Positions 1-64,000 of a stretch of DNA of 64,000 bases are shown piece by piece. Origin of the DNA: an uncultured Flavobacteriaceae bacterium (GTDB taxonomy: Bacteria > Bacteroidota > Bacteroidia > Flavobacteriales > Flavobacteriaceae); NCBI GenBank assembly GCA_937959395.1, contig CALGLR010000072.1, positions 1 to 64,000 of the forward strand, given 5' to 3'. Position 1 is the first letter of the stretch, and each line of letters starts with the position of its first letter. A program made the position numbers and the translations under genes. The notes beneath the pieces were generated by a model. It was given only the letters and a program-made list of their open reading frames with translations, ran no database searches and had not been told where the DNA came from.

Positions 1-159
1 TATGGGCTTTAAAGCACCAATGTTTTTTAAAGTTTGATTTAACTGTTCCTGTTTTTAATACAATAAAAATAAGTAATTAAGTCTGTTATCAATATAGATA
101 ATATGGGCTTGACCATTGATGGACTGAGTTCGATATAAATGTGTTAGTGATCAAAAACT

Positions 160-276
160 GTCAATTCGAGTGATTTTTTTGCAACAGAGTGAAAAAATAG
201 TATCGAGAATAGGTTTTTGATGCGAAAATCACTGTTCTCGATACACTTCTCCTAATGTCGAAGCACTCGAACTGAC
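160..276. repeat. Nested palindromic repeat (family B), copy 1
   Basis: The outer arms are GTCAATTCGAGTG (160-172) and CACTCGAACTGAC (264-276), complementary except for one base. The inner arms are GTATCGAGAA (200-209) and TTCTCGATAC (235-244), perfectly complementary. The same nested design recurs at 55870-55998. The element is noncoding and lies in the gene-free first 485 bases, where I see nothing else that can be supported. Confidence 0.75.
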
Positions 277-485
277 GTGATTTCTTTATATCATAGAAAT
301 CAGGTTATTAAGAATTTCTTTTTAAAAAAAAGGTAATACTATTGTTTCTTTAATGCTTTATCTGAAAATTTTACTCTTTGAGCTAAAATATCATGTTCTA
401 TATCGATTTAATAGGTGCTTATCATTTTGAAATACATAGTTTTACATAAAGGTGATTTTGCCATTTTTCAAAACATAATAATTAA

Positions 486-1859
486 ATGAAAAAGAATATA
501 ACAATTGCAATTATTTTATTAATTTTTTCTTTCAGCTCTTATAGTCAGTCTATTACAGATATAATAAACGAAGTAAGTATAGATTCATTAGAATTTAAAA
601 TTAAAGAGTTTACAGGAGAGCAGTCTACCATAGTAAATGGAAATACTGTAACTATTAGAAATAGACAACAAGCGAATAACGATGTTGCAGCTGCTTATTT
701 AAAGCAGAGGTTTGAAGGTATGGATAATATATCGGTAGCTGAGCAAAACTTTAATTCTAGAGGTAAAAATATTATAGCAACACAATTAGGTAAAACAAAT
801 CCAGATGATATTTACATAGTATGTGCACATTACGATACCGTAGCGGATTATTGTGCAGACGATAATGCTAGTGGTACGATTGCTGTTTTAGAGATTGCTA
901 GAATTTTATCTACGCAGTGTTTAGATAATACTATTATATATGCATTATGGGATGAAGAAGAAGGGGGGCCAACAAATGGTTTAGCAGGATCAAGATATTA
1001 TGCTAATCAAGCATCGAATAATGGAGATAATATTCTTGGAGTCTTAAATATAGATATGATGGGATATGATGGAAACGATGACAATAAATTTGATATTGAC
1101 GTTCAGAATATTGCAGGTTCTGTAGCTATGAAAAATGATATCCTTTCGGTTTTTAATTCTTATTCTTTTGGGAATTTGGATCCAATAACGGTTAACCCTG
1201 GTACTCCAGCTAGTGATCATAGTAGTTTTTGGAACGAAGGCTATTCAGCTGTTTTAGTAGGAGAATCATGGGAAACAAACGATCAAACTCCTTTTTATCA
1301 TTCATCAAGAGATAGGGAAGCGACTATAGATATGCCCTATTATACAGAGTTAGCAAAACTAGTCACGGCTTATATGGTTACTAAAGGAAGTTTAGTAAGT
1401 GTAGACAACACAGTAAGTCTTTCAGGAAATGTATTAACAGCTAATGAAACAGCTGCTAATTACCAGTGGATAAATTGTGATACTAACTCACCAATTTCAG
1501 GAGCGACTAATCAAAGTTACACACCAACGTCTACAGGTAGTTATGCTGTAGAGTTAACTTCTGGAACATGTACAGAGGTTAGTAAGTGTTTCGAAATTGA
1601 TTTATTAGGTGTAAATACGTTTTCTGCTGGAGAGATTAATCTATATCCAAACCCGGTAAAAACGGTTTTAAATATTGAAATGACGGCATCTAAAGATTAT
1701 ACATTCAATATTTATGATACTGGAGGAAAATTAATTTTAAAAAGAGAGTCTTCAGTATTGAATTCCACTTTAAATTTAAAAGATTTAAGTAAAGGTGTTT
1801 ATTTTTTGAATGTTGAAACTTCAGAAAAATCTGGAACATTCAAAATTATTAAAGAATAA
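486..1859 (+). CDS. Exported M28-family zinc peptidase with type IX sorting domain
   Basis: Predicted secreted metallopeptidase of family M28 (aminopeptidase type), likely cleaving peptides outside the cell. An N-terminal signal peptide ends near residue 20. The M28 core shows the zinc-binding H115-Y-D117 motif followed by the DDNASG stretch and an acidic D156-EEE cluster that carries the catalytic glutamate. An immunoglobulin/PKD-like segment follows (about 305-370). The final 80 residues form a Por/type IX C-terminal sorting domain (LYPNPV, then GVYFLNV), so export through T9SS to the surface or medium is expected. It is a single gene ending at a shared terminator (1918-1946) that separates it from the convergent M20 gene. 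Peptidase class is clear; the substrate is unknown. Confidence 0.88.
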   Translation: MKKNITIAIILLIFSFSSYSQSITDIINEVSIDSLEFKIKEFTGEQSTIVNGNTVTIRNRQQANNDVAAAYLKQRFEGMDNISVAEQNFNSRGKNIIATQLGKTNPDDIYIVCAHYDTVADYCADDNASGTIAVLEIARILSTQCLDNTIIYALWDEEEGGPTNGLAGSRYYANQASNNGDNILGVLNIDMMGYDGNDDNKFDIDVQNIAGSVAMKNDILSVFNSYSFGNLDPITVNPGTPASDHSSFWNEGYSAVLVGESWETNDQTPFYHSSRDREATIDMPYYTELAKLVTAYMVTKGSLVSVDNTVSLSGNVLTANETAANYQWINCDTNSPISGATNQSYTPTSTGSYAVELTSGTCTEVSKCFEIDLLGVNTFSAGEINLYPNPVKTVLNIEMTASKDYTFNIYDTGGKLILKRESSVLNSTLNLKDLSKGVYFLNVETSEKSGTFKIIKE

Positions 1860-1917
1860 AACATAGTATTTTTCCAAGTGTAACCTAATTGATTGTTAGG
1901 TTTAAAAGTATTATTTA

Positions 1918-1946
1918 AAAATCCGCTCTTAAGAACGGATTTTTTT
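1918..1946. terminator. Bidirectional Rho-independent terminator
   Basis: AAAATCCG (1918-1925) pairs with CGGATTTT (1936-1943) and is followed by a T run on the plus strand and, reversed, by an A/T-rich tail. It sits between the convergent M28 and M20 genes. Confidence 0.7.
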
Positions 1947-1966
1947 ATTTAGAATTATGCTATAAG

Positions 1967-3355
1967 TTATTTAGATAGTTCTGTAAAATGTTTGTAGAAA
2001 TGTGGTATGGTTTCTATTCCTTTTAAGTAGTTCCATACTCCAAAATGTTCATCTGGTGAGTGTATGGCATCACTATCTAAACCAAAACCCATTAAAATAG
2101 TTTTACTTTTCAGCTCCTCTTCAAATAAGGCTACAATAGGAATGCTTCCACCACTTCTTTGCGGGATGGGTGTTTTTCCAAAAGTAGCTTCGTAAGCTTT
2201 TGAAGCAGCTTTGTATCCAATACTATCTATTGGTGTGACGTAACCTTGCCCGCCATGATGCGGTGTTACTTTAATAGTAACCGCTTTTGGAGCAATATTT
2301 TCAAAATGATTTTTAAAAAGAGTTGTGATATTTTCCCAATCTTGGTTTGGTACCAAACGCATCGATATTTTTGCGTAAGCTTTACTTGCAATAACCGTTT
2401 TTGCACCTTCCCCGGTGTAACCTCCCCAAATACCATTAACATCTAATGTTGGCCGTATAGAGTTGCGTTCGTTTGTAGTATAGCCTTTTTCTCCATAAAC
2501 GGCTTCAATATCTAAAGCTTTTTTATAATCGTTTAATGAAAATGGCGCTTTTGCCATTTGAGCACGTTCTTCATTGGATAGGTTTTCAACATGATCATAA
2601 AAACCAGGAATGGTAATGTGATTATTCTCATCATGAAGTGAAGCAATCATTTTTGTTAATACATTAATAGGGTTTGCGACTGCACCACCGTATAAACCAG
2701 AATGTAAATCGCGATTAGGACCCGTTACTTCAACTTCTACATAACTTAACCCACGAAGGCCAGTAGTAATAGAAGGCACATCGTTAGCAATCATGCCGGT
2801 ATCAGAAATTAAAATGACATCATTCTCTAACTTCTTTTGATTTGATTTTACATATTTAGCTAGGTTAACACTACCAACTTCTTCTTCGCCTTCAATCATA
2901 AATTTCACATTACAAGGCAATTCGTTTTGAGAAGTCATGTACTCTAAAGCTTTAACATGCATATACATTTGCCCTTTATCGTCACAGGCACCTCTAGCAA
3001 ATATTGCACCTTCAGGATGTAAATTGGTTTTTTTAATTACGGGTTCAAATGGTGGTGACGTCCATAAATTTATAGGATCTGGCGGTTGCACATCGTAATG
3101 ACCATAAACTAAAATTGTAGGCAACTTTGGGTCTATCATTTTTTCAGCATAAATTATAGGGTAACCAGCAGTTTCACAAATTTCAACTTTATCGCAGCCC
3201 GCTTTATCTAAACTACTGGCTACAGCTTTCGCTGTTTTAATAACATCGCCTTTATAAGCAGAGTCGGCACTAATAGATGGTATTTTGAGTAATTCGATAA
3301 GTTCATTTAAAAAACGATCTTTATGCTCGTTAACGTAATTTTTTATGTTTTGCAT
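1967..3355 (-). CDS. M20-family dipeptidase
   Basis: Cytosolic metallodipeptidase of the M20 (CNDP-like) family, hydrolysing dipeptides with two metal ions. The 462-residue length is normal for this family. Visible signatures are YGHYDVQPPDP (first metal histidine and aspartate), RGACDDKGQ (bridging aspartate), IEGEEEVGS (general base glutamate) and a C-terminal DAIHSPDE motif with the last metal histidine. There is no signal peptide. It is monocistronic and convergent with the M28 gene, so the two may supply amino acids from external and internal peptides. This link is inferred from proximity only. Confidence 0.92.
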   Translation of the reverse strand: MQNIKNYVNEHKDRFLNELIELLKIPSISADSAYKGDVIKTAKAVASSLDKAGCDKVEICETAGYPIIYAEKMIDPKLPTILVYGHYDVQPPDPINLWTSPPFEPVIKKTNLHPEGAIFARGACDDKGQMYMHVKALEYMTSQNELPCNVKFMIEGEEEVGSVNLAKYVKSNQKKLENDVILISDTGMIANDVPSITTGLRGLSYVEVEVTGPNRDLHSGLYGGAVANPINVLTKMIASLHDENNHITIPGFYDHVENLSNEERAQMAKAPFSLNDYKKALDIEAVYGEKGYTTNERNSIRPTLDVNGIWGGYTGEGAKTVIASKAYAKISMRLVPNQDWENITTLFKNHFENIAPKAVTIKVTPHHGGQGYVTPIDSIGYKAASKAYEATFGKTPIPQRSGGSIPIVALFEEELKSKTILMGFGLDSDAIHSPDEHFGVWNYLKGIETIPHFYKHFTELSK

Positions 3356-3420
3356 AGTAATTTTTTATATTTAGGTAAAAGTACGAAAACACAGTTCAAT
3401 ATTTTATAGTAAGGAGTTGT

Positions 3421-3449
3421 TTGAATATTCAAAGTATTGTTTATATTTG
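3421..3449 (+). promoter_or_regulatory. Promoter of tRNA-Leu
   Basis: TTG (3421-3423), an 18-nt spacer, then TATATTTG (3442-3449). This closely matches the Bacteroidota vegetative consensus TTG-N(17-20)-TAnnTTTG and lies 32 nt before the mature tRNA. Confidence 0.7.
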
Positions 3450-3481
3450 CATCCTCTTACTGCATAAGTAGGATTCTTTTA

Positions 3482-3563
3482 GCGGGCGTGGTGGAATTGG
3501 TAGACACGCTAGACTTAGGATCTAGTGCCGCGAGGTGTGGGAGTTCGAGTCTCCCCGCCCGCA
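3482..3563 (+). tRNA. tRNA-Leu (anticodon UAG)
   Basis: The acceptor arms GCGGGCG (3482-3488) and CGCCCGC (3556-3562) pair perfectly, with A3563 as discriminator. The anticodon stem CTAGA/TCTAG encloses the loop CTTAGGA, giving anticodon TAG. A long variable arm (type II tRNA) is present, as expected for leucine, and the T arm contains GTTCGAGTC. CCA is not encoded. Confidence 0.96.
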
Positions 3564-3576
3564 CTGTAAAGGATAA

Positions 3577-3607
3577 AACGTCTCTTGTATAAAGAGGCGT
3601 TTTTTTA
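3577..3607 (+). terminator. Terminator after tRNA-Leu
   Basis: AACGTCTCTT (3577-3586) pairs with AAGAGGCGTT (3592-3601) with one G-T pair, followed by a run of T. Confidence 0.75.
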
Positions 3608-3784
3608 TGCAAAACTTGAAAAAAATATCCTCACGATAGAAAGTAAAATGTAAAAAAGAAGTTTAATAAAAAATAATTTTTTTAGAATTCTTTGATTTAT
3701 TTAAAGTTCATTTTCAATCATTTTTTTGAAGGGTACAATTCTTAAATATTATTTTTTAGATAAATTTTAATAGAAAATTGACTT

Positions 3785-3830
3785 TTTTTAGCATAATTAT
3801 TGGGTTTTTAGAATTGGTTAATGCTAAAAA
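3785..3830. repeat. Ten-base inverted repeat in gene-free stretch
   Basis: TTTTTAGCAT (3785-3794) and ATGCTAAAAA (3821-3830) are perfect complements, 26 nt apart. It lies in the 540-base gene-free stretch between tRNA-Leu and the gene at 4102, and its role is unknown. Confidence 0.45.
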
Positions 3831-3911
3831 ATAAATGATGTCATACAAAAATACAAATACAACATCATTCCAGTATTTGCAACGTCTTACTTAGAAAAAA
3901 CATAACACTGA

Positions 3912-3989
3912 ATTCATGAATTTGGACTCCAAATTCATGAATCTAGACATACTTCTCTTGTTTTACACTTAAATCTCAACCTACCTTTG
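3912..3989 (+). promoter_or_regulatory. Double palindrome operator and promoter
   Basis: ATTCATGAATTTGGA (3912-3926) and TCCAAATTCATGAAT (3928-3942) form a perfect 15-bp inverted repeat around one base. Each arm itself contains the 10-bp palindrome ATTCATGAAT, and the two copies are 21 bp (two helical turns) apart. Immediately downstream are TTG (3958-3960) and TACCTTTG (3982-3989), a TAnnTTTG-type -7 box with a 21-nt spacer. The palindrome therefore sits just upstream of a promoter reading towards 4102 and is probably the site of an activator or repressor. Confidence 0.65.
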
Positions 3990-4035
3990 CGGCAACAAAT
4001 AATTAAAGTGATCTATTAATTAGTTGTCTTAGGGA

Positions 4036-4068
4036 AAAGCAAATGCGATGCTAGCTCGCGTTTGTTTT
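4036..4068 (+). ncRNA. Leader hairpin, possible attenuator or small RNA end
   Basis: A 13-bp stem: AAAGCAAATGCGA type arm (4036-4048), loop TGCTAGC, arm TCGCGTTTGTTTT (4056-4068), with two G-U pairs and a T-rich tail. It lies between the predicted start of transcription near 3995 and the coding start at 4102. It could be a transcription attenuator or the end of a short RNA of about 75 nt. No known RNA family was recognised. Confidence 0.4.
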
Positions 4069-4101
4069 ATTATAAAAATCAAGATTATAAAAGGGTAAAT
4101 A

Positions 4102-4335
4102 ATGAAAGTAATAAAATTAATTCTTGTTTGTGTAATGGTATGTAATTGTAAGTCATTATCTGAAAATGTTGTTAATTCAGTAAAGTACAATGCCCCATCT
4201 GCTATGTTGAAAAAAGATAAAAAACAATCTATAAAATCTCAGAATACAAAGCTTTTGAAACATGACATATATTTTTATAGAATTCATGATACCATTAAAA
4301 AGAAACAAACTAATGAACTAACTCAAATGTTTTGA
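4102..4335 (+). CDS. Small putative lipoprotein, unknown function
   Basis: A 77-residue protein whose first 17 residues (MKVIKLILVCVMVCNCK) look like a short lipoprotein signal, with cysteines at 9, 14 and 16. No clean lipobox can be chosen. The rest is lysine-rich and hydrophilic, without a recognised domain. The start is supported by AAAGGG about 8 nt upstream. The gene has its own promoter with an elaborate operator and hairpin leader, which argues that it is real and regulated despite its size. Function is unknown. Confidence 0.5.
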   Translation: MKVIKLILVCVMVCNCKSLSENVVNSVKYNAPSAMLKKDKKQSIKSQNTKLLKHDIYFYRIHDTIKKKQTNELTQMF

Positions 4336-4408
4336 AATTGTTTTTTATTTAAATCGGTATTAAAACCTAGAAAATAAAATAAAGAAATTTTATTAATTAT
4401 CACTACAC

Positions 4409-5839
4409 TTATTTTTTTATACTTATTTTTCTAGTCGCTACTTTACCATTTTTAGTAATTTTCATTAAATAGAGTCCAGAAGCCAAATTAGAAAGATTAA
4501 TAGTATTTGTTTTTAAAGTATTTTCATACACTTTCTTTCCTGAAATCGTATAAACGGTAATATCTGATAATATATTATTGTCTTGATTTAATTTAATATT
4601 AAATACCCCACATGAAGGGTTTGGATGAATATTAAAGGTTAAGGTATCAAAACTATCGTTACTTAATGTTCCGTTTATAGTTATGTTATTAATTTGATCT
4701 CTGTTTAATGCATCTTCCCAAGTTGTTCCTAGTGGGCGTATGTGTGTTTTTAAAGCATAGCCTTGTCCTGGTTGAGGAATAGCATCCAAGTTTACCGTTA
4801 TTGTAGCTGTACCAGAACCTTGAGGGACTACGATTTTTCCTTGTTGAAGCCAATTGGTAGATGACCATAATTCGACTACGATTTCTCGATCTGTAGACGC
4901 TTCATAAGTCACATCGAAGGTGTATGATGCTTGTTGCTCTAATTCGGTAATCATATTATTAAATGAAACAGTGTCTACTGTATTCATATCTGAATCTACT
5001 AGATTATAAGAGCGTACCCAATCATAATAGGTGGTTCTAGAATCTGCAGATCCATTCATTCCGCCATCGCTAGGTGTAGGATTCCAATCGTAAGTCTCAG
5101 TTACTAAACGTAGGTACATTGGAAGATTAAAATCGGCTGGAGGTGTTATTTCGTATACAAATTGACCGTCTAAGTAAAATAAAATTTCGTCTTTACTTTT
5201 CCACCATACACCATAAGTATGATAAGCTTCCCAGGATTTACCACCAAGTTGGGCGTTATTTCCTTCTTGACCAATTGGTGTGTCATTACAAGTTGTTGCT
5301 CTACTATGCGTATTCGAGTTTATTTGGCGTATTGTATTATCTACCCAAGTGGCTCCATTAGAATTAACACCAACGGTTTCAGTGATGTCTAACTCGGTTG
5401 TTCTAACATCGCAACCACTAAATTCATTTCGCTTATTAAACAACCAAAAAGTTGAAGACATAAATGTTCTACTAGCTTTCATTCGGGTTTCGTAATACCC
5501 ATAAGTATTTCTTTGAAGACCTCTAACCATACCGCAGGCATGTGTGTAATCTCCTTCTGGAGATGATAATTTGTAGTTTGTAACTTTTAGTTTTCCGTCA
5601 TTAACAGCTATGGTATTTTCTTTGAATAATCCTGGGACTCTACCTCTCCATTGCGGATCGGATTTTGCCCATTTAGACCCATTTAAATCTGTGCCATTAA
5701 ATTCATCAGACATCATATCTATTAATTGCCATTCTTTTCCGTTAGGAGGTGTAGGTTGTGCAATAGTAGATGTTATAGTAAAAAGCAGAAAAAATAAGAG
5801 AAGAGGGGATTTGGAATAATTAAATTTATTCTTAAACAT
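4409..5839 (-). CDS. Secreted GH16 glycoside hydrolase with type IX sorting domain
   Basis: Secreted endo-acting beta-galactanase or beta-glucanase of family GH16. A signal peptide ends near residue 28. The catalytic motif ELDITE (149-154) is the beta-bulge ExDxxE form, with nucleophile E149, assisting D151 and acid/base E154. The segment YGVWWKSKDEILFYLDG and the TETYDW and TTYYDWVRSY stretches resemble GH16 agarases/porphyranases more than laminarinases. This is an impression from memory, not an alignment. A beta-sandwich region follows, and the last 75 residues are a type IX sorting domain. It lies 326 nt beyond the amylase in the same direction, so it may be read with the sus operon or from its own promoter. 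The substrate does not obviously fit the alpha-glucan theme. Confidence 0.85.
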   Translation of the reverse strand: MFKNKFNYSKSPLLLFFLLFTITSTIAQPTPPNGKEWQLIDMMSDEFNGTDLNGSKWAKSDPQWRGRVPGLFKENTIAVNDGKLKVTNYKLSSPEGDYTHACGMVRGLQRNTYGYYETRMKASRTFMSSTFWLFNKRNEFSGCDVRTTELDITETVGVNSNGATWVDNTIRQINSNTHSRATTCNDTPIGQEGNNAQLGGKSWEAYHTYGVWWKSKDEILFYLDGQFVYEITPPADFNLPMYLRLVTETYDWNPTPSDGGMNGSADSRTTYYDWVRSYNLVDSDMNTVDTVSFNNMITELEQQASYTFDVTYEASTDREIVVELWSSTNWLQQGKIVVPQGSGTATITVNLDAIPQPGQGYALKTHIRPLGTTWEDALNRDQINNITINGTLSNDSFDTLTFNIHPNPSCGVFNIKLNQDNNILSDITVYTISGKKVYENTLKTNTINLSNLASGLYLMKITKNGKVATRKISIKK

Positions 5840-5852
5840 TATTTAGGAAATT

Positions 5853-5865
5853 TTGGTTATACCAA
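5853..5865. promoter_or_regulatory. Short inverted repeat before GH16 gene
   Basis: TTGGT-TAT-ACCAA, 14 nt upstream of the GH16 start on the minus strand. It could be an operator or translation-affecting hairpin. The remaining 326-nt gap (5840-6165) is A/T-rich and holds nothing else I can support. Confidence 0.3.
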
Positions 5866-6165
5866 ATGAATATGAAAATGACCAGAATAAATTTGAATTA
5901 TTTTTTTTCAGATGAAATATAAAATCTAAGCATATCTATAGATACGGTTCTATTTTATGTGGAAATCTGGAAGAAAAAGAAACGAATTAAATTGGTTGTT
6001 TTTATGTTTATTTGGTGTTAATCATTTACAATACGTAAAGTTACTCATTATAAAGTAATTGTTTTTAATATAAAATAGTCATATTATGATTATTTTGTAT
6101 TATAATATAGTTATAATGTATTAATTTTCAGAATTTTATGTGTCTTGAGTTAATCGTTGTAATAA

Positions 6166-9021
6166 TTACAATTTTATAAGCTTTTTTACAGCTCTATTTC
6201 CTGAATTATTTTTAATCAGAATAAGATACATTCCAGTTGAAAGCGTTTCAATATTAAAAGCATGATTTTTTTCAAATTCACCTGTTAAATGCTGAATTGT
6301 TTTACCGGAAAGATCCATTATTGTAACAGAAGATACTGGTTTGTTTAATTTAAAACGTGTTTGAGCTGGGTTAGGAGATAGGCTAATTGTATTCTCTATA
6401 TTAAAGTTGTCTACACTTAACGTTTCTGAAGCCTGGTTTCCAAATATCCTGAATTCTCCTGCAGGAATATTAATTGGACTAGCCGTATTAGAAACCGAAA
6501 TTGAGGTGCTTCCTGAATTATCCATTAAATCATACCAAGTGCCTGTGTAAGGAAAATCGGGAACGATATCTAAATCAGCCACAGAAAAATTACATAACAC
6601 CACAACGTTTTTTAAATCTGAAGCTGGTAAAGTATCATCCCAAACATAGATGCGTTGTCTTACATTATTTATGTACGGACTAATAGCATGATCGCCTTCA
6701 AAAACAGCTTCATTAGTCTTTAATTGAATTAATCGTGCCCAATCATCATAAACTTTACTTCGATTAGCTTCAGCAGGCCAATTATTTGCCCATTGCGGTT
6801 GTGGTTTTGTATCTAATTTACAATCGGGATTGTTAATACTTCCATCATTACAAGTATAAATAGAATCCTCCATGCCTAATTCGCCAAAATGCCAAATCAT
6901 TTTTGGTCCTGGTACAGTTAATAATGCCGCTCCAATAGTGGCCATTCTTTTGGTTCTATTTTCTAAAGTCGTCGCATCGTTTACATTGGTGTTTCCTTCA
7001 GTACTTACTTTATAAAGCACACGCTCTACATCATGGCTTTCAGCAAAACCAATTAAACGTTTCCCTGTAAATCCACGACTGGTATGGCTTATTCTGCTAA
7101 TGTCACCATTAGTAGAAAATCCTTTAGCAATTTCTGTATACGCGCTAGTTACTTGCCCCCATAGCATAATGCCCTTGCCTTCATCAATTCTATGATTTGC
7201 CCATTGTTGTTCTTCTCCATCGAGTCCTAAATGTTCAAAAATGATATAGTGGTCGTCGTCGATACTCCAAGAATAATCGGCGTATTGTTTTAATATGTCT
7301 ACACGATCTTGTTGGAAGGCATTGGTGCAAGCATCGTCTGCTTCACTACAATTTTGAGTAAATCCTTTTGTTAAATCCCAACGGAAACCATCAATTTTAA
7401 AATCTTCAATCCAATGTTCTACAACACGTTCAACATAAGCTTGAGTTCTTGTAGATTGATGATTAAAATCTGAACCTACATTAAAACTATGTCTTGGTGT
7501 TTCATTAAAGTATGGATTTTCACTGCTAGGTTCTCCCCAACCATCATTATCTGGATCGTCCATCCACATACGTACCATTGGATTTCTTCCAAAAGCATGG
7601 TTAAGTGCAACATCTAATATAACTGCAATACCGTTTTGATGGCATAAATCGATAAACTCTTTTAGTTTGTTTTTTGTACCATAAAATTTATCTAATGCCA
7701 TGTGGTAGGATACATTATAACCCCAACTTTCATTGCCTTCAAATTCCATTACTGGCATAAGTTCAATAGCATTAATATTTAAACCTTTAAAATAATCGAT
7801 TCTATCGATGAGGTTTTGATAATTTCTATCACTATCAAAATCGCGTACTAAAACTTCGTATACAACTAAGTCTTCTTTTTTTGGTTTCTGAAAATTGGTT
7901 ACCGTCCAATTAAATGGTGTTTGTCCAGTTTCTATTACTGAAACTTCGCGTTCTTGTTCGGCAGGGTAAACGGGAAGATTAGGGTATGATGTTTCAGGAA
8001 TAGAAGGATCATCGAAAGGTGATAATACTAATGTTGAATAAGGATCTGCAGTTTTTACAAGTGTAGGAGAATTAGCGATAGGTGTTTCATCGACTACCCA
8101 ATATTGAAATGTTTCTACTTGTCCAGAAGTTAACCCAGTAAGTTCTAACCAGAATAATCCAGATGTGCCATCCTTTTTCATGGCGTAACTCGTATTTGGA
8201 TTGTAGTTATTAAAACTTCCTGCGACATAGACGAAATCTTTGTTTGGTGCATCTAAAACTAAAGTAGCTCTAGTAACATCGGTATCATAATTAATACCGT
8301 TTTTTAATCCATTGGGTATCGCTGCTGTTACTGTACCAGGATTAACGATCGCATTAAAGGTGTAACTTATAGTAGTGCCTGCTTGCGTAATTTGTAATTC
8401 ATAGTTTTGATTTTCACTTATAGCAGTTTGTGTAAATGAATATGAAGTTGTGTTTGTTTGTGTATCTATACTTGCGCCATTAGCTAATAAATTATAGTTG
8501 GCATTTCCGTTAGTGTTTGTCGCCGTAATGGTTAAATCATCTCCAGAATTTAATATAGACGTACTATTTGCTAAAGGTGCGTTAAGTGTTGCTTGAAATA
8601 AACCGACTTCTAATAAGATATTTTGACTTTTTTTATCTCCAGTACCATCCTTAGCTTTTACTAAAAAACCAATACTACCTATTCCATTTCTTGAGTAAAA
8701 TGTAGAAGGGACAAAACTAATAGAGTACTTATTTGTAGTCGCATTATAGGTTAATCTATTTGTTTCGCTAGAGTTAGTCCAATCTCCATTAGTAGGACAA
8801 TCTATAATATTACTATCATTACTATCAAAAGACCAAGACCAGAGGTATAAGGCATTATTAGTAATGTTCCAAGTGGCTTCATCAATACTATCTCCATCGA
8901 ATGTTAAGGTAATGGTATCCGTTTCTTCAAAAGCACTTGGGTTAACAGTATAGGTTATTGTTTGTTGTTGGGCCAAACTTAATAACGGTAATAATAATAA
9001 AGAGAGGATTATTTTTTTCAT
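6166..9021 (-). CDS. Multidomain GH13 alpha-amylase, secreted by type IX route
   Basis: Large (951 residues) extracellular alpha-amylase or related GH13 enzyme, probably the first attack on starch or glycogen. In order it has a signal peptide (1-17), an N-terminal beta-sandwich like those of flavobacterial amylases, a carbohydrate-binding/Ig-like segment (VYVAGSFNNY, about 265-330), the GH13 barrel and a C-terminal type IX sorting domain (SPNPAQ onwards). All four GH13 regions are present: DVALNH with N474/H475, nucleophile D549 in GFRWDL, acid E596 in IIFEHLG, and H663/D664 in ESHDVE. It is fourth in the sus operon, 115 nt after the SusE-like gene, and the gap contains a repeat hairpin at 9090-9114. 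Confidence 0.93.
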   Translation of the reverse strand: MKKIILSLLLLPLLSLAQQQTITYTVNPSAFEETDTITLTFDGDSIDEATWNITNNALYLWSWSFDSNDSNIIDCPTNGDWTNSSETNRLTYNATTNKYSISFVPSTFYSRNGIGSIGFLVKAKDGTGDKKSQNILLEVGLFQATLNAPLANSTSILNSGDDLTITATNTNGNANYNLLANGASIDTQTNTTSYSFTQTAISENQNYELQITQAGTTISYTFNAIVNPGTVTAAIPNGLKNGINYDTDVTRATLVLDAPNKDFVYVAGSFNNYNPNTSYAMKKDGTSGLFWLELTGLTSGQVETFQYWVVDETPIANSPTLVKTADPYSTLVLSPFDDPSIPETSYPNLPVYPAEQEREVSVIETGQTPFNWTVTNFQKPKKEDLVVYEVLVRDFDSDRNYQNLIDRIDYFKGLNINAIELMPVMEFEGNESWGYNVSYHMALDKFYGTKNKLKEFIDLCHQNGIAVILDVALNHAFGRNPMVRMWMDDPDNDGWGEPSSENPYFNETPRHSFNVGSDFNHQSTRTQAYVERVVEHWIEDFKIDGFRWDLTKGFTQNCSEADDACTNAFQQDRVDILKQYADYSWSIDDDHYIIFEHLGLDGEEQQWANHRIDEGKGIMLWGQVTSAYTEIAKGFSTNGDISRISHTSRGFTGKRLIGFAESHDVERVLYKVSTEGNTNVNDATTLENRTKRMATIGAALLTVPGPKMIWHFGELGMEDSIYTCNDGSINNPDCKLDTKPQPQWANNWPAEANRSKVYDDWARLIQLKTNEAVFEGDHAISPYINNVRQRIYVWDDTLPASDLKNVVVLCNFSVADLDIVPDFPYTGTWYDLMDNSGSTSISVSNTASPINIPAGEFRIFGNQASETLSVDNFNIENTISLSPNPAQTRFKLNKPVSSVTIMDLSGKTIQHLTGEFEKNHAFNIETLSTGMYLILIKNNSGNRAVKKLIKL

Positions 9022-9089
9022 AGCTACTTAAAATTGATAAAGGCTGTAAAGTTACACGATTTACAACCTTTATATTATCTTTTGAATTG

Positions 9090-9114
9090 CACTTCGACTA
9101 CGCTAAGTGTGACA
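9090..9114. repeat. Family A repeat fragment between susE-like and amylase genes
   Basis: CACTTCGACTACGCTAAGTG and flank: a divergent copy of the dispersed GAGCGCAGTCGA repeat, with CACTT/AAGTG arms able to pair around the core. Confidence 0.55.
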
Positions 9115-9136
9115 TCAGTTAATTATTTTAAAGGTA

Positions 9137-10204
9137 TTAATTTAAACTTAACGAGTAAGTATACGCTCTAGCATTACTAAAGTCTAATGTAATTGTATAA
9201 TTACCAGCTACAGGAACAACAATATTATCTCCTCCTTCTTCTAATAAACCATCTGTACCTGTATCTCCATAATTTAAGTCCCAAGAATCGTTAGATCTAA
9301 ATTTAATTTCATCAGCCGTTAAATCTAATATGATGCTCCAGGTTTGTGTTGCTGGGTCATACGTTAAATCTGTATCTTCATCCCAACCTAGAGGTGTGCC
9401 ACTTCCAATAACTGCCCATTCATGCAATGTTTCAGTATAAGTTAATGCATCTGTGTCTGCTTTTATTAAATAATAACCAGCTACAGGAGCATTACAGTTT
9501 ACTTCATTTTCTTCTATTAGTATTCCTGAAAAACTACCATCGTCTCCATAATCTGGTCCAGCACCCGAATCAATAACACCAGCGGCATCAGGGGCAACAA
9601 ATTTATGTTCACCATCTAACCATACATATCCTTCATATTCTGTTTCTCCAAAAGCTGCAGCTCTAAGTAAAGGAGCCGTTGGAGGATCCCACGTGCCTTG
9701 ATGATCTCCAGGAACCGCTATTTTTGGTAATTCTGTTGTATATGGTGTAATAGAAATTGTTATTGGATCTGAAAATGTTACTTCACTATTATCTCCTACA
9801 AATGCTTTAATACGTAAATCTACATCGCTAGCAGTGAAAGGAACTAGAGCGAGCCCCGCAGGGTCTGTAATTACAGTGTTTAATACTTCATTAGTCCAGG
9901 TAATGAATGACTTAGTTATTGTTCCTGCATCTACTGGAGTCGCAAAATCTGTTCCCGCATTTGCAAGCTGTACGGTATAGTTAATTTCCGTTGGAACATC
10001 GTAAACTGCTTGATTCCATACAATTGTAGTTGCTACATCCATAGGGTTAGCAATATCTAAAACAATTGAAGAATCGGTACTGGGAGACGTTATTTTTGCA
10101 ACTTTAGCATTAGCACTATTAATGGTAAAGGTTTCTTCTTCTTCACATGCAGTAAAGCATAATACTGCGAGAATTGCGATGCTTAAAATTTTTATATTTT
10201 TCAT
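9137..10204 (-). CDS. SusE/SusF-like starch-binding surface lipoprotein
   Basis: Outer membrane lipoprotein expected to bind alpha-glucans at the cell surface beside SusCD. The signal ends in lipobox FTAC with lipid-carrying C20, followed by an acidic EEEE stretch typical of surface export in this phylum. The N-terminal half resembles the SusE Ig-like domain (VWNQAVYDVPTEINYTVQL). The second half contains two tandem SusE/F-type binding modules, suggested by the repeated pattern YYLIKADTDALTYTETLHEWAVIG and GNYTITLDF. At 355 residues it is typical for SusE. It lies third in the operon after susD, with a 20-nt hairpin in the 57-nt gap. Confidence 0.85.
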   Translation of the reverse strand: MKNIKILSIAILAVLCFTACEEEETFTINSANAKVAKITSPSTDSSIVLDIANPMDVATTIVWNQAVYDVPTEINYTVQLANAGTDFATPVDAGTITKSFITWTNEVLNTVITDPAGLALVPFTASDVDLRIKAFVGDNSEVTFSDPITISITPYTTELPKIAVPGDHQGTWDPPTAPLLRAAAFGETEYEGYVWLDGEHKFVAPDAAGVIDSGAGPDYGDDGSFSGILIEENEVNCNAPVAGYYLIKADTDALTYTETLHEWAVIGSGTPLGWDEDTDLTYDPATQTWSIILDLTADEIKFRSNDSWDLNYGDTGTDGLLEEGGDNIVVPVAGNYTITLDFSNARAYTYSLSLN

Positions 10205-10222
10205 AATAAATGTTTATTTGTC

Positions 10223-10242
10223 ATCTTCGCAAAAGCGAAGAT
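10223..10242. repeat. 8-4-8 hairpin in susD/susE-like gap
   Basis: ATCTTCGC-AAAA-GCGAAGAT, a perfect 8-bp stem with a four-base loop. It is a member of the 20-nt hairpin family also seen at 11820, 18531 and 60657. Confidence 0.7.
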
Positions 10243-10261
10243 CTTAAGTTGTTTGATTTAG

Positions 10262-11803
10262 TTAGTAACCAGGATTTTGTCTCAAGTTAGGATTTGCTTC
10301 TAAAGCCGTTTGTGGAACGGGGAACAATTTATAATCATTAGAAATTGAAGTGCCATCTAGTGATCCTCCTTTCCAAGGCCATAAGTATGTTCCTCCTGTA
10401 AATTTCCCAAAACGAATAAGGTCTGTTCTTCTATGACCTTCTAAGTTAAGCTCACGACCTCTTTCATCTATAATAAAATCGAGATCTAAGTCTGCCGCAT
10501 CTATAGCATCTGCATTAGATCTTACTCTTACGTTATTTACATAATCTAAAGCTAATCCCATATTGGCAGTTGAGGCACCTCTCAAAGCACATTCAGCATA
10601 CATTAAATAGGCATCGGCTAAACGGTACATTGGGAAGTCTGTTCCAGAAAAATCAGTTGGATCGGTAACAGAGTTGAAATCGATATTTCTATATTTAATA
10701 CATGGATAACCATTGGTCCATTCTCTATAATCGGTCATTTCGAAAGTGTGTCCTTGTGTCCAAAATAACTCAGCTCTATCATCATTTGATGTTGCTAAAT
10801 CTTCAAATAAACCATACCAAGCTTTAGTTGCTCTGTGTCCTTGCCATCCTTGGGTTGCACCAAAATCTGAAATAGTTATGGTGTCTGGACTTAAATTTCC
10901 ATTAACAAGATACGTGGTGTTACCAAAACTTTGGCTAGTTACTGCATCTGCAATTAAAGGAAAAATAATTTCTGAAGACATATCATTATCTCCAGAGAAA
11001 TTTTCAACAAAATTAGTACTTAATGTGTAACCGCCTTCTGTGATTACTTTATTAGCATAAGTTGCAGCAGTATCATAACGTGGTTCACGAATGTAAACAT
11101 CAGCATTTAGATATAATTTAGCTAATAACATATCAACAACATAAGTGTTTGCTCTACCATAGCCATTATTGTTTCCTATAATAGGTTCTATTGCTAATAA
11201 TTCACTTTCTACATAATCGAATAATTGTTTACGAGTTGCTTCTGGAAGCGGACTAGAGATTCCTAATTCATTTTCGGTAACCAATACGCCTTTCCCAAAA
11301 GTGTCTATTAAGTTATAATAAGCCAATGCTCTTAAAAATCGAATTTCACTTCTTACGCCTTCTTCATTTGGAACATCTACGCGATCTAAAATAGGAATCA
11401 AGTTGTTACACTGCGGAATGGTAAAATAAGCACGGTCATAAAACAATCTAAAAAACTTATTATTACTATCCCAGTTTGAAGTCGTCGTTAATTGATCTAA
11501 ACCATCGTCTCCCCATCTGTTTTTCATACCGTCTGCGGTAAAATCTTGTAAGTTTATTATCGCTCTAAGAAACGCACCTTCACCGGCATCTGGACTGGTG
11601 ATATCTGAACTTCCTGGGCCATTTATACCAGAAAGAGCAAAAGAGGCATATAATCTAGATAATATGCCTTGAATTGCATCTGGATCTTGACTTAATAATT
11701 GCTCTAGCGATAATTCAACTCTAGGCTCAGTATTTAAATCGTCTGTACAGGAAATATTACTAAGTAATACTAAACCTATAACTATTATTATAATTTTTTT
11801 CAT
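10262..11803 (-). CDS. susD: SusD-family starch-binding lipoprotein
   Basis: RagB/SusD outer membrane lipoprotein that caps the SusC transporter and binds glycan. I place the start at 11803 (MKKIIIIVIGLVLL), because this gives a clean lipoprotein signal with lipobox SNISC. The in-frame ATG at 11821 is part of an intergenic hairpin. The SusD pattern is clear: N-terminal TPR helices, LRALAYYNLIDTFG, and the C-terminal RGRELNLEGHRRTDLIRFGKFTGG followed by KLFPVPQTALEANPNLRQNPGY. It is adjacent to susC and followed by the SusE-like gene, forming the import and binding unit of the alpha-glucan locus. Confidence 0.96.
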   Translation of the reverse strand: MKKIIIIVIGLVLLSNISCTDDLNTEPRVELSLEQLLSQDPDAIQGILSRLYASFALSGINGPGSSDITSPDAGEGAFLRAIINLQDFTADGMKNRWGDDGLDQLTTTSNWDSNNKFFRLFYDRAYFTIPQCNNLIPILDRVDVPNEEGVRSEIRFLRALAYYNLIDTFGKGVLVTENELGISSPLPEATRKQLFDYVESELLAIEPIIGNNNGYGRANTYVVDMLLAKLYLNADVYIREPRYDTAATYANKVITEGGYTLSTNFVENFSGDNDMSSEIIFPLIADAVTSQSFGNTTYLVNGNLSPDTITISDFGATQGWQGHRATKAWYGLFEDLATSNDDRAELFWTQGHTFEMTDYREWTNGYPCIKYRNIDFNSVTDPTDFSGTDFPMYRLADAYLMYAECALRGASTANMGLALDYVNNVRVRSNADAIDAADLDLDFIIDERGRELNLEGHRRTDLIRFGKFTGGTYLWPWKGGSLDGTSISNDYKLFPVPQTALEANPNLRQNPGY

Positions 11804-11819
11804 GATAAATTTATTTATC

Positions 11820-11839
11820 ATTCCCTCGAAGGAGGGAAT
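11820..11839. repeat. 8-4-8 hairpin in susC/susD gap
   Basis: ATTCCCTC-GAAG-GAGGGAAT, a perfect 8-bp stem filling most of the susC-susD intergenic space. It may act as an mRNA stability or processing element; the stem bases differ from the other copies but pairing is kept. Confidence 0.7.
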
Positions 11840-11846
11840 CTTATTT

Positions 11847-14800
11847 TTAAAAATCTAAATTAACTCCAAAAGTGAATGATCTTGGTCTCGGATAGAATGT
11901 TCTATCTATGCCACCAAAATTTTCAGAATCTTGCCCAGTATATTCAGTTAAGACAAATGGATTATTTAAAGCGGCATAAAATCGCATACTTGTATTTTTA
12001 ACGAACCCATCTTTAAATCGATAGCCAAGAACAATGTTTTCACATCTTAAAAATGCGGCATCTTCAAGAAAGTGATCTGAAAATTGTTTATCACCTCTAA
12101 CATCTTGAAAAACCGGATTAGCAGTTCCGTTATAGAAATTTAATACATTGGTAATACTAGTATTATTTCCTGGCAAAGCACTTTCTGTATTTCCTAAGTT
12201 AAGTGCATTGAAATTAAATGTTTTTCCGTCAAGCTGCCCTCTAAAAGTTGAACTTAAATCCCAATTTTTGTAATTGGTATTAAAACCAAATCCAAAAGTC
12301 CAATTTGGTCTTACTGGTACAAAGTACTTATCGGCATCTGTAATCTCACCATCACTATTCCTATCGACAAAAGCACCAGGAATTGGATTTCCGCTGGGAT
12401 CGTATATTTGTTTAAATACTCCAGCTGCCTGAGGTTGTTGGTTTAAGTTATTAAAAAATAAGTTTGATCCTGTGCCTGTTAAACTCCCACCAGCTCTTAA
12501 AGTCGTAATGTCATCAAGGTCTGTTACCTTAGTTATTGCATAAGCAATATTAGAATTAAAATCTAAATTAAAGTTATCTTCTTGTATTGGACTTAAATTT
12601 AAATTCAATTCGAAACCTTCACTTTCAGTAGATCCAACATTTTTAATAAACTCATTTGTTAAAAACTGTCCTGGAGGAATTGCTACACGAGCCAATAAAT
12701 CTGTAGTTTCTCTTTTAAAGAAATCTAAAGACCCAGATACAATGTGATTTTTGAAAAGATCGAAATCTAAACCAATATTATAAGTTGCTGTTTTTTCCCA
12801 TGTTAAATCTGGATTAAAAGGATTAGCAGAATATAGGTTTACACCTGGTAAATACTGGCTGTTTTGGTTTCCAGCAGAAAACAAAGGCAATGATGGGTAA
12901 AAACCAACATCATTGGTAATATCTTGTTGTCCCGTTTGACCCCAACCTAATCTTAATTTTAAATCATTAAAAAAGCTAGAATCTTTAATTCTTGCGATAT
13001 TAGAAAGTTTCCATGCTACAGCTGCAGCTGGAAAATAACCCCATCTATTGTCTTCAACAAATAGAGAAGAGCCATCTGCTCTAATACTAAAAGTGAATAG
13101 TAATTGGTCTGCGATATCTAAATTAGTTCTTCCAAAAAACGATTGTAAGTTTAATACATTGTAATACCTGTTATTTGGGTTTAGAGGATTAATATCTGGA
13201 ACTCTAACTCCCGTATCAGGGTCTGTTATAAATCGATTTTGATTTCCATCGGTTTTAAAATTTTGATAAGCATAACCAGCCTGAATATCAAAACGTCTTA
13301 TAATTTTATCTTCAAATGTTTTTACATAATTTAAATAAGAATCTAAAGTTGTATTTGTAATGTGTTGACTTTCCTCATAATTCAATCCTGGATTAAATAC
13401 CACTTGATTGGCATTATTGGTGTCTATTCCAAATGCAGATAACGCATTATCTCTAAAACGCTCTTTAATTTTTACTCGTGAAGCATCTGCCCCTATATTT
13501 ACAATAGCACTAAGTTCTGGTAAGAAAGGTAGTTTATAATTAAATTTTGCATTTCCTAAAAACCTTAAAGCACGTTCTGGTCGTGTACGATCTTCTAATA
13601 ATGCTAATGGGTTTGCTTGTCCGTCTATTATTAATCGGCCACCATCTAATCTTGTATTTGTGTACAATCCGCTAAATATTGAATTGTTATCATAAATAGG
13701 TTTAGTTGGGTCAAATACTAAAGCACCACTTAAAGCACCTCCTGGATTTACCGCATTTTTATTAACGATAACCGTTTTAGCATTAATGTCTATTGTTAAA
13801 GCATCATCAAGTAATGTTGGTGTTAATTTAAAAGAAGAACTAATTCTCTCATAATCATCTGTTCTTACTAAACCTTGAGAATTATTATAACCAATAGAAG
13901 CTCTAAAAGGCATGTTTTCTCCAAAATTAGTTCTGGCACTAAAATTTGTATTACTAGAAAATGCCGTTCTAAAAACTGCCGATCTCCAATCAGAATAATA
14001 TACAGCTCTTTGTTCACCACCTACTGTTGTAATAACAGAGAAAGGGGCATTGTTTGAAACCGATCCTACGGGAACTCCCAAGCTGTTTTCTAAATCTGGA
14101 TGAAATTGACGAATAAAACGAACATATTCTTCACTATTCATGACGTCTAAACCATCACCAGCACCACTAACAGTAGCATCTGAAGAGAAATTAAATTTCA
14201 CGCCTCCTGAAGTTCCTTTTTTAGTAGTAATAATAATAACACCATTAGAAGCTCGAGACCCATAAATCGCAGTAGCAGAAGCATCCTTTAAAACAGTAAA
14301 ACTTTCGACATCATTTGGATTAATTAATGATAACGGATTACTAACACCCGCTGGATTTTGTGTACCAATAGGTATGCCATCTATAATAATTAAAGGGCTA
14401 TTGTTTGCTGTTAAAGATGCACCTCCTCTAATTCTAATGTTTGGAGCAGAATCTGGCGATCCTCCATTATTTGTTATTCTAACACCAGCAGCTTTACCGG
14501 TTAATAATTGATCTGTAGATACTATTGCACCTTTATTAAAGTCTTTAGAAGTTACCACATCTACTGATCCAGTTAGATCTTCTTTTTTAGTACTACCATA
14601 ACCAATAATTACAACTTCTTCAAGTTGCGCAGCATCTTCTTCTAGACTAATGTTTAATTTGGGTTCACCGTTATATGTAACTTTTTGAGTTAAATAACCA
14701 ACGTAGGAAAATGTAACAACATCTCCAGAACTTGCGTTAATTTGATAATTACCGTCAAAATCTGTAGCAGTACCATTTGAAGTGCCTTTAATAGTGATAT

Positions 14801-14921
14801 TTACACCAGGCAGAGGTAAATTAGAGGATTTTTCGGTTACTGTTCCAGAAACTGACTGCGCTATAGCGAATAACGGCAGAAAGAAAAAGAGCAACAGTAA
14901 ACTATTTATTTTTTGTTCCAT
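11847..14921 (-). CDS. susC: SusC-family TonB-dependent transporter
   Basis: Outer membrane TonB-dependent receptor importing oligosaccharides, here probably maltodextrins. It has 1024 residues. A signal peptide (1-22) is followed by a carboxypeptidase-regulatory-like beta-sandwich (VSGTVTEKSSNLPLPGVNITIKGTSNG), the SusC plug signature (VVIIGYGSTKKEDLTGSV, then IRIRGGASLTANNSPLIIIDGIPIG), and a long beta-barrel ending in an aromatic residue (FGVNLDF), as outer membrane proteins do. It is the first gene of the minus-strand operon, and its promoter region is shared with the divergent LacI regulator, with an operator at 15036-15049. Confidence 0.97.
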   Translation of the reverse strand: MEQKINSLLLLFFFLPLFAIAQSVSGTVTEKSSNLPLPGVNITIKGTSNGTATDFDGNYQINASSGDVVTFSYVGYLTQKVTYNGEPKLNISLEEDAAQLEEVVIIGYGSTKKEDLTGSVDVVTSKDFNKGAIVSTDQLLTGKAAGVRITNNGGSPDSAPNIRIRGGASLTANNSPLIIIDGIPIGTQNPAGVSNPLSLINPNDVESFTVLKDASATAIYGSRASNGVIIITTKKGTSGGVKFNFSSDATVSGAGDGLDVMNSEEYVRFIRQFHPDLENSLGVPVGSVSNNAPFSVITTVGGEQRAVYYSDWRSAVFRTAFSSNTNFSARTNFGENMPFRASIGYNNSQGLVRTDDYERISSSFKLTPTLLDDALTIDINAKTVIVNKNAVNPGGALSGALVFDPTKPIYDNNSIFSGLYTNTRLDGGRLIIDGQANPLALLEDRTRPERALRFLGNAKFNYKLPFLPELSAIVNIGADASRVKIKERFRDNALSAFGIDTNNANQVVFNPGLNYEESQHITNTTLDSYLNYVKTFEDKIIRRFDIQAGYAYQNFKTDGNQNRFITDPDTGVRVPDINPLNPNNRYYNVLNLQSFFGRTNLDIADQLLFTFSIRADGSSLFVEDNRWGYFPAAAVAWKLSNIARIKDSSFFNDLKLRLGWGQTGQQDITNDVGFYPSLPLFSAGNQNSQYLPGVNLYSANPFNPDLTWEKTATYNIGLDFDLFKNHIVSGSLDFFKRETTDLLARVAIPPGQFLTNEFIKNVGSTESEGFELNLNLSPIQEDNFNLDFNSNIAYAITKVTDLDDITTLRAGGSLTGTGSNLFFNNLNQQPQAAGVFKQIYDPSGNPIPGAFVDRNSDGEITDADKYFVPVRPNWTFGFGFNTNYKNWDLSSTFRGQLDGKTFNFNALNLGNTESALPGNNTSITNVLNFYNGTANPVFQDVRGDKQFSDHFLEDAAFLRCENIVLGYRFKDGFVKNTSMRFYAALNNPFVLTEYTGQDSENFGGIDRTFYPRPRSFTFGVNLDF

Positions 14922-14960
14922 ACAATGCGTTTAGAGGGATTAGTTTGTTATAATCAAAAT

Positions 14961-14975
14961 ATATTTTTACTTCTC
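14961..14975. promoter_or_regulatory. 15-base word shared by susC and MFS promoters
   Basis: ATATTTTTACTTCTC is identical to 16301-16315 upstream of the sugar transporter gene. Each copy is preceded by a similar AATCAA word. It lies 40-54 nt upstream of the susC start, in opposite orientation to that gene. Confidence 0.35.
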
Positions 14976-15035
14976 GGAGCTAAATCTATGTAATTTTTAG
15001 GTTAACTTTTAGCTTATCCCCGATATTACTCAGAC

Positions 15036-15049
15036 CGCAAACGTTTTCG
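15036..15049. promoter_or_regulatory. LacI-family operator
   Basis: CGCAAACGTTTTCG is a 14-bp palindrome with one mismatched pair around a central CG. It is the usual shape of LacI/GalR-family operators. It lies in the 281-bp region between divergent susC and the LacI-type gene, 114 nt upstream of susC and 153 nt upstream of the regulator. Confidence 0.7.
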
Positions 15050-15169
15050 TGTTGACAACTTTTGTAATTCTCGTGAATTTAAGTTCTAAAATGAAAAAAA
15101 ATTAACATTTATTGCGATGTTTAAATAATTTTAAAGCACAAATTTTTACGATTAAATAATTAAAGCGCC

Positions 15170-15177
15170 TATTTTTG
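15170..15177 (+). promoter_or_regulatory. -7 box before LacI regulator gene
   Basis: TATTTTTG matches TAnnTTTG and lies 25 nt before the start at 15203. No convincing TTG is seen at -33. Confidence 0.4.
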
Positions 15178-15202
15178 GTTTTTTAATAAACAGAAAAGTG
15201 CT

Positions 15203-16243
15203 ATGAAGAGAAAGATAACCTTAAAACAAATCGCTAGAGAATTAGATGTTTCTATCTCTACGGTTTCTAAAGCGTTAAGAAACAGTATCGAAATTAGTGA
15301 AGATACGCGCCAGAAAGTACAAGCATTCGCAAAGCTTTATAATTACAGACCAAATAATATAGCATTAAGTTTAAAGAATAGAAGAACAAAGACAATAGGA
15401 GTTATTATTCCTGAGATTGTACATCATTTTTTTTCAAAAGTGATTCAAGGTATTGATAATGTAGCTAACAAGAGAGGTTATAATGTTATTGTAGGGCTAT
15501 CTAATGAGTCGTTTTCAAAAGAAGTTATTAATATGCAAATGCTTGCTAATGGCAGTATAGATGGATTTATCCTATCACTTTCAAAAGAAACACTACTGCT
15601 TCAAGATTATCATCATTTTAATGAAACTATAAATCAAGGCATGCCAATTGTAATGTTTGACCGTGTGGTTAATGAGATTTTATGTGATAAAGTGATTGTA
15701 AATGATAGTAATGGTTCTAAAGATGCAGTAAATAAGTTAATTACTAATGGTTGCAAACATATAGCATTAATAACCACTAAAGATTATGTTAGTGTTGGTA
15801 AATTGAGAACACAAGGGTATTTAAAAGCGTTAGAAATAAATAAAATAGCCCCAGAATCGAGTTTAATATTAAAAATTGATGATAAAGTTGTTTCTGAAGA
15901 CCATATTGAAGGCATTGAATTAGAGATAGAAAAGTTGTTTAACAATAATAAGAAAATTGATGGTGTTTTTGCCGTAAATGAATTGTATGCAATATCTGCA
16001 ATGAAGGTCGCAAGAAAACTAAACTTAAATATCCCAGAAGATGTACAAATCATTGGTTTTACTGATGGTGTCTTGTCTAAACATGCTAATCCAAGTTTAA
16101 CAACAGTAAGTCAACATGCAGAAAGTATGGGAGAGCAATCTGCGGAATTATTAATAGATAATTTAGAGCGAGAAGATGAAGAAGATCAATACCAAACCGT
16201 AGTGATAGAGACCGAATTAATAGAGCGAGAATCAACAAAATAA
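15203..16243 (+). CDS. LacI-family transcriptional regulator of the alpha-glucan locus
   Basis: DNA-binding regulator of the LacI/GalR family, 346 residues. Residues 1-50 carry the helix-turn-helix (ITLKQIARELDVSISTVSKALRN) and the hinge follows (PNNIALSLKNRRTKTIGVIIPEI). The remainder is a periplasmic-binding-protein-like sensor domain with the usual NDSNGSKDAVNKLI and FAVNELYAISAMK stretches. It is divergent from susC and followed by the MFS transporter, so it most likely senses maltose or a maltodextrin and controls both arms through the palindrome at 15036-15049. Classical Bacteroides use SusR instead; a LacI regulator is common in marine flavobacteria. Confidence 0.94.
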   Translation: MKRKITLKQIARELDVSISTVSKALRNSIEISEDTRQKVQAFAKLYNYRPNNIALSLKNRRTKTIGVIIPEIVHHFFSKVIQGIDNVANKRGYNVIVGLSNESFSKEVINMQMLANGSIDGFILSLSKETLLLQDYHHFNETINQGMPIVMFDRVVNEILCDKVIVNDSNGSKDAVNKLITNGCKHIALITTKDYVSVGKLRTQGYLKALEINKIAPESSLILKIDDKVVSEDHIEGIELEIEKLFNNNKKIDGVFAVNELYAISAMKVARKLNLNIPEDVQIIGFTDGVLSKHANPSLTTVSQHAESMGEQSAELLIDNLEREDEEDQYQTVVIETELIERESTK

Positions 16244-16300
16244 AAAAATAATAGTTTACATTTAAATAACTTTTATATATTTACGGCACAATCAAGACTT

Positions 16301-16331
16301 ATATTTTTACTTCTCAGGTAATATAGTTTTG
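16301..16331 (+). promoter_or_regulatory. Candidate promoter of the MFS-GH65-GH31 operon
   Basis: TAGTTTTG (16324-16331) fits the TAnnTTTG -7 box. The 15-base word at 16301-16315, shared with the susC upstream region, covers the position where the -33 element would lie. Confidence 0.4.
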
Positions 16332-16373
16332 ATAAGTAATACCGCTTATCATTAGTATAAATTCAATAATACT

Positions 16374-17756
16374 ATGATGAAAAAGCGTAAGCTAAGTTTC
16401 TTAGAAATCTGGAACATGAGTTTTGGTTTCTTAGGAATTCAATTTGGAATGGCCTTAACTGGTGGTTTCATGACAAGAATTTTTCAAACCCTTGGAGCAG
16501 AGATAGACAATTTACCTATCTTATGGATTGCAGCACCCTTAACTGGATTATTAGTGCAGCCAATTATTGGTTACATGAGTGACCGTACTTGGAGTCCAAG
16601 ATGGGGAAGGCGTCGTCCTTATTTTTTAGTGGGAGCTATATTAAGTTCTATCGCATTAATTTTTATTCCGCATTCTCCTGTATTATGGGTGGCAGCTGGT
16701 CTTTTATGGATTTTAGACGCTTCTATAAATATTTCGATGGAACCTTTTAGAGCTTTAGTAGCCGATAAACTACCAAGTTCACAGCGTTCATATGGTTTTG
16801 TTGTTCAAACGTTAATTATTGGTGTTGGTACATGGGTAGCAAGTAGTTTGCCTTGGATTGCCTCTAAATTTGGAGCTAGTGATTCTGCACCATCTGGAGT
16901 TTTGCCTGCATCGGTTAAAGTTGCATTTGCTATTGGAGCTGTTGTCTTTCTTACAAGTATATTTTATACTGTTTTTACTACAAAAGAATATCCGCCAGAA
17001 GATATGGATGCTTTTGAAGAAGAAAAGAAAAAGAAAAATAGTTTCGTTTCTGATATTTTAGAAAACATAAGCGGAATGCCTTTAACAATGAAAAAGCTTG
17101 GCGTTATTCAGTTTTTTTCATGGTTTGCCTTTTTTACTATGTGGACATTAGCAAACCCTGCACTTACCGAGCATGTGTTTAATACACCTGCACCTATAGA
17201 GTCAGCATTCGATATGACAATTGCAGCACAATCTGAAGCTTATAATATAGCAAATACGGCATTTCAAGAATCTTCAAATCAAGTTGGAAAATACATGGGG
17301 ATATATGGCTTATCTTCTATGATGTTTGCCTTACTGCTTGTATTGTACACTTCAAAAAGAAGAATAAATAGAAAATACGTACATCTATTTTCGCTAATTG
17401 CTGGTGGGATAGGTTTTATTTCAATGTATTTTATTCCATCGTCAGAATATTTAATACTGTCATTCATATTAATAGGTTTTTCATGGGGTAGTGTTTTATC
17501 AATGCCTTATGCTATGTTATCTAGTTCCGTAGATCCAAATAAAATGGGTGTTGTAATGGGTATTTTTAATATGTTCATTGTAATTCCTCAAATTATTGCT
17601 GCACTGGGCGGTATTAATTATATATCAAAACTTTTTGGAGATAAAACAATTAATGCGATGATAGTTGCTGGATCTAGTTTAATTATTGCTGGGCTTTGTA
17701 GTTTCTTAATTACAGACAAGAAAGCCATTACATATCAAATAAATGAAGAAGAATAA
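16374..17756 (+). CDS. MFS sugar transporter (SLC45-like, probably maltose)
   Basis: Inner membrane major facilitator with about 12 predicted membrane helices and 460 residues. The loop motif SDRTWSPRWGRRRPYF between helices 2 and 3 and the PFRALVAD stretch match the glycoside-pentoside/SLC45-type sucrose or maltose carriers. A variable periplasmic loop occurs around residues 265-300. It is followed with overlap or near contact by beta-phosphoglucomutase and then GH65, so maltose is the most likely substrate, imported intact for phosphorolysis. The start ATG at 16374 is followed by a second ATG one codon later; either could be used. Confidence 0.9.
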   Translation: MMKKRKLSFLEIWNMSFGFLGIQFGMALTGGFMTRIFQTLGAEIDNLPILWIAAPLTGLLVQPIIGYMSDRTWSPRWGRRRPYFLVGAILSSIALIFIPHSPVLWVAAGLLWILDASINISMEPFRALVADKLPSSQRSYGFVVQTLIIGVGTWVASSLPWIASKFGASDSAPSGVLPASVKVAFAIGAVVFLTSIFYTVFTTKEYPPEDMDAFEEEKKKKNSFVSDILENISGMPLTMKKLGVIQFFSWFAFFTMWTLANPALTEHVFNTPAPIESAFDMTIAAQSEAYNIANTAFQESSNQVGKYMGIYGLSSMMFALLLVLYTSKRRINRKYVHLFSLIAGGIGFISMYFIPSSEYLILSFILIGFSWGSVLSMPYAMLSSSVDPNKMGVVMGIFNMFIVIPQIIAALGGINYISKLFGDKTINAMIVAGSSLIIAGLCSFLITDKKAITYQINEEE

Positions 17757-17757
17757 A

Positions 17758-18414
17758 ATGAAGAGAAAAGGATTCATATTCGATTTAGACGGTGTCATTG
17801 TAGATACTGCAAAATATCACTTTTTAGCATGGAAAAAATTAGCAAAAAAGATTGATATCGATTTTACTGAAACTCAAAATGAGCAACTTAAAGGGGTTAG
17901 CCGCGTAAAATCATTAGAAAAAATATTGGCTTGGGGTAATAAATCTATAAGTGATACCCAGTTTGCTGCATTAATGGGAGAAAAGAATGACGAATATCTA
18001 AGCTATATCAATAAAATGGATACGACGGAGATCTTACCAGATGTGCCACGTGTTTTGGATTATATAACTGAAGAAAAACAAGGGATCTCCCTTGGTTCTG
18101 CAAGTAAAAATGCAAGAATGATTTTAGATAAAGTAAAATTAATAGAAAAATTCGAAGCTATTGTAGATGGAAACGATGTTTCTAAAGCGAAACCAGATCC
18201 TGAAGTTTTCCTTATTGCAGCAGATCAAATACGAGTAAAACCAGAAGATTGTATTGTTTTTGAAGATTCTGTTGCAGGTATTCAAGCAGCAAATACTGCT
18301 AATATGATTTCAATAGGAATTGGAGAAAAAGAAGTACTTCATGAAGCCGATTATATCTTTAAAGACTTTACCGCGCTTACTCCAGAGTTTTTACAAGAGT
18401 TAATAAATAGATAA
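17758..18414 (+). CDS. pgmB: Beta-phosphoglucomutase
   Basis: HAD-superfamily enzyme converting beta-glucose-1-phosphate to glucose-6-phosphate, the step after inverting phosphorolysis of maltose by GH65. Motif I FDLDGVIVD carries the nucleophilic first aspartate and the acid/base second aspartate. Motif II SAS, the lysine in SKAKPDPEVFL and the motif FEDSVAGIQAA are all present. I choose ATG 17758, immediately after the transporter stop. An upstream in-frame ATG at 17743 would overlap that gene and add MKKNK. It is translated together with the transporter. Confidence 0.93.
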   Translation: MKRKGFIFDLDGVIVDTAKYHFLAWKKLAKKIDIDFTETQNEQLKGVSRVKSLEKILAWGNKSISDTQFAALMGEKNDEYLSYINKMDTTEILPDVPRVLDYITEEKQGISLGSASKNARMILDKVKLIEKFEAIVDGNDVSKAKPDPEVFLIAADQIRVKPEDCIVFEDSVAGIQAANTANMISIGIGEKEVLHEADYIFKDFTALTPEFLQELINR

Positions 18415-18421
18415 TAAAAAA

Positions 18422-18499
18422 TGTCACATTGAGCGCAGTAGAAATGCATTCAAACTAGAAGCTTTAATAAAATCAATTGATTTAATAAGTAGTGTGACT
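18422..18499. repeat. Family A repeat before GH65 gene
   Basis: It contains TTGAGCGCAGTAGAAA, a variant of the dispersed GAGCGCAGTCGA word. The element is bounded by GTCACA (18423-18428) and TGTGAC (18493-18498), which can pair. Confidence 0.55.
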
Positions 18500-18530
18500 T
18501 TTATTTAAACACAGAATATAAATTAATAAG

Positions 18531-18550
18531 ATTTCCGCGAAAGCGGAAAT
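18531..18550. repeat. 8-4-8 hairpin upstream of GH65 gene
   Basis: ATTTCCGC-GAAA-GCGGAAAT, a perfect 8-bp stem closed by a GNRA-type tetraloop, 17 nt before the GH65 start. It could influence ribosome access or RNA processing. Confidence 0.7.
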
Positions 18551-18567
18551 AACTAAACATATTTTTA

Positions 18568-20874
18568 ATGAATCAAGACTATATAAAACCAAATGAGTGG
18601 TCTATAATCGAAGAAGGATTTGATGCAGATCGTGTAAAATCATCAGAAAGTTTATTTAGTATAGGTAACGGGGCTATGGGGCAACGTGCAAATTTTGAAG
18701 AACAGTATTCTGGACCTACATTTCAAGGTAGTTATATTGCTGGGGTTTATTATCCAGATAAAACTAGAGTAGGATGGTGGAAAAATGGGTATCCAGAGTA
18801 TTTTGCTAAAGTATTAAATGCGCCAAATTGGATTGGGATAAATGTTATAATTAATGACGAAACACTCGATTTATTTACTTGTAAAAAGGTAACGCAGTTT
18901 AGAAGAGAACTTAACATGAAAGAAGGTTGGTTATCTCGCTTATTTGTTGCGACATTAAAAAATAATATTGTAATAGAAGTTAAGACCAAACGTTTTCTAA
19001 GTTTAGATTCTGATGAAGTAGGTGCGATTAATTATGAAGTGACGCCTTTAAATGGAAATGCTAATATTGTTTTTCAACCTTATTTAGATTCAGGAATAAC
19101 CAATGAAGACACCAATTGGGATGATAAGTTTTGGGACACCTTAAATGTAAGCCATGAGAATCATCAAGCTTTCATTCAAGCCAAAACAATGAAAACCGAT
19201 TTTTACACCTGTACTTTTATGGAGTCTAAGGTCTTTATAAATGGTAATAGTGTGCTTATCGAACCTAATATTCATGCCGATGCAACAAATGCGTCTTTTA
19301 GTTATGAGTACGATGTAAAACAAGGAGAAACGTATACAATTCATAAATTAGGAGGTTACGTTGTAGATAGAAATCACGATAAGAACGAGTTAGTTTCTGT
19401 CGCAAAAAAAACGCTGCAAAACGCATTAAAAAAGGGGTTTCTAGGATTACTAGAAGAACAAAAAAGTGCCTGGGGTAAAATCTGGGAAATGGCAGATATT
19501 ACGATTGAAGGAGATGTTAAAGCACAACAAGGTATTCGTTTTAATATATTTCATCTCAATCAAACGTATTTAGGTAAAGATGCCAAATTAAACATAGGGC
19601 CTAAAGGTTTTACTGGAGAGAAATATGGAGGAAGTACCTATTGGGATACAGAGGCGTATTGCATCCCTTTTTATATGGCAACTAAAGACCAGAGTGTTGC
19701 TAAAAGCTTATTAGAATATAGATATCACCATTTAGATAAAGCGATAGAAAATGCAGAGAAGTTAGGTTTTAAAAACGGAGCCGCATTGTACCCTATGGTA
19801 ACAATGAATGGTGAAGAATGTCATAACGAGTGGGAAATTACCTTTGAAGAAATCCATAGAAACGGAGCCATTTCTTTTGCTATTTTTAATTATTATCGTT
19901 TTACAGGAGATTTCTCTTACATTCCAGAAATGGGATTAGAAGTGCTTATTGGAATTGCTAGATTTTGGCAACAACGCGCTACGTTTTCTTCAACTAAAAA
20001 CAAATATGTCATTTTAGGAGTTACAGGACCTAATGAGTATGAAAATAATGTAAATAATAATTGGTATACAAATTATATTGCGCAATGGTCCATAAATTAT
20101 GCTTTAGAATGTATAGATAAAGTTAAAGACGGTTACAAAAAAGACTTTAAAAGAATAGAATGTAAAACTAAAATTACCGATTCTGAATTAACAGTATGGA
20201 AAGACGTTGCTAATAATATGTATTTTCCATATTCAGAAGAAGAAAAAGTATTCTTACAGCATGATGGTTTTTTAGATAAAGAGTTAATTACAGTTTCAGA
20301 TTTACCAAAAACAGAACGACCAATAAATCAAAAATGGTCTTGGGATCGCATTTTACGATCGCCTTATATAAAACAAGCCGATACGTTACAAGGGTTCTAT
20401 TTCTTTGAAGATCATTTTTCAACGGAAGAATTAAAACGTCATTTCGATTTTTACGAACCGTATACTGTGCACGAAAGTTCATTATCGCCTTGTGTGCATA
20501 GTATTCAAGCTGCTAAATTGGGGCAAATGGATCAGGCTTATGAATTTTACTTAAGAACATCTCGTTTAGATTTAGACGATTATAATAAAGAAGTAGAAGA
20601 AGGTTTACATATTACTTCTATGGCAGGAACCTGGATGAGTATAGTAGAAGGATTTGGAGGAATGAGAGTTGTTAATGATAGGCTTAATTTTACGCCAAAA
20701 ATTCCTGCGGAATGGCAAGGTTATTCTTTTAAAGTAAATTTTAGAGATCAAATTTTAAATGTAAAAGTGACACAATCTGGAACAACTTTCGAAATTAATG
20801 GTAATGAGCCACTAATCATTATAGTTAATGAAAAACAAGTTGAAGTTATTCCAAATGAATTGATAATGGTTTAA
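18568..20874 (+). CDS. GH65 glycoside phosphorylase, probably maltose phosphorylase
   Basis: Cytosolic inverting phosphorylase of family GH65 with 768 residues, the usual length. It is expected to split maltose with phosphate into glucose and beta-glucose-1-phosphate. The family pattern is seen throughout: N-terminal beta-sandwich (FSIGNGAMGQRANFEE), the (alpha/alpha)6 barrel, and the catalytic segment ECHNEWEITFEEIHRNG (about 417-433) carrying the general acid, probably E423. No signal peptide is present. The neighbouring beta-phosphoglucomutase consumes its product. Kojibiose or trehalose phosphorylase are alternatives within GH65, but the transporter, amylases and SusCD favour maltose. Confidence 0.92.
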   Translation: MNQDYIKPNEWSIIEEGFDADRVKSSESLFSIGNGAMGQRANFEEQYSGPTFQGSYIAGVYYPDKTRVGWWKNGYPEYFAKVLNAPNWIGINVIINDETLDLFTCKKVTQFRRELNMKEGWLSRLFVATLKNNIVIEVKTKRFLSLDSDEVGAINYEVTPLNGNANIVFQPYLDSGITNEDTNWDDKFWDTLNVSHENHQAFIQAKTMKTDFYTCTFMESKVFINGNSVLIEPNIHADATNASFSYEYDVKQGETYTIHKLGGYVVDRNHDKNELVSVAKKTLQNALKKGFLGLLEEQKSAWGKIWEMADITIEGDVKAQQGIRFNIFHLNQTYLGKDAKLNIGPKGFTGEKYGGSTYWDTEAYCIPFYMATKDQSVAKSLLEYRYHHLDKAIENAEKLGFKNGAALYPMVTMNGEECHNEWEITFEEIHRNGAISFAIFNYYRFTGDFSYIPEMGLEVLIGIARFWQQRATFSSTKNKYVILGVTGPNEYENNVNNNWYTNYIAQWSINYALECIDKVKDGYKKDFKRIECKTKITDSELTVWKDVANNMYFPYSEEEKVFLQHDGFLDKELITVSDLPKTERPINQKWSWDRILRSPYIKQADTLQGFYFFEDHFSTEELKRHFDFYEPYTVHESSLSPCVHSIQAAKLGQMDQAYEFYLRTSRLDLDDYNKEVEEGLHITSMAGTWMSIVEGFGGMRVVNDRLNFTPKIPAEWQGYSFKVNFRDQILNVKVTQSGTTFEINGNEPLIIIVNEKQVEVIPNELIMV

Positions 20875-20910
20875 TGCAAATGAAACTAATTATAGATTTG
20901 TTATTAATTT

Positions 20911-21093
20911 GTCCCCTCGAGCACTTCGACTGCGCTCAGTACAGGCTCCATCGAGAGGTTTTCTGTCATAGAAGCATAAATAATGAGGAGGTCTCGACTT
21001 TAGCCCGTCTTGAGCGGAGTCGAAAGGCTCGGCCAGACATAGATAGTTGCGAAATAAGTTTACAAAGTACGACTTGTCTATTGACCTTTGTCA
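20911..21093. repeat. Large family A repeat unit between GH65 and GH31 genes
   Basis: It contains CACTTCGACTGCGCTCAGTA near 20922-20941, a CCTCGA/TCGAGAGG inverted pair and TTGAGCGGAGTCGAAAGG near 21010-21027. A block from about 21031 (CCAGACATAGAT...) is recognisably similar to 53590-53648 over some 60 nt. A 74-residue open frame through this repeat is not considered a gene. Confidence 0.65.
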
Positions 21094-21125
21094 ACTAAAT
21101 TAGATTATCATTTTAATCGATAATT

Positions 21126-23513
21126 ATGAAGAAAAGAATAGCATTTATAGCACTGTTTTTAGTGATTACGGTTTCATTTTCGCAAAATGTAAATCGTGTT
21201 TTTAAGAGTGCAGCATTTCAAGATGGGGAGTTCTTAGAAGTGCAAGTAAGTGATGGCGTTTATAGAATCAAGGTGTATACCAAAAATAGTGTAGAAACCA
21301 CTTTTATTCCTTTAAACGAGGCGTTTAAGAATCAATCTCATGCAGTGGTATTAACTCCAGAATATGCTAATGCCAGATATAGTAATGATTCTGAAAACGT
21401 CTATTTTAAAACGGAAGGAATTTCTATAACGATTAAAAAAGAACCGTTTCAAATTTCTTACGCTTATAAAGGAAAATCAATTATTTCTGAAAAAAAAGGG
21501 TACGTAAAAAACGATAGTTTAGAAACCATTCAGTTTAATCTGAAAAGTGATGAGGTTTTATATGGAGGAGGTGCTCGAGCATTAGGAATGAATAGACGTG
21601 GTAATCGTCTAGAATTATATAATAAAGCACATTACGGTTATGAAAACCGTAGTGCGTTAATGAACTTTACATTACCAATTGTACTGTCTTCTAAACAATA
21701 TATGGTTCATTTTGATAATGCTCCAATTGGTTTTTTAGATTTAGATAGTAAACACGATAATACATTAACCTACGAAACCATTTCTGGCAGAAAAACCTAT
21801 CAAGTTATTGCTGGGGATTCTTGGATGGAACTATTAGATAGTTACACCAATCTTACTGGAAAACAACCGTTGCCACCTCGTTGGACATTCGGTAATTTTG
21901 CAAGCCGGTTTGGATACCATTCACAAGCAGAGACAGAAGCAACTATAGCAAAATTTAAAGAAGAAAAAATACCTGTAGATGCTGTTATTTTAGATTTATA
22001 TTGGTTTGGGAAAACCATGAAAGGCACGATGGGTAATTTACAAGTTGAAAAAGATTCGTTTCCCGATTTTAAAGGCATGACATCTAAGTTTAAAAAGCAA
22101 GGTGTTAAAACAGTCGTAATTACTGAACCTTTTATCTTAAAAACGTCAAAACGATGGGAAGAAGCCGTAGAAAAAGAAGTGTTGGCTAAAGATTCTATAG
22201 GTAACCCATATCGCTATGATTTTTATTTTGGGAATACCGGATTAATAGATATTTATAATCCAAAAGGGAAGTCTTGGTTTTGGAACATTTATAAAGAGAT
22301 TGCCAATCTAGGAGTAGAAGGCGTATGGGGAGATTTAGGAGAACCAGAAGTGCATCCTTCAGATTTGCTACATGCGACAGGTACTGCAGATGAAGTTCAT
22401 AATATTTATGGCCACGATTGGGCGCGTTTAATTTATGAAGGGTATTCCAGCGATTACCCTAATAAACGCCCGTTCATTTTAATGCGAGCAGGAGCTGCAG
22501 GGTCACAACGCTTTGGTATGATTCCATGGTCTGGAGATGTAAATAGAACTTGGGGCGGATTACAAAGTCAAACAGAAATTGCATTACAAATGTCAATGCA
22601 AGGTTTGGCTTATATGCATAGTGATTTAGGAGGCTTTGCTGGAGCTAATTTGGATGACGAATTATATACGCGTTGGTTACAGTATGGCGTTTTTCAGCCT
22701 GTTTACAGACCACACGCTCAAGAAGAAGTGCCAGCCGAACCCGTTTTTAGGGAGCTTAAAACAAAAGCATTAGCAAAACAAGCTATAGAATTACGATATA
22801 AATTATTGCCTTATAATTATACGTTGGCTTTTCAAAACTCGCAAACAGGAGCACCACTAATGCGACCGTTATTATTTGAAGAAACGAATAACGAGCAAGT
22901 ATTAACGAATGCGTCAACCTATTTATGGGGAAATGATTTTTTAGTCACACCAATTACAGAAAAAGGAGCAACTTCAGTAAAAATGTATTTCCCAAAAACG
23001 AACCATTGGTTTAATTTTTATACCGATGAAAAAGTGACTGGTGGGCAAACAGAAAAAATTAAAACGAAAGAGAATAGTATTCCAACTTATGTAAGAGGAG
23101 GCGCGTTTATCCCTATGGCTAAACCCATGCAAAGTACAGATGAATATAAAGGCGCTATTTTCGATTTACATTACTATTTTGATGCTTCAGTAGCAAAAAG
23201 TAATCGTAAATTATATAACGACGATGGAAAAACCCGAAAGGCATTTGAGAAAGGGGATTACGAATTATTAGAATTTGAATCAGAAACTAAAAAAAATAGT
23301 TTAGTATTAGAATTTAAAGCCAAATTAGGATCTAATTATTCAATAACAACAAAAACGATTACTGTTGAAATTCATAATTTTCCAAAAGCACCGAAACGTG
23401 TTAAAGTGAATAAAAAAAACAAAGTATTTAATTGGGATGAAACTACAAAAAGGCTAACTTTTTCTATGAAATGGAATACATCAGAAAATAGTAAAGCAGT
23501 TTTGAAATTTTAA
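21126..23513 (+). CDS. Exported GH31 alpha-glucosidase
   Basis: Glycoside hydrolase family 31, most likely a periplasmic alpha-glucosidase removing glucose from maltodextrins. A signal peptide (1-20) is followed by the N-terminal beta-sandwich and the barrel. The nucleophile is D403 in GVWGDLGEPE, and the acid/base is D471 in PWSGDVNRTW. The GH31 motif HSDLGGF follows, and the proximal and distal C-terminal sandwiches complete a 795-residue protein. There is no type IX sorting domain, consistent with periplasmic location. It is in the same operon as GH65 upstream and the two GH13 genes downstream. Confidence 0.92.
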   Translation: MKKRIAFIALFLVITVSFSQNVNRVFKSAAFQDGEFLEVQVSDGVYRIKVYTKNSVETTFIPLNEAFKNQSHAVVLTPEYANARYSNDSENVYFKTEGISITIKKEPFQISYAYKGKSIISEKKGYVKNDSLETIQFNLKSDEVLYGGGARALGMNRRGNRLELYNKAHYGYENRSALMNFTLPIVLSSKQYMVHFDNAPIGFLDLDSKHDNTLTYETISGRKTYQVIAGDSWMELLDSYTNLTGKQPLPPRWTFGNFASRFGYHSQAETEATIAKFKEEKIPVDAVILDLYWFGKTMKGTMGNLQVEKDSFPDFKGMTSKFKKQGVKTVVITEPFILKTSKRWEEAVEKEVLAKDSIGNPYRYDFYFGNTGLIDIYNPKGKSWFWNIYKEIANLGVEGVWGDLGEPEVHPSDLLHATGTADEVHNIYGHDWARLIYEGYSSDYPNKRPFILMRAGAAGSQRFGMIPWSGDVNRTWGGLQSQTEIALQMSMQGLAYMHSDLGGFAGANLDDELYTRWLQYGVFQPVYRPHAQEEVPAEPVFRELKTKALAKQAIELRYKLLPYNYTLAFQNSQTGAPLMRPLLFEETNNEQVLTNASTYLWGNDFLVTPITEKGATSVKMYFPKTNHWFNFYTDEKVTGGQTEKIKTKENSIPTYVRGGAFIPMAKPMQSTDEYKGAIFDLHYYFDASVAKSNRKLYNDDGKTRKAFEKGDYELLEFESETKKNSLVLEFKAKLGSNYSITTKTITVEIHNFPKAPKRVKVNKKNKVFNWDETTKRLTFSMKWNTSENSKAVLKF

Positions 23514-23616
23514 AGAAGCACAGAATGAAACGAGCATGTTAAAAGTATTGTCGCCCAACGGAATGATTAATTGCGAACAGCATGTGACCATTGAAAAAAA
23601 TAATAGTTATAAACAC

Positions 23617-25293
23617 ATGAAAAATCTTTTAATACTAACACTAGCAGCTTGTTTTATTTTTTCATGTAAAAAAGAAGAAAAAGTAATGGCAGAAGTCATA
23701 AAGCAAGAATTAAAAACACCTTTTGTTTGGGAAGGTGCTAATTTATATTTCTTGTTAACCGATAGGTTTAACAATGGAAACCCGAACAATGATATTGTTT
23801 TAGATAGAACAAATAAAACAGCTGTTTTAAGAGGGTTTAAAGGTGGGGATTTACAAGGAATCACTCAAAAAATTAATGAAGGCTATTTTAATGATTTAGG
23901 TGTAAATGCAATATGGATGACACCTGTTGTAGAACAAATTCATGGAAGTGTAGATGAAGGTTCTGGTGTAACTTATGGATTTCATGGCTATTGGACTAAA
24001 GATTGGACGGCTATCGATCCTAATTATGGAACAAATACCGATTTAAAAGTATTAGTTGAAACGGCTCATAAAAATGGAATTCGAATTTTATTAGATGCTG
24101 TAATAAATCATACAGGGCCAGTTACTATGAAAGATCCAGTTTGGCCAAACGATTGGGTAAGAACAGGACCACAATGTACCTATAAAGATTACGAATCTAC
24201 AATACCGTGTACTTTAGTAAAAAACCTTCCAGATATTAAAACGGAAAGTAATGAAGACGTGTCACTTCCTCCTCATTTAGTGGCTAAATGGAAAAAAGAA
24301 GGGCGTTATAAGCAAGAAGTTGCAGAATTGGATGCTTTTTTTAAGCGCACAGGACATCCTAGAGCACCTCGTTTTTACATTATTAAATGGTTAACCGATT
24401 ATATAACTGAATATGGTATTGATGGTTATAGAGCAGATACCGTAAAACATGTTGAGGAACACGTTTGGCAAGAATTTAGAAATGAATGTGATTATGCTTT
24501 CGCAGAGTGGAAACGTAATAATGAGAGTTTAGTTTTAGATAACAACGATTTTTATTTAGCAGGTGAGGTTTATAATTATTCGATTTCTAATGGGAAAGCC
24601 TTCGATTTTGGAGATAAAAAAGTAAATTATTTCGACAAGGCATTTAATAGTTTAATCAACTTTGAATTTAAATGGAATGCAGCCCAAAAGCCTATTGAAG
24701 AATTCTTTCAATATTACGATTCAGCATTGCATTCTAACCTGAAAAATTATGGAGTAGTTAATTATTTAACGTCTCATGACGATGGACAACCTTTCGATAG
24801 AAATAGAGAGAAATCTTTTGAAGCTGGTACAAAATTGTTGTTAGCTCCTGGTATTTCACAAATTTATTATGGCGATGAATTGGCAAGGCCAATTAATATT
24901 AAAGAAGCCAATGGAGATGCAAGTTTGCGTTCATTTATGAACTGGGAAATGTTAAGTAAGAATGTGAAAACACAAGAGTTGCTGTCGCATTGGCAAAAAC
25001 TAGGTCAATTTAGAAGAGATCATCCAGCGGTAGGAGCAGGGACGCATCACATGATTTCGAAAACACCTTATATTTTTTATAGAAATTATGAGAAAAATGA
25101 ATTCAAGGACCGCGTTGTCGTTGGGTTAAATTTAAGCAAAGGAGAAAAAGTGATTGCCGTATCTACCGTTTTTAATGATGGTGAAAAACTACACGATAGG
25201 TATTCAAATCAAAATGTAGAAGTGAAAAATGGTAAAGTAACTATCACTTCAGAATTTGATATTGTACTATTAGAAAGCCTTTTGAAAAAGTAG
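23617..25293 (+). CDS. Lipoprotein GH13 alpha-amylase, MalS-like
   Basis: Periplasmic or outer membrane alpha-amylase. I choose the start at 23617 because MKNLLILTLAACFIFSCKK gives a proper lipoprotein signal (lipobox FFSC type, lipid on Cys 17), whereas the longer open frame from 23536 does not. The catalytic triad is intact: nucleophile D274 in GYRADTVKHV, acid E317 in LAGEVYN, and D388 in TSHDDG. The stretches EQIHGSVDEG, YGFHGYWTKDWT and LPDIKTES closely recall E. coli MalS. A small insertion lies between barrel elements 3 and 4. It is placed 100 nt after GH31 in the same operon. Confidence 0.92.
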   Translation: MKNLLILTLAACFIFSCKKEEKVMAEVIKQELKTPFVWEGANLYFLLTDRFNNGNPNNDIVLDRTNKTAVLRGFKGGDLQGITQKINEGYFNDLGVNAIWMTPVVEQIHGSVDEGSGVTYGFHGYWTKDWTAIDPNYGTNTDLKVLVETAHKNGIRILLDAVINHTGPVTMKDPVWPNDWVRTGPQCTYKDYESTIPCTLVKNLPDIKTESNEDVSLPPHLVAKWKKEGRYKQEVAELDAFFKRTGHPRAPRFYIIKWLTDYITEYGIDGYRADTVKHVEEHVWQEFRNECDYAFAEWKRNNESLVLDNNDFYLAGEVYNYSISNGKAFDFGDKKVNYFDKAFNSLINFEFKWNAAQKPIEEFFQYYDSALHSNLKNYGVVNYLTSHDDGQPFDRNREKSFEAGTKLLLAPGISQIYYGDELARPINIKEANGDASLRSFMNWEMLSKNVKTQELLSHWQKLGQFRRDHPAVGAGTHHMISKTPYIFYRNYEKNEFKDRVVVGLNLSKGEKVIAVSTVFNDGEKLHDRYSNQNVEVKNGKVTITSEFDIVLLESLLKK

Positions 25294-25330
25294 ATTTAAA
25301 TTCTGAATATATTAAAGTTATAATTAGAAT

Positions 25331-25356
25331 GTCTCCTTGAGCGCAGTCGAAAGGTT
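25331..25356. repeat. Family A repeat between the two GH13 genes
   Basis: TCCTTGAGCGCAGTCGAAAGG, a single-arm copy of the dispersed repeat, just upstream of the chosen start of the next gene. Confidence 0.6.
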
Positions 25357-25381
25357 TCTAAAAAAATCACAAATAAGAATC

Positions 25382-26815
25382 ATGAAAAAAGTAATTTGGT
25401 TAATAGTATTTACAAGTGTTTTAATGTCTTGCGCACAAGAGAAAAAGACTCCTGAATTGGCCCAAGAGATAAAAATTGAAAATGTAGAATTAACCGTAAC
25501 TCCAGAACTAATGGAAACAGGCATTATTTATGAAGCGAATATTCGTCAATACTCGCCAGAAGGAATATTTAAAGCCTTTACTAAAGACATTCCGCAGTTA
25601 AAACAATTGGGAGTGACTATTATTTGGTTAATGCCAATATTTCCAATTTCAGAAACCAAAAGAAAAGCAACTGGTGGCGAGGATAGTAAATTTGCTTCAG
25701 AGTTTCCTAAAGAAGAGCAAGCGAAGTACCTAGGAAGCTATTATGCTGTTAGTGATTTTAAGAAAATCAACCCAGAATTTGGAACCATTGAAGATTTTCG
25801 AGAATTAGTTAAAACAGCACATAATAATGGAATCTATATTATTTTAGATTGGGTGCCTAATCATACAGGTTGGGATCATACATGGTTAAAGACGAATCCA
25901 GAATTTTATACTCGAAATAAAAAAGGAGAAGTCATTCACCCTAAAGGTACCGATTGGACAGATGTTGCCGATTTAAATTACGATAACAAAGGATTGAGAG
26001 TTGAAATGGTAAAAGACATGTCGCATTGGATAGAAAATGAAGGCATAGATGGGTTTAGATGTGATGTTGCTAGTTCTGTACCTACGTTTTTTTGGGAGGA
26101 AGCCATACCACAATTAAGAGCTAAAAAAAGCATTTTTATGTTAGCTGAAGCTTGGGAACCAGAATTGTTTAAGAATAACTTATTTGATATGGGCTACGCA
26201 TGGGATGGACATCATGTAATGAATGCTTTAGCCAAAGGAGAGAAAAAAGTTAAAGCTTGGGATAATTATATTATTGAAAAGAGTGAGCGTTATGAAAATG
26301 ATGATATACTTATGAATTTTGTAACCAATCACGATGAAAATTCTTGGAATGGAACCATTAAAGAACGAATGGGAGAAGCAAGCCAAGCCATGACGGTTTT
26401 AAGTTATTTAACACGAGGAATGCCATTAATATATTCTGGACAAGAGTACGACTTAGATCACAAGCTCTTATTTTTTGAAAAAGATTCCTTTCCTCATGTT
26501 AAAGGAAGCACATGGAAGTTATTGGAACAATTAGGAGAATTAAAGCGTAAAAATAAGGCGTTACATGGTGGCAAAAATGCAGCTAAATATACTAAGATAG
26601 AGACGACTCTTAATAAATCTATTTTAGCTTTCTCTAGAGAAAAAGAAAATGATAAAGTCGTGTATATTTCTAATGTTTCAGATAAAGAAACAATCTTTTC
26701 AACTAAAGAGGCGGGGACGTATACCAACTATTTTAATAAGCAAATAATAGAATTAAACCCAGATAAAGAGTATACATTAAAACCTTTTGAATTTATGGTT
26801 TTAGTAAAGGATTAG
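25382..26815 (+). CDS. Lipoprotein GH13 alpha-glucan hydrolase
   Basis: Second lipoprotein GH13 enzyme, 477 residues from the chosen start at 25382 (MKKVIWLIVFTSVLMSC, lipid on Cys 17). An upstream ATG at 25337 falls inside a repeat and would spoil the signal. The catalytic residues are nucleophile D228 in GFRCDVAS, acid E256 in LAEAWEP and D318 in TNHDENSW. The compact barrel resembles bacterial alpha-amylases and oligo-glucosidases acting on short maltodextrins. A C-terminal beta domain ends in the usual LKPFEFMVLVK. It is the last gene of the plus-strand operon. Confidence 0.92.
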   Translation: MKKVIWLIVFTSVLMSCAQEKKTPELAQEIKIENVELTVTPELMETGIIYEANIRQYSPEGIFKAFTKDIPQLKQLGVTIIWLMPIFPISETKRKATGGEDSKFASEFPKEEQAKYLGSYYAVSDFKKINPEFGTIEDFRELVKTAHNNGIYIILDWVPNHTGWDHTWLKTNPEFYTRNKKGEVIHPKGTDWTDVADLNYDNKGLRVEMVKDMSHWIENEGIDGFRCDVASSVPTFFWEEAIPQLRAKKSIFMLAEAWEPELFKNNLFDMGYAWDGHHVMNALAKGEKKVKAWDNYIIEKSERYENDDILMNFVTNHDENSWNGTIKERMGEASQAMTVLSYLTRGMPLIYSGQEYDLDHKLLFFEKDSFPHVKGSTWKLLEQLGELKRKNKALHGGKNAAKYTKIETTLNKSILAFSREKENDKVVYISNVSDKETIFSTKEAGTYTNYFNKQIIELNPDKEYTLKPFEFMVLVKD

Positions 26816-27016
26816 ATTATTTCTTTTTACTTTAAAATTTATGTCAATAAGCTTATAATTTCACGACTAACATCACTAGGTGTTGAAATTGCTGTAAAAT
26901 AGAATAATAATTTCTTCTTCATATAAAGGAAAAATGGATGTTTTATTTCGGTCATTTCAATGACTAATGGTGTAATATTATAATTTCGTAAATTTAGAGA
27001 TGTAAAAGATTGTAGT

Positions 27017-29392
27017 ATGAAAGACTTAAACGATAATCTCGATTCCCCTTTTTTAATAAAAGTTAGTTTTAACAAGTTTTTAGAGCGTTATGAAGCACTA
27101 GCTAAAAGCGATGACGAATATACCGCAATAAAGGCTAAACGTATTTTAGAGGTTCAAAAATCATTTCCAATACTCAGGGAAGGTTTTAGTGAGGTTTCGT
27201 TATTAGAAACCTACAAAAAAGAAATACGGTTTATTTTACAAGATTCGTTTAGTGAGGTTTTAACCTTAAATGAAATTAAAACGGCTTCGGTTCCTTATCA
27301 CAATATTATTTTTAATGAGTCTCAACGTTTTCAAAACATTATAAAAACGGCAGGAGACGATTTTGAATTGATTGTCGAAAACATGCCAGAAGACGATCGT
27401 TATATTATAGCGTGTACCATTATCTTAAGTTTTTGTTACGGTTATAATTTAAATAGTAAACGTCCTTTTTTCTATAAAATCCCTGATGCGAATGGCATAC
27501 TACGTCATTATAAAATCTTGTACAATGCCGATTTTATGGAAATTACACCTACAGAAAAAGCAATTGAAATCACTCAAGAAGATGTAGATGAGTTAATAGA
27601 TAATTTTGACAATATTGAATTATGGAAAGCCAAATTCCCTGCTAAAAGTTATATGCTAAATGGCTTTGTGATTTCTAATATTTTTGATGTTACAGACGAT
27701 CAAGCGATTTCAGATATTAAATCAGAATTAATAGGAAAAGACAAGCGCAAGGATGAAAATTTTATAGAAAGCTTTGAAACTATTTTTAGATCGTTATTAA
27801 ACTTAAAAGATTTACAAGTAGGTTTTTCAATATATAATAACGAAGAGGCTATTTTTGAACGTGTTTATGGCTCCGAAATGCATAGTTTTTTATTAAATCA
27901 ATTAGACGCTAAGGAATGTGTAGATGCATTATGTAAGGGCTCTTATAAGCAGTTATTATATGAGAATAAATATGTTGCAATCTCAAATGTAGATAAAGTA
28001 TATAACCTTTATAAAGATAAAAAGCCCCATGTAAAAGCATTTTATGAGCAAGGTTTTAAAAGTGTTATTCTAGCACCAATTGCAAATGAAGATGGACTTA
28101 TGGGAGTCTTAGAATTGGCATCAAAAACGCCTAAAGTTTTAAATAGTATTAATGCTAATAAATTGGTAGATGTCATGCCATTTATTGTCGCTGCTGTAGA
28201 ACATTCTAAAGAGGAAGAAGAAAATTTAATTGAAGCCATTATTCAAAAAGAATGTACTTCTATTCACCCAAGTGTACATTGGAAATTTAAAAGCGAAGCA
28301 AAACGGTTTATAAAAGAACAATTAAATGGGAATCAAGTCGCATTTAATAGAATAGCTTTTGATGATGTGTATCCATTATTTGGACAAATGGATATAAAAG
28401 GCTCTTCTGAAGCCAGAAATTGGGCCACAAAAGAAGATTTATCATTACAATTAAATGCAGCGAGAGTAATATTAGAAAAAGCTTTTGAATTAGAAAAACT
28501 GCCTATTTATGAGCAGTATTTGTATCGCATTGAAGGTTTCTTAGCGAAATTGAATTCTAATTTTCAAGTCGATAGTGAACAGAGAATAAATGCGTTTTTT
28601 CAAAATGAAATTAATACGCTTTTCAAACACATGCGTATTGCTAAAAAGCTAGAAAATAAAATAGCGTCTTATTTTAAAAGCATAGACGATAAACTACACG
28701 TATTGTATAAGCACCGTAAAGATTATGATGAAACGGTTACTTTAATAAACAAAAGAATGGCCAATTTATTGGACGAGAAACAAGTTGAGGCTCAAAAAAT
28801 GTATCCGCACTTTTTTGAACGTTTTAAAACTGATGGTGTTGAGCATAACATGTATATAGGAGAAGCAATCACTAAAGAAGACAATTTTAACCCTATTTAT
28901 TTATACAATTTAAGATTGTGGCAATTGCAAGTCATGTGTGAAATGGAAAATGCATATTACCAGATGCAACCTCAGTTTCCTGTCGCTTTAAATGTCGCTT
29001 CTATGATTTTAGTTTTTAACCAACCGTTATCGGTTAGTTTTAGAATGGATGAAAAACAATTTGATGTAGATGGCACCTATAACGCACGCTATGAAGTAGT
29101 AAAAAAGCGGGTAGATAAAGCTTTTATTAAAGGCACTAAAAAACGCATTACCGAAAAAGGAAAAATAACGATCGTCTATTCTCAAAAAGAAGATGAAAGA
29201 GAGTATTTAAAATACATTGAGTTTTTACAATCGAAACATTATTTAGATACCGATGTAGAAATCGTAGAACTAGAAGATTTACAAGCCGTAACAGGACTTA
29301 AAGCCATTAGAGCAACGATATTATACAATAAAAACAAAGACGAAAAAGAATTTTATACTTACAACGATTTAATGAAAACGATTAAAGAGTAA
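27017..29392 (+). CDS. Large GAF-domain protein, unknown role
   Basis: A 791-residue cytosolic protein without signal peptide or membrane span. A GAF-like ligand-binding domain is suggested around residues 250-400 (LNLKDLQVGFSIYNNEEAIFERV, then KSVILAPIANEDGLMGVLELAS, the usual GAF core strands). The N-terminal 230 residues and the long helical C-terminal half (SNFQVDSEQRINAFFQNEINTLF, IASYFKSIDDKLHVLYKHRKDYDETV) match no domain I know and show no catalytic motif. Similar GAF proteins occur singly in flavobacterial chromosomes. It follows the glucan locus after 200 nt and is probably an independent unit. Function is unknown. Confidence 0.7.
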   Translation: MKDLNDNLDSPFLIKVSFNKFLERYEALAKSDDEYTAIKAKRILEVQKSFPILREGFSEVSLLETYKKEIRFILQDSFSEVLTLNEIKTASVPYHNIIFNESQRFQNIIKTAGDDFELIVENMPEDDRYIIACTIILSFCYGYNLNSKRPFFYKIPDANGILRHYKILYNADFMEITPTEKAIEITQEDVDELIDNFDNIELWKAKFPAKSYMLNGFVISNIFDVTDDQAISDIKSELIGKDKRKDENFIESFETIFRSLLNLKDLQVGFSIYNNEEAIFERVYGSEMHSFLLNQLDAKECVDALCKGSYKQLLYENKYVAISNVDKVYNLYKDKKPHVKAFYEQGFKSVILAPIANEDGLMGVLELASKTPKVLNSINANKLVDVMPFIVAAVEHSKEEEENLIEAIIQKECTSIHPSVHWKFKSEAKRFIKEQLNGNQVAFNRIAFDDVYPLFGQMDIKGSSEARNWATKEDLSLQLNAARVILEKAFELEKLPIYEQYLYRIEGFLAKLNSNFQVDSEQRINAFFQNEINTLFKHMRIAKKLENKIASYFKSIDDKLHVLYKHRKDYDETVTLINKRMANLLDEKQVEAQKMYPHFFERFKTDGVEHNMYIGEAITKEDNFNPIYLYNLRLWQLQVMCEMENAYYQMQPQFPVALNVASMILVFNQPLSVSFRMDEKQFDVDGTYNARYEVVKKRVDKAFIKGTKKRITEKGKITIVYSQKEDEREYLKYIEFLQSKHYLDTDVEIVELEDLQAVTGLKAIRATILYNKNKDEKEFYTYNDLMKTIKE

Positions 29393-29432
29393 ATCGTTAT
29401 TAGTTTATAGTTGTTAGTCAAGTACAATCAGA

Positions 29433-29530
29433 ACTATCTATGTCAGGTCGAGCGCAGTCGAGATCCTTTTTAAGCGATATAGTTCTCCACTTTAACCAGT
29501 CTTGAGCGTTAGTTGAAAAGCTCGAACGAA
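29433..29530. repeat. Family A repeat unit after GAF gene
   Basis: GGTCGAGCGCAGTCGAGATCC, then a degenerate second arm (CTTGAGCGTTAGTTGAAAAG). The left flank, read in reverse, matches the CAGACATAGATAGTT extension of other copies. Confidence 0.6.
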
Positions 29531-29587
29531 CAACTACATTTATCAATTTATAATAAGCGATTTATAGTTTTTATTTCACACTGAAAA

Positions 29588-29608
29588 ACCACCGTCTTTG
29601 ACGGTGGT
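29588..29608. repeat. Left-end hairpin of an IS200-type element
   Basis: ACCACCGTC-TTT-GACGGTGGT, a perfect 9-bp stem about 50 nt before the truncated transposase start. Subterminal hairpins of this kind are recognised by IS200/IS605 transposases. Confidence 0.6.
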
Positions 29609-29661
29609 CATGTTTTAAAGGCTCTTCCATTTTTTAGTTTTGCCTATCTAAAACTTTTAAG

Positions 29662-29841
29662 ATGAGTAAATATAGAAAATTAACACATGCGTATTACAAA
29701 TGCGATTATCACATTGTGTTCACGCCTAAGTATCGTTTTCAGATACTAGAAGTTTTTAAAAGTGAAATATTTGATCTTAGATACTTAAATATAACGCTTT
29801 ACACTCAGATTTCTTTTATTTCAATGAATTTTTCGGGTTAA
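29662..29841 (+). pseudogene. Truncated IS200/IS605-family transposase (TnpA remnant)
   Basis: Translation begins MSKYRKLTHAYYKCDYHIVF and continues TPKYRF, the conserved N-terminus of Y1 transposases of IS200 type. The match ends at about codon 30 (near 29751). The frame then runs through unrelated sequence to a stop at 29841, giving 59 codons instead of roughly 130-150. The HUH motif and catalytic tyrosine are missing, so it cannot be active. Downstream is a palindromic element with an ATAGCTACGG core (about 29856-29960) that may have caused or followed the truncation. The gene-free stretch 29393-30082 holds only this remnant and repeats. Confidence 0.75.
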
Positions 29842-29855
29842 GCGAAAATTAGTCA

Positions 29856-29960
29856 TTTTGGTTTTAATTGACGACTTTTTTGAGTTGCATAGCATAGCTA
29901 CGGAATGAAAAAAAGGATATAATTAGAGACAAAAGGGCAATTTTTTAGCAAATTGAAAAA
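29856..29960. repeat. Imperfect palindromic element with ATAGCTACGG core
   Basis: Left and right halves are imperfectly complementary, with the centre TTGCATAGCATAGCTACGG at 29893-29911. The core and the following AAT...AAGGAT resemble the centre of the element at 53319-53479. It is probably a short nonautonomous mobile repeat, and the boundaries are approximate. Confidence 0.4.
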
Positions 29961-30082
29961 GTTTAAATGAGTTCTATATATAATTATTACTGATCTCTGT
30001 AAAATTATTATATATTTATACTTCTTCCTAAGGTTATTTTAACAGAAATATAGTTCTTAATAACTATATTGAATTGTTAGCA

Positions 30083-30883
30083 TTAATTAGCACTCAGTAT
30101 GCGTTCTTCTAAATATTCTGACATTCCATTGGATAACAACTCAATTAATGGAACATCTGATTTTATTTTTTCGCAATCAACTATTTTACTAATATAATCG
30201 AATCTATCTTCATCTGAAGTTATCTTTACAAAAATTGGAGGGCAATTATTTTTCATTAAAATAGTGCCCATAATTATCCTACAAACTCTACCGTTTCCAT
30301 CTGCAAAAGGATGAATTTTATTCAAAAATTTGTTATGAAAATATGCTAATACAGTAATTAAATGACTCTCATTTTTTGAATTATCTATATTCTCAAATCT
30401 TCCAATAAACATATTAATGTATGATGACATTACCATCCCTAAATTATAATGAGGAACATACTCTTTATTTTCAAAAAAAGGTTCTCTATATCCAATAGTT
30501 GGAACATTCCTATATTCACCAACTAAATGAGGCTTAAAATCAACTTCCCAAGCCAATTCACTACTCATTAAATCTCTATGAATTTCTTTAATTGTTGTTT
30601 CTGACAATTCAAACGTATCATATCTATTTATCACAGATTCTAATACATCTTTATGGTTAGATACATCTAACAAGCTTTTCATTTTTCCTTTCTTAACCAA
30701 CTCTCCATTTAAAAATCTTATCGTATAACCATATTGTAACTTTTCATCTTCAATTCTTGCGGAATAAAATGAATAATCGTTTACTAAACTGGATTTGAAC
30801 TCTTCAGTCCATTCTGGTCTAGGATATGTTTCTTTAAATTTTTTTAAAGCTATATTGAACCTTTTAAGGCAATCAGAAAGCAT
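30083..30883 (-). CDS. Fic-domain protein (probable AMP transferase)
   Basis: Fic-family enzyme of 266 residues, expected to transfer AMP or another nucleotide part to target proteins. The complete motif HPFADGNGRVCR is at 191-202 with catalytic H191. An inhibitory-helix-like segment S41-ARIE45-D lies near the N-terminus, matching the (S/T)xxxE form but with D in place of the usual G/N. Its position N-terminal to the Fic core suggests autoinhibition (class II). It is four nt after a 70-residue gene on the same strand, so both are likely cotranslated. It may be a toxin-like or defence-related protein; targets are unknown. Confidence 0.88.
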   Translation of the reverse strand: MLSDCLKRFNIALKKFKETYPRPEWTEEFKSSLVNDYSFYSARIEDEKLQYGYTIRFLNGELVKKGKMKSLLDVSNHKDVLESVINRYDTFELSETTIKEIHRDLMSSELAWEVDFKPHLVGEYRNVPTIGYREPFFENKEYVPHYNLGMVMSSYINMFIGRFENIDNSKNESHLITVLAYFHNKFLNKIHPFADGNGRVCRIIMGTILMKNNCPPIFVKITSDEDRFDYISKIVDCEKIKSDVPLIELLSNGMSEYLEERILSAN

Positions 30884-30887
30884 TTAC

Positions 30888-31100
30888 TTAGTCGTTATAT
30901 TTAGCAAAAATGTAACGTACCCAATTCTTTATATCGTGAGGATAAGCAAACAAAACATCATTCTCTTTAACTAAAGTTTTTCCGAAAAAAAATTTATCAA
31001 AATCCATTTTAAATGAACTTGGAATTCTTTTCACAGAAACTAAATCTTTAGTAAAAGATAAGTCTTTAAGAGTCGATATGTCTGTTCTTGTTATTAACAT
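30888..31100 (-). CDS. 70-residue protein upstream of fic, unknown
   Basis: Small soluble protein rich in Lys, Asp and Phe (FKMDFDKFFFGKTLVKEN), ending KNWVRYIFAKYND. It has no known domain, signal or helix-turn-helix. It ends four nt before the fic start, which is tight enough for translational coupling. The coupling suggests a partner, perhaps an inhibitor or specificity factor, but Fic here already carries its own inhibitory-type segment. Length, low-complexity-free sequence and spacing support a real gene; its function is unknown. Confidence 0.55.
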   Translation of the reverse strand: MLITRTDISTLKDLSFTKDLVSVKRIPSSFKMDFDKFFFGKTLVKENDVLFAYPHDIKNWVRYIFAKYND

Positions 31101-31309
31101 AATGAGTAATAATTCGTGTATGAAACGAAAAATATGGATTGCAAATATACATTAAAGATATGAAATTTAAATTAAAATATAAAACATAGCTAAATCTGTG
31201 CCAAATTTAATTTTTCAGTTTAGTCTATTAATGCTATATTTAAACGGAGAATTATATAAATTCTTATACGCTACATTTCATATACGAGACGTTGGGTTTA
31301 ATTTAAAGA

Positions 31310-32206
31310 ATGATTCGAACATTAATAACATTATTATTTATATCAAACTTTTGTTTTTCACAAGAAAAAGAAAAAATTGAAGACTACAACGGAATTTGGA
31401 TTGCAGAAGAATATTATAATTCCTTTGAGAAAACTAAAAGTTGTCTTGAATCAAAAAATTCGTTTGACTCAAATGAGCCCGTTGGTTTAAGAATAAATTC
31501 ATCTGAAATTAAAAACGGAGTTTTAAATGTTGGATTTTCTAGCCTTCACGACCACCTATTGAGACCAGAAGTTTCTGAATATATTGTTAATGGAAAAGAT
31601 ACAATTAGCGAACAAGGTCACTTTAAAATAAAATTTTCGGAACAAATTAGTACAAATGAATTTCCAACGACAGAAATTATTTTCTTCAGCGATAATTGGA
31701 AATCAAGTTTAATTCTTGACAAGAATACAATAATTCTCTACAGACCAAAAAATAAAGACTTCGAAGAGCGAAAAATAAAATTTATCAAAGTAAAAAAAGC
31801 ATTTGACATTAACTATAAATATCCAAATCCAATATATTTTTATACAAGAAAAACACTCTTAGAAGGTAATTACACTTTAAAAGATAGCACAAATAAAGTC
31901 ATTTCTTCAGAATTAAAAATAAACCCTAATGGAATAATTGAAGGTTACTCAGAGTTTGAAAATAAAAAAATATACTATTCTACAGATATTTATTGTGGAC
32001 CAACAGCTATAGATGAACTTGTTTTGATTTGCGATAAAATTGAGGATTATAATCCAGATTGTAAAGGTTTTGTTTTTAAAAGAATTAATGAAAGTACAAT
32101 CTATTTATACAACAGATATCCAAGATGGGTTGAATATCCAAAAAAAGAAATTGATGCTAAAAAAACACCGTTAGGTGACGTATATTATAAATTAATAAAA
32201 AACTAA
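31310..32206 (+). CDS. Exported protein of unknown function
   Basis: A 298-residue protein with a signal peptide (MIRTLITLLFISNFCFSQ) and no lipobox. It looks beta-rich: two similar stretches describing repeated strands (YNGIWIAEEYY near the start, then EGNYTLKDSTNKVISSELKINPNGIIEGYS) suggest lipocalin- or barrel-like folds, but I recognise no family. It sits alone between fic and hipBA, with A/T-rich flanks that carry CATATAC...ACGTTG words at both borders (31279 and 32311). This may mark an accessory insert. Confidence 0.6.
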   Translation: MIRTLITLLFISNFCFSQEKEKIEDYNGIWIAEEYYNSFEKTKSCLESKNSFDSNEPVGLRINSSEIKNGVLNVGFSSLHDHLLRPEVSEYIVNGKDTISEQGHFKIKFSEQISTNEFPTTEIIFFSDNWKSSLILDKNTIILYRPKNKDFEERKIKFIKVKKAFDINYKYPNPIYFYTRKTLLEGNYTLKDSTNKVISSELKINPNGIIEGYSEFENKKIYYSTDIYCGPTAIDELVLICDKIEDYNPDCKGFVFKRINESTIYLYNRYPRWVEYPKKEIDAKKTPLGDVYYKLIKN

Positions 32207-32241
32207 ACCTAACACGATATAATTTATTCTTGCCTACTTGC

Positions 32242-32261
32242 GAAAGTCCGCGAGGACTTTC
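32242..32261. repeat. Perfect 8-4-8 hairpin
   Basis: GAAAGTCC-GCGA-GGACTTTC, an 8-bp stem with a GNRA-type loop, in the 308-nt gap between the exported protein gene and hipB. It has the same geometry as the ATTCC-type hairpins but a different sequence; it could be a terminator-like or REP-like element. Confidence 0.55.
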
Positions 32262-32382
32262 TTGGTCGGTAATTATTTACTAAATTATTTGCTTAAAACA
32301 CGCAACAAACCATATACAAAAACGTTGTATGTCATTAGTGCTACTCAATTCTATAACTTTAAATATTCTTTTTAGTGATAGT

Positions 32383-32532
32383 AATTACCAGCATAAAGGT
32401 ATTTAAAGAAGTGTAATGATGGCAATTACCAACATATATATTATTTATTTCAAATATTATATATATATTTGAATTGGTAAATACCAACAATAAACACAAT
32501 TAAAAGCATTAAAGATGGCAAATACCAACATA
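32383..32532. promoter_or_regulatory. Four iterated operator words upstream of and inside hipB start
   Basis: The words are AATTACCAGCATA (32383), AATTACCAACATA (32424), AAATACCAACA (32479) and AAATACCAACATA (32520). The start-to-start spacings are 41, 55 and 41 bp. The last word covers codons 2-6 of hipB. They are likely binding sites for the HipB repressor, placed for cooperative autoregulation. Confidence 0.6.
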
Positions 32533-32862
32533 AATTGGTTGTCCATGAGTGACAAATCAATAGTCTCCATAATTGGTGAATACATAAAACACCAACGTTT
32601 AATTCAAAATAAAACTCAAGCAAATATTGCTAAAGCCGCAGGGATTAATCGCTGGACCATGAGTAAAATTGAAAATGGAGAACCTATATCGTTAACATCA
32701 TTAATACAGATTCTAAGAGCTCTTAATCTACTTGATTTACTTAATGTCTTTAAAATTCAATCCCAATTAAGTCCTTTGGAATTGGCGAAGCTAGACAAAC
32801 AAAAAAGACAAAGAGCTAGCACAGACAATGAAATGAATAAACAAAATAAGAGCAAATGGTAG
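32515..32862 (+). CDS. hipB: HipB-like antitoxin and autorepressor
   Basis: XRE-family DNA-binding protein of 115 residues. The helix-turn-helix is at about 20-75 (IKHQRLIQNKTQANIAKAAGINRWTMSKIENGEP). The charged C-terminal tail (KQKRQRASTDNEMNKQNKSKW) is probably flexible, as in HipB. It overlaps hipA by 7 nt, so the two are translationally coupled. By family it should bind and neutralise the HipA kinase and repress its own operon, most simply through the four repeated words at 32383-32532. Confidence 0.85.
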   Translation: MANTNINWLSMSDKSIVSIIGEYIKHQRLIQNKTQANIAKAAGINRWTMSKIENGEPISLTSLIQILRALNLLDLLNVFKIQSQLSPLELAKLDKQKRQRASTDNEMNKQNKSKW

Positions 32863-34172
32863 AAGTAAAAACAGCATTTGTTAAAATTTGGGGGCAAACT
32901 ATTGGAGCCGTAGCCTGGGATGAGGAGCAAGGACTTGCTAGTTTCGAATATGAGCCAAAGTTTAAATCTAACAACATAGATTTAGCTCCAATAAAAATGC
33001 CTATCAAATCAAATCAAAGTATATTTTCATTTCCAGAATTAAGATCTTCTAAAAACAGCGAATATGATACCTTTAAAGGCCTACCTGGCTTATTGGCTGA
33101 TGTATTACCTGATAAGTATGGAAATCAATTAATAAATATTTGGTTAGCACAAAATGGACGCCCAGAAAATAGCATGAACCCAATAGAACAACTTTGTTTT
33201 ATTGGTACAAGAGGAATGGGAGCTCTGGAATTCGAACCTACTCAACTAAAATCGACTAAAAAAAGCTTTCAAGTTGAAATCAATAGTTTAGTAGATATTT
33301 CCCAACGAATGTTAAATAAAAGAAAGGCATTTGAAACTAACTTAAATGAAGACGAACAACAGGCGGTAATGGAGATTTTAAAAATAGGAACATCAGCAGG
33401 TGGCGCCAGACCAAAAGCAATTATTGCATATAATAAAAAAACAGGACAAGTCCGTTCAGGACAAACAATTTCACCAAAAGGGTTTGAACATTGGCTAATA
33501 AAATTAGACGGTGTGAGTGATGCCCAGTTCGGAGAAAGCAAAGGCTATGGACGAATTGAAATGGCTTATTACAATATGGCAAAAGATTGTGGTTTAAATA
33601 TGATGGAATCTGAATTATTGGAAGAGAATGGTAGAGCGCATTTTATGACAAAAAGGTTTGATAGAGAGAAAGGGTCAATTAAACACCATATTCAAACTTT
33701 TTGCGCAATACAACATTATGATTTTAATGAAGTTAGAAGCTACAGTTACGAACAGCTATTCCAAACCATGAGAATACTTCGCTTGCCGTACCCAGATGCA
33801 GAACAAATGTATCGTAGAATGGTCTTTAATATTATCGCTAGAAATTGTGATGATCATACTAAAAATTTTGCTTTTCGACTTAGAGAGGGAGCTAATTGGG
33901 AATTATCACCAGCATATGACATTTGCCATGCTTATAGACCTGGCAGTATATTGGTGAGTCAACACGCATTAAGTATTAATGGAAAAAGGAAAGGCATTAA
34001 AAAAGATGATTTGATAAACTTTGCCAAGGCTATGAATATTAAAAAATCAGCGAATATTATTTCTGAAATTAATACTAAGGTGCAAAATTGGAACAACTAT
34101 GCTGATAAAGTAAATGTTAATAAGAAACAGCGAGATTCAATAAGAGAAACATTATTAAATTTTGAAAAATAA
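32856..34172 (+). CDS. hipA: HipA-family serine/threonine kinase toxin
   Basis: Kinase toxin of the HipA family, 438 residues. In E. coli the homologue phosphorylates glutamyl-tRNA synthetase and halts growth. Visible elements are the N-subdomain (about 1-130, GLPGLLADVLPDKYGN), the glycine-rich loop SAGGARPKA (180-188), the ATP lysine K216 in HWLIKLDG, the catalytic segment N330-CDDHTKNF with D332, and the metal-binding aspartate D355 in SPAYDICHAY. All key residues are present, so it should be active. The protein is of the full-length type. It pairs with the overlapping hipB. Confidence 0.92.
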   Translation: MVEVKTAFVKIWGQTIGAVAWDEEQGLASFEYEPKFKSNNIDLAPIKMPIKSNQSIFSFPELRSSKNSEYDTFKGLPGLLADVLPDKYGNQLINIWLAQNGRPENSMNPIEQLCFIGTRGMGALEFEPTQLKSTKKSFQVEINSLVDISQRMLNKRKAFETNLNEDEQQAVMEILKIGTSAGGARPKAIIAYNKKTGQVRSGQTISPKGFEHWLIKLDGVSDAQFGESKGYGRIEMAYYNMAKDCGLNMMESELLEENGRAHFMTKRFDREKGSIKHHIQTFCAIQHYDFNEVRSYSYEQLFQTMRILRLPYPDAEQMYRRMVFNIIARNCDDHTKNFAFRLREGANWELSPAYDICHAYRPGSILVSQHALSINGKRKGIKKDDLINFAKAMNIKKSANIISEINTKVQNWNNYADKVNVNKKQRDSIRETLLNFEK

Positions 34173-34401
34173 AAAAACGACATACAACAAGATGTCCTAT
34201 ATTGCATAGCACCCCGGAGGATGCTACGGAACCATACATGTAAGGTTGTAACACAAAAAATATGATTGCAAACAGACAATTAAAAGAATTAATTCTTCCA
34301 ATACTTATATATAGCAGTACTATTATTACTAAACCGAAAAAATCTAAAGTCCAAGTTTTTTAATTTGATGTAATTAAAACAAGAAGAAATAATTTAAACA
34401 A

Positions 34402-35337
34402 ATGAAAAAACTCTTTCTAATATTAATAATTGTTCCATTGTTCACTTCTTGTAAAACTGAAAAAAAACAAGTAGAGCAAAAGGAAATCGAAATAAAAACT
34501 GAAATAATTAGTAATGAGGATTACGAGTTAATAAAGCCGGTTGTAAAATCTAATGCAGTATTGGTTTTGTTTGGAGGTTTTCCTGAAAGAGCAGACGATA
34601 TAAAAAGAGAATTCAAAATTATTGATATTGCGAAAGAAAATAGTATTGCTGTTCTTTTTATGAACTTTAATAGAAAGCTTTGGCTTGAAAAAAATGAAAA
34701 AGTAGAATTAGCTACGTTATTGCAGAATGCAATTCTGAAAAACAAATTACCTACTAACAATATTTACATAGGAGGTATGTCAAGCGGAGGAGCTATAAGC
34801 TTACTAATAAGTGATTTCATTGTTGGAATGAAACAATTTCATATTGACCCCAAAGGAGTTTTTATAATTGATTCTCCAATTGATTTATTAGGTTTATACC
34901 ATGTTACAAAGAGAACAATTAAAAAAAATGCAGATGCTCCCTTTGTTCAAGAAAGTACTTGGTTATTTGAGACATTAGGAAAGCAACTTGGAAACCCAAA
35001 AGATAGTATCAATGCATTTGAAGATTATTCTGTTTATACCTCACAAACAGGATCTATTAAAAACTTAAGCAAACTAAAAAACACTAAAATTAGACTTTAT
35101 ACTGAACCGGATACTAATTGGTGGAAAGAGCATGCAAAGGTCGACTATGAAGATATGAATGCTTATTTTATAAAAAAATTATCTGAGGTTTTGAAAAAAG
35201 AATTTGGAGAAACGAAAATTGAGTATATCGCTACTTCAAATAAAGGCTATAGAGCAAATGGTGAAAGACATCCTCATAGCTGGTCAATTGTTGACAAAAA
35301 AGAGTTGATAAATTGGATGCTCAGTGAAAATAAATAA
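34402..35337 (+). CDS. Alpha/beta-hydrolase-like lipoprotein
   Basis: Lipoprotein of 311 residues (MKKLFLILIIVPLFTSC, lipid on Cys 17) with an alpha/beta-hydrolase outline. A nucleophile elbow GMSSGG is at about residues 130-135 (serine at position 3 of that motif) after strand NNIYIGG. An acidic TEPDTNWW stretch and a late histidine in HPHSWSIVD complete a plausible triad. Substrate is unknown; esterase or peptidase are possible. It stands alone with its own short upstream region in the accessory segment. Confidence 0.7.
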   Translation: MKKLFLILIIVPLFTSCKTEKKQVEQKEIEIKTEIISNEDYELIKPVVKSNAVLVLFGGFPERADDIKREFKIIDIAKENSIAVLFMNFNRKLWLEKNEKVELATLLQNAILKNKLPTNNIYIGGMSSGGAISLLISDFIVGMKQFHIDPKGVFIIDSPIDLLGLYHVTKRTIKKNADAPFVQESTWLFETLGKQLGNPKDSINAFEDYSVYTSQTGSIKNLSKLKNTKIRLYTEPDTNWWKEHAKVDYEDMNAYFIKKLSEVLKKEFGETKIEYIATSNKGYRANGERHPHSWSIVDKKELINWMLSENK

Positions 35338-35411
35338 GTAAAACAATTTGTATAATGTAGACGCACTATATAGATTTAAAGTTGTTTAATATTTGACAAA
35401 AATAACCTACT

Positions 35412-36407
35412 ATGAAACACATATTAATCATTCTTTTATTGATTTTAACTTTTAACTGTTCAAGTTTAAAACTGGAGCAATCAATACCGGAAAAATACTT
35501 GACTGAAGTTTTAAAAATCGTTGAAGAAAACTCTATTAATAAGGATTCTGTTAACTTTAGAAAAATAAAAAAACGAGCTTTTTCAAAACTATCAGATGCT
35601 AAGACTATTGAAGACTGCTATCCCATAGTGAAATCAATTTTGAGAGAATTAGACGATAATCACAGTTCTTTTAAGTCGAAAGAGCAAATAGGAAAATGGA
35701 GATCAAAAGTTAAACCTAAGGATATTCATAAATTAATAACTTTTTCTGGAGCACTCTTAAATAATAATATAGGCTATATAAATATGAATGGTATTAGTAG
35801 TGGAGATTCTTCATCAATTCAAAAATATGCCGATAGTTTACAGCAGAAAATAAAATCGATTGATAATAAGAGTCTTAAGGGGTGGATTCTCGATTTAAGA
35901 GGAAATAAAGGTGGGAATTGCTGGCCTATGCTTGCAGGAATTGGTCCTTTATTAGGAGATGGAATTTGTGGTTATTTCGTTAAAGCAAATGATAATAAAT
36001 CATCTTGGTTTTATAACGATGGTGAATCTGGAACTAATGATTATACGGTTGTTAAATTGAGCAATAAACCATATAAAGTTTATAATAGTACTAACCCCAT
36101 AGCAATCTTAACAGGTTCTAAAACGGCAAGTTCTGGAGAAGTCGTAGTGGCTGCTTTTCATAATAAAGATAATGCCAAAAGTTTTGGTGCAAATACAGCT
36201 GGACTCTCCACTGGAAATGGAAGTTTTCGTTTAAGTGATGGTTCTATGATTTTTCTAACGGTTTCAGTTTATGCAGATAGAAAAGGTGTTAAATTTGGAA
36301 AAGAAATAGAACCAGATGTACTCGTAGAGTACGACCACAATACGATTGGAAAATCGAGTGATAAGGTTATAGAAAAAGCAATGATTTGGATAAACGGAAG
36401 AGATTAA
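35412..36407 (+). CDS. S41-family (tail-specific protease-like) lipoprotein
   Basis: Lipoprotein of 331 residues (signal MKHILIILLLILTFNC) with the S41/ClpP-like core. The family features GWILDLRGNKGGNCWPML and ILTGSKTASSGEVVVAAF, with a serine at the nucleophile position, are evident, as is a late GVKFGKEIEPDVLV. The N-terminal helical region (YLTEVLKIVEENSINKDSVNFRKIKKRAF) matches the interphotoreceptor-retinoid-binding-like domain seen in many Bacteroidota S41 lipoproteins. No PDZ domain is seen. Substrate is unknown. Confidence 0.8.
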   Translation: MKHILIILLLILTFNCSSLKLEQSIPEKYLTEVLKIVEENSINKDSVNFRKIKKRAFSKLSDAKTIEDCYPIVKSILRELDDNHSSFKSKEQIGKWRSKVKPKDIHKLITFSGALLNNNIGYINMNGISSGDSSSIQKYADSLQQKIKSIDNKSLKGWILDLRGNKGGNCWPMLAGIGPLLGDGICGYFVKANDNKSSWFYNDGESGTNDYTVVKLSNKPYKVYNSTNPIAILTGSKTASSGEVVVAAFHNKDNAKSFGANTAGLSTGNGSFRLSDGSMIFLTVSVYADRKGVKFGKEIEPDVLVEYDHNTIGKSSDKVIEKAMIWINGRD

Positions 36408-36484
36408 TAGAGATTAGTAGTTAAATGTTATCAATGTATATTTGTAACTATTTGATTTTATGAATATTTAAATTAAATTCTATT

Positions 36485-36600
36485 GTCTGTTCGAGCGCAG
36501 TCGAGAACTATTTGTTTGTTAAAAGTAGGTTTCGACTTTGGCTTGTCCTGTACACTTCGACTACGCTCAGTACAGGTTCCATCGAAGTGCTTAACCAGAC
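36485..36600. repeat. Family A repeat unit
   Basis: GTTCGAGCGCAGTCGAGAAC, then CACTTCGACTACGCTCAGTA in the opposite sense, ending AACCAGACATT. It occupies most of the 288-nt gap between convergent genes. Confidence 0.65.
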
Positions 36601-36695
36601 ATTTTCAAGATATTTAAATTAAAATATAAGTAATTATCTGCTAACCTTTAGAGATTAAAAACATGAAAATCATAATCGATAGGTTTGATCCACAC

Positions 36696-37892
36696 CTAAT
36701 TCCCTGCAACTTTAAAAGCTATAGCAAAAGCTAAAACACTAACAACAATCCCTACTATAAAAACGGTATAAGTAACTCGTAATATTTTGTATTTACGATC
36801 TAAAACTTTACCTAAAAAGTAAAGATCTTTTTTCATTGAAGAATATAAATAATCGCGGTCTTGCATCATTTCTCCCATGGCCCATTCAAAATCTTCTAAA
36901 CTCATTTTATGAAAATTTCCGAAGAACAATAAATTTACTTTCTTATTCTTTACGTCTTCTTTTGTAAATTTTCCGCTAGTCACATTTGGGCGCGTTGCTA
37001 ATACAGAAAGCACCATAGATATTACAGTAAATAAAACAAAAATAACAGTAGGCCAGATTAAATACATATTAGATTCATTATCTAATTTAGAGACTAAATT
37101 AGAGAGTACAAGCGAAACAATAATAGCATTTACCGAAAGTAAAATATTTGCTTTCGTATCTGCAATATCACTTAAGGTAATATGATTTCGAAGTGTAACG
37201 CGAAACATGGTTTCTACACCTCTTTCTGGCAACGTGGCTTTGTTTTTTTTAAGTGTAAATTCTTCAGCTTTATTTTTCTCTTTCTTTTCTTCTAATTTTT
37301 GCTTTTTAATTTTTTTTAGTAGCGCACTTATGTTTTTGTCTTTTCTTTTTTGCCAGTTTTCTATGGCATAATCTGTGTAAAATTGATGGTGTTTAGTAAA
37401 AAAGGTAAGGTTCTCTTGTGTCCATTCGCTATCTGTGTAATTTTTATTCATTACAGACTCCCATTCGGCTCTAAGTAATTCACTTATTTCTGTATAATTT
37501 TTATTTCCAAAATGAGCAGAATCAGCATCACGAATAATTTTTTCAATGTCGTTTTGTGGTTCATAACCCATTCGAGTGGCACGAATTAATTGAGATATTA
37601 CTTCAATACTTTTACTACTTACATTTTGTTGCATTAAGTAGGTAGATGCCATTTCAACACTAGAATCTTCATGACCTTCACAGCCATTAATATGCCCAAT
37701 ATCGTGAAGCCAAGCTGCTAAAATAATATGGTTAGCGTCTATTTTAGATACAGATTGACCTTCAATAATTTCTTTAGCGTTTTTAACAACACGTTGCGTG
37801 TGGTTTAAATTGTGATAAAGAAACGTATGGGGAAGTTTACTTCTAAGTAATTGTGAAACGTATTTTTCAGTTTCAATTATTAAGTCTTTCAT
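36696..37892 (-). CDS. HD phosphohydrolase fused to PycTM-type membrane domain
   Basis: A 398-residue protein with an N-terminal HD domain (H31, then H63-D64 in WLHDIGH, with GHE at 73-75 and a late RDADSAHFG) followed by a lysine-rich linker (about 190-225). The C-terminal region carries two helices at about 245-270 and 280-305 and a last helix near 370-395. It resembles the Pycsar effector transmembrane domain (DUF5706, PycTM). In Pycsar phage defence, such effectors bind cyclic pyrimidine nucleotides and damage the membrane. No nucleotide cyclase gene is visible within this window. Many flavobacteria carry this fusion as an orphan gene, so a role in nucleotide signalling rather than defence is equally possible. 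Confidence 0.8.
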   Translation of the reverse strand: MKDLIIETEKYVSQLLRSKLPHTFLYHNLNHTQRVVKNAKEIIEGQSVSKIDANHIILAAWLHDIGHINGCEGHEDSSVEMASTYLMQQNVSSKSIEVISQLIRATRMGYEPQNDIEKIIRDADSAHFGNKNYTEISELLRAEWESVMNKNYTDSEWTQENLTFFTKHHQFYTDYAIENWQKRKDKNISALLKKIKKQKLEEKKEKNKAEEFTLKKNKATLPERGVETMFRVTLRNHITLSDIADTKANILLSVNAIIVSLVLSNLVSKLDNESNMYLIWPTVIFVLFTVISMVLSVLATRPNVTSGKFTKEDVKNKKVNLLFFGNFHKMSLEDFEWAMGEMMQDRDYLYSSMKKDLYFLGKVLDRKYKILRVTYTVFIVGIVVSVLAFAIAFKVAGN

Positions 37893-37908
37893 CTAAAACT
37901 ATAGTTTT

Positions 37909-38727
37909 TTAAAATGGTATAAGGCTAAATTCATAGATGTTTCCACCTGTTAAATGATTATATTCATCAGTGATTATTACTGTCGTATTATTTTTAAAAC
38001 AAATGCCTTCTTTTTGCGAATCATGATCAAAATTTAGATAATTAATAGTGCCTTCAAAAAAATTATCCGATTTAAAGTTATCTAATACAATTGCTTTATC
38101 ACTATTTAATAATATTATTTTTTCACCTTTTTCGCTAATGTCCGCAGCCGTTATTCGAGAGTGTTTTCCTTTTAGATTATAAGTGCTAATTAGTTCTGCC
38201 GTGTGTTTTCCAACTTGATTTGGCACTTTAATTAATGTTACTTTTTTTTCCTCTTTGCTAAATAAATAAAAATTTTGTTCCCAAAGAAAGAAGGCTTCAA
38301 AGTTTTTTAATTTCATACCATCTGGTAATTTAAAAGCGATGGTCTCTGCAGTGGTTTCATTATCTACTGTATTTAAATTTGAAACTTTATAAATGAAATA
38401 TTTTTTATATTTTTTACTATTATTTCCAAAATCTCCAATGTACAAATTGCCTTGATTATCGCTGGTTAAATCTTCCCAATCTCTATTTTTTATGTTAGTA
38501 ATACTAATGTTCTTTACAATATCTCCTTCGGTATTTAATCCATAAATTTTATTTGCATTTCCAGAGTCTTCGATACTCCATAATAAGTTTGAGTTTGGAA
38601 TTGTTTCTACCGCTGATAATTCTTTTAAACTACTGTCTACGTTAGCTATAACGTCTAATTTTCCAGTGCCGCATGATGAAAAAAGAAACGGTATAATAAT
38701 TAGTGTTATGTTTAATTTATGAATCAT
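37909..38727 (-). CDS. Propeller-like lipoprotein (SdiA-regulated/phytase-like type)
   Basis: Lipoprotein of 272 residues (lipobox FSSC, lipid on Cys 19) predicted to form a beta-propeller. Repeated blade patterns are NLLWSIEDSGNANKIYGLNTEG, RDWEDLTSDNQGNLYIGDFGNN and ITAADISEKGEKIILLNSDKAIVLD, ending KEGICFKNNTTVIITDEYN. This is the outline of the SdiA-regulated and esterase-like-phytase propeller families. Ligand or catalytic role is unknown. It is 16 nt upstream of the HD-PycTM gene on the same strand, so both are probably cotranscribed. Confidence 0.7.
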   Translation of the reverse strand: MIHKLNITLIIIPFLFSSCGTGKLDVIANVDSSLKELSAVETIPNSNLLWSIEDSGNANKIYGLNTEGDIVKNISITNIKNRDWEDLTSDNQGNLYIGDFGNNSKKYKKYFIYKVSNLNTVDNETTAETIAFKLPDGMKLKNFEAFFLWEQNFYLFSKEEKKVTLIKVPNQVGKHTAELISTYNLKGKHSRITAADISEKGEKIILLNSDKAIVLDNFKSDNFFEGTINYLNFDHDSQKEGICFKNNTTVIITDEYNHLTGGNIYEFSLIPF

Positions 38728-38771
38728 TTTTAGTATTAAAATAAATTTGAAACTAAGGTAATTATAACATT

Positions 38772-38848
38772 TAGACGTAGTTTGAAGGTTAGAATAACAA
38801 ATTACGTCTAGTTTCTTAATTAGTAAACGAGTTAATGAGTTATTTTTG
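38772..38848. promoter_or_regulatory. Inverted operator and -7 box in divergent region
   Basis: TAGACGTA (38772-38779) and TACGTCTA (38803-38810) are perfect complements with centres 31 bp apart. TATTTTTG (38841-38848) fits the -7 box for the plus-strand gene at 38875. The region separates divergent genes. Confidence 0.45.
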
Positions 38849-38874
38849 CATAATAATTAATCTATTCTATTAAT

Positions 38875-41800
38875 ATGCGATTTAAAAAATCCCTCATTTT
38901 AAGTCTTTTAATAATTATCTTAAATGCTTGTGCAACATATAAGCTACAGTATAAAGATAAATATAAAGTAGCATCTTTTCCGCAGGAAAAAATAATAAGA
39001 CATTCTTTTTATTTAATTGGTGATGCAGGAAATTCTCCAATAGGTTCTCAATCAGAAGTATTAAAAGCATTGAAAGCCGAATTAAAAAAAGAAGGTGAAG
39101 AAAGCACAACACTCTTTTTGGGAGATAATGTATATCCTGCTGGGGTTCCTAAAAAAACTGATAAAGAGCGCGCATTTGCAATGCATCAATTAAAAGTACA
39201 AACAGATGCTGTAAAAGAATTTAAAGGAAAAGCTGTTTTTATACCAGGTAACCATGATTGGTATTCTGGACTTAAAGGTTTAAAACGTCAAGAAGAATTC
39301 GTAGAAAAAGCGTTAGGTAAAAACACGTTTTTACCAGAAAATGGTTGCCCTATTAAAAAAGTAGATATAAATGATGATATCGTAATGATTGTTATCGATT
39401 CTCATTGGTATATTACGAATTGGGATAAGCACCCAACTATAAATGACGATTGCGATATAAAAACAAGAGCTCAGTTTTTTGAGGAATTCGAGAGCCTTAT
39501 TAAAAAATCAAGAGGAAAAACTACTGTTATTGCATTGCATCATCCCTTGTTTACAAATGGTCCTCATGGCGGACAGTTTTCTGTAAAGCAGCATCTAAAA
39601 CCAATACCAATTTTAGGGACATTTAAAAATGTGTTAAGAGAAACTAGTGGTGGTGCTAATGTTGATGTTACTGGCAAACGATATAGTACATTAAGAAAGC
39701 GAATTGTTGCATTATCTCAAGAAAATGATAAAGTAATTTTTGTTTCAGGGCATGAGCATAGTTTACAATATTTGGTTCAAGATAATTTGCCGCAAATAGT
39801 TAGCGGTTCAGGATCTAAAACGTCTGCAACTAGAAATAGCGGAGCAGGCCAGTTTTCTTATGGCGCTTTGGGTTATGCTAGATTGGATGTTTTTGAAGAT
39901 GGCTCATCGTATGTAAGATTCTATGCGATTAAAGAAAATAGAATTGTTTTTGAAACTGAAGTACTACCTGCTAATAAAAAAGAAACAATTCCATCTTATA
40001 GTGAGAATTATCCAGAACGTGTAGCCGCTTCAATCTATAAAAAAAGAGAAACCCAAAAAGGATTAACTCATCGTATTTTATGGGGAAATAGATATAGAGA
40101 AGATTATGGTGTAAAAGTTAATGTTCCTACAGTAAACTTAGATACGCTTTTTGGTGGTTTAAAACCCGTTAGAAAAGGAGGAGGGCATCAATCAAACTCC
40201 TTACGATTAGAAAATGAAAAGGGACAAGAATATGTAATGAGAGCGTTAAAGAAAAATGCTATAAAATACATACAATCTACAGCGTTTAAAGATCAATATA
40301 TAGAAGGACAATTTAATGATACGTATACCGAAAGTGTTTTAAACGATATTTTTACAGGTTCACATCCTTATGCTCCCTTTGTTATTGGTTCCTTATCTGA
40401 CGCATTAGGAATTTTTCACACCAATCCAGTATTGTATTATGTGCCAAAGCAAAAGGCATTAGAAACTTATAATAACGATTTTGGTGATGAATTATACATG
40501 ATTGAAGAACGGGCAGCATCTGGTCATGGAGATAATCCTAGTTTTGGGTTTTCTAATAAAGTAATAAGTACAAGAGATTTATTAAAGAAGCTACGAGAAA
40601 GCCCAAAACATAAAGTAGATGAAAAGGCATACATAAGAGCGCGTTTATTTGACATGCTTATTGGTGATTGGGATCGCCATGAAGACCAATGGAGATGGGC
40701 TGTGTTTAAGGAAGATGATAAAACAATTTACAGACCAATACCAAGAGACCGAGATCAAGCATTTTCTATTATGGGAGATGGGACTTTATTAAATACTGCA
40801 ACAAACTTAGTACCAACATTACGCTTGCTTAAAAGTTATGAGGGTGATTTAAAAAGCCCTAAATGGTTTAATTTCGAGCCTTATCCTTTAGATATGGCTT
40901 TAATAAATGAAGCAGATAAGTTGGTTTGGGATAATGAAGTCAATCACATCACTACAAATTTAACGGATGAAGCTATTGTTCAGGCATTTTCTTCTTTCCC
41001 TCCAGAAGTAGATCAATATACTTTAAAAGTAATAAAAGAGAAGCTAATTAATAGGCGAGAAAACTTACAGGAAATATCAAATAAGTACTATAAGGATATT
41101 AATAAGTTTGCAGTTGTTAGAGGAACAGATAAAACGGATTCTTTTTTAATTGAAAGACTGCCCAATGGAGAAACTAAAATAACGGGATATAATTCTAAAA
41201 AAGAAAAAGAGGAGGATCAGTTTTTTCAGAGAACCTATAGTAAAAGAACAAGTAAAGAAATATGGATTTATGGTTTAGATGGAGAAGATTCATTTAAAGT
41301 CTCTGGAAGAGGAACTAATTTAATACCAGTACGTATAATAGGCGGGCAAAATAATGATCGCTATAAAATAAATAATGGTAGAAAAATAACGGTGTATGAT
41401 TATAAGACCAAGAAGAACGAATTTAAAACAAGTAAAGGGAAAAGAAGACTTTCTAACGATTATGAAGCCAACGTTTATAATTATAAAAAACTAAAAAACA
41501 GTTCTAATCAATTAATACCTACTATTGGCTTAAATCCAGATGACGGTTTAAAATTAGGAGCGACAAATACCTATACGCTGTATGGATTTGAGAGAAATCC
41601 ATACACCCAACAACATAAAATTGAAACGGCTTATTATTTAGGCACAAAAGGATTTAATTTTAATTATAACGGGGAAGTAGCAAACGTACTTGGAGATTGG
41701 AATTTGGGTCTTGAAATAGGGTTTACCAGTCCTAATTATAGCATAAACTTTTTCGGTTTTGGAAATAACTCTCAAAACTTAAATTTTGAAAACAAAGATG

Positions 41801-42549
41801 ATTTTGGCTTGTCATACAATAGAGTAAGACAAAGTAAGGTGATTATAGCGCCTTCATTAAAAAGATATGGAGATTTAGGTTCTCAACTTTCAGGAAAGGT
41901 TAGCTTTGAATCTGTTAAAATTCAAAACACAGAAAACCGTTTTATTGATTCTTTTTACAATGCTAATCCGGCTAATTTAAAAAACAACTTTGCTGGAGTA
42001 GAAGGAGCGTATTCTTATAAAAATAAAGATAATAAAGTGTTTCCCACATTAGGAATGGAAACAAGTTTAGTGGGAGGTCTTAAAACTAACGTTTCTTATT
42101 TCGATATTTTCGCTTACCTCAAACCATCTATAGAATTTGATTATAAATTAATTCCTAGTGGGGAGCTTGTTTTAGCAACAAAATCGAGTGCGCATATAAA
42201 TTTTGGTAATGGTTTTGAGTTTTATCAAGCTGCAAACTTAGGAGCCAGTGATGGATTAAGAGGTTATAGAAATCAACGGTTTACAGGAAAAAATGCATTT
42301 GTTCAAACCACAGATTTGCGGCTAAATTTACGACGAATTAAAACCCGATTATTGCCATTAAACATTGGTGTTTATGCTGGGGCAGATTATGGTCGTGTTT
42401 GGATTAAAAGTAAAGATTCCGAAAAATGGAAGAATAATTATGGAGGCGGCTTATTTTTTAATGCAGCAAATATTATTGTTGGTAATGTGTCTGTTTTTAA
42501 AGGAGACGAACGTTTACGAGTTGCATTTAAATTGGGATTTGGGTTTTAA
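38875..42549 (+). CDS. Metallophosphatase / kinase-like / outer membrane barrel fusion
   Basis: A 1224-residue outer membrane protein with a lipoprotein-type start (LNACATYK). Residues about 45-330 form a calcineurin-like phosphoesterase: GDAGN (49-53), GDN (83-85), GNHDW (125-129), HH (222-223) and GHEH (292-295), all metal ligands. Residues about 420-720 hold a second domain with a glycine-rich stretch (GGGHQSN, about 434-440), conserved lysines near 459, IGDWDRH (596-602) and PRDRDQAF (623-630). This order recalls Fam20C/HipA-like kinases. The last 400 residues are a surface-antigen (BamA/TamA-like) barrel ending FKLGFGF. All phosphoesterase ligands seem intact. The kinase assignment is inferred from motif order only. 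Confidence 0.82.
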   Translation: MRFKKSLILSLLIIILNACATYKLQYKDKYKVASFPQEKIIRHSFYLIGDAGNSPIGSQSEVLKALKAELKKEGEESTTLFLGDNVYPAGVPKKTDKERAFAMHQLKVQTDAVKEFKGKAVFIPGNHDWYSGLKGLKRQEEFVEKALGKNTFLPENGCPIKKVDINDDIVMIVIDSHWYITNWDKHPTINDDCDIKTRAQFFEEFESLIKKSRGKTTVIALHHPLFTNGPHGGQFSVKQHLKPIPILGTFKNVLRETSGGANVDVTGKRYSTLRKRIVALSQENDKVIFVSGHEHSLQYLVQDNLPQIVSGSGSKTSATRNSGAGQFSYGALGYARLDVFEDGSSYVRFYAIKENRIVFETEVLPANKKETIPSYSENYPERVAASIYKKRETQKGLTHRILWGNRYREDYGVKVNVPTVNLDTLFGGLKPVRKGGGHQSNSLRLENEKGQEYVMRALKKNAIKYIQSTAFKDQYIEGQFNDTYTESVLNDIFTGSHPYAPFVIGSLSDALGIFHTNPVLYYVPKQKALETYNNDFGDELYMIEERAASGHGDNPSFGFSNKVISTRDLLKKLRESPKHKVDEKAYIRARLFDMLIGDWDRHEDQWRWAVFKEDDKTIYRPIPRDRDQAFSIMGDGTLLNTATNLVPTLRLLKSYEGDLKSPKWFNFEPYPLDMALINEADKLVWDNEVNHITTNLTDEAIVQAFSSFPPEVDQYTLKVIKEKLINRRENLQEISNKYYKDINKFAVVRGTDKTDSFLIERLPNGETKITGYNSKKEKEEDQFFQRTYSKRTSKEIWIYGLDGEDSFKVSGRGTNLIPVRIIGGQNNDRYKINNGRKITVYDYKTKKNEFKTSKGKRRLSNDYEANVYNYKKLKNSSNQLIPTIGLNPDDGLKLGATNTYTLYGFERNPYTQQHKIETAYYLGTKGFNFNYNGEVANVLGDWNLGLEIGFTSPNYSINFFGFGNNSQNLNFENKDDFGLSYNRVRQSKVIIAPSLKRYGDLGSQLSGKVSFESVKIQNTENRFIDSFYNANPANLKNNFAGVEGAYSYKNKDNKVFPTLGMETSLVGGLKTNVSYFDIFAYLKPSIEFDYKLIPSGELVLATKSSAHINFGNGFEFYQAANLGASDGLRGYRNQRFTGKNAFVQTTDLRLNLRRIKTRLLPLNIGVYAGADYGRVWIKSKDSEKWKNNYGGGLFFNAANIIVGNVSVFKGDERLRVAFKLGFGF

Positions 42550-42592
42550 TAAATGGAGTAAGTAATTTGTTTTTCAAGACAATAGATAAAAA

Positions 42593-43282
42593 ATGACAAA
42601 AAGAATTTTAAATATAGGGCACCGGGGAGCAAAAGGACATATTACAGAAAATACTATAGAGTCGATCCAGGAGGCATTAGTTTTGGGAGTGGATGGTATT
42701 GAATTAGATGTGCACGTATGCGCTTCAGGGGAGTTGGTTGTTTTTCATGATTTCACTATTGATCGATTAACCAATGGAAGTGGGGAAATTTCAAAATTAT
42801 CGCTTTCAGAATTAAAGAAATTGAAGGTGAATGGTAAATATCAAATTCCAACATTAGTTGAGGTTCTGGAGATCATAAATAAAAAGTGTTTATTAAATAT
42901 CGAATTAAAAGGATTAGATACTGCAATTAAAACAAGCAAAATAGTAGCGTATTATGTAGATGAAAAAGGCTGGGAGTACAGCGATTTTATAGTGTCTAGT
43001 TTTCAGCAAGAATTAATAAAAACAGTCTTTGAAACCAATATTAAAATTCCATTAGGAGTGCTTACAGAAGTTCCAATAGAGGAAGTGCTTCAATTTGCTA
43101 AAACAATAAAAGCAAAAGCCATTCATCCAGATTATACATTATTAACGAGTAATAATGTGAAAAAAATGAAAGAAGATGGTTATAAAGTATATACTTGGAC
43201 AGTAAATGAACCTGATGCTATAAAAAGAATACAAGGCTATAAAGTAGATGGTGTAATTACAGATTATCCTGATCGATTATAA
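42593..43282 (+). CDS. Glycerophosphodiester phosphodiesterase (GDPD)
   Basis: Hydrolyses glycerophosphodiesters to glycerol-3-phosphate and an alcohol. This is a compact 229-residue GDPD barrel: GHRGAKGHITENT (catalytic histidine and arginine), GIELDVHVCASGELVVFHDFTIDRLTNGSG (metal ligands and second histidine), and the late VYTWTVNEPDAIKR and DGVITDYPD motifs. There is no signal peptide, so the enzyme is cytosolic. It is followed at 2 nt by the flavoprotein gene, in an apparent three-gene unit. Confidence 0.92.
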   Translation: MTKRILNIGHRGAKGHITENTIESIQEALVLGVDGIELDVHVCASGELVVFHDFTIDRLTNGSGEISKLSLSELKKLKVNGKYQIPTLVEVLEIINKKCLLNIELKGLDTAIKTSKIVAYYVDEKGWEYSDFIVSSFQQELIKTVFETNIKIPLGVLTEVPIEEVLQFAKTIKAKAIHPDYTLLTSNNVKKMKEDGYKVYTWTVNEPDAIKRIQGYKVDGVITDYPDRL

Positions 43283-43284
43283 AT

Positions 43285-44496
43285 ATGACCAAAAAAGATA
43301 TAATAATTGTAGGCGGTGGAGCTGCTGGCTTTTTTGCAGCAATAAATATAGCAGAAAAACATCCCGAATTAAAGGTAGCCATTTTAGAACGTGGTAGTGC
43401 TTTATTAACTAAAGTGAAAGTCTCTGGTGGCGGTCGTTGTAATGTTACTCATGCTGAATTTATTCCTCAAGAATTGGTTTTAAATTATCCTAGAGGTGAA
43501 AAAGAATTGTTAGGACCATTTCATACTTTTATGACAGGAGATACCATGGCTTGGTTTGAAGAACGGGGTGTTGAATTAAAAATTGAAGACGATGGACGAA
43601 TATTTCCAATCTCAAATTCTTCTCAAACCATTATAGATTGCTTTTTGTATGAAGCAGAAAAACATGGAGTTACTATTCTTAAGAACCAATCTGTAGTAAA
43701 AATTAAATCAGAAGGAGATTCTTGGGAGTTAAACACAAAAACTGATGATTTTTCATGTAAAAAATTGATCGTTGCTACCGGAAGTAATCCTAAAATATGG
43801 AAACTTTTAGAAGGTATTGGGCACACCGTTTCGTCTCCAGTTCCTTCTTTATTTACATTTAATATAGATGATGATAGAATAAAGGATATTCCAGGTGTTG
43901 TAGTAGAAGATGTCGATGTAACTATTTCAGATAGTGATTTATCATCTTCAGGGCCTTTATTAATAACCCATTGGGGAATGAGTGCACCCGCTATATTAAA
44001 ATTATCGGCATTTGGAGCTGTAGAACTTGCTAAAAGAGATTATAAGTTTAATATCGTCGTTAATTTTATAAAAGAAAATTTTAAAGATTGTGTAGATGGA
44101 TTAAAAGAATTAAAACAAGACTTATCTAAAAAAACAGTTTTTAAGTTTACGCAATATAATTTGCCAAAACGTTTGTGGCAACAATTAGTATTGGCGTCTC
44201 ATATAAATGCAGATGCTAGATGGGCAGATCTTAATAAGGAACAATTAGAATCTCTAGCAAATCAGCTAACAAATGCTATTTTTAAAGTAAATGGTAAGAG
44301 TACTTTTAAGGAGGAATTTGTAACCGCTGGAGGAGTAAGCCTTAAAGAAGTTAACTTTAAAACCTACGAAAGCCGATTACATAAAAATTTATATTTTGCA
44401 GGAGAAATATTAGACATAGATGCAATTACAGGAGGTTTTAATTTTCAAAATGCTTGGACTGGAGCTTATATTGTTGCAAAAAACATATTGAAATGA
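43285..44496 (+). CDS. FAD-dependent flavoprotein (HI0933/YhiN family)
   Basis: Predicted NAD(P)/FAD-dependent oxidoreductase of 403 residues. The N-terminal Rossmann motif IIVGGGAAGFFAAINIAEK and the family signature VSGGGRCNVTHAE mark the HI0933-like group. The C-terminal FAD contact reads AGEILDIDAITGGFNFQNAWTGAYIVAKNIL. The substrate of the family is not established. The stop codon overlaps the next start (ATGA at 44493-44496), indicating coupled translation with the DUF1697 gene. Confidence 0.9.
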   Translation: MTKKDIIIVGGGAAGFFAAINIAEKHPELKVAILERGSALLTKVKVSGGGRCNVTHAEFIPQELVLNYPRGEKELLGPFHTFMTGDTMAWFEERGVELKIEDDGRIFPISNSSQTIIDCFLYEAEKHGVTILKNQSVVKIKSEGDSWELNTKTDDFSCKKLIVATGSNPKIWKLLEGIGHTVSSPVPSLFTFNIDDDRIKDIPGVVVEDVDVTISDSDLSSSGPLLITHWGMSAPAILKLSAFGAVELAKRDYKFNIVVNFIKENFKDCVDGLKELKQDLSKKTVFKFTQYNLPKRLWQQLVLASHINADARWADLNKEQLESLANQLTNAIFKVNGKSTFKEEFVTAGGVSLKEVNFKTYESRLHKNLYFAGEILDIDAITGGFNFQNAWTGAYIVAKNILK

Positions 44497-45026
44497 AAAC
44501 GTACATCGCATTATTAAGAGGAATAAATGTTAGCGGAAAAAAGAAAGTTCTTATGGCAGAACTTAGAATTCTTTTAGAAGGTGCAAACTTCGAAAACGTA
44601 AAAACATATATTCAAAGTGGTAATGTTGTATTTCAATCTTCTATTAAAGAAAGAGAAACTATAGAGTATTTAATTTTTGAGGCTATAAAAAAACATTTTG
44701 GGTTTGAAGTCCCAATTTTAATTATCGATTCTTTTATTTTACAAGAAATTCTTAAATCTTGTCCTTTTGCTGAAGAAAAAAAAGAGAAAAGTTATTTTAC
44801 TTTATTAAAAACAGTACCAGAAGTACAACTTTCTAAAGCATTATCCTTAATAAATATCGAGAATGAAGAAGTTATAGTAACTAATCAATGCGTTTATTTT
44901 TATTCTTCTAAAGGTTATAGTCATTCTAAATGTAATAATAATTTCATTGAAAAACGCCTAAAGGTAAATGCTACCACTAGAAACTATAAGACAATGATGA
45001 AACTAATTGAAATGGTTAATGCGTAA
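44493..45026 (+). CDS. DUF1697 family protein
   Basis: Cytosolic 177-residue protein of the DUF1697 family, recognised by its start TYIALLRGINVSGKKKV and the stretch VKTYIQSGNVVFQS. I place the start at 44493, where the ATG overlaps the preceding stop codon, rather than an upstream in-frame ATG at 44454 inside the flavoprotein gene. Biochemical function of the family is unknown. Confidence 0.88.
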   Translation: MKTYIALLRGINVSGKKKVLMAELRILLEGANFENVKTYIQSGNVVFQSSIKERETIEYLIFEAIKKHFGFEVPILIIDSFILQEILKSCPFAEEKKEKSYFTLLKTVPEVQLSKALSLINIENEEVIVTNQCVYFYSSKGYSHSKCNNNFIEKRLKVNATTRNYKTMMKLIEMVNA

Positions 45027-45058
45027 TATTATTTCTATTTTTAACTTAAGATAAATAA

Positions 45059-45622
45059 TTAAACAGGTTTATATTTTACGCTATCCCATGCAATATCTAC
45101 TGCGTCTTGAACTTGTTTTTCGTCCATAGGTAATTCGTTTTTGCTTTTTAATCTAACAGCAGAAACTGCAGTGCCAAAAGAAACTTGCATAATTAATCTT
45201 AAATCTACATCTCTAAGATCTTTACTTAAAATACCAGATAGCATAAAATCTCTAACATTGGTGAAGTTTTTAATAGAGCGTTTTCTAATTTCTGAAGTGA
45301 TAATAGGAGGAACTCCAACAAATTCCATGAATTTAAACGCTAAAGGGTTGCCTACGAAGTAGTTGTATAAATTCAACCACATGGCTTGGTATTTCTTTTT
45401 ATAGCTTCCTTCTGGTAAATTTGCCATAAGAACGACTCCAAAATCTTTGCTAATCATTGAATATATTTCTTCAATAATTTGATTTTTGTTTTCAAAGTAA
45501 TGGTATATGGTACCTACTGCAACATTAGCTTCTTTAGCAACTTGAGACATGGGTGTTGCATGAACGCCTTGTTCTACAACGAGCTCTAACATCGTTAGAA
45601 TAATTCTTTGTTTTTTATCCAT
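45059..45622 (-). CDS. TetR-family transcriptional regulator
   Basis: A 187-residue one-component regulator with an N-terminal TetR helix-turn-helix (MSQVAKEANVAVGTIYHYFENKNQIIEEIYSM, about 22-55) and a helical ligand-binding domain. It is divergent from the mevalonate genes with a 234-nt gap holding possible sites: AACAC words at 45739 and 45753 and GTGTT near 45773. It may control itself and possibly the adjacent genes, but neither ligand nor targets can be told from sequence. Confidence 0.9.
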   Translation of the reverse strand: MDKKQRIILTMLELVVEQGVHATPMSQVAKEANVAVGTIYHYFENKNQIIEEIYSMISKDFGVVLMANLPEGSYKKKYQAMWLNLYNYFVGNPLAFKFMEFVGVPPIITSEIRKRSIKNFTNVRDFMLSGILSKDLRDVDLRLIMQVSFGTAVSAVRLKSKNELPMDEKQVQDAVDIAWDSVKYKPV

Positions 45623-45631
45623 TATTATTTG

Positions 45632-45693
45632 TCCCTCATGGGAGACCAGTTTTATTAGCTTTGGGGCACTTGGCGGAGACTGAGGGGCGGTCT
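45632..45693. repeat. GC-rich nested inverted repeat
   Basis: TCCCTCA (45632-45638) with TGAGGGG (45681-45687) and AGACC (45643-45647) with GGTCT (45689-45693). It is markedly GC-richer than its surroundings and likely a dispersed intergenic repeat. Confidence 0.4.
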
Positions 45694-45856
45694 TTAAGCT
45701 ATTAGTTAGTTAACAAATCTACACAAATTTTTCGAAAAAACACTGTAAAAGAACACTTTTTATCGATTAACGGTGTTTCGTGCGGTTTCATTCGCTGCTA
45801 AAATAATAAAATAGTTCAAAAATTAAGAAGTATCTTTATAAAAATTTTTAAACGAG

Positions 45857-46939
45857 ATGATTGTTCCTCAATTCCTAACAAAAATAGACAAAAAACAACT
45901 TAATAATGGAGTGGTTAATTGGTCTTCTCCAAGTAATATTGCATTAGTAAAGTATTGGGGTAAAAAAGAACATCAAATACCAAATAATCAGTCAATTAGC
46001 TTTACTTTAGAGTCCTGTAGAACGACTACGAAGTTGAGTTTTGATCGATTAGATAAGCCTTCGAATAAATTTTCTTTTGAAGTGTTTTTAGATGGTGAAA
46101 AAAAATTAGACTTTGAACCAAAAATCGAGCAGTTTTTTAAAAGAATAGAAAATTATTTGCCTTTTTTGAATGATTTTCATTTTAAAATAGAAACGAGTAA
46201 TTCTTTTCCGCATAGCTCGGGTATTGCATCTTCGGCATCAGGTATGAGTGCATTAGCCCTTTGCCTTATGAGTATCGAAAAGCAATTAAATCCAGAACAA
46301 TCTAACGCTTTCTTTTATCAAAAGGCTTCGTTTTTAGCTCGTTTAGGTTCAGGAAGTGCTTGTAGAAGTATAGAAGGTGATATTGTAGTTTGGGGAGAGC
46401 ATCCAGACATAGAAGGGAGTTCAGATTTATTTGGCGTAAAATATCCTTATAAAGTTCATGAGAATTTTAAAAACTATCAAGACACCATTCTTTTAGTTGA
46501 TAAAGGTGAAAAACAAGTAAGTAGTACTCTTGGTCATAATTTAATGAATAATCATCCCTATGCAAAAGAGCGTTTTAAACAAGCTGAAGCTAATATTTCA
46601 AAAATAAAAACAATCTTAGAGACAGGGAACCTTGATGATTTTATTGCTTTAGTAGAAAGTGAAGCATTAACATTGCATAGTATGATGATGACCAGTATGC
46701 CCTATTTTATACTAATGAAACCTAATACATTAGAAATTATTAATAAAATATGGGAATTTAGAAAAAAAACAGGATTACATATCTGTTTTACTTTAGATGC
46801 TGGAGCTAATGTTCATATTTTGTATCCTGAAAGTGAATCTAAAGCTATTTATGAATTTATTAAGATTGAGTTAGTTGCGTATTGTCAAAACGGACATTAT
46901 ATTTGCGACAGAGTTGGTTTTGGTGCAAAACAATTGTAA
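45857..46939 (+). CDS. mvaD: Mevalonate diphosphate decarboxylase
   Basis: Makes isopentenyl diphosphate from mevalonate diphosphate with ATP, the last step of the mevalonate pathway. A 360-residue GHMP-superfamily protein starting with the decarboxylase signature WSSPSNIALVKYWGKKEHQIPNNQSIS. The nucleotide loop FPHSSGIASSASGMSAL and RLGSGSACRSIEGDIVVWGEH follow, and the late HICFTLDAGANVHILYP motif is typical. It is first in a row with the GHMP kinase and UbiA prenyltransferase, making a small isoprenoid cluster. Confidence 0.93.
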   Translation: MIVPQFLTKIDKKQLNNGVVNWSSPSNIALVKYWGKKEHQIPNNQSISFTLESCRTTTKLSFDRLDKPSNKFSFEVFLDGEKKLDFEPKIEQFFKRIENYLPFLNDFHFKIETSNSFPHSSGIASSASGMSALALCLMSIEKQLNPEQSNAFFYQKASFLARLGSGSACRSIEGDIVVWGEHPDIEGSSDLFGVKYPYKVHENFKNYQDTILLVDKGEKQVSSTLGHNLMNNHPYAKERFKQAEANISKIKTILETGNLDDFIALVESEALTLHSMMMTSMPYFILMKPNTLEIINKIWEFRKKTGLHICFTLDAGANVHILYPESESKAIYEFIKIELVAYCQNGHYICDRVGFGAKQL

Positions 46940-46967
46940 CTTTAAAAACCTAAACTTCTAAAAAATT

Positions 46968-47897
46968 ATGAAAGGCCCTCTTTTTTATTCAAAAATCTTA
47001 TTATTTGGTGAATATGGAATCATTAAAGATTCCAAAGGTTTATCAATTCCTTATAATTTTTATAACGGTGCTTTAAAAACAGATAAAAACCCCTCATTAG
47101 AAGCAAAAGAGTCTAATGAAAGTTTAAAACGTTTTGTAAAGTACCTAACTAAAATTAATCCTACTCTTGTCACTTTTGATATTGAAATTTTACAGAATGA
47201 CGTTCAAAATGGAATGTATTTCGATTCTTCTATACCACAAGGTTATGGTGTTGGTAGTAGTGGTGCTTTAGTCGCTGCTATTTATGATAAATATGCAAAA
47301 GATAATATTACAGTTCTTGAAAATTTAACGCGAGAAAAATTATTAAAACTTAAAGCTATTTTTTCTGAAATGGAATCTTTTTTTCATGGAAAATCATCTG
47401 GATTAGATCCATTAAATAGTTATTTAAGCTTACCAATTTTAATAAACTCTAAAGATAATATTGAAGCCACGGGGATTCCTACCCAGAGTACATCTGGAAA
47501 AGGAGCTGTATTTTTATTAGATAGTGGTATTGTTGGAGAAACGGCTCCTATGGTTCGTATTTTTATGGAAAATATGAAGAAAGAAGGTTTTAGAAGCATG
47601 CTTAAAGAGCAGTTTATAAAACATACAGATGCCTGTGTTGAAGATTTCTTAAAAGGAGATATAAAATCATTATTTAGTAATACAAAACAGCTATCTAAGG
47701 TTGTATTGAACAACTTTAAGCCTATGATTCCTAAACAATTTCATGCGTTGTGGAAGAAAGGGATTGAGACTAATGAATATTATTTAAAACTTTGCGGATC
47801 AGGCGGAGGTGGTTATATTTTAGGATTTACTCCAGATATTGATATTGCTCAAAAAGCTTTAAAATCTTATAAATTAGAAGTTGTATATAACTTCTAA
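46968..47897 (+). CDS. GHMP kinase, probably mevalonate kinase
   Basis: A 309-residue GHMP-family kinase. The start YSKILLFGEYGII is the usual N-terminal strand, the ATP loop is GYGVGSSGALVAAIYD, and the third motif appears as LKLCGSGGGGYILGF. In Bacteroidota this divergent kinase is found next to mevalonate diphosphate decarboxylase and is generally taken as the mevalonate kinase; phosphomevalonate kinase is the alternative. It is 28 nt after the decarboxylase gene in the same operon. No HMG-CoA genes are in the window. Confidence 0.85.
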   Translation: MKGPLFYSKILLFGEYGIIKDSKGLSIPYNFYNGALKTDKNPSLEAKESNESLKRFVKYLTKINPTLVTFDIEILQNDVQNGMYFDSSIPQGYGVGSSGALVAAIYDKYAKDNITVLENLTREKLLKLKAIFSEMESFFHGKSSGLDPLNSYLSLPILINSKDNIEATGIPTQSTSGKGAVFLLDSGIVGETAPMVRIFMENMKKEGFRSMLKEQFIKHTDACVEDFLKGDIKSLFSNTKQLSKVVLNNFKPMIPKQFHALWKKGIETNEYYLKLCGSGGGGYILGFTPDIDIAQKALKSYKLEVVYNF

Positions 47898-47954
47898 TTT
47901 ACTTATTGCCCTCAATCAATTTTAGGATCTCACAAAATGTCTTGATTAAGATTT

Positions 47955-48860
47955 ATGTACACACGAAAACAAAAACACGTGCTTATTAAGTTTTTTAGTA
48001 TGTTTTCTGTTGTGCGAGGTTACAATATTTTAGTTATTGTAATTGCTCAATATTTAACCTCAATTTATATTTTCGCGCCAGAAAAACCATTGCGTAAAGT
48101 TTTATTCGATATTAATTTATTAATGTTAGTATTAGCTTCAGCTCTTGCAGTTGCTGGAGGTTATATTATTAATAATTTTTACGATTCCGAAAAGGATTTA
48201 ATAAATAGGCCAAACAAAACAATGCTAGATAAATTAGTAAGTCAAAATACTAAATTATCCTTTTATTTTGTTTTAAATTTTTCTGCAATTATAATGGCTA
48301 GTTATGTGTCGTTTAGAGCAGTAATTTTTTTTTCATTATATATTTTTGCCATTTGGTTTTATTCTCATAAGCTAAAAAAGATACCAATTACAGGAAATCT
48401 AATCTCTGCCATTCTAACAATTACTCCTTTTTTTGCTGTGTTTATATATTATAAAAATTTTGACACCGTAGTTTTTGTTCATGCTACATTTTTATTTTTA
48501 ATAATAGCAATAAGAGAGTTAACTAAAGATTTAGAAAATTTAAAAGGTGATCTGGCTTTAAATTATAGAACAATTCCCATTGTTTATGGAGAAACTACTT
48601 CTAAAAAAATAATAACTCTATTTACTGTTTTAACACTAATACCTGCTTATTTATTAGTTAATAAATTTGAAATTGGCCGCATGTATTTCTACTTTTATAG
48701 CTGTATAATTTTGCTAATTATATTTTTGATATTTCTATGGAAATCTTCAACTAAATCGCATTACCTGATTCTGCATAATATTTTAAAAGTAATAATAGTA
48801 GCAGGAGTATTTAGCATATTATTAATTGATATAAATTTAGTTTTAAAACGCATCTTATAA
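47955..48860 (+). CDS. UbiA-family prenyltransferase
   Basis: Integral membrane prenyltransferase of 301 residues with roughly eight to nine helices. The first aspartate-rich motif is NNFYDSEKDLINRPNK and the second is RELTKDLENLKGD, both needed to hold the prenyl diphosphate. Flavobacterial homologues are often named geranylgeranylglycerol-phosphate geranylgeranyltransferase, but the acceptor is not proven. Its place after two mevalonate genes suits an isoprenoid consumer. It is followed directly by the nitrilase gene (1 nt). Confidence 0.85.
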   Translation: MYTRKQKHVLIKFFSMFSVVRGYNILVIVIAQYLTSIYIFAPEKPLRKVLFDINLLMLVLASALAVAGGYIINNFYDSEKDLINRPNKTMLDKLVSQNTKLSFYFVLNFSAIIMASYVSFRAVIFFSLYIFAIWFYSHKLKKIPITGNLISAILTITPFFAVFIYYKNFDTVVFVHATFLFLIIAIRELTKDLENLKGDLALNYRTIPIVYGETTSKKIITLFTVLTLIPAYLLVNKFEIGRMYFYFYSCIILLIIFLIFLWKSSTKSHYLILHNILKVIIVAGVFSILLIDINLVLKRIL

Positions 48861-48861
48861 T

Positions 48862-49812
48862 ATGGAGCACACATTAAAAATTGCAATGGCACAAATAACT
48901 CCGGTTATTTTAAACAAAAAAGAAACTTTAAAAAAAGTAGAACAGTCTATACTAGATGCTGCAAAAGAAAACTGTGAACTTATTGTTTTTGGAGAAGCTT
49001 TAATCCCAGGTTATCCGTTTTGGGTGTCACTAACTGGCGGGGCAGAATGGAATACTACTGTAAATAAAGAATTGCACGCAAAGTATGTAAGGAACTCAAT
49101 TCAAATAGAAGCAGGAGAACTAGATGATATTTGCAGATTAGCTAAAGAAAATAAGTTAGCTGTATATATAGGTATTATGGAGCGAGCTAAAAATAGGGGA
49201 GGACATAGTATTTATGCATCTCTTGTATATATTGATGCTAAAGGGATTATACAATCTGTACATAGAAAATTACAACCCACTTACGAAGAGCGTTTAACAT
49301 GGGCTCCTGGAGATGGTAATGGTTTAAAAGTACATGAATTAAAGCAGTTTACAGTTGGAGGACTTAATTGTTGGGAGAATTGGATGCCTTTACCAAGAAC
49401 AGCATTATATGGTTTAGGTGAAAATTTACATATTGCAGTATGGCCAGGAAGTGATTATAATACTAAAGATATTACACGATTTATTGCCAGAGAATCAAGA
49501 TCTTATGTCGTTTCTGTATCCAGTTTGATGACTAAAAAAGACTTTCCTAAAGATACACCTCATTTAGATAAAATCTTGCCAAAGGCGCCAGACGTTTTAG
49601 CTAATGGTGGAAGTTGTATCGCAGGACCAGATGGTGAGTGGGTCGTAGAACCAGTATTGCATAAAGAAGGTTTAATTATTCAAACCATAGATTTTAATAG
49701 AGTATTAGAAGAGCGTCAAAACTTTGATGCTGTTGGACATTATTCTCGTCCAGATGTTACTAAATTAATGGTTAATAGAGAGCGTCAGTCCACAGTAGAA
49801 TACGAAGATTAA
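48862..49812 (+). CDS. Nitrilase-family carbon-nitrogen hydrolase
   Basis: Cytosolic enzyme of 316 residues with the complete Glu-Lys-Cys triad: E45 in FGEALIPGYP, K136 in HRKLQPTYEER and C170 in GGLNCWENWMPL. The CWEN form and length point to true nitrilases (nitrile to acid plus ammonia) rather than amidases. Substrate is unknown. It begins 1 nt after the prenyltransferase stop, so it is cotranscribed with the isoprenoid genes, with no obvious metabolic link. Confidence 0.9.
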   Translation: MEHTLKIAMAQITPVILNKKETLKKVEQSILDAAKENCELIVFGEALIPGYPFWVSLTGGAEWNTTVNKELHAKYVRNSIQIEAGELDDICRLAKENKLAVYIGIMERAKNRGGHSIYASLVYIDAKGIIQSVHRKLQPTYEERLTWAPGDGNGLKVHELKQFTVGGLNCWENWMPLPRTALYGLGENLHIAVWPGSDYNTKDITRFIARESRSYVVSVSSLMTKKDFPKDTPHLDKILPKAPDVLANGGSCIAGPDGEWVVEPVLHKEGLIIQTIDFNRVLEERQNFDAVGHYSRPDVTKLMVNRERQSTVEYED

Positions 49813-49864
49813 TACTATTTTTTATAGAAAAATAATAGTTTTAACTAATTCTTAATATATAAAC

Positions 49865-49872
49865 TATCTTTG
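49865..49872 (+). promoter_or_regulatory. -7 box before pseudouridine synthase gene
   Basis: TATCTTTG fits TAnnTTTG exactly and lies 15 nt before the start at 49888. Confidence 0.5.
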
Positions 49873-49887
49873 CAAAAAAGTTAAGAG

Positions 49888-50646
49888 ATGAGCAAGCCAA
49901 ACAAGAATAGTAAATCAACATCTAATAAAGGGACAGATTCAGGTTTGATTCGTTTAAATAAATACATTTCTAATTCTGGTATATGTTCTCGTCGCGATGC
50001 AGATATGCACATTACTATTGGAAGTGTTACTGTAAATGGTAAGGTCGTTACAGAAATGGGTTACAAAGTAAAATTGGAAGATGAAGTTCGTTTTGATGGC
50101 TCACGTATTAACCCAGAACCTAAAGCATACGTATTGCTAAATAAACCCAAAGGTTTTGCTACAACTACAAGTGAAAGTAAAGGGCGTACCGTTATGGATT
50201 TAGTTGCTAATGCAACTAAATCGAGAATAAAACCTATAGGTAGACTAGGAAGAAACTCTACGGGGTTACTTTTATTTACTAATGATGAAACTGTAGTAAA
50301 ACGTTTTACAAGTTCTAATAAAGGTGTAGAACGATTATTTCATGTAGAATTAGATAAAAACTTAAATTTTGAAGACTTTAAGAAAATAAAAGAAGGTTTT
50401 AGAATTCAAGGGAAAATGGTTACCGTTGAAGAAATAAGTTATATTGATGGTGCTACAAAAAAAGAAGTTGGTGTTAAAATTAAGAATACAGGAAATATTA
50501 TTTTAAGAACAATTTTCGAAGCTTTAAAGTATGAAATTGCTCGTTTAGATTGTGTAACTATTGGCCATCTAACAAAAAAAGATATACCAAGAGGACATTG
50601 GAAACATTTAACAGAGCAAGAGTTGAATACACTTAAAATGTTATAG
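49888..50646 (+). CDS. RsuA/RluB-type pseudouridine synthase with altered active site
   Basis: A 252-residue protein with an S4 RNA-binding domain (about 21-68, IRLNKYISNSGICSRRDADMHI) followed by the RsuA/RluB/E/F-type catalytic domain. The family motif around the catalytic aspartate normally reads GRLDxxTxGLLL. Here it reads GRLGRNSTGLLLF, with G121 where the aspartate is expected. The rest of the fold and the TNDE follow-up are kept. Either this lineage uses a different residue or the protein only binds RNA. It is monocistronic with its own promoter and terminator. Confidence 0.85.
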   Translation: MSKPNKNSKSTSNKGTDSGLIRLNKYISNSGICSRRDADMHITIGSVTVNGKVVTEMGYKVKLEDEVRFDGSRINPEPKAYVLLNKPKGFATTTSESKGRTVMDLVANATKSRIKPIGRLGRNSTGLLLFTNDETVVKRFTSSNKGVERLFHVELDKNLNFEDFKKIKEGFRIQGKMVTVEEISYIDGATKKEVGVKIKNTGNIILRTIFEALKYEIARLDCVTIGHLTKKDIPRGHWKHLTEQELNTLKML

Positions 50647-50660
50647 CATTTATTGCATAA

Positions 50661-50697
50661 AAAAGCACATACTTAATGAGGTATGCGCTTTTTTTAT
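50661..50697 (+). terminator. Rho-independent terminator
   Basis: AAAAGCACATAC (50661-50672) pairs with GTATGCGCTTTT (50681-50692) with one mismatch, followed by T residues. It serves the pseudouridine synthase gene and possibly the convergent gene. Confidence 0.75.
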
Positions 50698-50721
50698 ACA
50701 AATAGTTGTAATTACTATTAT

Positions 50722-51363
50722 TTAATAACCAATGGTAAATCGTTTTTGAACAAATTTAGCATCGTCTACTTCATTCAATATTCCTACAGCAAAATCTTCC
50801 ATAGAAATAGCACTTTCACCTTTATCGTTAGCTAATAGGTGATTTTCTCCTACTCTAAAGTTATTTGTTCTTTCACCTTCAAAAATATAAGCAGATGGAG
50901 AAACGTTAGTCCAATTTAATTCAGATTCTGGTCTAAATACTGTATTTAATGCATCTATGTGTGCTTTAGCTACTAATTTGTATTCCTCAGGAAAACTAGG
51001 AGCATCAATTAGTAACGTGTTTTCATCGACCTGCAAACTTCCCGCTCCGCCAACGGTAATAAGTCTAACATTAGCTTTTTTTGCAGCTTCTGCTAGCGAT
51101 TTTGAAGCTTCGGTAAGTATATCATTGTTATTGGCAGGAGGCGCGTAAGCGCTTATTACGACATCAGAGTTTTTAAATATTGTTTCCAATTTATTTGTGT
51201 CAAAAATATCGGCTTGTTCTGTTTTTACAGCAGTATTATTTTCAAAGTTGAAATGTGATAATGATTTAGACGTAATTAACGTTAATTCATGATTTCTCGT
51301 TGCTGCTTCTTTTGAGATTCTTGTGCCAATGTTTCCACCAGCTCCTAAAATGGTAATTTTCAT
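50722..51363 (-). CDS. NAD(P)-binding Rossmann reductase (NmrA-like/SDR type)
   Basis: A 213-residue single-domain protein. The N-terminal ITILGAGGNIGTRISKEA is the GxxGxxG nucleotide loop, followed by ADIFD and VISAYAPP, which are typical for atypical short-chain reductases (NmrA/SDR-a family, YwnB-like). No catalytic YxxxK is obvious, so a flavin-reductase-like or redox sensor role is possible. It follows the alpha/beta hydrolase by 14 nt, downstream of the Rrf2 gene on the same strand. The three are likely one operon. Confidence 0.82.
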   Translation of the reverse strand: MKITILGAGGNIGTRISKEAATRNHELTLITSKSLSHFNFENNTAVKTEQADIFDTNKLETIFKNSDVVISAYAPPANNNDILTEASKSLAEAAKKANVRLITVGGAGSLQVDENTLLIDAPSFPEEYKLVAKAHIDALNTVFRPESELNWTNVSPSAYIFEGERTNNFRVGENHLLANDKGESAISMEDFAVGILNEVDDAKFVQKRFTIGY

Positions 51364-51377
51364 AGTTTTAATTTTTT

Positions 51378-52229
51378 TTAGTTTATAAATTTTTTAATAT
51401 TTTGTGCGACATCATTAGCATATTCATCTAATAGAAAATGTCCTCCATCATAAAAATGAAAAGTAATGTTGTTTAAATCTTTTCCGTATGCTTCACCTCC
51501 AGCTTTAGAGAAAAATTTATCTTTTTCTCCCCAAATTATTAATGTTTTTGGTTGGTGTTCTTTAAAATAATTTTGCCATTCAGGATATTTAGGAAAATTT
51601 GTACCATAGTTAAAGAATAAAGCCGTTTGAATTTCTTTTGCACCATTTCTATTTAGAAAAGCATTATCTGTTAAATAACCAATAGGATCAATATCTGCAG
51701 GATGGTCAAGATCATTTAAGTATTGTTCTTTAAGTCCGTCTAGAGACATTAGATAATCTTTAAAATTATTTAATCCTTCAAGATCATTATTTTGTTGATA
51801 ACCCCCAATTTTCATGGCCCATTCTCCTAATCCTTCTTTATAGGCATTGGCATTTTGAATAATTAAACCTTTTATTAGTTTTGGTCTGGCCGTAGCGATT
51901 CTAAATCCTATAGGTCCGCCATAATCTTGCACAAATAAATAAAACGATTTAAGATTTAATTCATCTATAAATTGATTCATTATCGTCGTAATATTGTCAA
52001 AACTATATTCAAATTCTGAAACAGATGGCGCTTCGCTAAAACCAAATCCTGGATAATCTGGCGCAATAACATGATAATCGTTGGCTAGTATCTCTAAAAT
52101 GTCTCTGTACATATGAGATGAAGATGGAAAACCATGCAATAATAATAATGTTTCTTTATTCTGTTTTCCAGATTCTCTATAAAAAATTGAGAGTCCGTTT
52201 ACTTTAATAATATGGTGTTTTGTTTTCAT
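51378..52229 (-). CDS. Alpha/beta hydrolase (epoxide hydrolase/dehalogenase-like)
   Basis: Cytosolic alpha/beta hydrolase of 283 residues. The oxyanion motif LLLHGFPSSSHMYRDI, the elbow VQDYGGPIGFRIA (aspartate nucleophile in VQDYGG), IWGEKDKFF and GGHFLLDEY (final histidine) are all visible. An aspartate nucleophile places it with haloalkane dehalogenases and epoxide hydrolases rather than serine esterases. Substrate is unknown. It is probably cotranscribed with the Rrf2 regulator upstream. Confidence 0.9.
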   Translation of the reverse strand: MKTKHHIIKVNGLSIFYRESGKQNKETLLLLHGFPSSSHMYRDILEILANDYHVIAPDYPGFGFSEAPSVSEFEYSFDNITTIMNQFIDELNLKSFYLFVQDYGGPIGFRIATARPKLIKGLIIQNANAYKEGLGEWAMKIGGYQQNNDLEGLNNFKDYLMSLDGLKEQYLNDLDHPADIDPIGYLTDNAFLNRNGAKEIQTALFFNYGTNFPKYPEWQNYFKEHQPKTLIIWGEKDKFFSKAGGEAYGKDLNNITFHFYDGGHFLLDEYANDVAQNIKKFIN

Positions 52230-52278
52230 GATTATTTAATTGTAATTATTTTTGTTACAGTTTAATTCAAAAAAAAAG

Positions 52279-52689
52279 CTAAAATTTATTTTTGAATTCT
52301 TCTAAAGTTTTAAGTTTTAAAGTATTTATTATTGAGTCGTCAATTGTTTTCATTATTAACATTAAATTTTCATTAATTTGTTTTCCTACTCGGCAAGAAG
52401 GATTAGGGGTGTTTTTTGATAAGGATAAAACAGTTTCTTCTCCTTTGGCTAAGTTAAAAATATCTGATAATAATATGGTGTTTGGGTCTTTAATTAGGCG
52501 TACTCCACCATTTTTCCCCTCTTTACTTTCAATTAAATTCCCCTTTTTTAAAAGTGTTAATTCTCTTCTTACTAAAACCGGGTTTATATTTAAACTACTA
52601 GCTATTAATACAGAATTCATCCATTGATCTCTGTAAAGAGCCAATAGAGTCATTATATGTAATGTTATTGAAAATTTTGTCTTAATCAA
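52279..52689 (-). CDS. Rrf2-family regulator
   Basis: A 136-residue winged-helix regulator. The N-terminal FSITLHIMTLLALYRDQWMNSVLIASSLNINPVLVRRELTLLKKGNLIESKEGKNGG is the Rrf2 helix-turn-helix and wing. Only one cysteine (PSCRVG, near residue 99) is present, not the three that hold an iron-sulphur cluster in IscR or NsrR. It is therefore closer to YwnA-type Rrf2 proteins, which control small Rossmann oxidoreductases such as the one encoded two genes downstream. Confidence 0.88.
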   Translation of the reverse strand: MIKTKFSITLHIMTLLALYRDQWMNSVLIASSLNINPVLVRRELTLLKKGNLIESKEGKNGGVRLIKDPNTILLSDIFNLAKGEETVLSLSKNTPNPSCRVGKQINENLMLIMKTIDDSIINTLKLKTLEEFKNKF

Positions 52690-52869
52690 TATAACTGTAA
52701 TTTAAATTATTACAGTACAAATGTAACATAATTTATCGAAACTAAAATTTTTTTAAGTCTTTCATTTCAATTTACGCAATTTTTTAAATTACAATACGTT
52801 AATAAAATGATCCGAAATAGGATACTGCCCCGTATATTAATTATTACCTTTTTAAAAGATTAAAATACG

Positions 52870-53232
52870 ATGAAGACCAAAATTTTATTTTTACTAATTG
52901 CCCTATCTACTTTCTCTATTAATGCAACTTCTACTAAAGCAAACCTAGTAACAAATAATGCTAATATTTGTGTTACAGAGCAAATTAAAGGTGTTTTTGA
53001 TGGTGCAGATGAGTTTGGTTATACTTTTATTCTCTCATTAGAAGATGGAGAAGGAGTAATCTTTACATTTAATAAGTTAGAATCTAATGTTAAAGAGGTT
53101 TATAATTTAGAATCTGACGATTTGGTAGGGAAAACATTTTTAATTTCATTTGAAATGGTAACAACTAAAGATCCTAATGGAAATGAAATAGAAACCGATG
53201 TTTATACAATTACAGATTTAGAGACTATTTAA
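52870..53232 (+). CDS. Small exported protein, paralogue of 56486-56833
   Basis: A 120-residue protein with a signal peptide (MKTKILFLLIALSTFSINA). The mature part appears to be a single beta domain: KGVFDGADEFGYTFILSLEDGEGVIFTFNKL... then SDDLVGKTFLISFEM. The same order (GVYKGHDDSGYNFAIVDEKG..., SVIGTTYEITF) is found in the protein at 56486-56833, so they are paralogues. No family name is known to me. A terminator follows at 53256. Confidence 0.75.
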   Translation: MKTKILFLLIALSTFSINATSTKANLVTNNANICVTEQIKGVFDGADEFGYTFILSLEDGEGVIFTFNKLESNVKEVYNLESDDLVGKTFLISFEMVTTKDPNGNEIETDVYTITDLETI

Positions 53233-53255
53233 TAATAAAAAATATACTTGCTTAA

Positions 53256-53284
53256 AAGATCACTTAATGGTGGTCTTTTTTTAT
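53256..53284 (+). terminator. Rho-independent terminator
   Basis: AAGATCAC (53256-53263) pairs with GTGGTCTT (53270-53277) through one G-T pair, followed by seven T. Confidence 0.75.
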
Positions 53285-53318
53285 TGGATTCATTTTAAAT
53301 ATAAACTATAAATCACTT

Positions 53319-53479
53319 ATAGCTAAATTGATATAAAATGGCATACAAGATTTTGATGATAAAAAGTAAGGTTCAACGCAAAAATTTGATGCGTAGCCAT
53401 AGCTACGGGAATAATTTTTAAGGATGAAATTTGCTTTTTAACGCAAAATATTCATGTTATTTTATGTTGATTTAGCTAT
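53319..53479. repeat. MITE-like element with 21-bp terminal inverted repeats
   Basis: The ends 53319-53339 (ATAGCTAAATTGA...) and 53459-53479 (...TTGATTTAGCTAT) are complementary at 18 of 21 positions. The centre GCGTAGCCATAGCTACGGG (about 53393-53410) is itself palindromic and resembles the centre of the element near 29900. It is noncoding and lies in the 486-nt gap before the MACPF-like gene. Confidence 0.55.
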
Positions 53480-53507
53480 GTTATTAATTGATAAATGTTT
53501 TTGTATT

Positions 53508-53681
53508 TGTCCGTTCGAGCCTTTCGACTATCGCTCAAGACAGGCTAAACTCGAGAACTGTTTATCTTAAAAAGGTCTCGACTGCGCTCGACCAGACATA
53601 GATTGTTGTGAAATCGTTTTGAAAAGTACGAATCTAGTCTATCGATTTCTATTCATTAAATTAAAATAAAGAATTTTTATT
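53508..53681. repeat. Family A repeat unit with conserved flank
   Basis: It contains a TTCGAGCCTTTCGACTATCG arm, then AAAGGTCTCGACTGCGCTCG. The flank CCAGACATAGATTGTTGTG and following bases match the copy near 21031 over about 60 nt. Confidence 0.65.
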
Positions 53682-53718
53682 ATCTTGTTATTCGCTAATT
53701 AATCTTTATTCTATAATT

Positions 53719-55608
53719 ATGAAAGTTTTATCCCTCTTTCTCCTTTTGTCTATTCTATTAAGCTGTAATAACGATTCTGATAGGAATGATAAATCTATAG
53801 TAGGAGATACTTCTAAATTAATTGGACTTTATACTGCAGCGCCTCCTAATAAAATTGTTTATGATAAATTAAGTTTCGGAAACGGCTATAACTCCGTTAC
53901 TGGGAGAGAACATTTTGGTGTTATAAATTATGAAAATGCGGCTCAATCTACCGAAGTTATTGCTGGAGCTTTAGGTAATTCGGGAATCGTAACACTAGAA
54001 ATTGTGGAAGATAGAGAATCCTTAAAAAAAGTTTTAGACATTAATGCTAAGGTCGATTTAGGCATCAAACTAGGAGCGTTTACATCAGATAATTCTGCAA
54101 AAGTCAACATATATAGAGAGACGAATTTTAGTAGTTTTAGTAAAAATGCCGTACTTAAAGCACAATATAAAAATGAACCATTAGTATTACTTAATCCTTC
54201 GATAAAACAAGAATGGATTAAGTTGGCTAAAAAAAATCCAGATGAGTTTATGCGAACGTGTGGAGATATGTTTGTGAGCCGAATTTATACAGGAGGGAGT
54301 ATGTATGCTATATATAGTTTGCACCAAAGAGACGATTATGAGAAAGAAAAGAACGATTTTTTTCTTAAAAGTGCAAATAAATATATGGGGCAAAAGTTAG
54401 ATGTAGAAGTTGATGTTAAAGATTTAACCGAATCTAAAAAAGACATTACAAATATTAAAACGTCTATTATTACAGAAGGCGGTGCTAAAACACCAGACAA
54501 TACAAGTTTAGAGGCTTTTGTTAGTTATGCTAATGCGTTTAAAGAACAAGTAGGAACCGATGGAAGAGCAATAGTTCTTTATGTAGAATTGTCGCCTTAC
54601 GAATCTATTGCTGGTTTCCCTAAAGATGTCGATTTTAATAAAATAAGAATTATTCAAAAAGAGTATTTAGAAACCACAAATGAATATTTTGATTTAGTAG
54701 GCAAGTCTATGTCTAACGCTAAATTTGTAAAGAAAAACCACTTGTTTTTTTCAAAAATAGATTCGATAAATGCAGAAAAAGAAATTCCTAAACTTTATAG
54801 TAAAATAGAAAAACTAAGAGATTTAACGCGTCATTGCGAATCAGATTTTAACGATTGTAATCTTTTAGCTCTAAAAGAAGAATTTAAAGGTTTTATAGTG
54901 TTTGATCCTGAAATGGATTTTCCAGATTTTAAAAGTATAGATGTCGAATTACCTATTGTTAGTGGTGGCGATTATGTAGAGGTTTTTCCTGATACTAAAG
55001 AGAAAGGCATGTTGTTTTCAATTCAAGGTACCTTAGAAAGTCGATTAAACAAAGACAATGCTATTGTAAACTGTAAAGATGTGAGTTTTGATAGTGGACG
55101 TGATAAAGTATACTCAGATATTTTAAATATAAAACAATATGAAAAAGCATTTGGGAAAAAACATTATAAAAAATACTGGTCGAGTTTAGTTATAGATCTT
55201 TATGAGTATTGGGAACGACCATACTATATGGTGAAATACTCAAACCCTAAAACTAAAGAATTTCTTCGAGAATTTGCCTGGGATGGTTCTGATACGTTAA
55301 CAGAACAAAATGTAAGAATAGAAGTAAAATTAGTAAATCCTAAAAGCAAATTTCAATTGGATTATAGAAAACTTTCAAAAGAAAATGGTGGATGGATAGA
55401 TGTTAATGCCAATTTCGCAAAGCAATATAAATTAGAACCTTCAGAAAAATTTGTGAGTATTAGAGCCTGTGAAAATAAGGTGCCTATTGCTACTATTGCT
55501 TCAATTACTACCGATGAAAATGGAGTAATTACGACTTCTACAGATACGGGGAATAGACCTAAAGCTATTTTAAGAGATGGACATATTACCTACGAGTTTA
55601 ATGATTAA
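53719..55608 (+). CDS. Putative MACPF/CDC-like lipoprotein
   Basis: Lipoprotein of 629 residues (lipobox LLSC, lipid on Cys 16). The first 330 residues resemble a membrane-attack-complex/perforin fold: the early LSFGNGYNSVTG (51-62) and the signature-like CGDMFVSRIYTGG (181-193) followed by a strand (SMYAIYSL), with helix-forming clusters on either side (EWIKLAKKNPDEFMR and DDYEKEKNDFFLKSANKYM). The middle part is helical (about 320-400), and the C-terminus is beta-rich. The MACPF call rests on motif resemblance only. If correct it could form pores or assemble at the outer membrane, as antagonistic Bacteroidales MACPF proteins do. Two paralogous small exported proteins flank it. Confidence 0.6.
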   Translation: MKVLSLFLLLSILLSCNNDSDRNDKSIVGDTSKLIGLYTAAPPNKIVYDKLSFGNGYNSVTGREHFGVINYENAAQSTEVIAGALGNSGIVTLEIVEDRESLKKVLDINAKVDLGIKLGAFTSDNSAKVNIYRETNFSSFSKNAVLKAQYKNEPLVLLNPSIKQEWIKLAKKNPDEFMRTCGDMFVSRIYTGGSMYAIYSLHQRDDYEKEKNDFFLKSANKYMGQKLDVEVDVKDLTESKKDITNIKTSIITEGGAKTPDNTSLEAFVSYANAFKEQVGTDGRAIVLYVELSPYESIAGFPKDVDFNKIRIIQKEYLETTNEYFDLVGKSMSNAKFVKKNHLFFSKIDSINAEKEIPKLYSKIEKLRDLTRHCESDFNDCNLLALKEEFKGFIVFDPEMDFPDFKSIDVELPIVSGGDYVEVFPDTKEKGMLFSIQGTLESRLNKDNAIVNCKDVSFDSGRDKVYSDILNIKQYEKAFGKKHYKKYWSSLVIDLYEYWERPYYMVKYSNPKTKEFLREFAWDGSDTLTEQNVRIEVKLVNPKSKFQLDYRKLSKENGGWIDVNANFAKQYKLEPSEKFVSIRACENKVPIATIASITTDENGVITTSTDTGNRPKAILRDGHITYEFND

Positions 55609-55680
55609 AGTTAAGTAAATGATAAAAAACAATGAATCGTATTTAAACAAATGTATATCAATATTTTAGTATAGATGTGC

Positions 55681-55762
55681 TGTCACCTCGAGCGCAGTCG
55701 AGAGGTTTTTATATATCGAATACATCAATAATAAAGAGGTCTCGACTGCGCTCGACCAGACT
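55681..55762. repeat. Family A inverted pair
   Basis: CCTCGAGCGCAGTCGAGAGG and AGGTCTCGACTGCGCTCGAC are opposed copies of the same word that can pair into a long hairpin. It lies in the 877-nt gene-free stretch 55609-56485. Confidence 0.7.
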
Positions 55763-55869
55763 TCATAATGTACTTGATAATTTGCTAGCTACCTAGAGAC
55801 TAAAGCTAAAACGGTATAATTATTCCATTGGCCTGTTCGAACGGTCTTTATTTCATCTGCGAACGAAGT

Positions 55870-55998
55870 GTCAGTTCGTCCGGAAACTTCGGGAGATTTT
55901 CAATAGAAAATGATATCGAGAACAGGTTTTAAAATCAAGATTTTGATTCTCGATACTAATTTTACTCATAAAAATGAGCAAAATTCACTCGAACTGAC
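55870..55998. repeat. Nested palindromic repeat (family B), copy 2
   Basis: Outer arms GTCAGTTCG (55870-55878) and CACTCGAACTGAC (55986-55998), inner arms TATCGAGAA (55914-55922) and TTCTCGATA (55947-55955). It matches copy 1 at 160-276, including the AGGTTTT that follows the inner arm. Confidence 0.7.
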
Positions 55999-56040
55999 GA
56001 TCATTCTGCTATTTTAATACACCATCTACAAACAGGCGTC

Positions 56041-56134
56041 ACTTGGAGTGAATTTACGAAGAGTAACTTAGGAAATTTGTATCGAGAAGCATATTTTGTT
56101 TCCATTGCATATCTACAGAACAATTCGAATTGAC
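56041..56134. repeat. Degenerate family B repeat, copy 3
   Basis: It contains GTATCGAGAAG (56079-56089) and AATTCGAATTGAC (56122-56134) in the same order as the other copies, but the arms are eroded. The remaining sequence up to 56485 holds nothing further I can support. Confidence 0.45.
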
Positions 56135-56485
56135 AAATTTTATTCAAAAAGCACAACAGGTTATATTGCAAAAATCTATTTATAGGCGATTATTTTTTTT
56201 TAAAGAAGGATTATGAGAAAGTTCTAGTAAACATAATATGTCCGGCTAATTATTGGTGCTTAAAATCGATTGTATTTAACATAACTAATTGTTAAATAAA
56301 CTGTTATAATCATGTTAATTGTAGGTTGTTCGGAATCTAAAATTAAAAACAGTGGCGTATATGATTGTGTAATTACAAACTACTTACAGTTTTATTAAAA
56401 AAATGAAATTGTATTAAATCGGACTTATGGTAGAAGGGTTTTCGATTAAATATTAAATAATTTTAATCCATTAAATTTTATCAAA

Positions 56486-56833
56486 ATGAAAACACGAATT
56501 AAAGTATTATTAGTAATGTTATGTGTCGCTTTTTTTAGTACAACAACTTATGCGACAGTTCAAAATTCAGTAAATCCAATTGCACTTGAAATAAACAATC
56601 AAGAAGCAACAGTAACAGGAGTATATAAAGGGCATGACGATTCTGGATATAACTTTGCTATTGTAGACGAAAAAGGGGTAGAAAATTTAACAACATTTTC
56701 AAGTGTAGATGAAGCAGTAGCTAAGTCTAATGACTTAGACTCTAAATCGGTAATAGGGACAACCTATGAGATTACATTTACAGTTGCAGAAGATGGAGCA
56801 AAAACGATTTCAGCTTTGAAACCTCAGTATTAA
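56486..56833 (+). CDS. Small exported protein, paralogue of 52870-53232
   Basis: A 115-residue protein with a signal peptide (to about residue 24, TTTYA). The mature domain VTGVYKGHDDSGYNFAIVDEKG ... VIGTTYEITFTV follows the same pattern as the protein at 52870-53232. Both have a single compact beta domain with an acidic surface. There is no lipobox, so it is probably periplasmic or released. Function is unknown. Confidence 0.72.
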   Translation: MKTRIKVLLVMLCVAFFSTTTYATVQNSVNPIALEINNQEATVTGVYKGHDDSGYNFAIVDEKGVENLTTFSSVDEAVAKSNDLDSKSVIGTTYEITFTVAEDGAKTISALKPQY

Positions 56834-56860
56834 ATGTATAAATTCAATTAGAGCAAAAAA

Positions 56861-56892
56861 AGGCTATCTATTATTTAGATAGTCTTTTTTTG
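56861..56892. terminator. Bidirectional terminator
   Basis: AGGCTATCT (56861-56869) pairs with AGATAGTCT (56877-56885), flanked by an A run on the left and a T run on the right. It lies between convergent genes. Confidence 0.75.
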
Positions 56893-56894
56893 TG

Positions 56895-57794
56895 CTAATA
56901 AGTTTCGCAAATATATTTTTTGATCATATGTTTTGTGATTTTTTTTAATGTTTTTGCTGTTTCTGGATGAAGTCCGAAACCAGTAAAATATTCTAACTTT
57001 CCTTTTTTATTCTTTCCATACCATATATTTTCACTTCCATCTTCTTTAAAAAATGTAGTATCGCAATTTGCTTCAATTAGTTTAAAATTTAAGATGCGAT
57101 CTTTTTGATATAATTTTAATTGATTAAAATCATATTTGTTAAGGTTAAAATTTACTTTTTCATAATGATCATCTTTCCATATCATCCAATTGGGTTTGCT
57201 ATTTATAGTTATTGTAAATAATGTAGTAGTAACAATAAGAATAGTTGCAATTATAATTTTAAATGATATTTTATTCATAGCCGAAGCAGAACTATACCAT
57301 GCAAATATTTTTTTGTTTTTAGACTTAACAATTATATCCGGATTAGCTTCATTTTCTGAAATATAATTTATCGTTGTATCAAAAGCTTCTATATCTTCAT
57401 TTTCGATCACTTTTTCATCCAATTCGTTTTTATAATACCTATTATATGGTCTTGGATTAAAATCAATAATTATGGCTATTAATTCAATGGCGTAATGCTG
57501 TTGAATGGTTTCGGTTTTTTTTCTTAAAAACCTACAAATTGGTCTAAAGCAATCAATATCATATTTCTTTATCTTAACTAATAGGTTCTCTCCGCTTTTT
57601 AATTCAAAAAACTTTTCGATCGTTCTTCTATCTTCAACAGAAAGGTTTCTATCGATAGAATTCAAGCAAATTTTTTTAAGCCCTCCAGGAGTTAAGTTTC
57701 TTAAATCACCTCCTATAATACCATTTTCTTTATCATTTATATACTTCTTTCTTACATCATCTTTATAGGATTTATCGGTTTTTACAGTTTTCAT
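56895..57794 (-). CDS. Membrane-anchored protein of unknown function
   Basis: From the start chosen here (57794, MKTVKTDKSYKDDVRK) the protein has 299 residues. A soluble N-terminal part (about 1-170) is followed by one membrane helix (ISFKIIIATILIVTTTLFTITI, about 180-202). The C-terminal domain starts KPNWMIWKDDHYEKVNFN and ends GLHPETAKTLKKITKHMIKKYI. I know no family function. An open frame continues upstream to 57890, but that part is the repetitive leader with GGAYT words. A palindrome with a -7-like box at 57918-57962 reads towards this gene, so it may belong to the regulon of the adjacent two-component system. Confidence 0.6.
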   Translation of the reverse strand: MKTVKTDKSYKDDVRKKYINDKENGIIGGDLRNLTPGGLKKICLNSIDRNLSVEDRRTIEKFFELKSGENLLVKIKKYDIDCFRPICRFLRKKTETIQQHYAIELIAIIIDFNPRPYNRYYKNELDEKVIENEDIEAFDTTINYISENEANPDIIVKSKNKKIFAWYSSASAMNKISFKIIIATILIVTTTLFTITINSKPNWMIWKDDHYEKVNFNLNKYDFNQLKLYQKDRILNFKLIEANCDTTFFKEDGSENIWYGKNKKGKLEYFTGFGLHPETAKTLKKITKHMIKKYICETY

Positions 57795-57808
57795 TTTATG
57801 GCTTTTCA

Positions 57809-57851
57809 GGATTTTATAGGACTCTGTTGGATTCTTCGGACTCTTCGGATT
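57809..57851. repeat. Five GGAYT words at 9-10 bp spacing
   Basis: GGATT or GGACT begins at 57809, 57819, 57829, 57838 and 57847 (plus strand). The steps of 10, 10, 9 and 9 are close to one helical turn. It lies in the leader of the minus-strand gene. Confidence 0.5.
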
Positions 57852-57917
57852 TCCATTCAAAAAAGGCTTGTTTCCCAATGTACCTTGCACTCAAGAATCA
57901 ACCCTAACTATGTAAAG

Positions 57918-57962
57918 CTAACATAATTAATGTATACAATAGATTCTTACGGAAATCCATAA
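57918..57962 (-). promoter_or_regulatory. Palindromic operator (site 1) with -7-like box
   Basis: The palindrome TTACGG-AAAT-CCATAA (57947-57962, one mismatched pair) is followed, reading the minus strand, by 21 nt and then TATGTTAG (57925-57918), one base off TAnnTTTG. The same layout is seen at sites 2 and 3. The palindrome also lies 156 nt upstream of the lipoprotein-kinase-regulator operon. Confidence 0.5.
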
Positions 57963-58117
57963 TGCGGTTGTAATAGCCAAATTGGAAAGTAGCTAAACGC
58001 TACTGTATTAAGATTTTCACTTTCCAAAATTAGAAGATTTAATAACCTGAAAGGGTTGCTACAAATTGTTCGAGTAAAATCTCGAGGAGGCACTCTTTTG
58101 TCAAATTTTTAAGAAAG

Positions 58118-58294
58118 ATGAAAACTATTTTATATGTAATGATAGCTCTTTTTATGAGCGTTAATTTTACGTCTTGTACGCCAACTAGTATTAATGACAC
58201 AGAACAAACACCTCAAGCGTGTTGTGATGAAGATTCTGAAATTCCACCACCACCACCACCACCGCCTCCAGGAGGAGGAGTTGTTGGAGGATAA
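58118..58294 (+). CDS. Small poly-proline lipoprotein upstream of sensor kinase
   Basis: A 58-residue lipoprotein (MKTILYVMIALFMSVNFTSC, lipid on Cys 20). The mature part has an acidic stretch with a CC pair, then nine consecutive prolines and a GGGVVGG tail. The ATG follows AAGAAAG as ribosome site. It ends 34 nt before the histidine kinase gene, so it is probably in the same operon. The proline run could span the periplasm or touch a partner; no known family. It could be a sensor accessory, but that is inference from position. Confidence 0.65.
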   Translation: MKTILYVMIALFMSVNFTSCTPTSINDTEQTPQACCDEDSEIPPPPPPPPPGGGVVGG

Positions 58295-58328
58295 TACTTA
58301 ACTTAAAATTAGTTAGTACTTTAGAGGA

Positions 58329-59978
58329 ATGAAAGGATTAAGAACTTCATTCCTCTTTTTTTATTTGCTATTATTCTCATTGAATAATTTAAGTGCTCAA
58401 GAATTAATTGATAGTTTAAAGTACTATAGTAATATAATTAGGGCCCCTAAAAATTCAGGAGATTTATCTTCTGCTTATTTGTTTTTTATGAATCGTAAAG
58501 ATTCTTCAATTGAAAAGAAGGAAATTGAAAAGGTAATATATTACTATATACAGATAGCTAGAGTTGAAAATAAATTAGGAGAGATATATAATAGTGAGAA
58601 TTCAATTATTGAAGCACTTAAATTGTTAGATGAGTTAAAAGAGAACGATTGGATTTTAAGAAATAAAATAACAATATTTAATCATTTAGGTATTCTTAAT
58701 AAAAGGCAGTTAAAATACTCAGAAGCATTAAAAAACTACGATAGTGTTCTAAGCATTACTACAAAAGATGTAGATATAGCAAAAGCCTATGGTAATAAGG
58801 GTAATGTTTATTCAAAGCAAGGGTATTATGACAAGGCGATTAAAGAATATAGAAAAGCTCTAAAGATATCTTTGAAAAAAGGCAGACCAAAAATGGAAGC
58901 TAGGTTTAAAGACAATTTAGGTTTAGCTCAATCGAAGTTAAATTTACCAGAAGCTTTGAATAACATGTTAGATGCTTTAAAGATTAGAAAAGAAAAAAAA
59001 TTTACTCAAGGTATTATTACTAGTTATTTAAATTTAACAGAATATTATTCAGATAGAGAGTCGTTAAATAAAGCTAAACTTTATGCAAAACTTGCTTTAA
59101 CTATAGCAGATTCCAGTAATATCCTTGATTATAGATTAGAATCATTAGCTTCTGTTTTAAAATTGAATCAGGATGAAAAATTTAAAGAGTTTTTAATATT
59201 GAATGATGGCTTAAAAACGAATGAACTTTTAAATAATAAGAAATACGCCGAAGCAAAATATAACTACAATAAACAAAGCAAAAGGGCAGATTTAAATAAG
59301 CTTAATGCGGAACGACAAAAACGATTCAAACTTCTTTATTTATCAATAGCTGCATTTATAATATTTCTTTCAATTTTCTTGTATACAATATTAAAGGTCA
59401 GGCACAAAAAAGAAAAACTCCAGCAAGTCTATAATACCGAAAAACGTATTTCTAAGAAAGTTCATGATGAGGTAGCTAACGATGTTTTTCAAATTATGAC
59501 TAAACTTCAAAGTGAACCTGCTATAAATGAAAATGTGATAGACGATTTAGATCATATTTATAGTAAAACAAGAGATATTGCTAAAGAACATGCTGTTTTA
59601 GATTATGATGGTGATTTTGAACAGGTATTACATGATTTGTTGCTAAGTTATAATAGTAATACCGTGAATGTGATTTCTAAAGCGATTACTAAAGTGAATT
59701 GGGAATCTATTTCAAAAATTAAAAAAGAGACTATTTATAAAGTGCTCCAAGAATTTATGATTAATATGACGAAACATAGCAAAGCTTCTATAGCAGTATT
59801 AACTTTTAATGAAACTAGAAAAAAAATAAAAATCACTTATAAAGATAATGGAGTGGGGTGCAAATTGAAAAAGAATACAGGATTACAAAATGTGGAAAAC
59901 CGTATAGAATCTATTAATGGAACATTTATTTTTGAATCAGAAATTAATAATGGTTTTAAAGCCGAAATCACTGTATAA
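58329..59978 (+). CDS. TPR-containing histidine kinase (HisKA_3 type)
   Basis: Sensor kinase of 549 residues. A signal peptide (about 1-24) leads to a periplasmic region with tetratricopeptide repeats (about 100-270; AKAYGNKGNVYSKQGYYDKAIKEYRKALK is a clear repeat). A membrane helix follows at about 335-357 (LLYLSIAAFIIFLSIFLYTIL). In the cytosol, the phosphoacceptor is H379 in KKVHDEVANDVFQ, typical of NarX/LiaS-like kinases, and the ATPase domain shows LQEFMINMTKHSKA and DNGVGCKLKKNTGLQNVENRI. It is followed 3 nt later by its response regulator. Confidence 0.92.
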   Translation: MKGLRTSFLFFYLLLFSLNNLSAQELIDSLKYYSNIIRAPKNSGDLSSAYLFFMNRKDSSIEKKEIEKVIYYYIQIARVENKLGEIYNSENSIIEALKLLDELKENDWILRNKITIFNHLGILNKRQLKYSEALKNYDSVLSITTKDVDIAKAYGNKGNVYSKQGYYDKAIKEYRKALKISLKKGRPKMEARFKDNLGLAQSKLNLPEALNNMLDALKIRKEKKFTQGIITSYLNLTEYYSDRESLNKAKLYAKLALTIADSSNILDYRLESLASVLKLNQDEKFKEFLILNDGLKTNELLNNKKYAEAKYNYNKQSKRADLNKLNAERQKRFKLLYLSIAAFIIFLSIFLYTILKVRHKKEKLQQVYNTEKRISKKVHDEVANDVFQIMTKLQSEPAINENVIDDLDHIYSKTRDIAKEHAVLDYDGDFEQVLHDLLLSYNSNTVNVISKAITKVNWESISKIKKETIYKVLQEFMINMTKHSKASIAVLTFNETRKKIKITYKDNGVGCKLKKNTGLQNVENRIESINGTFIFESEINNGFKAEITV

Positions 59979-59981
59979 CAA

Positions 59982-60647
59982 ATGTTTGTAAAAGTATTAA
60001 TAGTAGATGATCATGACGATATTAATAATGGCGTATTAGAAATACTAAGTGCGTTAGGTATAAAAAATATACAGCAATCACAGTATTGCGACGATGCGCA
60101 ATTAAAAATAAAGAGAGCGATTTTTGATAAACAACCTTTCGATTTATTAATCACAGATTTATCATTTAAAAAAGACCACCGAGAGGTTAGATTAAAAAAT
60201 GGAGACGATTTAATTGCTGCATTACGAATAGATTATCCGGAGTTACCAATTATAGTATACTCTATGATCGATCTTTTACAAAAAGTAAGAGTTTTGGTTA
60301 GCAAACACAATGTAAATGCTTACGTCTGCAAAGGAAGAAAAGGCTCTGTTGAGTTATCTCAAGCTATAAAAAACGTTTACAATAATGAACAGTTTTTATC
60401 TACCCAAGTTGCACGTGCATTGAGCCCCAAAACCAATATTGAAATTGACGATTTTGATATTGAATTAGTAAAACAGCTCTCTTTAGGGCAACTTCAAAAT
60501 GAAATAAGCGATTATTTTAAGGCCAATAATATTTCTCCAAGCAGCGTAAGTTCTATTGAGAAACGTTTAAACAAACTTCGTATTCAATTTAAAGCCGATA
60601 ATGCGACACACTTAGTCGCAAAAATGAAAGATCTAGGCTTAATATAA
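59982..60647 (+). CDS. LuxR-like response regulator
   Basis: A 221-residue regulator. The receiver (about 1-130) shows VDDHDD acidic residues, phosphoacceptor aspartate in LLITDLSF, switch serine in VYSMID and the lysine in AYVCKGRKG. The C-terminal 70 residues (LVKQLSLGQLQNEISDYFKANNISPSSVSSIEKRLNKLRIQFKADN) follow the helix pattern of a NarL/LuxR DNA-binding domain but lack its usual ExEVL core, so it is divergent. It is coupled to the kinase. Three palindromes TTRCGG-N4-CCRYAA in the surrounding 3.2 kb are good candidates for its binding sites. Confidence 0.9.
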   Translation: MFVKVLIVDDHDDINNGVLEILSALGIKNIQQSQYCDDAQLKIKRAIFDKQPFDLLITDLSFKKDHREVRLKNGDDLIAALRIDYPELPIIVYSMIDLLQKVRVLVSKHNVNAYVCKGRKGSVELSQAIKNVYNNEQFLSTQVARALSPKTNIEIDDFDIELVKQLSLGQLQNEISDYFKANNISPSSVSSIEKRLNKLRIQFKADNATHLVAKMKDLGLI

Positions 60648-60656
60648 TTACTCTTA

Positions 60657-60676
60657 ATTCCTTTGAAAAAAGGAAT
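60657..60676. repeat. 8-4-8 hairpin after response regulator gene
   Basis: ATTCCTTT-GAAA-AAAGGAAT, a perfect 8-bp stem of the same 20-nt family as 10223, 11820 and 18531. It lies 9 nt after the stop codon. Confidence 0.65.
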
Positions 60677-60688
60677 CTATTTTATGTG

Positions 60689-60733
60689 TTGCGGTTTACC
60701 GTAAGGATTGTTCTTGTCTTAGATTTAGTTTTG
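60689..60733 (+). promoter_or_regulatory. Palindromic operator (site 2) with -7 box
   Basis: TTGCGG-TTTA-CCGTAA (60689-60704), 21 nt, then TAGTTTTG (60726-60733), a full TAnnTTTG match. The palindrome would overlap the -33 region, the usual place of an activator touching RNA polymerase. It lies 59 nt before the YegP-like gene. Confidence 0.65.
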
Positions 60734-60763
60734 AGTATTTATTAATATTTAAAACTAAAGATT

Positions 60764-61099
60764 ATGGGAAAACCAAAATTTGAAATTAAAAAAAGCAGTA
60801 ACGATCAATTCTATTTTAATTTAAAAGCAGGGAATGGAGAGGTTATTTTAACTAGCGAAATGTACAAAGCAAAACAAGGTTGTATTGGTGGAATTGCATC
60901 TGTAAAAGTAAATGCGCCTTTCGATAAGAACTACCAACGAAAAGTAGCTATAAATGGGCAGTATTATTTTAATTTAAAAGCAGCTAGTGGAGAGATTATA
61001 GGGACTAGCGAAATGTATAACACAGCGCAGGGAAGAGATAATGGAATTGAAGCTGTAAAGCGAGATGCTCCAATTGCAGGAACTGAGGATCTAACTTAA
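60764..61099 (+). CDS. YegP-like DUF1508 double-repeat protein
   Basis: A 111-residue cytosolic protein made of two DUF1508 repeats: KFEIKKSSNDQFYFNLKAGNGEVILTSEMY (about 4-33) and RKVAINGQYYFNLKAASGEIIGTSEMY (about 62-88). Each is followed by GGIASVKVNAP or NGIEAVKRDAP. This is the E. coli YegP layout. The biochemical role is unknown. It has its own upstream palindrome and -7 box (site 2), which suggests control by the adjacent response regulator. Confidence 0.92.
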   Translation: MGKPKFEIKKSSNDQFYFNLKAGNGEVILTSEMYKAKQGCIGGIASVKVNAPFDKNYQRKVAINGQYYFNLKAASGEIIGTSEMYNTAQGRDNGIEAVKRDAPIAGTEDLT

Positions 61100-61121
61100 C
61101 ATTCTTATTTTCTAAATTTTT

Positions 61122-61171
61122 AAGCCTTACGGAAACCCGTAAGGCTTTGTTTGTTAATGGGTTTAAGTTTG
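61122..61171 (+). promoter_or_regulatory. Palindromic operator (site 3) inside hairpin, with -7 box
   Basis: TTACGG-AAAC-CCGTAA (61127-61142) is the core of an 11-bp perfect stem (61122-61132 with 61137-61147) that may also terminate the YegP-like transcript. After exactly 21 nt comes TAAGTTTG (61164-61171), a full TAnnTTTG match, 28 nt before the next gene. Confidence 0.65.
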
Positions 61172-61199
61172 AAGTGTTAAACTTTTAAACTTTATAACA

Positions 61200-61331
61200 A
61201 TGAGTAAACAACCACAAAAACCAGCAAATTGGCCAAGCAGAAATTCTAATAAACCTTCAGGTTCTGGAAGAGATAATAATCCACCGAGACCATTAAAACC
61301 AATAACACCATCAAAACCAATTATTAAATAG
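61200..61331 (+). CDS. Short Pro/Ser/Lys-rich protein
   Basis: A 43-residue protein (MSKQPQKPANWPSRNSNKPS then GSGRDNNPPRPLKPIT...), basic and probably disordered. It starts 58 nt after palindrome site 3 and is followed 7 nt later by the next small gene. No function is known. Its conserved-looking promoter and tight operon place support a real gene despite its size. Confidence 0.55.
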   Translation: MSKQPQKPANWPSRNSNKPSGSGRDNNPPRPLKPITPSKPIIK

Positions 61332-61338
61332 AAATATT

Positions 61339-61476
61339 ATGGCTAAACAAAGAAAAACAGGTAAAGGAGCTGCTTCTGCAGCTTCAAGAGTGTTAAAAGA
61401 TGGAGGAACTGGTAAAGACAGTAAGAAAGCAGCTGGAAGTGCATTGTCTCAACGAGCACCAAAAAAGAAAAAATAG
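61339..61476 (+). CDS. Short basic Ala/Ser/Lys-rich protein
   Basis: A 45-residue basic protein: MAKQRKTGKGAASAASRVLK, then DGGTGKDSKKAAGSALSQR and a lysine tail. The repeated pattern (G-K-D/T-S-K-A-A-GSALSQ) resembles small basic proteins that I recall from other Bacteroidota accessory regions. They could bind nucleic acid, but that is a guess. It is in the same unit as the preceding gene. Confidence 0.6.
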   Translation: MAKQRKTGKGAASAASRVLKDGGTGKDSKKAAGSALSQRAPKKKK

Positions 61477-61504
61477 AAGGATTTAATTATTTATAAAGAC
61501 AATT

Positions 61505-61738
61505 ATGGAATATAAAGTAATACCATTTGTAGCGTCAATAGATTCAAAAAAAGGAAATTCAAATCATGTAGCGGATCAATTAGAACAAATCATTAAACAT
61601 TATTCTAATCAAGGGTGGAAATATATTAGGTTAGAAAGTGTATCAACATTAGTTCAACCAAATACTGGTTGCTTTGGTTTTGGTGCAACTCCAGGATATA
61701 CAACAGAAAGACAAATGGTTGTTTTTAGCAAAGCGTAA
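61505..61738 (+). CDS. DUF4177-like small protein
   Basis: A 77-residue protein resembling DUF4177-type small proteins: MEYKVIPFVASI start and the central ADQLEQIIKHYSNQGWKYIRLESV, where the GW-[KE]-[YF] turn is typical. It ends with a hydrophobic strand RQMVVFSKA. Its stop overlaps the next start by one base (TAATG), implying coupled translation with the YidD-like gene. Confidence 0.7.
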   Translation: MEYKVIPFVASIDSKKGNSNHVADQLEQIIKHYSNQGWKYIRLESVSTLVQPNTGCFGFGATPGYTTERQMVVFSKA

Positions 61739-62013
61739 TGAAAGTCTTTCTTCTACTAATTATCAAATTGTATTGGTTTTTAATACCAAAATCTAATCGT
61801 AGAAAATGTTTGTTTAAGACATCGTGTTCAAATTATGTTTATGAAGAAACAAAAACAAAAGGATTATTCTCTGGCATGAGGGCATTGAAATTTAGGGTTC
61901 AAAATTGTAACTCTAATTATAGTTTAATGGAATTAAATGGAAGGCAAGTTTTAATTACTAAAACCTATCAAGTATTTAAAGAAGAAGAAATCAGTAAATC
62001 AATTTTAAAATAA
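61738..62013 (+). CDS. YidD-like small membrane-associated protein
   Basis: A 91-residue protein with a hydrophobic start (VFLLLIIKLYWFLIP) followed by KCLFKTSCSNYVYEETKTKGLFSGMRALKFRVQNC. This has the YidD arrangement, in which two cysteines border a stretch of the form PTCSxYxxxxxxxxG...R.xxC. True YidD assists membrane protein insertion together with YidC and lies beside rnpA. This copy instead lies in a cluster of tiny accessory genes and has a charged C-terminal extension, so it is a paralogue with a possibly different client. Confidence 0.7.
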   Translation: MKVFLLLIIKLYWFLIPKSNRRKCLFKTSCSNYVYEETKTKGLFSGMRALKFRVQNCNSNYSLMELNGRQVLITKTYQVFKEEEISKSILK

Positions 62014-62019
62014 ATATTT

Positions 62020-62226
62020 ATGGCAAGTTATTATGTAAATAAAAATAGTCAAAATAATGGAGATCATGAAGTTCATAAGTCAGAATGCGCTTATATGCCT
62101 AAGACTTAAAATAGAAAATATTTAAGAGATTTCAGTAATTGCGATGATGCAGTTAAAAAATCAAAAAAGACATATAGCCAATCCAATGGATGTAGTATAT
62201 GTTCAAATGTATGTCATACGCCATAA
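62020..62226 (+). pseudogene. Small Cys-rich protein gene interrupted by an in-frame stop
   Basis: The first part reads MASYYVNKNSQNNGDHEVHK, then SECAYMPKT and TAA at 62107-62109. The same frame then continues NRKYLRDFSNCDDAVKKSKK and TYSQSNGCSICSNVCHTP to a second stop at 62224-62226. Together they form a 67-codon protein with HxxxC and CxxCxxxC patterns, matching a small Bacteroidota family I recall as one unbroken protein. The gene is either newly inactivated or read through. It directly follows the YidD-like gene. Confidence 0.65.
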
Positions 62227-62236
62227 AAGAAATAAA

Positions 62237-62461
62237 ATGAAAAAACTAACATTAATACTAGTCCTACTATTTAATCTTTCAATTTTAATATCGTGTGAAC
62301 CAAGTGAAAAGAATGAAGATGATGATGTTGAAACATTAACAGAATGGGAGTGTGGTTCTCATAACGGAAATACACTATATACAGGACCGCAAGATGGTTG
62401 TTACTATAATAATAGTAATGGAAATAAAACCTATGTTGATAGATCTGAATGTAGTTGCTAA
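62237..62461 (+). CDS. Small Cys-rich lipoprotein
   Basis: A 74-residue lipoprotein. I choose the start at 62237 (MKKLTLILVLLFNLSILISC, lipid on Cys 20) instead of an earlier in-frame ATG at 62144 that lies in the preceding broken gene. The mature part has an acidic stretch (EKNEDDD), then ECGSHNGNTLYTGPQDGCYY and NGNKTYVDRSECSC, a small repeat-like module with six cysteines counting the lipid one, related to the TGPxGGxYYxxxxGxKxYV pattern seen in many small proteins. Function is unknown. Confidence 0.7.
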   Translation: MKKLTLILVLLFNLSILISCEPSEKNEDDDVETLTEWECGSHNGNTLYTGPQDGCYYNNSNGNKTYVDRSECSC

Positions 62462-62481
62462 CCATTTATTATAGACGACAA

Positions 62482-62844
62482 ATGAAACTCAAACCTTTTA
62501 TAAAACCAACAACAATTATTTGCGCTAGCACTCTATCCATAGCCGTTTTTTATTGGTCAATCGAATACTATACTTTTTTAAGAGTAATCGTTTGTATAGG
62601 AGCATTATTGGTAATAACGAGTATGAATAAAAAACAATTACATTGGATTGCGATTTTTACTATAATAGCCATTCTATTTAATTCCATATTTCCAATCTAT
62701 TTATACGAGAAATCGTATTGGATTCCTATAGATATTTTCACAGCAATACTCTTTTTATTAATCGCTTTTTTAAAACCAACTGAAAAGAAAAAAGAGGTTA
62801 AAAAGAAAGAGGAAAAAGTCTATAGCAGAGATAAAATTTATTAA
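62482..62844 (+). CDS. Small four-helix membrane protein
   Basis: From the chosen start at 62482 (MKLKPFIKPTTIICASTLSI) the protein has 120 residues. Four hydrophobic segments are visible (about 9-27, 30-46, 53-70 and 79-97), followed by a lysine/glutamate tail (EKKKEVKKKEEKVYSRDKIY). It resembles small DUF6804-type membrane proteins. An upstream in-frame ATG at 62455 overlaps the lipoprotein gene. No function is known. Confidence 0.65.
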   Translation: MKLKPFIKPTTIICASTLSIAVFYWSIEYYTFLRVIVCIGALLVITSMNKKQLHWIAIFTIIAILFNSIFPIYLYEKSYWIPIDIFTAILFLLIAFLKPTEKKKEVKKKEEKVYSRDKIY

Positions 62845-62869
62845 TTAACCATCATAAAATTTACAAACC

Positions 62870-63274
62870 ATGGAAAAATCAACCATTACAATGGAATTGA
62901 GAAGTCATTTTCTACGCTTGTATCAAATCGCATTATCCGACGAAAATTTTAGTCATTTAGAAATGCAATTACTATACAAGTTTGCAGATGAGCGAGACGT
63001 GTCTAAAACAGAATTAGAAGACATATTAAAAGGAAGTTCTGGAAGCATAACTATACCAGAAACTTTAGAGAAAAGACTCGAATACTTATACGATTTTGCA
63101 ATGATGGTTTGGGCAGATGGAATAATAACAGAGGATGAGGAAATTGCGTTAAAAAAATACATTCTAAAATTCGAATTTGAAAAAGAAAACGTTGATGCAT
63201 TATCGGCTTATTTATTAGAAAGTGCTAAAGAAAATAAATCTAAAGAATCGCTTTTAAAAGAATTAAACGAATAA
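62870..63274 (+). CDS. TerB-like helical protein
   Basis: A 134-residue all-helical protein resembling the TerB/tellurite-resistance-like fold: HFLRLYQIALSDENFSHLEMQLLYKFADERDVSKTELEDIL, then YDFAMMVWADGIITEDEEIALKKYILKF. The acidic DG-x-(I/L)-T-x-x-E stretch after the W/A-D motif is typical of metal-binding TerB sites. Such domains are often linked to stress or phage-related clusters. It is 4 nt before the next, partial gene, with which it is likely cotranscribed. Confidence 0.75.
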   Translation: MEKSTITMELRSHFLRLYQIALSDENFSHLEMQLLYKFADERDVSKTELEDILKGSSGSITIPETLEKRLEYLYDFAMMVWADGIITEDEEIALKKYILKFEFEKENVDALSAYLLESAKENKSKESLLKELNE

Positions 63275-63278
63275 AGTT

Positions 63279-64000
63279 ATGGGACTATTAAAAAAACTAA
63301 CACAGTTAACTTCTCAAAAAGAGAACGAAGAAGAAACTAAAACAGAATCAATAGAAACACAAAAAATTACCTATAAAGAAGATGGTAAAAAAAATTCTGA
63401 AGACTGTTCTGGGAATCCTTATAATTTAGAAATTTCTTTAGAAACTATTTACCAAGCATTCGAAAACAAATGTAAACGAGATGCTTTATCTCAGCATCAG
63501 TTAAAACAACCTTATTCAGCAGAACAAAAGGGCAAAAAGACAACATTATTAAATAAAGATGAAGAATTAAGGCGATTAGAAAAAAATGTTAATGCTGTAT
63601 ATACTGAAATAGATAACTTAAATAAAGAGTGTAGAAAAGTAAAAACAAATCCAGAAGACTATTTGTTGGATGTTGACAAAAAGGCAAGTGCTAAATTTTG
63701 GATAGGGATAAGTTTTCTTATACCATTAGCCGTTTACGTTTTTGTATTTTACATTTCAACTTCATTTTCTGCGTTTTTTAGAGAGTTCGATCCAGGAACG
63801 AGTTTGTTTAAGGGTATGTTTGATCCAGAAGCACTTTCTAAAGCTTACGAAGCAGGTGCTCTCGAGTTAATTTTCATTCTTTTCATTCCTTTTGTGTTTT
63901 TCGCTTTAGGTTATTTAATACATATGTTTCAAGAGAAACGAGGAGTAGTTAGTAAACTAAAAATAGTAATGCTTTTTGTTATTACGTTCTTGTTTGATGC
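63279..64000 (+). CDS. Membrane protein, partial at window end
   Basis: The frame is open from ATG 63279 to the end of the window (240 codons seen). A charged, probably coiled-coil N-terminal part (KKASA-rich, LRRLEKNVNAVYTEIDNLNKECRK near 106-130) precedes membrane segments at about 144-165 (FWIGISFLIPLAVYVFVFYI), 196-218 (LIFILFIPFVFFALGYLIHMF) and a third entering the window edge. It begins 5 nt after the TerB-like gene stop. No family is recognised. Confidence 0.65.
   Translation, partial: MGLLKKLTQLTSQKENEEETKTESIETQKITYKEDGKKNSEDCSGNPYNLEISLETIYQAFENKCKRDALSQHQLKQPYSAEQKGKKTTLLNKDEELRRLEKNVNAVYTEIDNLNKECRKVKTNPEDYLLDVDKKASAKFWIGISFLIPLAVYVFVFYISTSFSAFFREFDPGTSLFKGMFDPEALSKAYEAGALELIFILFIPFVFFALGYLIHMFQEKRGVVSKLKIVMLFVITFLFD

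Follow-up and report, generated by a model that had tools for sequence, protein, structure and literature searches.

The window, a 64,000-nt stretch of DNA from an uncultured Flavobacteriaceae bacterium, contains a sensor histidine kinase and a response regulator encoded next to each other, with three palindromes of one design around them (Table 1). In the kinase, H379 and the ATPase residues are conserved across 76 kinases. The regulator shows the acidic pocket, phospho-acceptor Asp, Ser/Thr and Lys of a receiver domain, D10, D59, S94 and K117 being invariant in 22 orthologues, and its Response_reg match reaches 9.8e-07 at a score below the model cut-off (29.4 bits vs 30.2). Its C-terminal LuxR-type helix-turn-helix is predicted by fold only, because no Pfam match to GerE was obtained for the regulator: the best whole-length fold matches of the structure model were RcsB, LiaR and EvgA, and the sole sequence match of the DNA-binding domain was to DUF5932, again below cut-off (19.5 bits vs 23.7). 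The genes beside the regulator differ widely between loci, with 91 ORFs falling into 46 clusters. These cassettes consist of fast-changing small genes with a palindrome site before each. By eye, ORFs resembling the small lipoprotein-like ORF were also seen opposite the RNA-B strand in other loci.

Table 1 Features of the two-component locus and its surroundings, with positions in the window
Feature	Position	Strand	Remarks
Membrane protein, C-terminal ..F[T]..HP motif	56895-57890	-	Downstream of RNA-B; ATG at 57794 is a possible start
RNA-B, structured RNA divergent from kinase	57892-58106	-	Alignment and pair counts; no Rfam match
Box TATGTTAG	57925-57918	-	21 nt from palindrome 1; one mismatch
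Palindrome 1, TTACGGAAATCCATAA	57947-57962	-	Reads TTATGGATTTCCGTAA on minus strand; ambiguous, coincides with pseudoknot strand of RNA-B
Small lipoprotein-like ORF	58118-58294	+	Between RNA-B and kinase
Sensor histidine kinase with TPR region	58329-59978	+	TPR match; weak HATPase_c
Response regulator	59982-60647	+	RcsB-like fold; presumed binder of palindromes
Palindrome 2, TTGCGGTTTACCGTAA	60689-60704	+	Predicted operator of DUF1508 gene; conserved design
-7 box TAGTTTTG	60726-60733	+	21 nt from palindrome 2
DUF1508 (YegP-like) protein	60764-61099	+	Presumed target
11-bp hairpin containing palindrome 3	61122-61147	+	Sequence
Palindrome 3, TTACGGAAACCCGTAA	61127-61142	+	Predicted operator of small-gene cassette
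-7 box TAAGTTTG	61164-61171	+	21 nt from palindrome 3
Small Pro-rich protein	61200-61331	+	Presumed target
Small basic protein, DUF4177-like (below cut-off) and YidD-like genes, consecutive	61339-62013	+	

The coordinates of the palindromes and boxes, the 21-nt spacing and the single mismatch in the box of site 1, all given in a preliminary description of this DNA, were confirmed on the sequence. The pattern TTRCGGNNNNCCRYAA gave five strand matches at three places in the 64 kb, where dinucleotide shuffles led to an expectation of 0.01. Six exact occurrences of the pattern were counted over the full 4.3-Mb genome, three of them in the window, and the chance of three sites within a 3.25-kb stretch fixed in advance is ~1e-8. 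Among a first set of 20 loci, which overlaps partly in genomes with the larger set below, 28 boxes were found at 38 palindrome places, while 60 permuted palindromes averaged 0.22 places. Shuffles and permutations together ruled out a chance origin of the sites. Degenerate sites behaved differently: matches with one mismatch numbered 52 genome-wide against 115 for the reversed control, and matches to the palindrome, 21 nt and box with up to three mismatches numbered 186 against 251 in the bacterium's own genome. A general degenerate motif spread over the genome was ruled out by these counts, and good sites in this genome are few, since degenerate matches show no genome-wide enrichment.

The spacing between palindrome and box was found to be fixed far beyond the window. 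In 79 loci from named Flavobacteriaceae that encode the same response regulator, 87 of the 120 perfect palindrome places had a perfect -7 box at exactly 21 nt, and the next best spacing accounted for eight boxes. In 70 of these loci a palindrome with at most one mismatch lies within 400 nt 3' of the regulator, and in 66 of them it is followed after 21 nt by a box that deviates in one position at most. Palindromes with a box on neither side also occur (seven in L246-L277). The -7 box of F. psychrophilum is placed at -12 to -5 (PMC9723704); with this position adopted, the palindrome centre falls at about -41.5. An operator centred there, with an invariable distance to the -10/-7 element, is typical of class II activation, and here that distance is exactly 21 nt. 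In 23 of 28 matches, the first base of the sequence GCTATTA coincides exactly with +1. From box to ATG there are 30 nt for the DUF1508 gene and 28 nt for the small Pro-rich gene, and box-to-start distances are mostly near 29 nt.

Palindrome 1 is ambiguous as an operator because it lies inside RNA-B. An alignment of 23 of the 27 loci with an RNA-B promoter (L157, in which no similarity was seen, L163, L191 and L212 were left out) revealed a pseudoknotted, conserved structure that overlaps this palindrome and constrains the same bases. The site C47:48562 elsewhere in the same genome is the homologous pseudoknot strand in an RNA-B copy and was therefore downgraded as an independent site. RNA-B matched no Rfam family at the gathering threshold or at E<=1. 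A role of the palindromes as terminators or RNA hairpins rather than operators would suit this pseudoknot strand, as well as palindrome 3, whose enclosing hairpin may also serve as terminator of the upstream transcript, and several relatives in which the second palindrome is a terminator-like hairpin after the first transcript. However, a terminator needs no fixed 21-nt phase to the next -7 box, and this phase is kept at 87 of 120 places and at remote sites, which makes such a reading highly improbable. Integron-like recombination sites that gather gene cassettes would account for the turnover of small genes, each behind a site of its own, but not for the exact promoter phase, the box-to-start distances or the single remote sites in front of defence operons; the chance that the palindromes are of this kind appears almost negligible.

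In many relatives a short sRNA that ends in a terminator is encoded next to the regulator. It was described by 28 sequences from 26 loci, picked among the 79 for having a match, 13 rows of which built the model. The window gave no match to this model, and the sRNA matched no Rfam family at the gathering threshold, the sole level searched. An exclusive link between sRNA and regulator was downgraded because the regulator is absent from 19 of the 33 genomes with a match to the model.

The distribution of the palindrome is associated with that of the regulator. TTACGGN4CCGTAA was present in 107 of 157 regulator-positive and 33 of 240 regulator-negative genomes (397 genomes; Fisher 7e-29, with related genomes counted as if independent), and the reversed pattern, found in 37 and 44 genomes, respectively, showed no comparable difference. 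Among the 143 genomes in which the regulator was matched strongly, 39 lack the perfect palindrome, and two of the five regulator-negative genomes with at least two palindromes contain remnants of a broken regulator. The binding of the regulator to the palindrome is a prediction, and the occurrence of the palindrome in 33 regulator-negative genomes could point to another binding protein. Yet these genomes carry 0.175 places per genome, similar to the reversed control (42 vs 53 places), and one of eight sampled has a box. Furthermore, the palindromes lie directly 3' of the regulator gene in the 70 loci above, and the same arrangement is found where the divergent HP-motif membrane protein was not recognised; a different binder is thus improbable. 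The comparative checks proposed in the preliminary description came out in its favour for the sites close to the regulator, which are conserved, fixed in phase and co-occurring with the regulator. Neither a random placement nor a loss of these sites beside a retained regulator was seen, although degenerate sites lacked genome-wide enrichment. Its proposal that the adjacent regulator activates promoters through palindromes lying over the -33 region is supported by association for sites 2 and 3 and stays ambiguous for site 1.

The regulon that it had suggested, comprising the protein at 56895, the YegP-like gene and the small genes from 61200 on, proved too narrow, as promoters of this design also precede defence operons at scattered positions. 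A box with at most one mismatch at 21 nt accompanied 58 of 83 remote palindromes. In the bacterium's own genome, three remote sites have a box, and one of these precedes a known defence operon (SIR2-HerA); in other genomes the genes behind remote copies include those for Cas9, Zorya, TIR, a CBASS cyclase, Dnd-like proteins, DRT2, SIR2-Argonaute and type I restriction. From 72 remote sites with a box, 11 without a gene or with the first gene at least 700 nt away were dropped, which left 61 sites with 59 different largest genes; the C107 site of the bacterium's own genome was included deliberately despite one mismatch in its palindrome. PADLOC, whose catalogue of known and candidate systems says nothing about unknown cargo, matched 21 of 59 targets and 4 of 30 controls at E<=1e-10 (one-sided p 0.022, two-sided 0.044). 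Targets were longer on average than controls (480 vs 378 aa), and among genes of at least 300 aa the matches were 20 of 42 and 3 of 16. A set picked after the defence idea had arisen, from genomes chosen for many palindromes, gave 12 of 29 (p 0.016).

The enrichment is moderate, with 38 of the 59 targets lacking a PADLOC match. Many of these appear by eye to be lipoproteins or secreted proteins, which, along with the diverse local cargo and the matches among the controls, is what would be expected if the pair controlled general envelope-stress or accessory genes and the defence operons merely shared the same variable islands. Against this, the exact 21-nt box also occurs at defence sites, such as that of Cas9, whose ATG lies 30 nt past a perfect box, and PADLOC matches stand behind 22 of 61 sites, equally for perfect (11/30) and one-mismatch boxes (11/31). 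We consider a general regulon rather unlikely.

Taken together, the sequence comparisons suggest that the two-component system probably activates, through palindrome promoters, the small-gene cassettes in its neighbourhood as well as anti-phage systems elsewhere in the genome. With its TPR region the kinase would detect a signal on the outer side of the inner membrane, and it would phosphorylate the response regulator, a dimer of which would bind TTACGG-N4-CCGTAA. Bound at about -49 to -34, exactly 21 nt before TAnnTTTG at -12 to -5, it would act as a class II activator. Its targets would be the fast-changing small-gene cassette beside it, anti-phage operons far away in the genome and, in many relatives, the neighbouring sRNA.

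Defence genes are usually regarded as constitutive or controlled by a regulator within the same operon. With one promoter design before many different anti-virus systems in related genomes, this pair of marine flavobacteria would be a common immunity switch. A tentative extension, which we consider possible rather than probable, is that the pair governs antiviral immunity, innate as well as adaptive, throughout the Flavobacteriaceae as a master switch acting in trans, with CRISPR-Cas9, Zorya, CBASS, TIR, Dnd, DRT, SIR2 types and type I restriction each captured by acquiring the same operator in the same phase. Under this extension, the genes of the window cassette (DUF1508, small basic proteins, TerB, vWA) would serve immunity in ways still to be characterised, and RNA-B would belong to the module as a structured RNA component. 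If the shared operator indeed serves unrelated defence systems, several immunity layers would be raised together by one signal, and the coordination of defence islands would be reduced to a bench question on one kinase-regulator pair. The palindrome, 21 nt and -7 box also offer a simple search key for new flavobacterial defence genes. Titles and abstract beginnings in the open-access literature yielded no description of the motif, the kinase-regulator pair or such a defence regulon.

The kinase resembles that of FimS/FimR from Porphyromonas gingivalis in containing TPRs, and the NCBIfam FimS model matches its residues 21-380 (3.5e-11), but at 42.1 bits it stays below the cut-off of 600. With the NarL/FixJ regulators RcsB, LiaR and EvgA, its best structural matches, the response regulator has the receiver and helix-turn-helix in common, whereas sequence identity is ~20% and operator and targets differ. 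A LuxR-type regulator, a palindromic upstream site and, in many relatives, a short sRNA behind it recall GacS/GacA with the Rsm sRNAs. The Gac/Rsm pathway proper was nevertheless rejected because CsrA/RsmA (PF02599) was found in none of 149 family genomes; the window, moreover, has no sRNA-model match. Local defence regulators such as WYL-domain proteins (the subject of PMC10693628), BrxR and CapW also link transcriptional control to defence genes. They generally act on their own operon, whereas the single kinase-regulator pair described here would control, in trans, a large number of defence systems that are unrelated to each other.

The palindromes proposed around the two-component system, each 21 nt from a TAnnTTTG -7 box, were borne out at all three sites, the box of site 1 carrying one mismatch. 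The exact pattern occurred at three places in the window versus 0.01 in dinucleotide shuffles of it, and at six in the whole genome (GCA_937959395.1), three of them inside the window. Degenerate matches were not enriched in this genome, either as one-mismatch palindromes (52 vs 115 in the reversed control) or as palindrome-N21-box with up to three mismatches (186 vs 251), and good sites are therefore few there. The site 3 palindrome is extended into an 11-bp hairpin, and in several relatives the second palindrome is a terminator-like hairpin closing the preceding transcript.

Coordinates of features in the window and in fetched locus regions (L)
Feature	Position	Strand	Basis
Site 1 palindrome	57947-57962		
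RNA-B, structured RNA	about 58106-57892	minus	alignment
Sensor histidine kinase	58329-59978	plus	
Response regulator	59982-60647	plus	
Site 2 palindrome	60689-60704		
Site 3 palindrome	61127-61142		
Site 3 hairpin	61122-61147		
TerB/vWA row	62870-64000 and L063:1-2351		
Similar row, another genome	L253:4791-7356		
Second cassette (own-genome contig C47)	L056:5677-10578		
SIR2-HerA operon (own-genome contig C107)	L057:5377-8407		
Short sRNA, aligned copy	L218:8724-8795		

The palindrome-box arrangement is a real, conserved regulatory design. Relatives of the regulator (E<=1e-12) were present in 157 of 397 family genomes. Across 20 regulator regions (319 kb, 20 regulator-positive genomes), TTRYGGN4CCRYAA occurred at 38 places, compared with a mean of 0.22 and a maximum of 2 for 60 permuted palindromes, and 28 perfect boxes stood at spacing 21 versus at most three at every other spacing. 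A search of named genomes, partly the same as those of the first 20 regions, yielded 79 regulator loci, including Bizionia, Winogradskyella, Flavivirga, Lacinutrix, Olleya, Polaribacter, Tenacibaculum, Dokdonia and others. Palindrome and spacing, as put forward in the preliminary description, proved to be kept beside the regulator in these relatives: a palindrome with at most one mismatch lay within 400 nt downstream of the regulator in 70 of the 79 loci, and a box (at most one mismatch) followed it at 21 nt in 66. The 120 perfect palindrome places, spread over 65 of the 79 loci, carried 87 perfect boxes at 21, the runner-up spacing of 15 having eight. The promoter-proximal half-site, CCGTAA, is the stricter half, often with GG directly after it. 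Where the regulator is more distantly related (about 36 to 45% identity), 15 of 19 regions had a palindrome-21-box site with no more than one mismatch overall.

By far the likeliest regulator of these promoters is, as predicted, the two-component system. TTACGGN4CCGTAA occurred in 107 of the 157 genomes with the regulator (258 places) and in 33 of the 240 lacking it (42 places), versus 37 and 44 genomes for the reversed control (Fisher 7e-29 for co-occurrence, counting the 397 genomes as independent and ignoring kinship). Among 30 sampled palindrome places, a box with at most one mismatch stood at 21 in 18 of 22 from regulator-positive and one of eight from regulator-negative genomes. Five regulator-negative genomes held at least two palindromes, with broken regulator remains in two and nothing in three. 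In G010 and G393 the regulator gene is broken and palindromes are still present.

A kinase was recognised in 76 of the 80 loci, counting the window's own, H379 as well as the ATPase residues N479, D506, G508 and G510 being kept in at least 95% of these kinases. The regulator's start falls anywhere from 1 nt upstream to 4 nt downstream of where the kinase stop codon ends. Its receiver residues D10, D59, S94 and K117 were invariant in 22 orthologues, and the best structural match of its model (pLDDT 88) was RcsB bound to DNA (TM 0.67 and 0.72). For Flavobacterium psychrophilum, PMC9723704 places the TAnnTTTG box at -12 to -5. With 21 nt added, the palindrome would therefore lie at -49 to -34, centred at -41.5. 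This centre is the classic class II activator position.

Divergent from the kinase lies RNA-B, an undescribed pseudoknotted RNA of 215-250 nt, conserved across many of the loci that carry this two-component system in flavobacteria. Its reference row contains two pseudoknots, and 45 of 63 pairs showed double changes (165 cells vs 63.5, 0 of 500 shuffles); as the drawing was based on a single one of the 26 sequences, the slid controls favour it. Rfam gave no match up to E 1. At the promoter position, 27 loci carry TTRAGG-N4-CCRTAA, 21 nt and TCANTTTR. RNA-B adjoins a membrane protein carrying an HP motif at its C-terminus (40 of the 61 divergent ORFs found). The same genome has a second cassette, in which a kinase paralogue is accompanied by a copy of RNA-B and a divergent membrane protein of 413 aa; the contig of this cassette had no regulator match.

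In the window and in seven similar loci (L148, L150, L151, L156, L160, L177 and L188), RNA-B encloses a palindrome or near-palindrome whose first half coincides with a pseudoknot strand (pairing judged by eye). The RNA would therefore fix the spacing to TATGTTAG, while retention of the palindrome with differing centres argues for a protein site too. Site 1 matches the other two in palindrome and spacing, and its proposed operator role is ambiguous.

In many relatives, the first palindrome past the regulator precedes an ORF-free element of about 70 nt, a short sRNA that has GCUAUUAAU at its 5' end, then a hairpin and lastly an intrinsic terminator; its start fell exactly at +1 in 23 of 28 GCTATTA matches. 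With the sRNA model (E<=0.05), 24 of 79 loci had a match directly behind the regulator, and the model had been built from 13 of these loci. In the 28 aligned sequences (one in the table and 27 more matches, copies often in tandem), all 17 pairs showed double changes (113 cells vs 44 in shuffles), the alignment being fitted to its structure and helix 1 just half paired. Of 120 genomes, 33 had matches, and the regulator was absent from 19 of these 33; the family is therefore wider than the regulator. The model had no match in the window or, under stricter filters, in its genome, and eight sRNA loci had none in Rfam at gathering.

For the 91 of 111 sites that had an ORF, the start codon lay a median of 29 nt from the box. 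Local cargo was diverse, the 91 first ORFs forming 46 clusters that by eye included DUF1508, small Pro/Lys-rich, Cys-rich, TerB, GIY-YIG, KTSC and vWA proteins; DUF1508, TerB and YidD were above the Pfam cut-off among the window's own targets. At the window's end, TerB-like, membrane, vWA-like lipoprotein and DUF4236-type genes stand in a row (the last three named by eye). Another genome has a similar row following a palindrome promoter, which suggests an uncharacterised system.

The proposed regulon of local small genes behind palindromes is supported by association, and is probably wider than claimed, with defence genes far from the regulator as likely members. Remote surroundings were taken from 26 other genomes, one (G389) without a regulator match, and the own genome's further palindromes were added. 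In regions L246-L317, a box (at most one mismatch) stood at 21 for 58 of 83 TTACGGN4CCGTAA places, with 30 perfect boxes at 21 and at most five at any other spacing. Of 72 listed remote sites with a box, 61 had a first gene within 700 nt, giving 59 distinct targets (the largest of the first three genes). PADLOC models matched 21 of the 59 at E<=1e-10 (by batch 5/10, 0/10, 5/10, 4/10, 3/10 and 4/9), versus 4 of 30 controls (0/10, 1/10 and 3/10), which were genes from displaced regions in genomes of the second, later-chosen set (one-sided p 0.022, two-sided 0.044). The control matches were to DpdF/PsyrT models (a RecQ-type helicase as judged by eye), PycTM, ZorB (likewise judged to be a general OmpA/MotB-like protein) and Cas1. 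Tightening the threshold to E<=1e-20 left matches for 19 of 59 targets and 2 of 30 controls (one-sided p 0.005). The set fetched before the defence idea gave 8/27, the set chosen after it by palindrome number only 12/29 (one-sided p 0.016), and the own genome 1/3. Long genes match more often; among those of at least 300 aa, 20 of 42 targets and 3 of 16 controls matched.

Dispersed defence systems are thus likely, though unproven, targets of the two-component system. The own-genome match was HerA, downstream of SIR2 in an operon preceded by a small Pro/Lys-rich ORF and lying behind CTACGGTTTTCCGTAA-N21-TATATTTA. Elsewhere, the matches comprised a ThsB-like TIR protein, ZorA, a CBASS cyclase, SIR2-Argonaute, DRT2, DndD/PbeC, five type I restriction or methylase genes, DUF262-like HEC-06/Orf5, an AriA/AbiLi-like ATPase, PD-Lambda-1, an Hhe/PDC-S37 helicase, the models PDC-S06 (twice), PDC-M49A and PDC-S60, and Cas9, whose ATG lies 30 nt past the box.
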